From a virus: DNA of 33,687 bases. The number at the start of each line of letters is the position of its first letter. The first letter of the stretch is position 1. The DNA lies in IMG/VR virus record IMGVR_UViG_3300032291_001779, positions 1 through 33,687 of that record; one strand, given 5' to 3'. Positions 1 to 33,687 of this stretch are shown here, in pieces. Under the pieces are notes generated by a model. That model worked only from the letters and a program-made list of their open reading frames with translations, was not told the DNA's origin and did no database searches. A program made the translations under genes and the position numbers.

Positions 1-131
1 CCCCGGAACAGTTCGCCGAGAGCCAAACCGCAGACGCCCACCCGCGGGATCCGAAGCGGGCCACCATCGCCCGTGGACTCCGGGAGATCATGGGCGAGAA
101 GCCCGAGAACCTTCCTGAAAGCCTCCGATGA
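1..131 (+). CDS. 3' end of an unidentified gene (5' truncated)
   Basis: An open frame enters from the left edge (first full codon at base 3) and ends at a TGA (129-131) that overlaps the ATG of the small terminase gene. About 42 C-terminal residues are visible. They are charged and predicted helical, ending with the segment GLREIMGEKPENLPESLR. Third codon positions are G/C-rich in this frame and not in the other two, which supports real coding. No domain can be named from so short a tail. The overlap with the packaging genes says it is co-translated with them. It could be the end of the gene that runs off the right edge if the molecule is circular, but the two frames do not join directly. Confidence 0.65.
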   Translation, partial: PEQFAESQTADAHPRDPKRATIARGLREIMGEKPENLPESLR

Positions 132-772
132 CCCAAGCCGATTACGCAAGGGCCACCGGGCTGACCAAGGGTCGGGTCTCCCAGTTGGTCAAAGCCGGAA
201 TGCCCCTCGCTTCCCGGGAGGCCGCCGACAAGTGGCGGGGGATGTCTACCCGAGCGCGACCCACCGCAGGGGCCAAGGGCAAACCGGCCGCGCCGATCAT
301 CCCGAAAGCCGCTTCGGGATCATCCGCGGAGCCGGGACCGTACCGGCCGCCCGAGGCCCAGGCGCCTACCGACCCCGCGTTGATCTCGGCCGACACCCCG
401 GCGGGCTCCTATGAACGGCAGAAAGGCATTGAGAAAGCCGCTTATGCCCTATCCGTCCGGGCGTTGAAGGCAGGGCAACCCGACGCCGGCCGCCTTGTTC
501 AGATACACAACCTCGCCGCCCGGAACCTTACCGCAGCCCGGGAGGAAGTTCTCGCGCTGGCCGAACGGGAACGGCACCTTGTTTCCGGTGACTGGGTCCG
601 CAAGGCCATGACCGAACACGACGGAGCAGTCGCCACCTTGCTCCGAGCAATGCCCAAGCAACTCGCCGGGCGTATTGCCCCTCACGACCCCGAACACGCA
701 GAGAAAGAACTGGACCGCTGGGTTCAGGAAGTCGCCCTCGCCACCTTGCAACAAACCGATCCCTGGAAATGA
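128..772 (+). CDS. Terminase small subunit-like DNA-binding protein (Nu1 type)
   Basis: A 214-residue protein starting with a helix-turn-helix at about residues 3-35 (YARATGLTKGRVSQLVKAGM), followed by a Pro/Ala-rich linker (about 40-90) and a helical C-terminal part (about 95-214). A winged or simple HTH at the N-terminus is the usual design of lambda Nu1-type small terminases, which recognise the packaging site and recruit the large subunit. Length is slightly above Nu1 (about 180). The start overlaps the upstream stop (ATGA) and the end overlaps the next start by four bases. Identification rests on the HTH and on position upstream of a clear large terminase, although two other genes lie between. 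It could instead be another phage HTH regulator. Confidence 0.7.
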   Translation: MTQADYARATGLTKGRVSQLVKAGMPLASREAADKWRGMSTRARPTAGAKGKPAAPIIPKAASGSSAEPGPYRPPEAQAPTDPALISADTPAGSYERQKGIEKAAYALSVRALKAGQPDAGRLVQIHNLAARNLTAAREEVLALAERERHLVSGDWVRKAMTEHDGAVATLLRAMPKQLAGRIAPHDPEHAEKELDRWVQEVALATLQQTDPWK

Positions 773-1407
773 AGACCAAGCCAACCATCGAAAACGTCCC
801 ACTCGGGAAACTGAAAGCTTACGACAGCAACGCCCGGACCCATTCGCCGGAACAGGTCGCCCAGATCGCCGCTTCCATGGTGGAGTTTGGTTTCACCAAC
901 CCGGTGTTGATCGACAAGCGGGGGACCATCGTGGCCGGTCACGGTCGAGTGGAGGCCGCCCGGTCGCTTGGATTGGAAGAGGTGCCTTGCATCCGACTCG
1001 AACACCTCACCGAGGATCAAGTCCGGGCCTATTGTCTGGCCGACAACAAGTTGGCGCTCAATGCGGGGTGGAACATGGACACCCTCGCCGCGGAATTAAA
1101 AGGCCTCGAGGCGGTCGGGTTCGACATGAGCCTGACCGGGTTCAGCCCGGAGGAACTCGCCGAAATCATGGGGGACACCGTCGAAGACACCGACCCGGAG
1201 GAGCCCGCCCCGGAAGTCGAGTTCTCCGAGGAGTTGCTCCACGCTCACAACTACGTTGTTTTGTACTTCGACAACCCATTGGACTGGCAGGTGGCGCAAG
1301 AAAAGTTCGGACTCAAGGAGGTCAAGGATTTGATCCCGAGGAAGGGTCAACCGACCGGCATCGGCCGAGTGATTCGCGGGTCCGAGTGGCTCAACCGCAT
1401 CGCATGA
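769..1407 (+). CDS. ParB/sulfiredoxin-fold nuclease-like protein
   Basis: A 212-residue protein. Residues about 8-95 match the ParB N-terminal fold: PLGKLKAYDSNARTHS, then a FTNPVLID strand, and the phosphate-binding GHGR box at 57-60 followed by VEAARSLGLEEVP. After this comes the ParB-like helical part containing YCLADNKLA (about 88-97). The C-terminal third carries a conserved-looking YVVLYFDNPLDW segment seen in phage ParB-like proteins. Phage members of this superfamily often sit beside or are fused to DNA methyltransferases and other base-modifying enzymes, and some are nucleases. Here the partner is a glycosyltransferase of the TET-associated class, overlapping by four bases. No methyltransferase domain is present. 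A role in DNA modification, or in marking DNA for packaging, is inference. Confidence 0.8.
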   Translation: MKTKPTIENVPLGKLKAYDSNARTHSPEQVAQIAASMVEFGFTNPVLIDKRGTIVAGHGRVEAARSLGLEEVPCIRLEHLTEDQVRAYCLADNKLALNAGWNMDTLAAELKGLEAVGFDMSLTGFSPEELAEIMGDTVEDTDPEEPAPEVEFSEELLHAHNYVVLYFDNPLDWQVAQEKFGLKEVKDLIPRKGQPTGIGRVIRGSEWLNRIA

Positions 1408-2189
1408 AAGATCCCACCGTCTCCGTCATCATCCCGTCGTTTCGTCGGGCTCACCCGGATCGTCTGCCCGGCCGAGACTATTTCCGGTCTGCCCGGTACT
1501 GCGTCCCGGAATCCCAGGCGAAGGACTACGCCAACGTGGTCGGTGCGTCCCGGGTGTTGGCGATCCCGGACTCGGCCGACGGTAACATCGCCCGAAAACG
1601 GAACTGGATCCTCCGAAATATCCCGCGGCCGTTGCTCATGATCGACGACGACGTGAGCGGTCTTTGCCATACCGAAGGCGTCTACAAGCGGGGCCGGTGG
1701 ACAGGCAAGAGCGACCAGAAAATAATGCTCACCCCGGAGGAAGCCGACGACTTAATCGTCCGCGGGTTCAACCTCGCCCACCAGTTCGGCTGCGTTTTGT
1801 GGGGTCTCAACCTCAACGAGGACGGGCGCATCTACAAACAGTTCAAGCCGTTCTCGCTGTCCGCTCCGGTGTTGGGGCCGTTCACCGGGCACTTGGCGCA
1901 CCGATACCTCAACGACGAAAGGATGGGATCTAAGGACGACTACGACTTCGCGCTCCAGGTGTTGAACAAAGAGCGAAAGATTCTCCGACTCAATAAGTAC
2001 GCCTACGTCTGCGAACACGGGGACAATGCGGGCGGGATCGTGTCTAGCCGGACCATCGAGTCAGAAACGAAGTTCTGCCGGGCGATTGAAAGGAAGTGGG
2101 GTCGGCACGTCATCCAATACTCGCTGCAACCGAAACGCATGGCCGACTTGCTCAACGCCCGAGTCGCCGTCCCGATTGGGAATGTCTAA
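1404..2189 (+). CDS. TET-associated-type glycosyltransferase (candidate DNA-base glycosyltransferase)
   Basis: The start at 1404 is chosen because it overlaps the preceding stop (ATGA) and gives the expected N-terminus TVSVIIPSFRR. The open frame runs further upstream, but only as a shadow of the previous gene. The 261-residue product has a GT-A layout: a VSVIIPS strand at the N-terminus, GNIARKRNWIL (60-70), and an LLMIDDDVSG metal-binding motif with Asp 81-83. A later GSKDDYDF segment resembles the second acidic motif. This pattern matches the TAGT/GREB1-like glycosyltransferases described beside TET/JBP oxygenases and ParB-like proteins in phages, which are thought to glycosylate hydroxylated pyrimidines in phage DNA. 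No TET/JBP oxygenase or hydroxymethylase gene is visible here, so the acceptor base is unknown. A protein or cell-surface acceptor is possible. Confidence 0.7.
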   Translation: MKDPTVSVIIPSFRRAHPDRLPGRDYFRSARYCVPESQAKDYANVVGASRVLAIPDSADGNIARKRNWILRNIPRPLLMIDDDVSGLCHTEGVYKRGRWTGKSDQKIMLTPEEADDLIVRGFNLAHQFGCVLWGLNLNEDGRIYKQFKPFSLSAPVLGPFTGHLAHRYLNDERMGSKDDYDFALQVLNKERKILRLNKYAYVCEHGDNAGGIVSSRTIESETKFCRAIERKWGRHVIQYSLQPKRMADLLNARVAVPIGNV

Positions 2190-4009
2190 TGCTCACCGAC
2201 TTACAACGTGACTTGCTCGAGTTCCGCCGCGGCCTGTACCGGCCGACCCCGCGGCAAACGGTTGTCGAGTGGACCGAGGCCAACCTCAAACTGACTGCCC
2301 GGCAGACCGAGAACCCGGGGCCGTTCTCGACGAGCGTCCGCCCCTACACAAGGGAGCCGTTGGAGTGTTGGAAGGACTCCGGGGTGGTCGAAATGACTCT
2401 GTGCTGGGGATCGCAGACCAGCAAAACGACCACCCTGATGGCGGGCCTTGCGTGGCTCATCGACAACGAGCCAAGTCCGGCGCTTTGGCTGATGCCCACC
2501 GAGAACCTCGCTCGGTCGTTTTCCAAAAGCCGGTGGCTCCCGATGTTGGAGGACTGCCCGGCAATCGTGGCGCACTTCCCGCAGGATCGGGACAAACTCA
2601 CCAACCTCGAACAGCACTTCGACCGATCAACACTGACGTTCGTGGGTAGCAACAGCCCGGCAAACCTCGCATCCCGCCCCGTCCGGGTGTTGGTGGCTGA
2701 CGAGGTGGACAAGTTCGCCCAGGCCACCGAGCGGGAGGCCGACGCCCTCGACTTGGCCGAGCAGAGACTTAAGGCCTTCAGTTCGTCCAAACTGTTCCTG
2801 ACATCGACCCCGACCACCACCGACGGGCGCATCTGGCAACGGTTCCTCCGCGGGGACCAGCGTCGGTTCTACCTCCCGTGTCCGCATTGCAAACAGCCGA
2901 TTCGATTGGAGTGGCGGCAGGTCAAATGGGACGAGACCGCAAAGCTTGAGGACGGCAAGTGGGACTTCGGTCGGGTTCGCGCCTCCGCCCGCTACGAATG
3001 CCAGCTTTGCAAGGGCAACATGACCGACGCCCAGAAGGTCGCCGGACTTCGCCATGGGCAATGGATCCCGGAGAACAAGGGAGCGCTACCCGGGGTGCGT
3101 TCCTACCATCTTTCGAGCCTCTACAGCCCGGATCGAAAATGCACCTGGGGACACCTCGCCGTGCAGTTCCTCGAAGCCAAGGAATCGCTGTTGGGCCTCC
3201 AGTCGTTCGTGAACGGTAACTTAGCCGAACCGTGGGAGAACCAAGCCGCGCCCCGGCAACGGGAAGAACTCATCGTGTCGGGCACCGAGGGACTGACGGA
3301 CAAGTGCGTGAAGTTCTTGACCGTTGATTGCCAAGCCTCCAGCCCTCACTTCTGGTTTGTGGTTCGAGCATGGAACGAAGACGGATCCTCCCGGGCGGTT
3401 GACGCCGGACCCCTCGACACTTGGCACGACGTGCGCGAGAAACAACGGGAACACGGGGTCGGGGACGTCCACGTCGTCATTGACTCGGGCTATGATGCCC
3501 CAACGGTTTACGCCGAATGCCTCCGGTGGGGGCGGTTCGTGGCTCGCACCGGGCGGGTGCCACTTTGGGTCGGGTGGATGCCATCAAAGGGAATGCCCCG
3601 GAAGGGATGGCGCAACCCAAAGACCGGAGTGGACGAGCCATTCTTCCTCCGAGGAATTGACCCGCGGGTTGGCGACAACGCCGGCAACCAAGGCCGTCTC
3701 GAACTCAAGCTTTTGGAGTTTGGCACCGACGTGACCAAGGACATCCTCGAACGCCTACGCAAGGGCAAGGTCAGCACCCGGTGGGAGGTCGCCGAAAAGG
3801 TCGCCACGCCGGATTATTGGCGTCACCTCGACTGCGAGCAAAAGGTCGCCCGCCTATCAAGCGCCACCGGCCGAACGACGTGGACGTGGCTTCCGAGATC
3901 CTCAAAATGGCCGAATCACCTCGCCGACTGCGAAGTCATGCAGGTGGCCGCAGCGGTTTTCTTCAACCGGCTCCGCATGACCGCCGCCTCATCGAACGAT
4001 GCAAACTGA
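2189..4009 (+). CDS. Terminase large subunit, GpA family
   Basis: ATG 2189 overlaps the upstream TAA by one base and gives 606 residues, close to lambda gpA (641). The ATPase comes first: a Walker A variant WGSQTSKTTT (73-82) and a Walker B strand VRVLVADE (165-172). A cysteine pair in PCPHC and another in CQLC (about 230-275) form the zinc ribbon typical of GpA. The nuclease domain follows, with LTVDCQ and later VHVVIDSGYD supplying the acidic residues of an RNase H-like fold. The protein cuts concatemeric phage DNA and pumps it into the prohead through the portal. The unusual feature is its separation from the small subunit by the ParB-like and glycosyltransferase genes. The last 11 bases overlap the next gene. 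Confidence 0.95.
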   Translation: MLTDLQRDLLEFRRGLYRPTPRQTVVEWTEANLKLTARQTENPGPFSTSVRPYTREPLECWKDSGVVEMTLCWGSQTSKTTTLMAGLAWLIDNEPSPALWLMPTENLARSFSKSRWLPMLEDCPAIVAHFPQDRDKLTNLEQHFDRSTLTFVGSNSPANLASRPVRVLVADEVDKFAQATEREADALDLAEQRLKAFSSSKLFLTSTPTTTDGRIWQRFLRGDQRRFYLPCPHCKQPIRLEWRQVKWDETAKLEDGKWDFGRVRASARYECQLCKGNMTDAQKVAGLRHGQWIPENKGALPGVRSYHLSSLYSPDRKCTWGHLAVQFLEAKESLLGLQSFVNGNLAEPWENQAAPRQREELIVSGTEGLTDKCVKFLTVDCQASSPHFWFVVRAWNEDGSSRAVDAGPLDTWHDVREKQREHGVGDVHVVIDSGYDAPTVYAECLRWGRFVARTGRVPLWVGWMPSKGMPRKGWRNPKTGVDEPFFLRGIDPRVGDNAGNQGRLELKLLEFGTDVTKDILERLRKGKVSTRWEVAEKVATPDYWRHLDCEQKVARLSSATGRTTWTWLPRSSKWPNHLADCEVMQVAAAVFFNRLRMTAASSNDAN

Positions 4010-4184
4010 CCTGCTGACCACCAAGGAACTGGCCGCCATGCTCAAGCGGGCTCCGTCCTACGTCTACGCCATGAAGGCCCGAGGGTTCCCAATGCCAGGG
4101 GGCCGGGCGCGACTCACCGAGGCTCTCGCGTGGCTCACCCGGCACCCGCAACCAAGGGCAGAACGCCGGCACGGGCGCAAATGA
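3999..4184 (+). CDS. Small helix-turn-helix protein
   Basis: A 61-residue protein whose first 30 residues (LLTTKELAAMLKRAPSYVYA) look like the HTH of MerR/excisionase-type or AlpA-like DNA-binding proteins, followed by a basic tail. The start lies 11 bases inside the terminase gene, and the end overlaps the next ATG. Small proteins in this place, between large terminase and portal, are common in lambda-like head operons. Some help DNA packaging or fill the connector. Its exact job is not known. It could also be a second small terminase-like DNA-binding factor. Confidence 0.7.
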   Translation: MQTDLLTTKELAAMLKRAPSYVYAMKARGFPMPGGRARLTEALAWLTRHPQPRAERRHGRK

Positions 4185-4300
4185 GCAAGGACGGGCCAAC
4201 GCCCCGGTGGCGTCCGGTCCCGGATCGTGCGGACCTTAAATCGTGGCAGTTTCCTCAGCATTCGCCCGCGGCCTCCTGCGTCACGTCTACTCGACGGTGA
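4181..4300 (+). CDS. Possible 39-residue linker ORF
   Basis: ATG 4181 overlaps the stop of the HTH gene (ATGA), and its own TGA (4298-4300) overlaps a GTG at 4297 that can start the next gene. This keeps the unbroken chain of ATGA/GTGA couplings seen across the operon. The product is Pro/Arg/Trp-containing with no recognisable domain. It may be a genuine small protein, or only a coupling leader that brings ribosomes to 4297. If the following gene really starts at GTG 4243, this ORF is probably a shadow. Confidence 0.4.
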   Translation: MSKDGPTPRWRPVPDRADLKSWQFPQHSPAASCVTSTRR

Positions 4301-4602
4301 CCCATGGAGCCACGTTGCTGGACAAGCTCAACAGCCTCAACAACGAGGCGGTCCACGCGCTTGAGTCGGGAAAGGTTCTCCAGCAGACCACCGGCAACGG
4401 TCGGTCGGTGACGTTTCAGGTCAACGCAAGCGAGGGCGTGACCCCTACCGAGATGTCGGAGATTTACAGCCGGCTCTTGGACCTGTATGACGATGCCGTT
4501 GCCGCGGGGAACGTGACCGATGCCACCCGCTACGCCTACATGATGGCCCGGTTAAAGCCGATCCGGTCCTTCCGAAACGACTTCTCGAACCTGATCCGAT
4601 GA
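4297..4602 (+). CDS. Head-tail connector-position protein (gpW position)
   Basis: The gene lies between the terminase and the portal, where lambda carries gpW, a small neck protein that joins DNA-filled heads to tails. The product (101 residues from GTG 4297) is largely helical: LLDKLNSLNNEAVHALESGK near the N-terminus, a short central beta-like stretch (GRSVTFQVN), then SRLLDLYDDAVAAGNVTDAT. I do not recognise a definite gpW signature, so the role rests on position. Start choice: GTG 4297 overlaps an upstream stop as GTGA, and the N-terminus then fits a connector-sized protein. An in-frame GTG at 4243 would add 18 residues. The stop overlaps the portal ATG. Confidence 0.7.
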   Translation: MTHGATLLDKLNSLNNEAVHALESGKVLQQTTGNGRSVTFQVNASEGVTPTEMSEIYSRLLDLYDDAVAAGNVTDATRYAYMMARLKPIRSFRNDFSNLIR

Positions 4603-6035
4603 ACCTCTTTCGACGCCTCGCCGCCGCTACCCGGTTCGTCGTCGCCCCGAGCGCACGTTACGAGGGGGCTCGCCATTCCACGCAGCGTTCGACCCTGCAC
4701 GGTTCGGTCCAGTCGGCCAGTTTCGACATCGACCCCTACAGCCGCTACGAGTTGGTGCGTCGGTCCCGGTACTTCGAGCGCAACAACGCGTTCGTAAATC
4801 GGATCGCTGACCTTTTCGAGCAGTACACCGTAGGACAGGGGCTCGCGTTCTTCCCGTCATCGTCCAGCCCAACGTGGAACGAGGCCGCTCTCAATTACTG
4901 GCGTGACTGGCAACGGTTCGCCGACCTGTCGTCCCGGCTGTCGTTTGGATCCCTCCAAGGCATCATCGCCCGGGCGCTTTTCGTCGATGGCGAGATCTTT
5001 GTCATCCTCACCCGAGGCGACTCCGGCAACCCTCGGATCCAGTTGGTGGAATCTCACCGAGTAAAGAACCCTCCCACCCAGGATGGCCGGACGATCATCG
5101 ACGGCATCGAGGTGGACGACCGAGGCCGCCCGACCGCCTATTGGATCACCAACGAGGACGCGAAGCGGAAAGAGACCTTCCAGCGGGTCGAGGCCCAGTT
5201 CGTCGTCCACGTCTTTGAGCCTGGGCGCCCTGGACAGTACCGAGGACTTCCGGCGCTGTACCCGGTAATGAACGACCTCCACGACCTCGACGACCTGCAA
5301 ATCTTCGAGATGCAAGCCGCCAAGGCCGCCTCGAAGGTCCAAAACATCATCAAGACCAAGGAAGGCGAGGTCACCGACGACGACATCATCCGCGGCACGG
5401 TCACCGGATCCGACGGAGTCGAACGGGCCGACTATTACAAGGATGTCTTCGGTGGGGAGGTCGCCGTTCTCAAACACGGGGACGAGTTCAACCAGTTTCA
5501 AGTCGAGCGCCCTTCCGCGGCCACGTCGGGCTATTGGGATTACCTGACCGCCAAGGTCTGCGCCGGGATCGGGGTGCCCAAGGAAATCGTCCTGCCCACC
5601 TCGATGCAGGGAACCTCGATGCGGTCGGTGTTGGACATCGCCAACGCCTTTTTCCGATCTAGGTCTGCCGTCATCGCTGACCACCTCCGCCGGGTCTACG
5701 AGTACGTCATCGAGACCGGCATCCGCACCGACCCCGCGCTCCGTATTCCGCCCGCCGATTGGTATCGGTCTACCTTTCGGGCTCCGCGGTCTATCAACGT
5801 GGACGTGGGCCGCAATTCCGCCGCCGCGGTTGCCGAGTTCAAGACCGGCATGAGGACGCTTCAGAGCATCTACGCCGAGACGGGTGAAGACTGGCGCGAG
5901 CAGCTACGGCAAAAGGCGGCAGAGATTGCCTATGCCCAAGAGCTTGCCCAAGAGTTCAACGTGGACCGGGCTGAGATCATGACTCTCGACCCGAACGAAC
6001 TTTCGAGCAACAACGCCGTAGCCGCCAACCCGTGA
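4599..6035 (+). CDS. Portal protein, lambda gpB family
   Basis: The 478-residue product has the features of lambda-family portals: an N-terminal segment with SRYELVRRSRYFERNN, a W-containing helix (WRDWQRFADLS, about 105-115), the core strands IFVILTRGDSG and IQLVESHRV, and the FEPGRPGQYRGLP segment that precedes the long stem helices. The GVPKEIVLPT and STFRAPRSINVDVGR parts near the C-terminus are typical of the clip and wing. Portals form a dodecameric ring at one capsid vertex through which DNA enters and leaves. Length agrees with the family (about 480-530). It overlaps the upstream and downstream genes by four bases each. Confidence 0.93.
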   Translation: MNLFRRLAAATRFVVAPSARYEGARHSTQRSTLHGSVQSASFDIDPYSRYELVRRSRYFERNNAFVNRIADLFEQYTVGQGLAFFPSSSSPTWNEAALNYWRDWQRFADLSSRLSFGSLQGIIARALFVDGEIFVILTRGDSGNPRIQLVESHRVKNPPTQDGRTIIDGIEVDDRGRPTAYWITNEDAKRKETFQRVEAQFVVHVFEPGRPGQYRGLPALYPVMNDLHDLDDLQIFEMQAAKAASKVQNIIKTKEGEVTDDDIIRGTVTGSDGVERADYYKDVFGGEVAVLKHGDEFNQFQVERPSAATSGYWDYLTAKVCAGIGVPKEIVLPTSMQGTSMRSVLDIANAFFRSRSAVIADHLRRVYEYVIETGIRTDPALRIPPADWYRSTFRAPRSINVDVGRNSAAAVAEFKTGMRTLQSIYAETGEDWREQLRQKAAEIAYAQELAQEFNVDRAEIMTLDPNELSSNNAVAANP

Positions 6036-7381
6036 ATACCTGGTTCGACATCCAAGCGAAGGCCGACGAAGCCGACATCTACCTCTACGACGAGATCGGG
6101 GGATGGGGAGTGAACGCTAAGTCGTTCATTGACGCCGTCCGGGCGACCGGGGCGAAGCGCATCAATCTCCGCATCAACTCGCCGGGCGGTTCCGTGTTCG
6201 ACGGAATCGCGATTTACAATTTCCTCCGCGGACAGGACGTCACCGTCCAGATTGACGGACTTGCCGCGTCGATTTCTTCGATCATCGCGCTGGCCGGAAA
6301 GACGGTCCGCATCGCTGGCAACGGGTTCTTCATGATCCACAACCCTTGGGGCGGTGCGATTGGGGAGGCCGACGAAATGCGCCAGACGGCCGACTTGCTG
6401 GACAAGATCCGGGACAGTCTTGTGGGCACCTACGCCGCCAAAACCGGCAAGGACGCCGACACCATCAAGAAATGGATGGACGCCGAAACTTGGTTCACCG
6501 GAGCCGAGGCCAAGGAGGCTGGATTCGTGGACGAAGTGACTGACGAAATCGCCTTCGCCGCTTCAACCCGGTCGTTCCGCAACGCTCCCGACGCCCTCAA
6601 GGCTGTTTCCAAGACCGCGCCCCAGGCTGCCCGCCGCGCATTCGACAAGGGGGTTCGACAGGTCGAGGACGGCAAAGGGGGCGACGGGCTCGAACCTGCC
6701 ACGGTCAAGGAAGCCCGCAGCCTGAAGACTGGAGAGGCACCGACCGAGGCGAAGATCCGCAAAGCTTACCGCTGGTGGGCTCGCAACGAGCGGTTCCTTG
6801 ACGCCGAAGCCGACAGCCCGGCAGACGTTGCTGCCAATTTGTGGGGAGGGGCCGCGGGCCGTGACTGGTTCCGCGCCTTGTACTCCCAACTGGACGAGGA
6901 GAACGCCTCGACCGAGACCCAGGACAATTCCGAAAGCAAACCACAACCCATGAACAAACTGCTCCAGAGCCTCGCCGCCGCCGGGCTCATCTCCTCCGCT
7001 GACGTTGCCGAGGATACCGCCGTCACCGAGTTCGAACATTTCTTCGCCGCCTTCAAAAAGGCCAAGGACGACGCCGTCGCCGCGCTCGACCAGATCGCCA
7101 ACGCTAAGGTCACCTCGACCGTTGAGGCCGCCATCGCCGACGGCCGCATCACCGCCAGCGTCAAGGATGCCTGGGTCGCCCAGATCCAAGCCGACGCCAA
7201 GGCCGCCGAGTTGCTGGCCGCGATCCAGACCCCGAAGCCCGGAGCCGACCCCGTTGGGGCACCGGCCGGTGCGGGTGGCAAAGCTTCCGACGAACTCCGC
7301 GCTGAGTTTGATCGGATCACCGATCCGAAACAGCGCACGGCTTTCTGGTCCGCGAACAAGGCCCAGTTGCTGAAACGGTAA
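6032..7381 (+). CDS. ClpP-type prohead protease with C-terminal scaffold
   Basis: A 449-residue protein starting at GTG 6032, which overlaps the portal stop. The first 200 residues form a ClpP/crotonase-like serine protease: INSPGGSVFDGIAIY (48-62), the nucleophile in GLAASISS (Ser 80), MIHNP (His 103), and an acidic residue in the MDAETWFTG turn (Asp 150 or Glu 152). Residues about 200-300 are a charged linker region. From about Met 307 the sequence is Ala-rich and helical like scaffold proteins. As with lambda C and its internal Nu3, the protease probably matures the prohead and the C-terminal part directs capsid assembly. It precedes the major capsid gene. Confidence 0.9.
   Translation: MNTWFDIQAKADEADIYLYDEIGGWGVNAKSFIDAVRATGAKRINLRINSPGGSVFDGIAIYNFLRGQDVTVQIDGLAASISSIIALAGKTVRIAGNGFFMIHNPWGGAIGEADEMRQTADLLDKIRDSLVGTYAAKTGKDADTIKKWMDAETWFTGAEAKEAGFVDEVTDEIAFAASTRSFRNAPDALKAVSKTAPQAARRAFDKGVRQVEDGKGGDGLEPATVKEARSLKTGEAPTEAKIRKAYRWWARNERFLDAEADSPADVAANLWGGAAGRDWFRALYSQLDEENASTETQDNSESKPQPMNKLLQSLAAAGLISSADVAEDTAVTEFEHFFAAFKKAKDDAVAALDQIANAKVTSTVEAAIADGRITASVKDAWVAQIQADAKAAELLAAIQTPKPGADPVGAPAGAGGKASDELRAEFDRITDPKQRTAFWSANKAQLLKR
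6950..7381 (+). CDS. Nested scaffold protein (internal start, Nu3-like)
   Basis: An in-frame ATG at 6950, at residue 307 of the protease gene, is preceded by the same A/C-rich context (aaccc) found before many real starts in this window. It would give a 143-residue, Ala-rich, helical protein (NKLLQSLAAAGLISSADVAE at its start) ending in a charged FWSANKAQLLKR tail. Nested scaffolds made from an internal start of the protease gene are known in lambda (C/Nu3) and relatives. I infer the same here from the domain break and the start context. There is no direct proof that the start is used. Confidence 0.6.
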   Translation: MNKLLQSLAAAGLISSADVAEDTAVTEFEHFFAAFKKAKDDAVAALDQIANAKVTSTVEAAIADGRITASVKDAWVAQIQADAKAAELLAAIQTPKPGADPVGAPAGAGGKASDELRAEFDRITDPKQRTAFWSANKAQLLKR

Positions 7382-7405
7382 CCTCACAACCAACCCAAAC
7401 ACACC

Positions 7406-8296
7406 ATGCCCAATACCCTCGACTCCGGCCTGAATGGGACGCTCATCTCCCAAGCGGGCCTCGATGCCTTCGTCGGAGCTTTCGCTCCCATGTCGGCCTT
7501 CACCACCGACTTTGACCCGGCTCCGGCCTCGAAGTCTGACACCATCCAGGTGCCCTACGTTCCGGCCGCCTCCGCCGCCGCGGACTTCGCTGGCACTTAC
7601 ACCCGCCAGGACTCGACCCTGAACAAGCGCACCATCACGTTGAACAAGCACAAGTTCGTGTCTTGGTATCTGTCCGACGTGGCCATCGCCAAGAGCCCGG
7701 CCGTCACCCTCGAACGCTTCGGAATGCAGAAGGGTTTCCAGTTGGCCAAGGCCGTGTTCCAGGACGTTCTGTCCGCGGTCACCCTTGCCAACTACGGAGC
7801 CGCCGCTCACACCGGCCTCGCCGCAAACTTCGACTACGCCGACATCGTTGACATCAAGGACGCGTGCGACACCGCCGAGATGCCCGAGATGCCCCGGAGC
7901 CTGGTGCTGTCGTCCAGCTATTACAACGCCCTGCTGAAGGACTCCGTCATCAAGGATGCGGGTGCCCTCGGCGCGACCGCCAACCAGACCGGCAGCCTCC
8001 CGAACCTGTCCGGGTTCATGACTTACCGTTCGAGCTTGGTCCCGGCCAACGCCCAGAACCTCGTTGGCTTCGCCGCGTTCCCGTCCGCCTTGGTCACCGC
8101 GATGCGTTACCTCCAGCCCTCGGGCCGCAGTCAGGACGGCATCTATCGCCCCGTGGCCGACGAGTCCACCGGCATCACCCTCGGCTACCGCGAGTTCTAC
8201 GACAACGACAAGGGCGAGGTTGTCGCCGTGCTGGAGTGCTTCTACGGCTACGCCCTTGGCGAGGCCGCTGCCCTCAAGCGCATCGTGTCGGCCTAA
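7406..8296 (+). CDS. Major capsid protein
   Basis: A 296-residue protein directly after the protease/scaffold gene. It has no transmembrane segment and is rich in Ala and beta-like stretches. It begins with a region containing FTTDFDPAPASKSDTIQVPY, and a long middle part includes LERFGMQKGFQLAKAVFQDV, resembling the E-loop and spine helix of HK97-fold coat proteins. The C-terminal part (GITLGYREFYDNDKGEVVAV) resembles the strands of the capsid P/A domains. Length is normal for an HK97-fold coat protein that loses little or no N-terminal region. The gene has a strong bias to C/G in third positions, as expected for a highly expressed gene. Its leader (7382-7405) has no purine-rich ribosome binding site. 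Confidence 0.85.
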   Translation: MPNTLDSGLNGTLISQAGLDAFVGAFAPMSAFTTDFDPAPASKSDTIQVPYVPAASAAADFAGTYTRQDSTLNKRTITLNKHKFVSWYLSDVAIAKSPAVTLERFGMQKGFQLAKAVFQDVLSAVTLANYGAAAHTGLAANFDYADIVDIKDACDTAEMPEMPRSLVLSSSYYNALLKDSVIKDAGALGATANQTGSLPNLSGFMTYRSSLVPANAQNLVGFAAFPSALVTAMRYLQPSGRSQDGIYRPVADESTGITLGYREFYDNDKGEVVAVLECFYGYALGEAAALKRIVSA

Positions 8297-8301
8297 TCGC
8301 C

Positions 8302-8523
8302 ATGCGACTCGGCATTCTCATCGCTGACGGCAAGGTCGTCCTTGGACCCGCTCAGGCCTCAAAGGTCGAAGCTGAGTTTAAGGCGGCCGTGCTGTCGGGC
8401 GCAAACGGTGCTGGCGTCATCGAGCTTTGGTCCGAGGACCGAGGCCGCGAGAAGCGCCACAAGTTCCCGCAGGGGGCCGCGCCGGTCCCTGTGTCTGTGG
8501 CTGACAAGCCGCGGAAGAAATAA
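8302..8523 (+). CDS. Small hypothetical head-region protein
   Basis: ATG 8302, six bases after the capsid stop, gives 73 residues. The open frame extends upstream only as an out-of-frame shadow of the capsid gene. The product starts with a beta-like MRLGILIADGKVVLG and has a basic C-terminus (VSVADKPRKK). I do not recognise a family. Its position between the major capsid and the connector proteins suggests a small head or neck component, or a decoration protein. That is inference from order only. Confidence 0.7.
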   Translation: MRLGILIADGKVVLGPAQASKVEAEFKAAVLSGANGAGVIELWSEDRGREKRHKFPQGAAPVPVSVADKPRKK

Positions 8524-8538
8524 TACCGAGCCAAACCC

Positions 8539-8847
8539 ATGAACGCGGCCGACACGGCACTTGCGACCGGATTCACCACCTTGCTGGCAACGGCAGGGGA
8601 CACGGTGACTTTCCGGGGTGCTTCCGTGTCGGCCGTGGTCAACTGGGTGCCGTTCGACGAAAAGCCGTTTCCTGACAGCCCGGACTTTGACCGCGAGTCC
8701 ACCTCCCGAGTTGAGTTCGTGGACGGTGCCGTGAGTCCCTCGCCCCGAGTCGGGGAGATCATCACCCAAGGCACCAAATACCACCGCATCCAGTCGGTCC
8801 GGTTCAACGGGCTCGCGTGGCTGATGGACTGTGAGGTGACGACGTGA
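8539..8847 (+). CDS. Head-tail connector protein (gpFII-position)
   Basis: A 102-residue, mostly beta protein with TVTFRGASVSAVV near residues 20-32 and a C-terminal KYHRIQSVRFNGLAWLMDC. Small beta-barrel proteins of this size following the coat gene are usually head-tail joining proteins such as lambda gpFII, which close the neck and contact the tail. The start is ATG 8539, preceded by aaaccc and no Shine-Dalgarno-like purines. The stop overlaps the GTG of the next gene. Family assignment is by size, fold impression and position. Confidence 0.65.
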   Translation: MNAADTALATGFTTLLATAGDTVTFRGASVSAVVNWVPFDEKPFPDSPDFDRESTSRVEFVDGAVSPSPRVGEIITQGTKYHRIQSVRFNGLAWLMDCEVTT

Positions 8848-9551
8848 CTCTGACCTTCCAGACCAACCTCGACGAGTTCAACAGCGCCTTGACCCGCTAC
8901 GCCGCGCTGTCGAGCAAAGGGGCGGCCGAGGCCGTCGCCAAAAAGGGAGCCGACTTCGGGTTCCGCCTTTCCCGCAAACTGCTGACCCTCGCACCGGACA
9001 AAGGGTCCGTCCGCGAGAACCGCCTAGCCGCGTTGGCTTCGGGTGGAGGCCTTAAGATCCGCGACAAGATCCGCCAACGGGTCTACGCCAAACTGGGCGT
9101 CTCCCAGACCGTCGCCGGTCGCAAGCTTCGCATGGGCGGCAAAAAGCTTTCCGCGTCCAAGCTTGTCGGTGGAAAGCGCCTGAATCTGCAAGCGCTCCTC
9201 GTCCGCGCTGAACTCAACGCCCGTGAAAGCGGCCGCGGGTTCTCCGCGTTTTCTGCCCGGTACAAGTCCCTTTCGCAGCAACTGGCCGCTGATCGTTTCG
9301 GTGAGCAGCGCCGGAAGATCATCGACCGCTACAGCCGGTTCCTGTCCGAGGTCGGTTTTAAGCGGGACCGTGATTCGTCCAACCTGACGTTCCGATGGGG
9401 CGGCAACGAGTCATCCGGCAAGATGGCTGTGGCGCTCCAGAAGCCGCGCCAACAGGCCGCCATCGCTGACGCGCTCGACGAAGCCCGCGCCGACATGATG
9501 GACTACATCATCCGCAAACAGACCCAAGCCGCCCGGACGATGGCAATCTGA
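8844..9551 (+). CDS. Minor tail / neck protein (gpZ or HK97 gp10-like)
   Basis: A 235-residue basic protein starting at GTG 8844, which overlaps the upstream stop. It opens with TLTFQTNLDEFNSALTRYAAL, the pattern (short strand, then an amphipathic helix) of HK97 gp10/lambda gpZ-type proteins that sit at the head-tail interface. It continues with many Lys/Arg residues and helical stretches, including YKSLSQQLAADRFGEQRRK. Such proteins help finish the tail so that it can join a filled head. The order connector - this gene - terminator-like protein - tail tube matches lambda (FII-Z-U-V). Confidence 0.7.
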   Translation: MTLTFQTNLDEFNSALTRYAALSSKGAAEAVAKKGADFGFRLSRKLLTLAPDKGSVRENRLAALASGGGLKIRDKIRQRVYAKLGVSQTVAGRKLRMGGKKLSASKLVGGKRLNLQALLVRAELNARESGRGFSAFSARYKSLSQQLAADRFGEQRRKIIDRYSRFLSEVGFKRDRDSSNLTFRWGGNESSGKMAVALQKPRQQAAIADALDEARADMMDYIIRKQTQAARTMAI

Positions 9552-9554
9552 CCC

Positions 9555-10007
9555 ATGCTTTCCCTCGCTTCCATGCAATCGACGGTGGCCGCGGCAATCA
9601 CTGCCAACGCCTTTTTCTCGGCGAGCCCGGCCGTGTCCTGCATTGCTGACGACGGTCTTCAGGACTCAGCCATCGAAACCCAGCTTCGGTCGGTCGGGTG
9701 CGTGGTGGTCGTTCCTCCGATCCTCCGGGCAATGCGTCGGGACCTCGGTGCCGGGAAGTTGCTTCTGGACGCCGAGATCGTTGTCCGGGTGTTGGTCAAC
9801 CCGCACGTCAACGCATCGGTCGGAGGGGCCAACCGCAACGTCTATTCTGCCGTGGCCGCCGCCACTCAGGCCGTCTTGTCGTGGGTGCCCGCAACCGCCG
9901 GGGACCGCCGCTTCGAGACCTCCGAGGACTTCATCCAGATCGCAGTCAACGACACTGGCCTCCTCGGCTACCATCTGCTTTTCACCAAACTCTCAACCCT
10001 GAACTGA
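9555..10007 (+). CDS. Tail terminator-like protein (gpU position)
   Basis: A 150-residue alpha/beta protein starting three bases after the previous stop. It has alternating strands (CVVVVPPIL, LLLDAEIVVRVLVNP) and an amphipathic helix in the YSAVAAATQAVLSW region, a layout resembling tail terminator proteins that form a hexameric ring and fix tail length. It lies directly before the tail tube gene, as gpU does in lambda. Sequence motifs alone do not prove the family. Confidence 0.65.
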   Translation: MLSLASMQSTVAAAITANAFFSASPAVSCIADDGLQDSAIETQLRSVGCVVVVPPILRAMRRDLGAGKLLLDAEIVVRVLVNPHVNASVGGANRNVYSAVAAATQAVLSWVPATAGDRRFETSEDFIQIAVNDTGLLGYHLLFTKLSTLN

Positions 10008-10020
10008 TCCCAACCAACCC

Positions 10021-10554
10021 ATGAACACCGCCCCAGTCATCCTCGGCAATCACGGCTTTTTCTTCCGCGATGGCGCGAGCTTCACCGTCCCGTCCGCCGG
10101 CACCGCGAGCCGGACCGCCAAGCCCGGAGCCGCTGACACCGGATGGATCGACCTCGGCATCTTGTCCGAGGCCACGATTCAGCACGAACGCGAGGAGCGC
10201 GACATCTTCGCCCCGACCCCAGGCGTGATGCGCTTGTACGACGTCATCGAGACCAAGCGCCAACTGTCCATCAACCTGACCGCGCAGGAACTCAGCCCGC
10301 TGGCGTTTGAGTTGATCTTCGGCACTCTCGCCCTGACCAGCGCCTCGACCCAATACAACCCGCTCGAAGGCGCGACCAAAAAGGGCTGGCTCAAGATGCA
10401 GCAATACAACCAGACCGACGCCATCGTCAACACGGTGGACGTCTACGTTCAGATCAAGGTCTCGGGTGAGATCACTTTCGGGGACAACGTGGTAACCGCC
10501 CAGTTCGAGGCCCGCGTTCTCCACTCGACGCTGAACACCGGTACCTTGGCCTAA
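10021..10554 (+). CDS. Major tail tube protein
   Basis: A 177-residue, beta-rich protein with no cysteines in its core. It begins with a short APVILGNHGFFFRDG region and contains WIDLGILSEATIQHE, a frequent pattern near the start of siphovirus tube proteins, then repeated strands such as TKRQLSINLTAQELSP and VDVYVQIKVSGEITFGD. Length and beta content fit tail tubes that polymerise into hexameric rings around the tape measure. The gene follows the terminator-like gene. The leader ends in accaaccc before the ATG with no Shine-Dalgarno, although this should be a highly expressed gene. Confidence 0.75.
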   Translation: MNTAPVILGNHGFFFRDGASFTVPSAGTASRTAKPGAADTGWIDLGILSEATIQHEREERDIFAPTPGVMRLYDVIETKRQLSINLTAQELSPLAFELIFGTLALTSASTQYNPLEGATKKGWLKMQQYNQTDAIVNTVDVYVQIKVSGEITFGDNVVTAQFEARVLHSTLNTGTLA

Positions 10555-10567
10555 CCCACCCACCGCA

Positions 10568-11737
10568 ATGCCAGCCGATCCAATCACGCCCGGCTTGGCC
10601 GCGGCATGGAACAATACCTCGCCGACGATCTACGGTGTTCCGTCAAGGTTCACCGCAGTCGTCCGGGCGCAGAGCAATCTTACCTTGGCGGCTGCCCTGT
10701 CCGGTACGCTGGACGGGGTTAGCTTGCAGGGCACCGCGGCCACGATTGCAAGTCGGGCCGTGTTGGTCACCGCCCAGTCAACGCCCGCGCAAAACGGCAT
10801 CTACGTCACCGCCTCAGGAGCCACCTCGGTAAATATCACGGCGTCGTTTGGTGGGGGCACTAAGGTCGTCACTCTATTGACGCCCGGCCGGCTTTATTAC
10901 TGGTTCCAGTTCAACGGATACAACGTCACCAACGGCACCGAAACGCTGACCGAAAGTGGCTACATCGCCGCGTCTCCGGCGGGCACGTTGACCTTTCAAG
11001 GGCCGGCATCTACTCCGCAGAGTGACACACTCAACGAGGCCATGCTGGCCCGCATGAGTTTATTCGACGCGCCAAACGAGTTCCCAGTGGAGCTTGTCGT
11101 CAACGTCACCGGGGGCACGTCAGCGAACACTTGGTGGCAACTCACCTCGACCGTGACCACGGTGGGATCGTCGCCCGTCACTTTCACCCAGATCACCGTG
11201 GGGAGCCTCGACATCGGCACCGAGGACAACGTCTTTGACAACACCCCGCCGGGAGCCGCCACGCCCAACAACGCGGCAGCATTCGACAACACCACGCCCA
11301 CCCCGGTGATGCCGAACTTGTCCCAGTCGTTCGTCAACGCCACGCCCGACGGCAAGACCCCGGGCACCGCGGCCGCGTTCGACAACACGCCAGCCACCGC
11401 GCTCGTCCTCCAGGGCGAAACCTCGCCGGTCGCCGGCATCACCACGCCCGCCAGCCCGACGGCCGTGGATCACACGTTTACGCTGGTGGCAGGGACCAAC
11501 TACCTCGTCCAAGTGGCTGCCCGCCTCGCCCCGGTCACCATCAACCTGCCAAACCCGGGAAGCCTCGCCCAACGCATCGAGATCGCAGACATCAGCGGCC
11601 AAGGGGCAACTCAGGCAATCACGGTCAACGGCGGGACAAGGGACATCGAGACCGCGGGCCAAACGTCCTACATCATCAACCGCAACGACGCGGTGCTGGC
11701 TCTCAGTTACACCGGAACCAAGTGGAAAATCCTTTGA
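10568..11737 (+). CDS. Virion fibre or decoration protein with 16-residue repeats
   Basis: A 389-residue protein, Thr/Ser/Ala/Asn-rich and low in charged residues, typical of exposed virion proteins. Residues about 30-110 form a domain with NLTLAAALSGTLDGVSL and the phrase STPAQNGIYVTASG, seen in many phage fibres. Residues about 222-284 contain four 16-residue units beginning (V/A/S)F(D/V)N. The last 100 residues are again beta-rich and end in DAVLALSYTGTKWKIL, a common C-terminal strand of phage tail or decoration proteins. It opens a block of fibre-like genes lying between the tail tube and the chaperone genes. It has no enzyme motif. Whether it sits on tail, capsid or baseplate cannot be told. 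Confidence 0.65.
   Translation: MPADPITPGLAAAWNNTSPTIYGVPSRFTAVVRAQSNLTLAAALSGTLDGVSLQGTAATIASRAVLVTAQSTPAQNGIYVTASGATSVNITASFGGGTKVVTLLTPGRLYYWFQFNGYNVTNGTETLTESGYIAASPAGTLTFQGPASTPQSDTLNEAMLARMSLFDAPNEFPVELVVNVTGGTSANTWWQLTSTVTTVGSSPVTFTQITVGSLDIGTEDNVFDNTPPGAATPNNAAAFDNTTPTPVMPNLSQSFVNATPDGKTPGTAAAFDNTPATALVLQGETSPVAGITTPASPTAVDHTFTLVAGTNYLVQVAARLAPVTINLPNPGSLAQRIEIADISGQGATQAITVNGGTRDIETAGQTSYIINRNDAVLALSYTGTKWKIL
11231..11419 (+). repeat. Four tandem 16-residue protein repeats
   Basis: Units at 11231-11278, 11279-11326, 11327-11374 and 11375-11419 (the last is one codon shorter). Each starts with a small residue or Val, then Phe, Asp/Val, Asn, Thr/Ala, and is Pro/Thr/Ala-rich afterwards (VFDNTPPGAATPNNAA and AFDNTTPTPVMPNLSQ are the first two). 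The DNA copies are less alike than the protein copies, so the repeat is old or selected at protein level. It may form a flexible stalk or a repeated ligand-contact strand. Confidence 0.75.
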
Positions 11738-11741
11738 TCCC

Positions 11742-12026
11742 ATGATCACCAAAATTGCCGTGGCAACGACCGCCACCCTCGTCGATGCAGCCACCGAAAG
11801 GCAGTGGCTGATGATTCAAAACCAGTCGGACACCCCGATCTTCCTCTCGTTCGATGGCACCGCCGCGGTGACCACCGACGCCGGAGCCAGCCCGGGCATC
11901 CGCCTCGCCCCGTGGGACACGATCATGTCCACGGACATTTCAGGCCGGTTCACCGGCAACAACTACGCGATCTACGCCATCCATGGCGGGACCGGAACCA
12001 AAAACCTTGTAATTCAGGAGGCCTAA
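11742..12026 (+). CDS. Small beta-rich virion-associated protein
   Basis: A 94-residue protein that looks like a single beta-sandwich: TKIAVATTATLVDAATERQW, LMIQNQSDTPIFLSFDG, then YAIYAIHGGTGTKNLVIQEA. Proteins of this pattern (treatment of asymmetrical Asn/Gln-rich strands with a QNQSD turn and an APWDT loop) are frequent accessory structural proteins encoded beside tail fibres. Function is not established. It is four bases downstream of the repeat protein, and its last codons carry the AGGAGG that can serve the next gene. Confidence 0.6.
   Translation: MITKIAVATTATLVDAATERQWLMIQNQSDTPIFLSFDGTAAVTTDAGASPGIRLAPWDTIMSTDISGRFTGNNYAIYAIHGGTGTKNLVIQEA
12017..12022 (+). promoter_or_regulatory. 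Shine-Dalgarno AGGAGG for the fibre gene at 12030
   Basis: A perfect AGGAGG core lies inside the end of the previous gene, about seven bases before the ATG at 12030. It stands out because most neighbouring late genes have no purine-rich site. This suggests the fibre gene arrived with its own translation signal. Confidence 0.6.
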
Positions 12027-12029
12027 AAC

Positions 12030-13061
12030 ATGAGTTGGAACATTCAAAAACCAGGGGACTACATCAACGGACCGCTGACGGTGGTTGGTGCAGTTACGTT
12101 GAACAGTACTCTGACCGTTTCTGGCGTTTCGGTTTTCAATAATAACGTCGGAATTGGAATTGCCACGCCCAATGTAAACGCCAATCGCTCGACGTTAACC
12201 TTACAAGGTGCGTGGGGTGGTCAGTTGGACATCAATGTCGGCGCAACCAATCACGCACAGTTCGGAAGCGACAACTTTAATACCGGCATATCGTGCCGGA
12301 TTCAAAGTGCCGACGGAATCATATTTAGAACGAATGGCGGAGCAACCGAAGGAGGAAGGTTTACTACAACTGGCCAATTCGGAATTGGCGCAACTGCTTG
12401 GGGTGGTTTGCGTTTTGCTATTGGCAACACAAGCGACACCGGAGCCGCTACAAACGGGTTTGCTATATACTCAAACCGAGCGGCTCTTACTTTGTTCTGC
12501 AATGGTGCAACCGATGCCGCTGGAAGCACCTTGAATTACAGCTGGGCAAATGGTGGACAAGGCCCGTTCATCATCGCCAACGCTAGTGGAGAAGCTGCTC
12601 GTTTTAATTCGACGGGAACTTTTATTCTTAGCGGTGGAAATGCCGCAGCAAACGGACGCGGCGTCGCGTTCCCGGCCGCCCAGTCGGCTTCCACCGACGC
12701 CAACACGCTCGACGATTACGAGGAGGGGACTTGGACTCCAGTGGTTGCAGCAAGTTCTGGCACGGCAACGACAGTCACTATCGGGATTGCGAAATACACT
12801 AAAATCGGACGACAGGTAACTTGCTCGTTTGATTTTACGGTTGTTGACAAGGGAACTGCCAGTGGAAGCTTCATTTTCAGCCTTCCGTTTACCTCAGACA
12901 ACATTTTCAACTGCGGAGCATTCCGAGAAAATGGTTCTGTCGGAAACATGGGGCAGGTTTTCCGAAACTCAGCAAGTGATGTAGCCATGTTTTTGTACCA
13001 TAACATCACTGTTTGGGTAAATGGATACAGAATGCTGGGAACTTACACCTACTGCGTCTAA
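12030..13061 (+). CDS. Receptor-binding tail fibre candidate
   Basis: A 343-residue protein built of short beta strands rich in Gly, Asn, Thr and Ala. It opens with the MSWNIQKPGDYINGPLTVVGAVTL pattern in which each TL/TV pair starts a rung, continues with many NVGIG and GGRFTTTGQFGIG-type rungs, and has the LDDYEEGTWTPVV phrase at about residues 228-240 followed by a beta domain (IAKYTKIGRQVTCSFDF). The EEGTWTP segment is common near the C-terminus of fibre proteins from many environmental phages. Base composition is much lower in GC (about 43-48% in sampled lines) than its neighbours, and it has its own AGGAGG, both signs of module exchange. No chaperone or depolymerase motif is seen. Confidence 0.75.
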   Translation: MSWNIQKPGDYINGPLTVVGAVTLNSTLTVSGVSVFNNNVGIGIATPNVNANRSTLTLQGAWGGQLDINVGATNHAQFGSDNFNTGISCRIQSADGIIFRTNGGATEGGRFTTTGQFGIGATAWGGLRFAIGNTSDTGAATNGFAIYSNRAALTLFCNGATDAAGSTLNYSWANGGQGPFIIANASGEAARFNSTGTFILSGGNAAANGRGVAFPAAQSASTDANTLDDYEEGTWTPVVAASSGTATTVTIGIAKYTKIGRQVTCSFDFTVVDKGTASGSFIFSLPFTSDNIFNCGAFRENGSVGNMGQVFRNSASDVAMFLYHNITVWVNGYRMLGTYTYCV

Positions 13062-13065
13062 TAAT

Positions 13066-13326
13066 ATGCAACTCACTGAACGCTCTGTCGTCTCGCTTGT
13101 CGAGGTCACGCCAAACGGAACGGTCCAAGTCAGACTTTCCAACCAGATCGTGGATGGAGAGACGGTCAAAGCCGAGTCGTATCATCGTTATCTATTGCCT
13201 CCCGGCTCCGATCTCACCGGAGAGCCGGACAAGGTGGTCGCCATTGCCACCGCCGTCTGGACGCCCGAGGTGATTGCCGCCTACGAGGCACAGATCGCAG
13301 CCAACCAAAACCCCATCGGAGCCTGA
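13066..13326 (+). CDS. Small protein, first of a tandem paralogous pair
   Basis: ATG 13066 (five bases after the fibre stop) gives 86 residues. It has an N-terminal beta sheet-like part (SVVSLVEVTPNGTVQVRLSN), a short DGETVKAESYHRYLLPPGSDLTGEP region, and a C-terminal helix VVAIATAVWTPEVIAAYEA. The next gene repeats this layout, including a nearly identical WTPEVIAAY helix start. Small proteins of this type follow tail fibre genes in many phages and may be fibre-assembly helpers. No function is proven. Confidence 0.75.
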   Translation: MQLTERSVVSLVEVTPNGTVQVRLSNQIVDGETVKAESYHRYLLPPGSDLTGEPDKVVAIATAVWTPEVIAAYEAQIAANQNPIGA

Positions 13327-13329
13327 CCC

Positions 13330-13671
13330 ATGATCGAAACTAAGACCCTCTGTGCCGTCACCGTGCGACCCGATTGCAGCCTCCTAGTTCAAGAGACCAT
13401 CGCGTACTTCAAGGACGGAGTGCAGGTCTCCGTTGAGCCGGTGGGAACCTACGACCTTGCCCCGGGTGATTCGCTCGAAGGCAAACCGGCTGATGCTGTC
13501 CGAATTGCAAACGCGCTTTGGACTCCCGAGGTCATTGCAGCCTACGCCGCCGCGCATCCGATCCCAGAGCCCGAGGTCATCGTCGTCGATGAGCCTGTCG
13601 TTGATGCTTCGGTCTCGACAGAGTCAACCTCGGAGGTTGAAATCGTCACGGAGACTTCCTCCGAAAACTGA
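13330..13671 (+). CDS. Small protein, second of the tandem pair, with acidic tail
   Basis: A 113-residue protein homologous to the preceding one: VTVRPDCSLLVQETIAYFKDG, then GTYDLAPGDSLEGKPADAV and ALWTPEVIAAYAA. It differs by a 35-residue Glu/Val/Ser-rich C-terminal extension (residues about 79-113), likely disordered. The ATG is three bases after the upstream stop with the gaccc context. The duplicated arrangement next to the fibre suggests both act with it. I cannot tell whether they are virion parts or chaperones. Confidence 0.75.
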   Translation: MIETKTLCAVTVRPDCSLLVQETIAYFKDGVQVSVEPVGTYDLAPGDSLEGKPADAVRIANALWTPEVIAAYAAAHPIPEPEVIVVDEPVVDASVSTESTSEVEIVTETSSEN

Positions 13672-13672
13672 C

Positions 13673-13927
13673 ATGGAAAACGCCCCTGCACTCACCCCGA
13701 AACCCGCCGCCGTCAAAATCTTCGTTCTGAAGTTCACCGAGGCCGAGGCCCAAAAGGCTTTGGACATCTTCGAGTGGGCTACCAGAAACGGCGGTTTGCC
13801 GCTCGCCAAGGAGGTTCTGCCTCTGGCCGAGAAGTTCATGCAAGCCGCTGTCAAAGCGAAGGAAGCCGAGGAGGCTGCGAAGGCTGACAAGGCTGCTGGA
13901 AAGACCGAGGAACCCGTCAAAAATTGA
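13673..13927 (+). CDS. Small helical hypothetical protein
   Basis: ATG 13673 gives 84 residues; the frame is open upstream only as a shadow. A compact N-terminal region (VKIFVLKFTEAEAQKALDIFEW) is followed by a long, charged helix (KFMQAAVKAKEAEEAAKADKAAGKTEEPVKN). No membrane segment and no known family. The location between fibre accessory genes and the lysis cluster gives no clear role. Confidence 0.65.
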   Translation: MENAPALTPKPAAVKIFVLKFTEAEAQKALDIFEWATRNGGLPLAKEVLPLAEKFMQAAVKAKEAEEAAKADKAAGKTEEPVKN

Positions 13928-13933
13928 GCTGCG

Positions 13934-14110
13934 ATGACGACGAACCACCACGAAATCCGAGACGGTTCCATCGGTATTGGGTCCGGGCTGATGTCTGCGA
14001 TCATGGGGTGGCTCAAGCCATTGGGCGAGGTCGCCTCGTCCGTTGGTTCCATCGTGACGTGCATCATCGCTTGCGTGATGCTCTACAGACTGCTGCGAAA
14101 GAAAGACTGA
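13934..14110 (+). CDS. Holin-like single-span membrane protein
   Basis: A 58-residue protein from ATG 13934. A polar N-terminus (MTTNHHEIRDGS) precedes an amphipathic stretch (GLMSAIMGWLKPLGEVASSV) and one clear hydrophobic span (VGSIVTCIIACVMLYRLL, about residues 37-54). It ends in a basic RKKD. Small proteins of this plan beside spanin-like genes often act as holins or anti-holins that set the time of lysis by forming lesions in the inner membrane. The neighbour has two hydrophobic stretches, so the pair could be holin and modulator. The role is inferred from topology and place. Confidence 0.6.
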   Translation: MTTNHHEIRDGSIGIGSGLMSAIMGWLKPLGEVASSVGSIVTCIIACVMLYRLLRKKD

Positions 14111-14113
14111 CCC

Positions 14114-14326
14114 ATGAACATGAAAACCACCCTGGCCGGAATCGGCTCTATCATGGCCGCTGTCGGATTCGCCCTAAAGGCGATCTTCGATGGCAACCCT
14201 ACAACCAACGTGGACATTGGCGCGACCATCGCCGCGGTGACCGCCGGCATCGGCCTCATCGCTGCCAAGGACGCTAAGCCTACCCAGGCGGCCAAACTGC
14301 CCGAGCCTACCGAACCCAAGGCGTGA
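14114..14326 (+). CDS. Holin-like two-span membrane protein
   Basis: A 70-residue protein with two hydrophobic helices, GIGSIMAAVGFALKAIF (about 9-25) and IGATIAAVTAGIGLIAA (about 35-51), separated by a short polar NPTTN loop, and a Pro/Glu/Lys-rich tail. This fits a class II holin or a small inner-membrane lysis protein. It starts three bases after the previous gene (gaccc context) and overlaps the next gene by four bases (GTGA). The assignment is topological, and the family is unknown. Confidence 0.6.
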   Translation: MNMKTTLAGIGSIMAAVGFALKAIFDGNPTTNVDIGATIAAVTAGIGLIAAKDAKPTQAAKLPEPTEPKA

Positions 14327-14496
14327 ATTGGGTCGAACAGATCATCACCGCCCTAGTGAAGTTCCTCTACGGCCTGACCAAGGAAAACCCGACCGCCCGA
14401 AATGCTGAAACACCTCCAGAGGTTCGCCGCGGTTGGGATGCTTGGATTCGTGGCCGGTTGCGGGACAAGGGCGGTGATGATCGACCCCAGGGCTGA
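14323..14496 (+). CDS. Small protein hosting an embedded lipoprotein gene (possible inner-membrane spanin part)
   Basis: A 57-residue ORF from GTG 14323 (GTGA overlap with the holin-like gene). Its N-terminus WVEQIITALVKFLYGLTKEN is hydrophobic enough for an amphipathic or weak membrane helix, and the C-terminus is strongly charged (RRGWDAWIRGRLRDKGGDD). The following lipoprotein gene starts inside it at 14402 in another frame. This matches the overlapping arrangement of Rz/Rz1 spanin genes. However, it is far shorter than a normal i-spanin (about 150) and lacks a long periplasmic coiled coil, so the assignment is weak. It may only be a membrane-associated lysis accessory. Confidence 0.5.
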   Translation: MNWVEQIITALVKFLYGLTKENPTARNAETPPEVRRGWDAWIRGRLRDKGGDDRPQG

Positions 14497-14632
14497 CGTT
14501 GTCCGCCTTGGGCCGGGAGTGCGTGGGCCGGTTTACGTCTTCATTGACGGCCGGTGGACGCTGACCCGGAAAGTCACTTTGCCCGAAGGCTGGTATGCCG
14601 GCCCAGGGCCTCAACCCGAAAACAAACCCTGA
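14402..14632 (+). CDS. Lipoprotein, outer-membrane spanin (Rz1)-like
   Basis: A 76-residue protein with a lipoprotein signal: basic start (MLKHLQR), hydrophobic core (FAAVGMLGF) and lipobox VAGC with Cys 20. The mature part contains DPRADVVRLGPGVRGPVYVF and a WTLTRKVTLPEGWYAGPGP end. The VRL...LPEGWY pattern is familiar from small phage lysis lipoproteins. In Gram-negative hosts such proteins are anchored to the outer membrane and finish lysis by joining it to the inner membrane. The gene starts inside 14323-14496 in a different frame. A Gram-negative-type envelope is implied. Confidence 0.65.
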   Translation: MLKHLQRFAAVGMLGFVAGCGTRAVMIDPRADVVRLGPGVRGPVYVFIDGRWTLTRKVTLPEGWYAGPGPQPENKP

Positions 14633-14640
14633 AAGAACCC

Positions 14641-15021
14641 ATGACTGACAGCATGGCCACATTGATGGGCGGCAAACAGATTGTCGCCTACCACCTCGAC
14701 GGAACGCAGGAGATCGTGACCCTGCGGCAACTGCCCGTTCGAGCCCTGCCGCAATACCTCGCCACCATCGACGACGAGGCCGCCCGATTGGAACTGCTGG
14801 CCGACAAGCCGGCGGGGTGGGCGGACAAGATCAAGCCCGACTCGCACGTCGAGCTTCTGGAGGCCGGGGAGGGCCTCAATTCGGATTCTTTTTCCGCGTG
14901 GCTCCGTCGCAGAGTGCAGCGACAGGAGCAACTGGTTCCGGGATCAAGCGGAGAGCTGGGCAAGCAGTTGCTGTCAGCCTCGCCGACTGGGTCGCAGAGT
15001 GCGCGGTGCGCTGTGGTCTGA
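14641..15021 (+). CDS. Tail assembly chaperone (gpG-position)
   Basis: ATG 14641 (aaccc context) gives 126 residues. The first 100 include VTLRQLPVRALPQYLATIDDE and LLADKPAGWADKIKPDSHVE, and an AWLRRRVQRQEQL helix. The soluble, acidic, helical character and the place directly before the tape measure fit the lambda gpG-type chaperone that coats the tape measure before the tube assembles. A second frame (-1) stays open from before 14889 to 15218, giving the usual G/G-T arrangement. The role is inferred from order and frameshift geometry. Confidence 0.7.
   Translation: MTDSMATLMGGKQIVAYHLDGTQEIVTLRQLPVRALPQYLATIDDEAARLELLADKPAGWADKIKPDSHVELLEAGEGLNSDSFSAWLRRRVQRQEQLVPGSSGELGKQLLSASPTGSQSARCAVV
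14889..14893 (+). other. Candidate -1 ribosomal slip site (T5 run)
   Basis: Five Ts at 14889-14893 are read TCT TTT TCC in the chaperone frame. A tRNA on TTT (14890-14892) could slip back one base onto a second TTT. The run is the only obvious homopolymer in the overlap, but it is not a perfect XXXYYYZ heptamer, and the zero frame after it still looks like protein. The true site could lie further downstream. Confidence 0.35.
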
Positions 15022-15218
15022 CGCTCGCCCAGGCCGTCGAACACAGTCCGGGCCAGTTGCGGCTTTTGGCGGCTGCGGCCTCGCGCATTGACGCGGGGGC
15101 GGGGCTGCTCAATCTGCACACAACTTACGCGGCAACGGCTGCGACGGTTGCAAAGGAAGGGCGGACCGTTTTGGAACGCCTCCAGAAGCAACTGACGAAA
15201 CAAGCGAAAGGCGGCTGA
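14892..15218 (+). CDS. -1 frame extension of the tail chaperone (gpT-like)
   Basis: The frame is one base back from the chaperone gene, ends at 15218, one base before the tape measure ATG, and has no convincing start codon of its own with a ribosome binding site (a GTG at 14817 is the only early candidate). The well-formed part begins about 14960 (VAVSLADWVAECAVRCGLTL) and continues with a helical LRLLAAAASRIDAGAGLLNL and LERLQKQLTKQAKGG. In lambda the T domain is made only as a G-T fusion by -1 frameshifting and binds the tube protein. I infer the same here. The left boundary given is the first codon after the candidate slip and is approximate. Confidence 0.6.
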   Translation, partial: FRVAPSQSAATGATGSGIKRRAGQAVAVSLADWVAECAVRCGLTLAQAVEHSPGQLRLLAAAASRIDAGAGLLNLHTTYAATAATVAKEGRTVLERLQKQLTKQAKGG

Positions 15219-15219
15219 C

Positions 15220-17721
15220 ATGGCAGACACAAATCTACGGATCAAAATCGGGATGCAGGGGTCCGCGGAAGTTGCCGCAGGGCTCCGGTCCATCAGTGAC
15301 GCATCCTCGAAGCTCAAGGGGATGCTGGCCGGTGTTGGTGCAGCAATCGCCGGGGCTGCCGGTCTTGCGGCACTTGGGCAAGCGGCCGTCAACACGGCCA
15401 AGCTCGGTGGCGAACTTTCAGACCTTGCAGCCCGAACAGGCATTTCAGCCCGTGCCCTCATCACATTGCGCCAAGCTTTCAACGACGCCGGGGCCGGAGC
15501 CGACTCCGTAGGTTCAACCATCAACCGACTCCAAAAGACGATCTACGAGGCCGCTACGGCCGGGGGCGCTGCATCCGATGCGATTGTCGATCTCGGATTG
15601 TCCACGGCAGCACTGACCAAACTAACACCCGAGGAACAGTTTTCCCAAGTTGCGGCCGCGATCTCGAAGATCGAAAACCCAGCCCAGCGTTCCGCGGCAG
15701 CCATGGCGATCTTTGGAAAGTCCGGGGCCGAGCTGCTTCCGTTGTTTGCCGATGGTGGAGCGCTCGACGCCGCAAGGACCGCGTTGGGTGCCCTCCCCGA
15801 CGTGTTGGGGCGCAACATTGGAATCCTCGACAGCATTTCCGACCGGATCGACCGCCTCGGGTTGAAAGCAACCCAACTCTTTGCCGGAATCTTCGACGAA
15901 CTTGGTGGGGCCGTTGATTCGTTATTGGCAAAAATCGAGTCCATTGATCTCACCGGACTCGGGCAAAACATCGGGGCATTCATCAACCTGACCATCAAAG
16001 CATTTCAGGACGGGAGACTGGCCGAGTTCATCGGTTTGGTCATCATGGCTGGCACCGAGATCGGGCAAAAAGCATTCAAGGATCTTGTTTCGTCGGCGGT
16101 CGGATTCTTTACGAACCAAGAGGTGGCCAACGCGATTGGCAATTTCTCGGTCACTTTGGTGGCCGGAATCGCTAAGTCATTCATCCAACTCAACCAGTTC
16201 TTCCAAAGCTATTGGAACGCGGTCGGAGTCTACGCAGCCCAAGCAATCTCCGCGGCCGTTCGGTTGGCGGTAAATCAACAGATTGCAGCGGTCGAAGGCG
16301 TTCTGAACGCATCAAAGGAGGCTGCCCGGCTTTTGCTTCCGGCCGGATCAATCCTGCCGTCTAAGGCGATCACATTGCCTCGGGTCGAGCAAACCGCGCC
16401 AAACTTCGACACGGCGCTCGGAATCGGATCCGCCATCGCTGCTCAGAACGCAAGGACACAAGCCGAACTTGTGGACAAAATGGTTCTTGGTTACCGGGAT
16501 CTTTTCGGGATCACAACCGACAAGACCAAGGAAGACGGCAAACAAATCTCCGCCGCACAAGAGTTGATCGACTTACTCCAAAAACAACGCGAGGAGACAG
16601 AACGAAAGAAGAAAGCCGAGGCCGCTCCCTCCGGCGGTGTTGCGGGTGGAGACGTGCCGATCAACCTCAAGCTTGAGTTGATGCGGTTGGAAATGACCTA
16701 CAACAAGCAGTTGCAGCAGATCAACCAAGCCCGCGGGGCGGTTGAATCGAGTTGGCTGATGACCAACTTGGAGAAGTACCAGGAGAAGAAACGCCTGTTG
16801 CAGGGAGAGCTTGACCTAATCGCCAAGCAGATCACCGAACTCGAAAAGCTCAAAACCACCGCAAGCGAGGCTGAGCGGATGCAGATTGAGCAGCGCATCG
16901 TCGGGCTCCAGGGCACCGCGGGCGGTGTTCAAAACCAGATGACCGGAATGGGGCCAGATCCCGAATCGTTCCGGCAACAGTTTCAATCCACTTTGGTTGA
17001 CTTGCAGAATCAATGGGGAAGCTGGGCGCAACAGACGGCCGCAACGTTCTCCAACGTGTTCAACACCGCGATCTCATCCATCTCGAACGGGATCACGGGG
17101 CTCATCATGGGAACGATGACTTGGGGCCAAGCCCTCGCCGCCATCGGAAACACGATTCTGACCACGATCATCCAGTCTATAGTCCAGATGGGCGTCCGGT
17201 GGGTGGCGACTCAGATCCTAATGGCGACGGTCGGAAAGGCACTTGCCGCCGCATCGGTCGCCGCGACGGTTCCGATGGCTGCCGCCCAGGCGGCTGTCTG
17301 GGCAACGCCCGCAACCCTATCCACTATTGCGTCTTACGGCACGGCAGCCGCAGCCGCCCCGGGCATGATCGCCGGAGCCCAAGGGCTTGTTCTCGCGCAG
17401 TCATTGGCCGCATTCAAGACGGGCGGCTACACGGGCGACGGCAATCCAAACGACGTGGCCGGTATCGTTCACCGGGGCGAGTTCGTGGTCCCGGCTGATG
17501 CTGTGGATCGGATCGGGTTGTCCACACTTCAATCCATGACCGCCGCGGGCGCATCGGATCCCGGTGCCTTCACGTCGCCGGCCGCCCCGGGTCCGATCAC
17601 GCTCAACATGGGGGTCTTTGACAACCCGGGCCGATTGGCCGACTGGGCAAAGTCCAACGAGGGCCGGACGGTGCTGGTGGACATCATGCGCCAACACGCC
17701 CACGAGTTTACCCGCTCATGA
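15220..17721 (+). CDS. Tape measure protein
   Basis: An 833-residue protein, the second longest in the window. It has a hydrophobic Ala/Gly-rich segment near residues 33-60 (MLAGVGAAIAGAAGLAALG), then LAARTGISARALITLRQAF, typical of phage tail length proteins, and long helical regions with heptads (QKQREETERKKKAEAA). A second hydrophobic zone at about 645-720 is rich in Ala and Met. The C-terminus carries FKTGGYTGDGNPNDVAGIVHRGEFVVP, the standard end of lambda-H-like tape measures. It fixes tail length, leaves the tail during ejection and may help DNA cross the envelope. From 833 residues one expects a tail of roughly 120-130 nm by the usual 0.15 nm per residue rule. Confidence 0.95.
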   Translation: MADTNLRIKIGMQGSAEVAAGLRSISDASSKLKGMLAGVGAAIAGAAGLAALGQAAVNTAKLGGELSDLAARTGISARALITLRQAFNDAGAGADSVGSTINRLQKTIYEAATAGGAASDAIVDLGLSTAALTKLTPEEQFSQVAAAISKIENPAQRSAAAMAIFGKSGAELLPLFADGGALDAARTALGALPDVLGRNIGILDSISDRIDRLGLKATQLFAGIFDELGGAVDSLLAKIESIDLTGLGQNIGAFINLTIKAFQDGRLAEFIGLVIMAGTEIGQKAFKDLVSSAVGFFTNQEVANAIGNFSVTLVAGIAKSFIQLNQFFQSYWNAVGVYAAQAISAAVRLAVNQQIAAVEGVLNASKEAARLLLPAGSILPSKAITLPRVEQTAPNFDTALGIGSAIAAQNARTQAELVDKMVLGYRDLFGITTDKTKEDGKQISAAQELIDLLQKQREETERKKKAEAAPSGGVAGGDVPINLKLELMRLEMTYNKQLQQINQARGAVESSWLMTNLEKYQEKKRLLQGELDLIAKQITELEKLKTTASEAERMQIEQRIVGLQGTAGGVQNQMTGMGPDPESFRQQFQSTLVDLQNQWGSWAQQTAATFSNVFNTAISSISNGITGLIMGTMTWGQALAAIGNTILTTIIQSIVQMGVRWVATQILMATVGKALAAASVAATVPMAAAQAAVWATPATLSTIASYGTAAAAAPGMIAGAQGLVLAQSLAAFKTGGYTGDGNPNDVAGIVHRGEFVVPADAVDRIGLSTLQSMTAAGASDPGAFTSPAAPGPITLNMGVFDNPGRLADWAKSNEGRTVLVDIMRQHAHEFTRS

Positions 17722-19742
17722 TCTCAACCACGTTTGCAAGTCAGTCGGTTCTCTTGCTCAACGACGCCCCGGATTGGGGATCGCCGGTCGGAGTGACTTT
17801 CGACTTGGTGAGCCAGTTCGAGGAGGGATTGACCGGCCGCGAAGCTCGAAGGCCTCACGCTGCAACCCTGCGGGCCAAGGTGCGGTTCCGGCTGACGATC
17901 CAAGGGACAGACGCCTTCACGCTCAAGAACGCGTTACGGGGCTACCAAGCGCAGCCCGTCATTGTTCCGTTCTGGCCTCTGGCCGAGACATGGGCCAACC
18001 GGGCGAACATTGCAGCCACCGGGCTCCGGGTGGCCTACAAGGCGGACTGGTCAACGTGGGAACTCTACACGACGGTGGAACCCGGTTGGGTGTTGGCCGA
18101 CGACATGGTCGCCCCTGCGTTCTGGGGTCGCCTCGAAGACCGGGAAATGCTTTGGATCAACGCCACGGTCGCCCAGTTCGACGTTGAGTTCACCGAGACC
18201 GGGCCGACCACCTACGCACTGATTCCCGGAAGTCAGACGTTCCAAGGCGGTCCCAACCTCGCCGGCTACGCAACCAACCCGCGATTGTGGCCGACCGCGT
18301 TGGACTGGCGGGACGTGCCCGAGTCGTTTTCCGTCCGCATCATCCGGGAGCAACTGGGTTTTGGTCGGGCACCGTTCGAGACGATCTATCCGCAGACCAA
18401 CGTCCGCGAAGCCCAGTTTCGCACGATCACCCAGTCGTCTGCGGAGTGCTGGAAACTGCTTCGATTCTTTAGCGACCACGGGGCCGGCAAGGCGTTCTGG
18501 ACCCCGACGTGGCATTCCTCCGCAGTAATGACCGCCGACCTCTCCGCGGGGTCGTCTGCGCTTTCGGTACAGTCCGCCGTGGGTATTCAAGCGGGTGACT
18601 ACCTCGCATTCATTCAGGGCACTGGGATCCAAGCAACCTCCCGGACATCGACCATCGTCGGGACCACGGTCAATCTTAACAGCGCACCGGGGGCATTCAC
18701 CGCAGCCGACACCGTGGTTGCTACGTTGGTGCTTGCCCGGTTCGACAAGCCGCGCATCGGTCTCGAGTTCATCATGGGCAGCGTTGCCCAGGGAGCGGTT
18801 TCCGTAGTCGAGCTTCCGCCCGAATATTCACCGGCCGCTGACGAGACCCTCGGGACGACCATCGGGCTCCTGACCACTCGGGGCTACATTTACGAGCTTA
18901 CTCAGACCATCGGGGTCACAACAACGATCACCCGGCTCACCAGTTACGAGGCCGACTTGACTGTCGGTGGAAACACCTACACCGCCCGGAAGATGGACCA
19001 CGGGACGGTCAAGCAGTCGCTTTTCCTAGACCGGGACGAAATCGAGATTCGGTCCGAGGTCATCGCCGGGGACCCGCTGGTCAAACTCGCCACGGTCCAA
19101 GCCGAGGCCCCTGTCCGGCTCACGATCAAATCCGTGGACGTGTCCGGGGCGACCGGATCCAACGACACCGTGCTTTTCACCGGGGACATCATCGGACTGG
19201 CGGTCCGTGGATCCAGACTGACCGCAAAGGCCGTGTCCGCGGGGACGGTATTCGACCGCATCTATCCAAGGTTCCGAATGCAGGTCGGCTGCAACCACGC
19301 GCTGTTCTCCCCGGGCTGCGGACTGGCCAGCGCCGCGTGGCAGTTCACCGCAACCCTCAGCAACCCGGGCACTGTCGGCTACCCGTTCACGTTTGACCTC
19401 ACGGGACTCGCCCGGACCATTGGCACCGTCCCGACGATCACCGCGGGCTGGTTTGCTGGCGGGTGGGCGGAGTTTCAATCGGGTTCTTTGCTGAGTCGCC
19501 GGGCCATCATCGACAACACCGCCGCGGTCTCCGGTGCCCTGACGATCACGTTGGCCCGGGATCCGAACCCGTTCCCGCCGCCGTTCTCCGCCGTGAAGCT
19601 TTTCCCGGGCTGCAATGGGGCACGGACAACGTGCGTGGACAAGTTCGCTAACTACCTCAACTTTGGGGGGCATCCGTTCACGCCCGCAACCAACCCGTCG
19701 CTCGTCAAGGTCTCGCAAAACGTCGGAGGGGGTAAGAAATGA
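17718..19742 (+). CDS. Distal tail / hub fusion protein (C-terminal DUF2163-BR0599-like)
   Basis: A 674-residue protein. The N-terminal part (1-230) is beta-rich with VSQFEEGLTGREARRPH and LRGYQAQPVIVPFWPL, like a distal tail protein joining tube and hub. Residues about 230-360 hold a second domain (AQFRTITQSSAECWKLLRFF, then an insertion with LSVQSAVGIQAGDYLAF). From about 385 the sequence matches the DUF2163/BR0599 family: YELTQTIGVTTTITRLTSYE, SRLTAKAVSAGTVFDRIYPR, the conserved CNHALFSPGC (about 525-534), CNGARTTCVDKF, and the final YLNFGGHPF. In gene transfer agents and related phages these are separate hub genes before an NlpC/P60 peptidase. Here two or three parts appear fused. It overlaps both neighbours by four bases. 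Confidence 0.8.
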   Translation: MISTTFASQSVLLLNDAPDWGSPVGVTFDLVSQFEEGLTGREARRPHAATLRAKVRFRLTIQGTDAFTLKNALRGYQAQPVIVPFWPLAETWANRANIAATGLRVAYKADWSTWELYTTVEPGWVLADDMVAPAFWGRLEDREMLWINATVAQFDVEFTETGPTTYALIPGSQTFQGGPNLAGYATNPRLWPTALDWRDVPESFSVRIIREQLGFGRAPFETIYPQTNVREAQFRTITQSSAECWKLLRFFSDHGAGKAFWTPTWHSSAVMTADLSAGSSALSVQSAVGIQAGDYLAFIQGTGIQATSRTSTIVGTTVNLNSAPGAFTAADTVVATLVLARFDKPRIGLEFIMGSVAQGAVSVVELPPEYSPAADETLGTTIGLLTTRGYIYELTQTIGVTTTITRLTSYEADLTVGGNTYTARKMDHGTVKQSLFLDRDEIEIRSEVIAGDPLVKLATVQAEAPVRLTIKSVDVSGATGSNDTVLFTGDIIGLAVRGSRLTAKAVSAGTVFDRIYPRFRMQVGCNHALFSPGCGLASAAWQFTATLSNPGTVGYPFTFDLTGLARTIGTVPTITAGWFAGGWAEFQSGSLLSRRAIIDNTAAVSGALTITLARDPNPFPPPFSAVKLFPGCNGARTTCVDKFANYLNFGGHPFTPATNPSLVKVSQNVGGGKK

Positions 19743-20191
19743 CACCTACATGGTTCACTGAGGAGCGCATCGACGCGCTCGAAGCCGAAGCCGCCACTTG
19801 GATCGGAACGCCGTTTGCGGCCAACTCATCCGCCAAGGGGCTTGGCGTTTCCTGCCATACCCTCGCGGGCGCTCTCTACGCCGCCGTCGGGTGGGGCGAC
19901 ATTACGATCCCGGAAGTCCCGATCTCCCACGGGCGGTTCGGGGAGGAGTCACTCGCCAACCCGTTCTTCGATGCCATGGCCGAGCGGTTCACCCACCTTC
20001 CGCATGACTCGGAGGTGCTGCCCGGGGACGTTCTCGGGTTCCGCATTGGCCGCATCGTCCACCACCTCGGGACCGCGCTTCGCAACGGCCGGTTCATCCA
20101 TGCGCTCGACGGCATCGGCACGACTGTGTCCACCATCGAGGACGCAACCTATCGGTCGAGACTCACGACCATCTGGAGACCCCTACCGTGA
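19739..20191 (+). CDS. NlpC/P60-type cell wall peptidase of the tail
   Basis: A 150-residue protein with TWIGTPFAANSSAKGLGVSC, in which Cys 39 is the expected nucleophile, and VLPGDVLGFRIGRIVHHLGTAL, whose His 108/109 supplies the general base; HALDG (His 121) follows. This is the arrangement of phage tail NlpC/P60 endopeptidases, placed right after the DUF2163-like hub as in gene transfer agents. It probably cuts peptide crosslinks of the peptidoglycan during DNA entry. Length is normal for the family. The stop overlaps the next GTG. Confidence 0.85.
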   Translation: MTPTWFTEERIDALEAEAATWIGTPFAANSSAKGLGVSCHTLAGALYAAVGWGDITIPEVPISHGRFGEESLANPFFDAMAERFTHLPHDSEVLPGDVLGFRIGRIVHHLGTALRNGRFIHALDGIGTTVSTIEDATYRSRLTTIWRPLP

Positions 20192-20385
20192 AAGGCGAAA
20201 CCCGAAACCAGCCCGACCCCGAGATTAACGACGGCAACACCGAGCCCGAAGACTTCTCGACCAACCAAGAGGCGGCCTCGATCCCGTGGTTCTGCGGGGA
20301 GCGCAAACTCGCCCTCCGGTGGATCTCACCGATTTACAACCAGTTCACCAAGGAAGCTCCCCAGGAGCGACCCGGCAAGAAATAG
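20188..20385 (+). CDS. Small tail-tip associated protein
   Basis: A 65-residue protein starting at GTG 20188 (GTGA overlap). The first half is polar and likely disordered. The second half has IPWFCGERKLALRWISPIYN, which resembles the small proteins (a P-x-x-x-G-x-x-K-hydrophobic pattern) that precede the J-like tip protein in a number of siphoviruses. It is too short for a firm family. Given its place between peptidase and tip protein it is probably a tip part or an assembly factor. Confidence 0.65.
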   Translation: MKGETRNQPDPEINDGNTEPEDFSTNQEAASIPWFCGERKLALRWISPIYNQFTKEAPQERPGKK

Positions 20386-20394
20386 GACACGACC

Positions 20395-23319
20395 ATGGGA
20401 AAAGGTGGAGGAGCAGGAAGCAAACTTTACGACTACTACGGAACCCTCGCCGGCATAGTTTGCGCGGGGCCGGTGGACGAACTTGTCGCCATTCTGGTGG
20501 ACGGCCGGATCGTCTGGCCCACCGCGACGTTCTGGAACGCCGGGCAGACCATCGCTGTCGGTGACCTTCGGCAATATCTGGGCGTCGTTTGGAAGGCCAC
20601 CCAGGCGCACACAACGAGCAACGCCAACAAGCCGCCGGCATCAACCCATTGGGTCCGCTATTCGTTGGTCCGCACGGTTGGACCGAGCGCCACAAACCCC
20701 TACCCGCTAACCGTGACCGGCTACGGGGCCGCGTATTTCTACTGGGGCACCGACGACCAAGTTCTCGACACCGTCGGGGAGGCCCGCCTCGCAGCAAACG
20801 GGCACCCACCTTACCGTCGGCAAGCCGTTCTCGTTCTGAAGGACTTCCTTTTTGGCCGGGAGCGCACTTCAGCGCCAAACGTCGAGGTCGTCGTCCGCAG
20901 GAAGCCCAACCAGACGATGCTGACCGGGGATCCGGCCGCGTTGATCGACGGACAGTCCAATCCGGTGGCCGCCATGGCTGACCTTTACACCGACCCGGTT
21001 TTCGGGGCCGCTCTGACGCCCGACACCCCGGGAGGCCCGGACACGACAACGTGGCAGTCCGCCGCAAACGCGATCCAAACCAGCATCGACGAGGCCGGCA
21101 TCTCGCCTGTGCTGACTCAGGCAAAGAGTCTCCGCCAGATCACCGCCGACATCCTCGCTTACTGCGACGGGTGGGTCCGGTTCTCCGCGGCCGGTGAGAT
21201 CGAGGCCGGGCGGTTCCCACACAACTCAGCGCCGCCCACGTTCACCGCTGCCACAACCATCGACTACAACGACCTCATCGACGAGGTGAGCTACACGGCC
21301 GACGGATGGGCAACGACCTACAACCAGACCCAAGTCAAGTTCAACGACCGGGAGCGCTCCTACCGGGACGGGGCGGTCGCCGTGGTGAGTGGGTACAACC
21401 TCGCCGTGACCGGGGAGCCGCGCACCGCGAAGATTGACCGCCCGTGGATCACCCGCCGAACCCAGGCATCCGAACACGCAGCAGAACACCAGAAAATCGT
21501 CGGGGAGCCCAAACTTTCCGGGTCGCTGGTCGTCCGCGCCGAGAAGGCCGCGAGCATTCGCCCAGGTGACTTGTTCCTGCTAACCCACGACGCGCTTTCC
21601 ATTTCCATCGTCTGCCGGTGCATCGGCAAAGACATCGCCCAACCGCCCGCCGGCCGCGCCACGATCCGCTTCGAGTCTGACCGCGCATCCGCCCCGGTTC
21701 CGTTCGCTCCTACAGGAGCCGCGGACGAGGGGAGCGCCTACCCAGACAACGAAACGCTATCGCTCCAACAGTTCTTCCAGCCTCCGCCTACAATGTTTCA
21801 GGGGGACACCGACGCCGCCGTGGTCCCGTTGATCGCCCGGACGTCGCCGGTCACGATTGGGGCCAATATTCATCTGCGAAAGGAAGACGCCTCGGGATTC
21901 TACGAACTCGGATCCATCGACCAGTTTGCAATCCACGGCACGGTGCAAGCCTCTTGGTCGTACTACAGCCGGGCCACGTCAACCAGAAGCCGCTCGACCA
22001 ATGTGGCAACGGTAACGACCTCGGCAGCCCACAATCTGACGACCGGGGACGTGGTGACCATCTACGGGTTTGCCGATGCAACCTTCGACGGCACCGTGAC
22101 CATCACCGTGGTCAACTCGACGACGTTCACCTACCCGAACACGGGAAGCTTCGTTTCAACGACGACCGACACGGGTGGCACCGTGACCACCGGCAACGAG
22201 GATAACACCGAGAATCTCCGGGTGACACTCGACGCCGGCACGGTAGGTGCGGACCTGTCCAAAATGTTGGCCACCCAGACCGAGGACGCGATCAACGATA
22301 ACGCGGTCTACGTTGTTATCTTCAAAAACTCGGACCGAAAAGTCTTTGAAGTTTCCACGCTCCGAGCAATGCGAATCGTTTCGGGTGATTCGTTCTATCG
22401 GCTCAAGGTCCGCCGCGCTCGGTACGGCACCGCGACAAGGACGGCTGACGTCGGTGACAAGGTTTGGATCGGCTATCGCACGGACATTGCCCCGATGACT
22501 CATGGCTCGTTTGTGGGCTATCTGGAGGCGCTTTCGACCGCTACTTTCCGACTTCAGTCCGCCAACGCTGAGTCGGTGGCCGACCTGTCAAACACGACAC
22601 TTTGCCCGAACATTTCCTACACGTTCGCAGATCCCTACGCTCCGACGACGATTTTCAGCTCAGTCCAGAAATTGACCAGCGTCACGGAAAACACTTGGAC
22701 CGAAATCACGGACTTCACAGGGCACTTTGAAGTGACTGACCGCTTCCGCGTTGACGCCACCATCAGCGATTTATCGGCTGACCTCAACGGGGCTCGATTG
22801 TACGCAAAAAACGGGTCTTCAGAACTGACTTTGTGGTCGGCAAATTACAACGACTCAAGCGTCCAAAAAGTAACCTGTGAGTTCACACTACCGACAAAAG
22901 GCGCTTGGTTGGTCTTCATGGCCGGACTCGACAGGTCGGGACGAATCCGCATCAAACAACTCACCGCAGGAGGCGGGACAACCGCGGTTGCGATTAACAT
23001 CAAACAGAACAACACCGAGACATCCGCGCCGAGCTTCAGTCCTCCAGGCATCGGTTTCCGGGCAGGTCAGTTCCCGATTTCAGTCACGCTCGCTACGACG
23101 ACCGCAGGGGCTCAAATCAAGTATTCCATCGTAAACCTTGGGCAACCCGTTGGGGCGTTCACAAACGTGGCCGCGACTACCACGACCGTCGCTGTGGGGC
23201 GGAACAAGCGACTCTACGCCAAGGCCGACGTTGGTGGAGCCCACGAGTCGATCCTGATTTACCACGAATACTACATCGAGGTTGACGAATACTATCCGCC
23301 GCGTGGCTCATTGCCATGA
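20395..23319 (+). CDS. Tail tip / host-specificity protein (gpJ-like)
   Basis: A 974-residue protein, the longest here. The start GKGGGAGSKLYDYYGTLAGIVCAGPVDEL is the usual opening of phage tip proteins with a hub fold. An insertion at about 45-85 (FWNAGQTIAVGDLRQYLGVVWKAT) resembles a small carbohydrate-binding module. Residues about 200-430 form the conserved hub core (SIDEAGISPVLTQAKSLRQ, YTADGWATTYNQTQVKFNDRER). About 535-600 is an AHNLTTGDVVTIYGF-type beta repeat common in fibres, and about 880-960 looks like a chitobiase/FN3-like sandwich (SVTLATTTAGAQIKYSIV). The tip pierces the outer surface and binds the receptor. GC falls somewhat in the last 700 bases, the likely specificity region. 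Confidence 0.88.
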   Translation: MGKGGGAGSKLYDYYGTLAGIVCAGPVDELVAILVDGRIVWPTATFWNAGQTIAVGDLRQYLGVVWKATQAHTTSNANKPPASTHWVRYSLVRTVGPSATNPYPLTVTGYGAAYFYWGTDDQVLDTVGEARLAANGHPPYRRQAVLVLKDFLFGRERTSAPNVEVVVRRKPNQTMLTGDPAALIDGQSNPVAAMADLYTDPVFGAALTPDTPGGPDTTTWQSAANAIQTSIDEAGISPVLTQAKSLRQITADILAYCDGWVRFSAAGEIEAGRFPHNSAPPTFTAATTIDYNDLIDEVSYTADGWATTYNQTQVKFNDRERSYRDGAVAVVSGYNLAVTGEPRTAKIDRPWITRRTQASEHAAEHQKIVGEPKLSGSLVVRAEKAASIRPGDLFLLTHDALSISIVCRCIGKDIAQPPAGRATIRFESDRASAPVPFAPTGAADEGSAYPDNETLSLQQFFQPPPTMFQGDTDAAVVPLIARTSPVTIGANIHLRKEDASGFYELGSIDQFAIHGTVQASWSYYSRATSTRSRSTNVATVTTSAAHNLTTGDVVTIYGFADATFDGTVTITVVNSTTFTYPNTGSFVSTTTDTGGTVTTGNEDNTENLRVTLDAGTVGADLSKMLATQTEDAINDNAVYVVIFKNSDRKVFEVSTLRAMRIVSGDSFYRLKVRRARYGTATRTADVGDKVWIGYRTDIAPMTHGSFVGYLEALSTATFRLQSANAESVADLSNTTLCPNISYTFADPYAPTTIFSSVQKLTSVTENTWTEITDFTGHFEVTDRFRVDATISDLSADLNGARLYAKNGSSELTLWSANYNDSSVQKVTCEFTLPTKGAWLVFMAGLDRSGRIRIKQLTAGGGTTAVAINIKQNNTETSAPSFSPPGIGFRAGQFPISVTLATTTAGAQIKYSIVNLGQPVGAFTNVAATTTTVAVGRNKRLYAKADVGGAHESILIYHEYYIEVDEYYPPRGSLP

Positions 23320-23334
23320 AATAGGTCTGGACAG

Positions 23335-23352
23335 AAACCCAGCGTTGGGTTT
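23335..23352 (+). terminator. Hairpin after the structural genes (possible terminator)
   Basis: A seven-base perfect stem (AAACCCA with TGGGTTT) and a GCGT loop lie 15 bases after the tip protein stop, at the border between late and recombination genes. The 3' arm ends in three Ts only, so a full Rho-independent terminator is doubtful. It may pause transcription or protect the mRNA 3' end. Confidence 0.45.
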
Positions 23353-23364
23353 AAGTGGGGCCGC

Positions 23365-23520
23365 GTGAAGTGCCCCACCTGCAATTCAACCTTTGCCGCA
23401 AGCCCTGGCGATATCGCCCGGGAGATGGGGCGCAGCACGTCGAAGAAAAAGGCCGCAGCCGCCCGCCGCAATGGCAAAAAAGGTGGCCGGCCGAGAAAGA
23501 AAAATGACCGAGAACAATGA
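23365..23520 (+). CDS. Small zinc-finger-like basic protein
   Basis: A 51-residue protein from GTG 23365, too short for usual gene cut-offs. It starts with a CPTC knuckle (Cys 3 and 6), has a short helix (SPGDIAREMGRS), and ends in the very basic KKAAAARRNGKKGGRPRKK. The GGRPRKK end resembles AT-hook or other minor-groove binding tails. The half zinc knuckle would need a partner cysteine pair, perhaps from a dimer. It overlaps the next gene by 17 bases. It is likely a DNA-binding accessory of the recombination module. Confidence 0.6.
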   Translation: MKCPTCNSTFAASPGDIAREMGRSTSKKKAAAARRNGKKGGRPRKKNDREQ

Positions 23521-24574
23521 CCTAGAAATCGTGGCACCTGACGCCATTGGTTCAATCGAACGCGCCCAGGTGGACGTTCAAATCTCAACCGCTCGGAAGT
23601 ACCCGCGCACCTTGTCCAAGGTGAAGGAACGGATGCTGTCATTCGCCACGCTCGACGAGGAGACCGCATCGTCGTGCTTCTACACCCTTCCGGCTCGCCG
23701 AGGTGGGGACGACAAGCCGATCCAAGGACCAAGCGTCCGCATGGCCGAGATTGCCCTGGCCAGCTACCAACACGTCAAAGCCGGGTCCCGGATCATCTCC
23801 GACGACGGCAAGTTTCTGACCGCTCAGGCCGTGGTCCACGATCTCGAAAACAACGTGGCGGTCTCCATCGAGGTCCGCCGCCGGGTGACTTCCAAGTCCG
23901 GGGCTCGGTATTCCGACGACATGATCGCGGTCACCGGAAACGCGGCTTGCTCCATTGCGCTCCGCAATGCGGTCTTCCGCGTGGTTCCTCGGGCGCTGAT
24001 TACGCCGGTCTATGAGGCCGCCAAGCGGGTCGCCGTTGGGGACGTCAAATCACTGACCTCCAAACGGTCTCAGATCATCGCCCGGCTGAAGCAGATGGGA
24101 GCCAAGGACGCCGCCATTCTTGCGGCCGTCGGTGCGGACAAGATCGAGGACATTGACCTTGCTCGGTTGGAGGTCTTGATCGGCCTTGGGACTGCTATCA
24201 AGGACGGTGAGATCACGTTGGAAACCGCCTTTCCGGGCACGTCACCGAAGGAGGAGGGCAAGCCAATCTTTAAGGACGAACCGAAGCCCGAGGTAACGCC
24301 GGCACCGGAGCCAGTCAAAGAGCCGGCCGTCGCGCCCACCCATGTCGTCGCCGATCCAAAGGCCGAAGAGCCGGCCGGGTCGCCCCAGGAACGCCTGGCC
24401 GCTGTCGTGACTGGTGCCGGGTTCACGCTCAAACAGTTCAGTCAATGGGCCATTGCCATCGGCTTCCACACGGCTGCAATCGCCGAGTGGTCTGAGGTCT
24501 CCGATCAGGTCGCCAACCGGATCCTCCGCAGCCCCACGGGTCTCATCACCCAACTGAAGGCGGTGGCCAAGTGA
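23504..24574 (+). CDS. Candidate single-strand annealing recombinase (RecT/Red-beta-like role)
   Basis: ATG 23504 is chosen because it follows a purine-rich agaaagaaaa and yields MTENNDLEIV; the longer open frame is a shadow. The 356-residue product has a conserved-looking core (about 20-215) with QVDVQISTARKYPRTLSKVK, LDEETASSCFYTLPAR, GPSVRMAEIALASYQHVKAG and AACSIALRNAVFRVVPRALI, then an acidic Pro/Glu-rich linker (about 245-310) and a small C-terminal helical domain. The KPIQGPSVRMAE pattern is found in phage proteins encoded beside Cas4/RecB-like nucleases and annotated as recombinases. The neighbour at 25756 is such a nuclease. The annealing role is therefore inferred from pattern memory and context, not from a diagnostic motif. 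Confidence 0.55.
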   Translation: MTENNDLEIVAPDAIGSIERAQVDVQISTARKYPRTLSKVKERMLSFATLDEETASSCFYTLPARRGGDDKPIQGPSVRMAEIALASYQHVKAGSRIISDDGKFLTAQAVVHDLENNVAVSIEVRRRVTSKSGARYSDDMIAVTGNAACSIALRNAVFRVVPRALITPVYEAAKRVAVGDVKSLTSKRSQIIARLKQMGAKDAAILAAVGADKIEDIDLARLEVLIGLGTAIKDGEITLETAFPGTSPKEEGKPIFKDEPKPEVTPAPEPVKEPAVAPTHVVADPKAEEPAGSPQERLAAVVTGAGFTLKQFSQWAIAIGFHTAAIAEWSEVSDQVANRILRSPTGLITQLKAVAK

Positions 24575-25338
24575 ACGCACTGGAACTTCGAAACGTCGGG
24601 TCGGTGGAAATCGCTATTGCGCCATCGGCCGCCATCGTCCGAGACAACGCAATCGCCGCGGCCGGATGGGTTGCACAGGTCGCAAGCCACGCGCAGTTTG
24701 GTGCCGCCGCTGAAGCCCTAAAAGGTCTCCGCTCCGTTGCAAAATCCGTCGAGGTTTCACGGACCGCAATCAAGACTCCGGTGCTGGACCTCGGAAAGAA
24801 AATCGACCAGACCGCGAAAGCATTCGTCGCCGAGGTTGACCAGGAGATCACCCGCCTGACCGGGCTGATGACCCAATGGGAAATCGAACAACGCCGGATC
24901 GCCGCCGAGGCAGAACGCCAGCGCCAGGAGGAGGAAAGGAGGGCTAGGGCCGCCGAAGAGGCCAAGCTCGCCGAGATCCGCCGACAGCAGGAAGCCGCTG
25001 CTCGGGCCGAAATGCTCGCCAACACGGAGGCCGAACGTGCTGCCGCTGAAGCCCGCCGCATCGCCGCGGAGGTCGCTGCCGCTACCGAACGTGAAGCCGC
25101 CGCCGCTCGGGCGGCCGTGGTCCCTGTTGTCATACAAGCGCCAAAGGTCGCCGGGACTGTGGTGCGCGAGGAATGGACATTTGATGTGACCGACCTCCGC
25201 GCATTCGCCCAGGCCCACCCGGACCTTGTCGAGATCACCGTTCGCCGGGCTGACGTATTGAAGATGATTCGGGGTGGCTGCCGGCAGTTGGCCCACGCTC
25301 GAATCTACACCGAAACGAAAGTGGGGGTCCGCGTATGA
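24571..25338 (+). CDS. Coiled-coil protein of the recombination module
   Basis: A 255-residue protein starting at GTG 24571 (GTGA overlap). Residues about 40-95 are helical (KSVEVSRTAIKTPVLDLGKK), and residues about 100-185 form a long Ala/Arg/Glu-rich coiled coil (RQRQEEERRARAAEEAKLAE). The C-terminal domain (about 195-255) has WTFDVTDLRAFAQAHPDLVE and a final RIYTETKVGVRV, a pattern I recall from phage proteins next to RecT-like and exonuclease genes. It is probably a structural or DNA-end-binding partner, perhaps comparable to nuclease inhibitors. No enzyme motif is seen. Confidence 0.65.
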   Translation: MNALELRNVGSVEIAIAPSAAIVRDNAIAAAGWVAQVASHAQFGAAAEALKGLRSVAKSVEVSRTAIKTPVLDLGKKIDQTAKAFVAEVDQEITRLTGLMTQWEIEQRRIAAEAERQRQEEERRARAAEEAKLAEIRRQQEAAARAEMLANTEAERAAAEARRIAAEVAAATEREAAAARAAVVPVVIQAPKVAGTVVREEWTFDVTDLRAFAQAHPDLVEITVRRADVLKMIRGGCRQLAHARIYTETKVGVRV

Positions 25339-25763
25339 GCGAAGAAATCAACCGCATCGAGGAGCTTGCCGCGCTCATCCAAGCCGAGGTTCCGCGCCTC
25401 ATCGGGGAGGCTATCGAAGCAATCAACGAGTCAATCAACGTCGCGTTGGAGGAGGCCCAGGAGACCGAATCCGACGCACCGGCCAAACTTCGACTCGCGA
25501 TCACCGCGACGTGGAATCTCGAGACCAACACCGTCGAGGTATCCATGCCCGTGACCGTAAAGCGAAAGTTCACCCGGACCGTGAACCTACCGGATCACAA
25601 TCAGGAGGACTTGCCGTTTATCGTGGCAGAGGAAGATCGAGAAAAAGATCCGGTCTCACCTAAAATGGGCAAGGCCGTGCAAACCATGGTTGCTCGACTC
25701 AAAACTCAGGGTTTGACCATCCATGAAAACGTCAAACTTACCACGGGAGGAATCAATGAGTGA
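25335..25763 (+). CDS. Hypothetical acidic protein of the recombination module
   Basis: A 142-residue protein overlapping its upstream neighbour by four bases and the downstream nuclease by eight. The N-terminal half is acidic and helical (EELAALIQAEVPRLIGEAIE, then VALEEAQETESD). The middle is a beta pair (LRLAITATWNLETNTVEVSM, VTVKRKFTRTVNLPD), and a helix (KAVQTMVARLKTQGLT) ends the protein. No family is recognised. Its last codons include GGGAGG, which acts as ribosome binding site for the nuclease gene. Confidence 0.65.
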   Translation: MSEEINRIEELAALIQAEVPRLIGEAIEAINESINVALEEAQETESDAPAKLRLAITATWNLETNTVEVSMPVTVKRKFTRTVNLPDHNQEDLPFIVAEEDREKDPVSPKMGKAVQTMVARLKTQGLTIHENVKLTTGGINE

Positions 25764-26850
25764 CGAACGCCACGGACTGCCATCCGCATCATCCGCGCAT
25801 CGCTATGCGCTTTGCCCAGGCTCATTCCTTTTGGAGCAGTCGATTCAGGAGCCCGACGTGTCTGGCACCGACGCTCAGATTGGAAACCGCATCCACGCTC
25901 ACCTAGCCGGTGAAACGGTGGAACTCAACGAGGACGAGAAACGGTTGGCAATGAGTTCTCGGATTCAGGAAACCGACCTAGCCAAGGCTGTGTTCCCGTT
26001 CCAACACGGACTGCATTTTGTCCGCGAAAGGCGACTGTGGGGATACGACAACTGGTTTGCCAAAAGCTGGTCTGGCAAGCCTGACGTAGTCGTCCACGAC
26101 GGCAAAAAGGCCCTTGTGATCGACTACAAGACAGGCCGCGGTGACGTGACCCACGCGACCGGTAACTTGCAACTGCGGGCGCTGGCAGTTCTGGCAAACG
26201 AACACTTTGGGCCGTTTGAGGAAATCACCGTTGCAATCATTCAACCGCTGGCCGGTGAGCCGACAACTTGCACCTACACGGTCGCAGAGATCGAAAAAGC
26301 CACCAGTGAAACGCATGGACTAATGGAGCGGGTCAGAGTGCCCAACCAACCGCGCAACCCATCAACCGAGGGATGCAAATATTGCAAGGCCAAGGAGGTC
26401 TGCCCGGAAGCCCAAGGCATTGTTCAGAAACTGCCCGCGCTCGTTCCGCGGGACGGTCTCGAGATCGTCATGACTCCCGAGCAGATCGCCGAGTTCCTCG
26501 CGGTCGCTCCGCTGGCCGAGGCAGTGATCGAAGCCGTCCGTGGCAAGGCCCGCCGCATGATCGAAGCCGGGCAGACGGTTCCGGGGTGGAAACTCAAGCC
26601 CGGGGCGATCCGCGAAAGCATCACCAACCCGGAACTTGCTTTCTCCCGGTTCATGGACTCGGGCGGCACTCAGGCCCAGTTCGTTCAGGCCATCACCGTG
26701 GCCAAGACCAAGTTCAAGGACGCGGTCAAGACTGCCACCGGGCGAAAGGGCCGAGACCTCGACGGGTTCGTAGAAATCATGCTTGAGGGCTGCACCGAGG
26801 CCAAGGTCACCGCCCCGTCGCTTGTCCAGGACAAGGAGGTGGCAAAGTGA
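25756..26850 (+). CDS. PD-(D/E)XK nuclease, Cas4/RecB-like (DUF2800 type) with Fe-S cysteines
   Basis: ATG 25756 is chosen over an in-frame ATG 33 bases upstream because GGGAGG (25745-25750) sits five bases before it and the protein then starts SDERHGLPSASSAHRYALCPGS. The 364-residue product has the nuclease motifs in order: His 47 (GNRIHAHL), Asp 110 (SGKPDVVV), Asp 123-Tyr-Lys 125 (VIDYKTG), Gln 139 (NLQL). Cys 20 together with Cys 207, 210 and 216 (GCKYCKAKEVC) is the four-cysteine iron-sulphur set of AddB/Cas4 nucleases. Such enzymes resect double-strand ends to provide 3' tails for the annealing protein encoded upstream. The C-terminal 130 residues are helical and may bind DNA. Confidence 0.88.
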   Translation: MSDERHGLPSASSAHRYALCPGSFLLEQSIQEPDVSGTDAQIGNRIHAHLAGETVELNEDEKRLAMSSRIQETDLAKAVFPFQHGLHFVRERRLWGYDNWFAKSWSGKPDVVVHDGKKALVIDYKTGRGDVTHATGNLQLRALAVLANEHFGPFEEITVAIIQPLAGEPTTCTYTVAEIEKATSETHGLMERVRVPNQPRNPSTEGCKYCKAKEVCPEAQGIVQKLPALVPRDGLEIVMTPEQIAEFLAVAPLAEAVIEAVRGKARRMIEAGQTVPGWKLKPGAIRESITNPELAFSRFMDSGGTQAQFVQAITVAKTKFKDAVKTATGRKGRDLDGFVEIMLEGCTEAKVTAPSLVQDKEVAK

Positions 26851-27299
26851 CCCCAATCATGGAACCAGAAGACGCTCACCCGATGGAGTTCGTCCGGGAG
26901 TTCATGCGTCGGTTTGGGCAACTGACGCCGGCCACGCTCGGGCTGCCGCATCCAGTAACGCAGAACTTGCGCTATCGGCTCATCGACGAGGAAGCCCAGG
27001 AACTGCGGGACGCGACCAACTTGATCGAGTACCTCGACGCCGTCGGTGACTTGCTCTACGTGGTTTACGGGGCCGCAATCGCCGCAGGGTTCACTGCCCA
27101 GCAAATTGAGGCCACGGTCTACGAGATCCACCGGAGCAATATGTCAAAGCTGTGGAGCGCCGACGAGATCGACAGCATCCCGGCAGACTGCCGAGCCAGC
27201 AACGTCGGGAACGGGCGCTACATCGTCCGACGCAACGACGGGAAGATCATCAAGAGCCCGACTTACAGTCCGGCCAACCTCCAACCCATCATCGAATGA
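26847..27299 (+). CDS. MazG/PRA-PH-like nucleotide pyrophosphohydrolase
   Basis: A 150-residue protein starting at GTG 26847 (GTGA overlap). It has the all-alpha NTP-PPase signature: a first acidic helix with RLIDEEAQELRDA (Glu 48, 49, 52) and a second with YLDAVGDLLYVVYGAAIAAG (Asp 64, Asp 68), the E-x-x-E...D-x-x-D metal site. The C-terminal KSPTYSPANLQPII is common in phage members. These enzymes hydrolyse dNTPs or phosphoribosyl-ATP-like substrates to a monophosphate and pyrophosphate. In phages they may clear non-canonical or alarmone nucleotides. A link to DNA modification is possible but not shown. Confidence 0.8.
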   Translation: MTPIMEPEDAHPMEFVREFMRRFGQLTPATLGLPHPVTQNLRYRLIDEEAQELRDATNLIEYLDAVGDLLYVVYGAAIAAGFTAQQIEATVYEIHRSNMSKLWSADEIDSIPADCRASNVGNGRYIVRRNDGKIIKSPTYSPANLQPIIE

Positions 27300-27634
27300 G
27301 AAGCCTCAGAGGTGGCGGGTTCGCCAAAATACTCCACGCCGCAGAGATTCACACTGCCGACTCCGGCAACCCGGTGATGCTCCTGACGGTAGAGTTCGAG
27401 ACACGGACACTGGCCAAGGGGGCGCTCTACGCCCAGCGGGTCCAGTTCCGATCCTTCGCCCAGGAGGACCACGCGCTGGTGGACAAACTCAAGGTCGGAA
27501 CATTCATCGCATTCGACGGGGACTGTGACGCCGTGAGCGAGAAGAGCCAAACGGGCTGGTGGTACGCCAACCCTCGGGTGACCGGCCGCATCCTCAGCAT
27601 CATCGAAACCGAACCCGGGAGGCACGGTGAGTGA
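27296..27634 (+). CDS. Possible OB-fold (SSB-like) small protein
   Basis: ATG 27296 (ATGA overlap) gives 112 residues. Strand-rich: FAKILHAAEIHTADSGNPVM, LLTVEFETR, QRVQFRSFAQED, KLKVGTFIAFDGDC and RVTGRILSI. The order of strands and the VGTFIAFDGD turn resemble phage OB-fold or SSB-type proteins, and its place between nuclease and RusA resolvase fits a single-strand-binding role. There is no acidic C-terminal tip, unlike the SSB-like protein at 32880. The call is tentative. Confidence 0.5.
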   Translation: MRSLRGGGFAKILHAAEIHTADSGNPVMLLTVEFETRTLAKGALYAQRVQFRSFAQEDHALVDKLKVGTFIAFDGDCDAVSEKSQTGWWYANPRVTGRILSIIETEPGRHGE

Positions 27635-28097
27635 CATCCTCCAGTTTCTTGTCGTTGGCCATCCCAAGGCCCAACCGAGAGTCAAGGCCTTCAAGCGGGG
27701 CAACCACGCGGGTGTCTACGATCCAGGCACGGCAGACGGCTGGAAGCTCGCCGTTGGGGCCACCGCCAAGGCAAGCTGGAACCAAGTGCAGTTCTCCGGG
27801 CCGCTACGCCTTGTTCTTGGGTTTTTTATGCCGAGGCCCAAGGCGCACTTCAACCGACACGGAGACCCAAAACCCGGGGCTCCAGTGTGGCACGAATCCA
27901 AGCCTGACACCGACAACCTTGCCAAGGCCGTGATGGACGCGCTGACCCAGTTGCAAGTCTGGCGCGACGACTCCCAGGTCGTCCAACTGGAGGTTTCCAA
28001 AGCCTACGGAGCCCGAGCGGGCTGCATCGTAATCCTCGGGCCGGCATCATCGCCCGATCCGTTGCTGCGCCTCGACATGGGGCGCTTCATCGACTGA
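27627..28097 (+). CDS. rusA: RusA-type Holliday junction resolvase
   Basis: A 156-residue protein starting at GTG 27627, which overlaps the upstream gene by eight bases. The RusA signature is clear: an N-terminal strand (LQFLVVGHPKAQPR), RLVLGFFMPRPKAHF, and the catalytic block SKPDTDNLAKAVMDAL with Asp 94 and Asp 96, followed by VWRDDSQVVQL (Asp 114/115). RusA dimers cut four-way junctions produced by recombination and replication, giving linear concatemers suitable for packaging. Length is somewhat above E. coli RusA (120). It ends the recombination operon; the next 132 bases are intergenic. Confidence 0.88.
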   Translation: MSDILQFLVVGHPKAQPRVKAFKRGNHAGVYDPGTADGWKLAVGATAKASWNQVQFSGPLRLVLGFFMPRPKAHFNRHGDPKPGAPVWHESKPDTDNLAKAVMDALTQLQVWRDDSQVVQLEVSKAYGARAGCIVILGPASSPDPLLRLDMGRFID

Positions 28098-28229
28098 CAA
28101 ACACGGGGGCCGCGCATCCGAAACACGCGGGCAAAATCTTTTTGAAAAAGTTCTTTCAATCATCCCATTCCTCGTTAAATTAAGGGCATCGAAGGCAACG
28201 AAGCCTGAGAAAATCGAAAGACCGAACGA
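28098..28229 (+). promoter_or_regulatory. AT-rich intergenic region with palindrome; likely promoter/operator
   Basis: One of the two gene-free gaps over 100 bases. The middle is clearly AT-rich compared with the rest. An interrupted palindrome TTGAAA-N6-TTTCAA lies at 28142-28159, and TTAAAT at 28175-28180 could serve as a -10-like element. No pair of hexamers shows consensus sigma-70 spacing from TTGAAA, so the exact promoter is unresolved. A weak AGGC/GCCT hairpin (28193-28206) follows. The location before a new block of genes supports a control role. Confidence 0.45.
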
Positions 28230-28436
28230 ATGAAAGCTTACCAAATCAACACCCCGAAGACCCGCCAAATGCTGTCCATCTTCCTCGGAAAACTCGGGTT
28301 CGACACCATGGCCAACGACGTGATGCACGACAGCGAAAAGCACCTGCCCCAATACGCTTGGACGGTGATTCACAATCTCAAGGGGGACATCAAAACCAAG
28401 TTCGAGGCCAACTGCCGATTGATCGAACTCATCTGA
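28230..28436 (+). CDS. Hypothetical small protein, first gene after the regulatory gap
   Basis: A 68-residue protein from ATG 28230. It starts MKAYQINTPKTRQMLSIF and is mostly helical with a balanced charge, including YAWTVIHNLKGDIKTKF. Its codons are less GC-biased than neighbours. No family is recognised. As the first gene after a probable promoter it is likely expressed early, a position often held by small host-takeover proteins. That is inference only. Confidence 0.65.
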   Translation: MKAYQINTPKTRQMLSIFLGKLGFDTMANDVMHDSEKHLPQYAWTVIHNLKGDIKTKFEANCRLIELI

Positions 28437-28750
28437 TGACCCGCCCGGGGGCGCGACCGGCCAACGCGCACAACTTCAACACCTACCGAATGACATCTAT
28501 GATCACCGTTCAACTTCCGACCGATCCAGCCTATTGGAGCTGCTTTTGGGGCAGCGATTACGAGGAAGGGGTCGCCCGCGCCAACGACAACCTCGAAGCC
28601 ATGATCCGCAGCGAGTTTGCCGACGCGCCTTTTGAGATCCGCTTCGAGCGCACTGCAACCCCAGCACCCCGCGGGGTCATCGGGCACGACGAGGAGGCCG
28701 TGGAGGCCGTGTTCGAGTTCATCGCCACCAACTGGACCAACGCGCTCTGA
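28436..28750 (+). CDS. Hypothetical small acidic protein
   Basis: Three in-frame ATGs are possible: 28436 (overlaps the previous stop as TGATG, 104 residues), 28490 and 28499 (83 residues, beginning MITVQLPTD). The first keeps the coupling seen elsewhere; the last gives the more protein-like N-terminus, since the extra residues are Pro/Arg/Asn-rich. The common part has DPAYWSCFWGSDYEEGVARA, an acidic helix and EEAVEAVFEFIATNW. No domain is recognised. Confidence 0.65.
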   Translation: MTRPGARPANAHNFNTYRMTSMITVQLPTDPAYWSCFWGSDYEEGVARANDNLEAMIRSEFADAPFEIRFERTATPAPRGVIGHDEEAVEAVFEFIATNWTNAL

Positions 28751-28753
28751 GCC

Positions 28754-29098
28754 ATGAACCTGACCAACCTTATCACCGCATTGATCGCCGTGGAATCCGG
28801 CGGGCGGGACAGTGCCATCGGTGACCAAGGCCGAGCCTTGGGGCCGCTCCAGATCCACCGGGCCGTCGTGGTGGACGTGAACCGATTCACCGGGAGCCAT
28901 TACCGGCACCAAGACATGACCAACCGCGCCCAGGCAAGGGCCGTCTGTGAAGCCTACCTCCGGCACTACGGACGTGGGGCGACGACCGAGCAACTCGCCC
29001 GACGTTGGAATGGGGGGCCTACCGGGGACCGCAAAACCGCCACGTTGGGCTACTGGCGCAAGATCGAGAAGCAACTCGCAAAGGATTCCAAACAATGA
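28754..29098 (+). CDS. Lysozyme/transglycosylase-like endolysin candidate
   Basis: A 114-residue protein with the goose-type/SLT-like layout: ALIAVESGG with Glu 14 as the likely catalytic acid, GDQGRALGPLQIHRAVVVDV (about 24-42), then ARAVCEAYLRHYGRGATTEQ and LARRWNGGPTG (82-91), followed by TLGYWRKI. The E-S-G-G...G-x-x-Q-I-H and RWNGGP blocks are characteristic of small phage and secreted muramidases that cut the glycan strands of peptidoglycan. No signal peptide is seen, so release needs the holin. It lies 14 kb from the holin/spanin-like cluster, which is unusual. A virion-associated role is less likely given its location. Confidence 0.75.
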   Translation: MNLTNLITALIAVESGGRDSAIGDQGRALGPLQIHRAVVVDVNRFTGSHYRHQDMTNRAQARAVCEAYLRHYGRGATTEQLARRWNGGPTGDRKTATLGYWRKIEKQLAKDSKQ

Positions 29099-29292
29099 AA
29101 CTCCACGAACTCCCGCCGGATCACCGGCTCCGAAACATCGCGATCCAGTCCATCGAGGGTCTCCGCATCCACTGCCGGAAAACCACCTACAAGGCAAAGC
29201 CAGCGACGTGGAAGATCGGCCGCGAGACCTACAACCGATTGGGCGAAACATGGCGCACCAACTTCGACTTCATCGTGGAGGTGCCCAAGTGA
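29095..29292 (+). CDS. Hypothetical small basic protein
   Basis: ATG 29095 overlaps the endolysin stop (ATGA) and gives 65 residues with KLHELPPDHRLRNIAIQ, then RIHCRKTTYKAKPATWKIGR. It is basic, with a beta-like end (NFDFIVEVPK). Translation is coupled on both sides. No family is recognised. The HRLRNIAIQ-type opening with many Arg/Lys suggests nucleic-acid contact, but this is not evidence. Confidence 0.65.
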   Translation: MKLHELPPDHRLRNIAIQSIEGLRIHCRKTTYKAKPATWKIGRETYNRLGETWRTNFDFIVEVPK

Positions 29293-29621
29293 AAGCCACC
29301 ACCGAGCAACTCGTCTCCGCGCTCCGGGTGTTGTCCGTCGATATCCAATCCGAGGACGGGGTCGCAAACGCCGTCGTGGCCGAAGCCGCCGACCGCCTGA
29401 CGCTGATGGCCAACCTTGTCGCCCGGCACGTCGAGGAAACCAAGGACGACATCCAGCAAATGGCCGTCGCGTCCGACACGATGGTCGAGGCCACGTCAAA
29501 GATTCAAAGACTCCGAGCCCAGATCAAGCGGTTGGAGGAGGCGGGGGATAGAGCGATTGAGAACTCATACTATCCAGACCGAGTTAAGGTGTGGCACAAA
29601 GCCAAGGAGGCCAAGCTGTGA
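29289..29621 (+). CDS. Coiled-coil hypothetical protein
   Basis: GTG 29289 overlaps the previous stop (GTGA) and gives 110 residues; the frame is open upstream as a shadow. The N-terminal half is TTEQLVSALRVLSVDIQSED, then NAVVAEAADRLTLMANLVAR, a pattern seen in many small phage proteins of unknown role. The second half is a coiled coil (KIQRLRAQIKRLEEAGDRA). It probably forms oligomers. Its final codons carry AGGAGG (29605-29610), the binding site for the next gene. Confidence 0.65.
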   Translation: MKATTEQLVSALRVLSVDIQSEDGVANAVVAEAADRLTLMANLVARHVEETKDDIQQMAVASDTMVEATSKIQRLRAQIKRLEEAGDRAIENSYYPDRVKVWHKAKEAKL

Positions 29622-29776
29622 GCAGTTCACAAGTTCGCCGCATTCTTTCCAACGGCATCGACGCGCCACCGTTGAACAAGGCTGAAGCCGGAGAAATCGC
29701 TCGCCACGTTCAGAAGATCCGAGTCAACGACGGGCCGACGGCATTCAGCCGACGCAAACGAAAAGGCACTAAGTGA
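29618..29776 (+). CDS. Small basic hypothetical protein
   Basis: A 52-residue protein from GTG 29618, supported by AGGAGG seven bases upstream and by GTGA overlaps at both ends. It reads SSSQVRRILSNGIDAPPLNK, then EIARHVQKIRVND, and ends FSRRKRKGTK. It is helical with a strongly basic tail. It could bind nucleic acid or be an anti-host factor. Nothing more can be said. Confidence 0.6.
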   Translation: MSSSQVRRILSNGIDAPPLNKAEAGEIARHVQKIRVNDGPTAFSRRKRKGTK

Positions 29777-30021
29777 AAGCGCCACTGACCGCCGAACAGG
29801 TCGCCCGACTCCTCGGGACGCAACCCACCCAGGCCAAGCCGGCCAAAAAGATCACCCACGGGGTCTTGCTCAACCCACCGTTGCCCGACGATGCGGTCCG
29901 GGACATCCGCCGCCGTTGGACTGCCGGGGAGCGCTTAAAGATAATCGCCGCGGACCACAACGTCACCCAAGCCGCGGTCTCGCTCATCGGGTCGGGCCAG
30001 CGCCGGAAGGACGTCCAATGA
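29773..30021 (+). CDS. Helix-turn-helix regulator-like protein
   Basis: An 82-residue protein from GTG 29773 (GTGA overlap). Residues about 35-78 show LPDDAVRDIRRRWTAGERLK and IIAADHNVTQAAVSLIGSG, the arrangement of the short HTH found in phage regulators and at the ends of HNH homing enzymes (helix, turn with the conserved I-A-x-x-x-x-V, recognition helix). The N-terminal third is a separate small helical piece (LTAEQVARLLG), also HTH-like. No HNH nuclease part is present. It may control the early or middle genes. A remnant of a homing enzyme is an alternative. Confidence 0.65.
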   Translation: MKAPLTAEQVARLLGTQPTQAKPAKKITHGVLLNPPLPDDAVRDIRRRWTAGERLKIIAADHNVTQAAVSLIGSGQRRKDVQ

Positions 30022-30090
30022 GCCCATGCTCGCCCGCTAGTCACCGCGGGCTTGTACCGGAGCGCGGTTTCTGGTCCACGGGGGCGCATC

Positions 30091-30840
30091 GTGAACGTCA
30101 TCACCGCCCGCCGCCGGGTCATGGCCGTCGGGTGCAGCCACGGCAACCGAGCCAACCCCAACGCGCTGGCCGCCGCGCTTTTGTTTCGGGAGCAGTTCCG
30201 GCCAGACGAGGTCATCCACCTCGGGGATGCCTACGACCTTGCATCACTCCGGGCGGGTGCCTTAGCCAACCCGGACGACTCTGACCACGCTGATGACTAC
30301 CTCGACGACATTGACAAGGGCCGGGAGTTTCTCAACGCACTCAGGCCGACCGTGTTCATCGTGGGAAACCATGACCTCCGGGCTTTGCGGTACACCAACC
30401 ACCACAACACCGTGGTCCGCGGGTTCGCCCAGGCTATCTGGGAAAAAATGGTCGAGCCCATCGAGAAACACGCCCGGGTGTTCATCCGTCATCACGACGT
30501 GCTGCCGCGCTCTTGGTACAACCTTGGGGGCTACAAATGGGGTCACGGATTGCTGTTCGGGGAAAACTTCCTCCGGGACACGGCCGAGTGCTGGGGCAAC
30601 ACCGTCGTTGCCCATGCCCACCGCGCCGGGGTCGCCACGGGCCGACGCGACGGAAACCCGACTTGCCTTTCGCCGGGGACGTTGGCCGACACCGCTGCCA
30701 TGGATTACGCCCTCCGGCGCCGCGGGACGCTCGCGTGGTCGCACGGGATAGTCTTCGGGGAATACACCGACACGACCGCGCAACTCTACCTTCACCAATG
30801 GCCGCAGGGAGAGACCCAATGGAATCTGCCGAACTTCTGA
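30091..30840 (+). CDS. Calcineurin-like metallophosphoesterase
   Basis: GTG 30091 is preferred because GGGGG lies about seven bases upstream; a TTG at 30052 is possible. The 249-residue product has the ordered metallophosphoesterase motifs: VGCSHGN (14-20, where D-x-H is usual), HLGDAYD (43-49), VGNHDLR (91-97), HHD near residue 132, and VVAHAHRAG (about 173-181, in place of G-H-T-H). The first Asp is replaced by Cys, which might alter metal 1 binding. Phage members are thought to remove phosphates from nucleic acid ends or nucleotides, but substrate is unknown. The end overlaps the next gene by 22 bases. Confidence 0.8.
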   Translation: MNVITARRRVMAVGCSHGNRANPNALAAALLFREQFRPDEVIHLGDAYDLASLRAGALANPDDSDHADDYLDDIDKGREFLNALRPTVFIVGNHDLRALRYTNHHNTVVRGFAQAIWEKMVEPIEKHARVFIRHHDVLPRSWYNLGGYKWGHGLLFGENFLRDTAECWGNTVVAHAHRAGVATGRRDGNPTCLSPGTLADTAAMDYALRRRGTLAWSHGIVFGEYTDTTAQLYLHQWPQGETQWNLPNF

Positions 30841-31061
30841 GACGGATCCGCGACGAAATCCAACGCAAGATCGAGTTCCCGACAAGCGAGTGGAAGACCT
30901 CGAAGGAATGGATGCGAGAATGGGACCTTAAACAATCCCAGACCAACCGCACGCTCACCCAAGGCGTAGAGCTTGGGATCATGGAAGCCAAAACCTTCCG
31001 CATCCCGTGCCCGATCCGTGGTTCCTACCCGGTGCCCCATTACCGCCACAAAACACCATGA
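30819..31061 (+). CDS. Hypothetical protein, possible DNA-binding
   Basis: ATG 30819 gives 80 residues. A purine-rich gcagggagag lies just upstream; an in-frame ATG at 30798 is less well placed. Sequence ELLRRIRDEIQRKIEFPTSE, then a WKTSKEWMREWDLKQSQTNR segment that looks like the recognition part of a winged helix (a W-x-x-x-x-x-W pattern followed by T-x-x-x-G). It ends in an arginine- and proline-containing tail. It may be a small transcription factor of the middle region. Confidence 0.6.
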   Translation: MESAELLRRIRDEIQRKIEFPTSEWKTSKEWMREWDLKQSQTNRTLTQGVELGIMEAKTFRIPCPIRGSYPVPHYRHKTP

Positions 31062-31240
31062 CCTACCGCTCCAGACACAACGCCGCCGTCACCGTCGAAA
31101 TGATCGCCGAGGCCGAACTCCGCATCGGTGAAACCAAGCGCCAGGCTGTGGTCTACACTCGCAACGGGCGCAACTACGTTCGACCCAAGGCCGAGTTTAT
31201 CGACAAGTTTTCGCTGGTAGTTTCGGCAAAGCCGGAGTAA
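31058..31240 (+). CDS. Hypothetical small beta-rich protein
   Basis: ATG 31058 overlaps the previous stop by four bases (ATGA) and gives 60 residues: a basic start (TYRSRHNAAVTVEMIAEAEL) and a beta hairpin (RQAVVYTRNGRNYVRPK) with a hydrophobic end (FSLVVSA). No family is recognised. It is the last gene before the structured leader. Confidence 0.6.
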   Translation: MTYRSRHNAAVTVEMIAEAELRIGETKRQAVVYTRNGRNYVRPKAEFIDKFSLVVSAKPE

Positions 31241-31249
31241 CTGTCAGCA

Positions 31250-31265
31250 GTCACCGCGAGGTGAC
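31250..31265 (+). ncRNA. Six-bp hairpin with GCGA (GNRA) tetraloop
   Basis: GTCACC and GGTGAC pair perfectly around GCGA, nine bases after the stop at 31240. GNRA loops are unusually stable and often contact other RNA parts or proteins. There is no T-run after it, so it is not an ordinary terminator. It is the first of several possible structures in the 162-base gene-free leader. Confidence 0.5.
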
Positions 31266-31266
31266 A

Positions 31267-31383
31267 CGGGATTGGAACCCCGAAAACAGATGAAACCTCA
31301 GAACCTCCAGACCAGCCGCCCGCGAGGGCTTACCGTATCGCAAAGATCCGGCCCTGTGCCCGTTCCAATCGGGGGCGGTTGGT
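31267..31383 (+). promoter_or_regulatory. Structured leader with tRNA-like three-way fold and a competing pairing
   Basis: Bases 31311-31320 pair over ten positions (one G-U) with 31374-31383. Inside lie AGGGC/GCCCT (31325-31329 with 31351-31355) and a small hairpin CCCG-TTCCAAT-CGGG (31359-31373) whose 3' arm abuts the closing stem, just as a T-arm abuts an acceptor stem. Upstream, GATTGGAAC (31270-31278) is the exact complement of GTTCCAATC (31362-31370), so it could open that hairpin; it also sits in its own CGGG/CCCG hairpin (31267-31282). I found no proper anticodon arm, so this is not called a tRNA. The region is the 5' leader of the replication operon and could regulate it as RNA. GC-rich DNA forms stems easily, so this stays a proposal. 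Confidence 0.45.
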
Positions 31384-31402
31384 TTGGGGATTCAAGGACA
31401 CC

Positions 31403-32128
31403 ATGAGAATCCGAACTATCAAACCGGAGTTCTTCACGCACGAAGGACTCTTTGAGGCGGAGCAGGAAACAAAGTTACCCATCCGAATCGCATTCGCTGG
31501 ACTGTGGTGCGTTGCAGACCGAGAAGGCCGATTCAAATGGGAGCCACGACGCATCGGGGTGCAGATTCTTCCTTACGACGCCATCGACTTTTCACGCGTG
31601 CTTCACGCGTTGACCACGCGTGGTTTCATTGTGAAGTACCGCGTGAACGACGCGTGGTTTGGATTCATTCCAAGCTTTTCAAAGCACCAAGTCATCAACA
31701 ACCGAGAATCCGACTCAGTTTTACCAGGGTTTGAGGAAAACACGGCAATTACCGAGGAAATCGACGCGTCAGGCACGCGTGAGGCACGCGACGACCACGC
31801 GGGTCAAGGGGAAGGGAAGGGAAGGGAAGGGAATAAGGAAGGGAAAGGAAAGGAAGGAGATGGCGCATCCGCGCCACGCGTCCGCTTTGTTCCTCCAACC
31901 CGCGAGGAGTTGAACCTTGAAGCTGCGAAGATTGGACTCCCAGGCACCGAGGTGGACAAGTTTGTGGCCTATTACGCCTCAAACGGGTGGAGGGTCGGCA
32001 AGGTTCCAATGAAGTCATGGCCCCATGCGTTGACCGGCTGGGCCTCCCGATGGCGTGAACGGTCCCAAAGCCTCAGCCTCGGGGACAACCGCTACCAAAC
32101 CGCAACCGCAGACGACGCCGCATTCTGA
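31403..32128 (+). CDS. Replication initiator, O-like
   Basis: ATG 31403 gives 241 residues beginning MRIRTIKPEFFTHEGLFEAE, a very typical opening of phage replication proteins with an N-terminal winged helix (to about 100: FAGLWCVADREGRFKWEPRR, then FSRVLHALTTRGFIVKY). Residues about 120-160 are a low-complexity Gly/Glu/Lys linker. The C-terminal part (about 168-225) resembles a DnaD-like or helicase-loader contact domain (LEAAKIGLPGTEVDKFVAYY, WPHALTGWASRW). Like lambda O it should bind origin repeats and recruit the helicase via the ATPase encoded next. The gene itself contains an array of 11-bp-spaced ACGCGT boxes, the probable origin. Confidence 0.82.
   Translation: MRIRTIKPEFFTHEGLFEAEQETKLPIRIAFAGLWCVADREGRFKWEPRRIGVQILPYDAIDFSRVLHALTTRGFIVKYRVNDAWFGFIPSFSKHQVINNRESDSVLPGFEENTAITEEIDASGTREARDDHAGQGEGKGREGNKEGKGKEGDGASAPRVRFVPPTREELNLEAAKIGLPGTEVDKFVAYYASNGWRVGKVPMKSWPHALTGWASRWRERSQSLSLGDNRYQTATADDAAF
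31594..31881 (+). repeat. ACGCGT iteron array, candidate replication origin
   Basis: ACGCGT occurs at 31594, 31605, 31616, 31650, 31764, 31775 and 31876, with near matches at 31639 (CCGCGT), 31786 (ACGCGA) and 31797 (ACGCGG). Steps inside the groups 31594-31605-31616, 31639-31650 and 31764-31775-31786-31797 are all exactly 11 bases, one helical turn. Several copies have longer dyads (ACCACGCGTGGT at 31613-31624, CACGCGTG at 31593 and 31774). Eleven is not a multiple of three, so the repeats fall in different codon phases and are not a by-product of protein repeats. Elsewhere I saw only scattered single copies (4786, 7860, 17929). The location inside the initiator gene parallels the lambda origin. 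Confidence 0.75.
31806..31860 (+). repeat. Polypurine (GGGAA)n tract beside the iterons
   Basis: Fifty-five bases with a single T (31834) are otherwise all purines, with period five in the first half (GGGAA units) and AAGG/GGAAA variants later. It encodes the Gly/Glu/Lys linker of the initiator. Such mirror-like purine tracts can form triplex or unwound DNA and may act as the melting part of the origin, in the place of the AT-rich tract of lambda. It may also simply be a slippage-grown linker. Confidence 0.6.
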
Positions 32129-32130
32129 CC

Positions 32131-32883
32131 ATGGAGACCACCGACGACATCGAGCGGGTGCCTTCGACCTGCCAGAATTGCCTCAAGGACTTCGGAGCCG
32201 CCGTGATGCGGTCACCATTCAACCCGGGCAAGGTGCTGTTCCAAGCCCGGTACTGCGACCCGTGCATCATCAACCGCCAAGCCATCGAGCGTGAAAAGGC
32301 GTGGGAGCAAAACCAATCCGAACGCCAAAGGGCTCGCCGTGAAGCTTGGGAGGCCCTTTGCCCGATGGAGTTCCGCACAACCGAGGAAGGGGGCCGAACC
32401 GACGTTGGGAGGCTCCTAGGCGAGTTTCCGATCCTCCAACAGGTCATCCAGCACGACCTACCAAGCCAAGGGCTCATCGTCCGGGGCAAGTCCGGGCACG
32501 GCAAGACCCGGGCAGTGTGGCGACTCCTTCGCCGGTCGTTCGTGGACGGCAAACGAATCCGGGCCATGGCATCCGGTGAGTTCGACCGCCAAGCCCGAGA
32601 CGCAGGTGGCAAGTTCACCCTCACCGAGTTCGTGGACCGGCTCATCGAGGCCGACGTGCTTTTCCTCGACGACCTAGGCAAAGCGCCCTGGACGCCGGCC
32701 ACCGTGGGCATCTGGTTCGACGTTCTGGATGGACGCTACCGGCACGGCCGCCCCATTGTAGTCACAACCAACCTCGACGGGGCAGCCCTCGTCAAACAAC
32801 TCCGCATCGGACCCGACATCGGTGAGCCGATGCTCCGAAGAATGAGAGAAACAACCCGCCAAATCGTAGTCAAAACACCATGA
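32131..32883 (+). CDS. DnaC-like AAA+ ATPase, helicase loader
   Basis: A 250-residue protein two bases after the initiator. An N-terminal zinc ribbon (CQNC at 14-17, CDPC at 42-45) and a charged helix (50-75) precede the AAA+ core: Walker A GKSGHGKT (119-126), Walker B VLFLDD (176-181), a sensor-1-like VVTTNLDG (about 210-217) and an arginine-rich end (LRRMRETTRQIVV). This is the layout of phage DnaC/IstB-type loaders that deliver the host DnaB helicase to the origin together with the O-like initiator (lambda P supplies this job by another fold). No helicase or primase gene is seen in the window, so the phage probably uses the host's. Confidence 0.85.
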   Translation: METTDDIERVPSTCQNCLKDFGAAVMRSPFNPGKVLFQARYCDPCIINRQAIEREKAWEQNQSERQRARREAWEALCPMEFRTTEEGGRTDVGRLLGEFPILQQVIQHDLPSQGLIVRGKSGHGKTRAVWRLLRRSFVDGKRIRAMASGEFDRQARDAGGKFTLTEFVDRLIEADVLFLDDLGKAPWTPATVGIWFDVLDGRYRHGRPIVVTTNLDGAALVKQLRIGPDIGEPMLRRMRETTRQIVVKTP

Positions 32884-33179
32884 TCATCGCCAAGATTGAC
32901 GTCACCAAGCTCGACAAAAGCCACTTTTTCAAAGGCCAAAAGGGCATCTACGCAGACCTCGTTCTGATCCCAAACAAGGACGGCACCGACCAGTACGGCA
33001 ACGACGGGTTCGTGTCCCAAGGCGTCTCCAAGGAAGCCCGGGAGAAGGGCACCAAGGGGGCCAAAGTGGGCAACTACAAGAAGATCAACCGAGGGGGAGA
33101 CACGGCCGCGCCTCAAAGAGCCCAAGCCCCAGCCAAGCCCGACCCGAGCCTCGATCCCGACGACTCGCTTCCGTTTTGA
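32880..33179 (+). CDS. SSB-like protein with acidic C-terminal tip
   Basis: A 99-residue protein overlapping the ATPase stop by four bases (ATGA). The first 70 residues (IIAKIDVTKLDKSHFFKGQK, YADLVLIPNKDG, then the polar DGFVSQGVSKEAREKGTKGA) look like a shortened OB-type fold. The last 30 are a Pro/Ala-rich linker ending DPDDSLPF, very close to the DDDIPF tip with which bacterial SSB binds its partners. It would cover single strands at the phage fork and recruit host proteins. It is much smaller than host SSB (about 170), as is common in phages. Confidence 0.75.
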   Translation: MIIAKIDVTKLDKSHFFKGQKGIYADLVLIPNKDGTDQYGNDGFVSQGVSKEAREKGTKGAKVGNYKKINRGGDTAAPQRAQAPAKPDPSLDPDDSLPF

Positions 33180-33181
33180 CC

Positions 33182-33687
33182 ATGAGCCGACCGCATTACC
33201 TCTGCAAGAAGGTCCAGCCGGGCGAGATCAAGCCCATGACCGCAGACACAATCCGCATGATGGCCCAGGCCGAGGACCTCGTCGCCTATGGCATCCGCCG
33301 CGGGTTGATGGCCTACCCACCCAACACCCAGTTCGACAAGGAAGGCCGGGTCATCCCGAAGATCACGGTGCCCAGCGCCCAAGCCAAGCCCATCGAGGCT
33401 TACCAATGCCTCAGGGCCTACCTGATGCACGACGCCGGGTCCACCCACATTGAGGTGGCCAAGGCAATCACCGCATCCACCGCGAAGATTGGCGCGATCA
33501 TCGCCCATGGACGCGAGATCTACCGCCGCCAAGCCGTTGAGATAGCCAAGGAGGGTCAAGAGACCATCCCGGAATCAAAACGCGCCAGCGGGGCAGGAAA
33601 CGCGCAAGGCGAGGCATCCAAGGCAAGCCACCTCCCCCCGGGTGGGAACCCTCCGGCCGAAAAACTGTCACGCAGGGGCCAAAGCAG
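33182..33687 (+). CDS. Unidentified protein, possible HTH (3' truncated by window edge)
   Basis: ATG 33182 (gacc context, two bases after the SSB-like stop) opens a frame without stop to the end of the window (168 codons visible). The start is SRPHYLCKKVQPGEIKPMTA; the middle is helical; a likely helix-turn-helix (STHIEVAKAITASTAKIGAI) lies at about residues 90-110 and is followed by basic IIAHGREIYRR. The visible end is polar and disordered (GAGNAQGEASKASHLPPGGN). It belongs to the replication operon by spacing. If the DNA is circular it would lead toward the partial gene at 1-131, but two bases (or 3n+2) are missing for the frames to join. Confidence 0.75.
   Translation, partial: MSRPHYLCKKVQPGEIKPMTADTIRMMAQAEDLVAYGIRRGLMAYPPNTQFDKEGRVIPKITVPSAQAKPIEAYQCLRAYLMHDAGSTHIEVAKAITASTAKIGAIIAHGREIYRRQAVEIAKEGQETIPESKRASGAGNAQGEASKASHLPPGGNPPAEKLSRRGQS

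Follow-up and report, generated by a model that had tools for sequence, protein, structure and literature searches.

The window analysed here, which is the whole 33,687-nucleotide stretch of an IMG/VR viral contig, carries a gene for a replication initiator with an array of ACGCGT boxes inside its coding sequence, followed by the gene for a DnaC-like helicase loader (table 1). DnaC/DnaB-type genes are also found near the initiator gene in several relatives. The assignment of the initiator to PHROG 16167 stems from a profile match over the N-terminal domain, as does a further match with PHROG 1408 (E 1.7e-23). Three parts can be distinguished in the protein, namely an N-terminal winged-helix-like domain (residues approx. 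1-100), a disordered linker (approx. 121-156) and a C-terminal helical domain (approx. 167-226). A sequence search for relatives of solved structure found none. In the AlphaFold2 model (pLDDT 80), the N-terminal domain is confidently predicted to consist of helices and a two-strand wing, with the helix of residues 63-72 being the presumed recognition helix on the basis of its position in the fold. Foldseek comparison with the PDB returned mostly winged-helix regulators, with weak scores (best E 0.055), and the structure matches among viral models included proteins named replisome organizer, with E values down to 7e-10.

Upstream of the initiator gene, the region 25723-28097 of the window encodes a PD-(D/E)XK/DUF2800 exonuclease, a PRA-PH-like protein and a RusA resolvase. 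Farther away, the adjacent ORFs at 13021-13326 and 13330-13671 have the motif WTPEVIAAY in common and look like tandem duplicates.

Table 1. Features of the initiator locus, with positions counted along the window.
Feature	Position	Strand	Details
Replication initiator gene	31403..32128	+	241 aa; PHROG 16167 replication initiation protein, E 3.2e-41
DnaC-like helicase loader gene	32131..32883	+	PHROG 50, E 2e-21; IstB/AAA PF01695; lambda P-like position
ACGCGT boxes, exact	31594, 31605, 31616, 31650, 31764, 31775, 31876		
One-base variants	31639, 31786, 31797		CCGCGT, ACGCGA and ACGCGG, respectively
Iteron cluster A1	31594..31621		ACGCGT-N5-ACGCGT-N5-ACGCGT; codons 64-73, encoding the predicted recognition helix (aa 63-72)
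Iteron cluster A2	31639..31655		CCGCGT and ACGCGT at an 11-bp step
Candidate melting region	31662..31751		between the clusters; lowest stability of any 90-bp segment in the gene
Iteron cluster B	31764..31802		ACGCGT, ACGCGT, ACGCGA, ACGCGG; 11-bp steps; linker codons
GGGAA-type tandem tract	31808..31862	+	near-pure purine; adjoins cluster B on its 3' side; second candidate element for melting/loading
Lone ACGCGT box	31876..31881		3' of the purine tract; found in part of the relatives

The ACGCGT array and the elements around it

The presence of seven ACGCGT boxes and three one-base variants between positions 31594 and 31881 had been proposed from the sequence-only reading, together with exact 11-bp spacing inside three subgroups, and both statements were confirmed by the box coordinates. 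The step is exactly 11 bp throughout clusters A1 (31594/31605/31616), A2 (31639/31650) and B (31764/31775/31786/31797), and the box at 31876 is single. The codon phases of the ten boxes, in order, are 2, 1, 0, 2, 1, 1, 0, 2, 1 and 2, so that all three phases are used, again as had been stated. When one helical period was sought for all ten boxes no good fit was obtained, strict phasing being found only within groups.

Over the whole 33.7-kb contig there is no overall excess of the word, with 10 ACGCGT found and 12 expected from dinucleotide shuffles. Seven of the 10 fall, however, within 288 bp, for which the same shuffles predict approximately 0.1, in line with the earlier estimate of far less than one, and the contig contains no second cluster. 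Synonymous recoding of the gene leads to a mean of 1.5 boxes when its own codons are used and of 0.67 with the phage codon usage, and with neither null did a single one of 20,000 recodings give as many as seven boxes or as many as three pairs spaced by 11 bp.

Two elements of the gene are candidates for the site of melting. By nearest-neighbour calculations, the region between the clusters (31662-31751) ranks at the 0.29 percentile for stability within the contig, and in relatives the weakness of the inter-cluster DNA is a weak trend (mean z 0.85, positive in 18 of 24). The other element is the GGGAA tract, which, like cluster B, lies within the linker codons and is 98% purine between 31808 and 31852. 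In all 24 testable genes the purine tract starts less than 60 nt past the last cluster B box, and the purine fraction of the tract is 0.97 versus 0.90 in synonymous shuffles.

Occurrence of the array among relatives and across IMG/VR

Part of the collected loci (L100-L216) came from a DNA-pattern search and, therefore, only loci selected by protein similarity entered the frequencies. In 79 of 80 viral loci of the protein-similarity set, down to 57% identity, the gene contains five or more ACGCGT, so that the boxes are retained in nearly all close relatives; the sole exception (L073) has a different N-terminal domain. Offsets 191, 202 and 213, corresponding to cluster A1, are occupied in nearly all of the 80 loci, a cluster A2 box is found at offset 247 or 235 in many relatives and is missing from others, and the offset of cluster B shifts with codon insertions while the 11-bp step is retained. 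Three boxes or more, together with two or more pairs spaced by 11 or 22 bp, were found in 95 of 116 protein-selected loci. In 100 distinct protein-selected genes, 246 pairs of neighbouring boxes are separated by exactly 11 bp and 38 by 22 bp, in three codon phases.

Synonymous variation at third codon positions was compared in 32 non-redundant relatives; it is zero inside the tested boxes, those of cluster A1, whereas outside the boxes the normalised entropy averages 0.61 (p 7e-5). The earlier claim that selection acts on the boxes as DNA is thus borne out both by this absence of synonymous change among orthologues and by the failure of the synonymous nulls. The recorded sources of box carriers include Vibrio, Bradyrhizobium and Endozoicomonas. 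The array is absent from some relatives, such as L239. HNH-endonuclease-like sequence is found in the interdomain linker, the usual place of cluster B, in two initiator genes, with motifs CVHCG...TIDHIHPFS (L239:2001-3014) and CLKCG...TIDHIVPLSKGGDN (L090:1995-3074).

Confinement of the boxes to the initiator genes is evident from the count in non-redundant loci, with 153 boxes in the genes (6.5 expected) and 5 in 113 kb of flanking DNA (27 expected). An avoidance specific for ACGCGT in the flanks was ruled out, other palindromes being equally rare and ACGCGT ranking 5 of 64. In the flanks of 25 related loci, ACTAGT, GCATGC, GGGCCC and TGTACA are 5-8 fold below the dinucleotide expectation, as if driven by restriction.

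A scan of IMG/VR for ACGCGT-N5-ACGCGT-N5-ACGCGT, carried out without reference to any protein, returned at least 120 stretches, and, among the matches listed, 142 of 162 triple arrays are within an ORF of the initiator family of the window. With AGCGCT, a control word of identical base composition, in the same design, 5 stretches were found and none in the initiator family. ACGCGT at 10-bp steps was detected in 15 stretches, with 12 of 18 matches in the initiator family; these arrays (L372-L384) belong mostly to the window initiator family. Several of the remaining array matches are in genes for other phage replication, initiator or primosomal proteins. Thus, dense ACGCGT clusters, which are found nowhere else in the contig, are almost confined to initiator genes across IMG/VR. 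Arrays at 11 bp were also seen in coding sequences outside the profile of the window family, namely those of L123, L197 and L103 (PHROG 9474-type) and of L135 and L183 (primosomal/YdaU-like, DUF1376-like).

An initiator of the window family is also encoded on two circular plasmid records that contain phage genes, one from Bradyrhizobium (46.6 kb) and the other from Endozoicomonas (54.2 kb). In the former, 7 of 10 ACGCGT are inside the initiator gene and 3 elsewhere (40 kb stretch); in the latter, all 5 are inside the gene and none elsewhere (32 kb stretch). Genes for capsid, portal or terminase proteins are present on both records (NZ_CP094518.1 and NZ_CP103299.1; L390 and L391), which resemble phage-plasmids or excised prophages.

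The boxes follow the N-terminal domain of the initiator. The C-terminal domain of the window protein is found behind other N-termini in L217, L218 and L219 (90-93% identical), in L221 and L222 (65%) and, in a more distant form, in L223, and none of these six initiator genes contains ACGCGT. All seven boxes are instead present in L220, which has an N-terminus of the window type, and many loci match the window over the N-terminal 147-160 residues only and still have the boxes. Since the boxes track the type of N-terminus rather than that of the C-terminus, they go with the DNA-binding domain. In L218, GCAATGCT repeats at 11-bp steps were read by eye. The recognition-helix residues SRVLDALTTRG were considered as the reader of the boxes and set aside, given that ACGCGT arrays are also present in the FTSEDI subclass, which lacks them; these residues may instead be fixed by the DNA.

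A putative replication origin and its alternatives

From these comparisons of sequences, the region 31594-31881 is very probably a phage replication origin located inside the initiator gene and bound by the winged-helix initiator that the gene encodes. The proposal of an in-gene origin, already part of the sequence-only reading, finds support in the conservation of the boxes, in the lack of any other cluster in the contig and in the near restriction of the arrays to initiator genes. GC skew has no turning point at the site and is uninformative.

In the mechanism that we infer, the N-terminal winged-helix domain would bind the ACGCGT boxes, and their one-turn spacing would place neighbouring initiators on one side of the double helix, leading to cooperative loading on clusters A and B. 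This assembly would strain and open the weak inter-cluster DNA and/or the adjacent GGGAA purine tract, and the C-terminal domain, with the DnaC-like loader from the adjoining gene, would deliver the host DnaB helicase. The steps following site recognition are modelled on those of lambda and SPP1.

Initiators often autoregulate their own genes, and protein-binding boxes by themselves are no proof of origin function. The array might consist of operators for transcriptional or translational control of the initiator gene, exerted by its own product or by a different phage regulator. That the boxes serve as operators and not as an origin is unlikely by taking into account that they lie 190-480 bp into the coding region and hardly occur in the flanking DNA with its promoters (5 in 113 kb), and that the tandem tract and the helicase-loader gene fit an origin. 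Autoregulation could be a second role of the same boxes. The occurrence of the same ACGCGT array in the PHROG 9474 type and in the primosomal YdaU/DUF1376-like initiator families would find an explanation in a shared factor, so that a conserved host protein, rather than the initiator, might bind the boxes and aid or restrain replication. Such a role of a host factor appears quite improbable, as the word differs between clades of one initiator family and tracks the N-terminal domain, and as the carriers come from Vibrio, Bradyrhizobium and Endozoicomonas, among others.

The plasmid centromere-binding winged-helix proteins AspA, pNOB8 and TubR are among the weak Foldseek matches, which would suit a centromere-like partition site with one-turn repeats, and domain exchange did take place at the linker, as would be expected if the repeats were a linker promoting recombination between exchangeable domains. 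Against these two possibilities stand the gene context, made of an initiator and a helicase loader, the integrase gene on the record of the Bradyrhizobium member and the location of cluster A inside the conserved DNA-binding domain, away from the exchange point; taken together, they are very unlikely. It is extremely improbable that the boxes are a by-product of protein coding, due to conserved residues or to low-complexity linker codons. Although SRVLDALTTRG is well conserved in the protein and the linker is of low complexity, the 11-bp repeat falls in all three reading frames, the word is kept in the variable linker, no synonymous change is found at the third positions of the boxes and the outcome of the recodings (0/20,000) points in the same direction.

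Other clades and known systems

Related initiators without ACGCGT appear mostly to have other words at 10-11-bp steps in the same places, those of actinophages included, several of the repeat words beyond the ACGCGT clade having been read by eye. In the MARARN clade (75 loci) there is no ACGCGT, and repeated 6-mers are enriched at lags 11, 22 and 43-44, with an additional enrichment at lag 7 that comes from a CTGATTC tract. In the FWESESL clade, the enrichment of 6-mers is at lags 10 and 20 (TCGCGA) and 7 (GGGAACA). L242, as judged by eye, appears to have ACATGC/GCATGC at both places occupied by ACGCGT in the window, at roughly one-turn steps. In the Mycobacterium prophage prophiGD102-1, GATTTTGCGCG-like units are found at offsets 191 and 202, and they recur near 377. 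This prophage, mycobacteriophage Charlie, Gordonia phage Attis and Fishburne have arrays of TTGCGC, TGCGCC and TCGCGA (lag-11 P <=0.005), followed by an 8-bp GGGGAACA-type tract. The 11-bp signal is not significant in the distant members ReT1v-1 and Tyrion; by taking into account also the missing array of L239, the arrangement is therefore not universal.

Between proteobacterial and actinobacterial phages the word changes, but the phasing and the location of the repeats appear to be mostly retained, which suggests that reader and site travel together. The broader proposal, to which we assign an even chance of being correct, is that of a widespread and hitherto undescribed type of origin in tailed phages, in which one-turn iterons would lie in the recognition-helix and linker codons of winged-helix initiators and be followed by a tandem tract of 5-8 bp units, either G/A-rich or CTGATTC. 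The words (ACGCGT, TCGCGA, TTGCGC, TGCGCC, TGCAAG and ACATGC) would be rewritten in each clade, with reader and site forming one cassette, in what would be a natural initiator-iteron code. If so, the origin could be predicted from sequence for many phages for which no described origin was found, the paired sets of initiators and sites with changed words would make the recognition code directly testable, the lack of separation by recombination of the DNA-binding domain from the origin, despite exchange of the C-terminal domain, would be explained, and compact replicons might be obtained for hosts with few genetic tools.

Lambda O is made of an N-terminal DNA-binding part and a C-terminal part that binds the partner. 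In lambda and the Stx lambdoid phages, the iterons and the melting region are within the initiator gene and the P gene is next to it (PMC7466680), so that the precedent invoked by the sequence-only reading, the presence of the origin iterons of lambda inside the O gene, holds. The window is similar in that the repeats are inside the gene for the initiator, their putative binding protein, and the helicase-loader gene is next. It differs in several respects. The protein has no match with PF04492, which lambda O matches with E 6e-36, or with any other Pfam family, and hhalign gives a probability of 0.2% between the two proteins. The lambda iterons are 18 bp long and 20-24 bp apart (lambda record), whereas those of the window are 6-bp palindromes at 11 bp, and, unlike in lambda, there are two clusters, one of which is inside the codons of the DNA-binding domain, plus the GGGAA purine tract. 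The window system would thus work like lambda O/ori and is outside that family.

In-gene repeats are also known for SPP1, in which the replisome organizer G38P binds direct repeats of oriL inside its own gene, with an AT-rich unwinding element, and a second origin, oriR, is approximately 13 kb away (PMC6316719). The window resembles oriL, by its published description, in having the repeats inside the gene for a replisome organizer, and repeats were noted inside an O-like gene in phage MD8 (PMC8508860). Thus, of the earlier suggestion of a distinct initiator/origin class, the part concerning the protein and the iterons, both unlike those of lambda, stands, and novelty of the in-gene location does not, given lambda and SPP1. 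Profile matches place the window protein in the PHROG replication initiation/replisome organizer families (16167, 1408 and 2149), and its fold matches replisome organizers. In the literature searched, which covered few subscription journals, no description was found of cis sites for these three families, or of the ACGCGT array, the repeats or the start motif of the protein. In-gene placement of iterons is already known; what is added here is the in-gene array for the PHROG initiator families. For mycobacteriophage RepA, the origin was inferred by the authors to be in or beside repA, and no repeats were identified (PMC7157519). The likeness of the window system to RepA, tested there with Miko, Rachaly and Jeeves, is through the RepA-like annotation of prophiGD102-1 and its two-cluster 11-bp layout.
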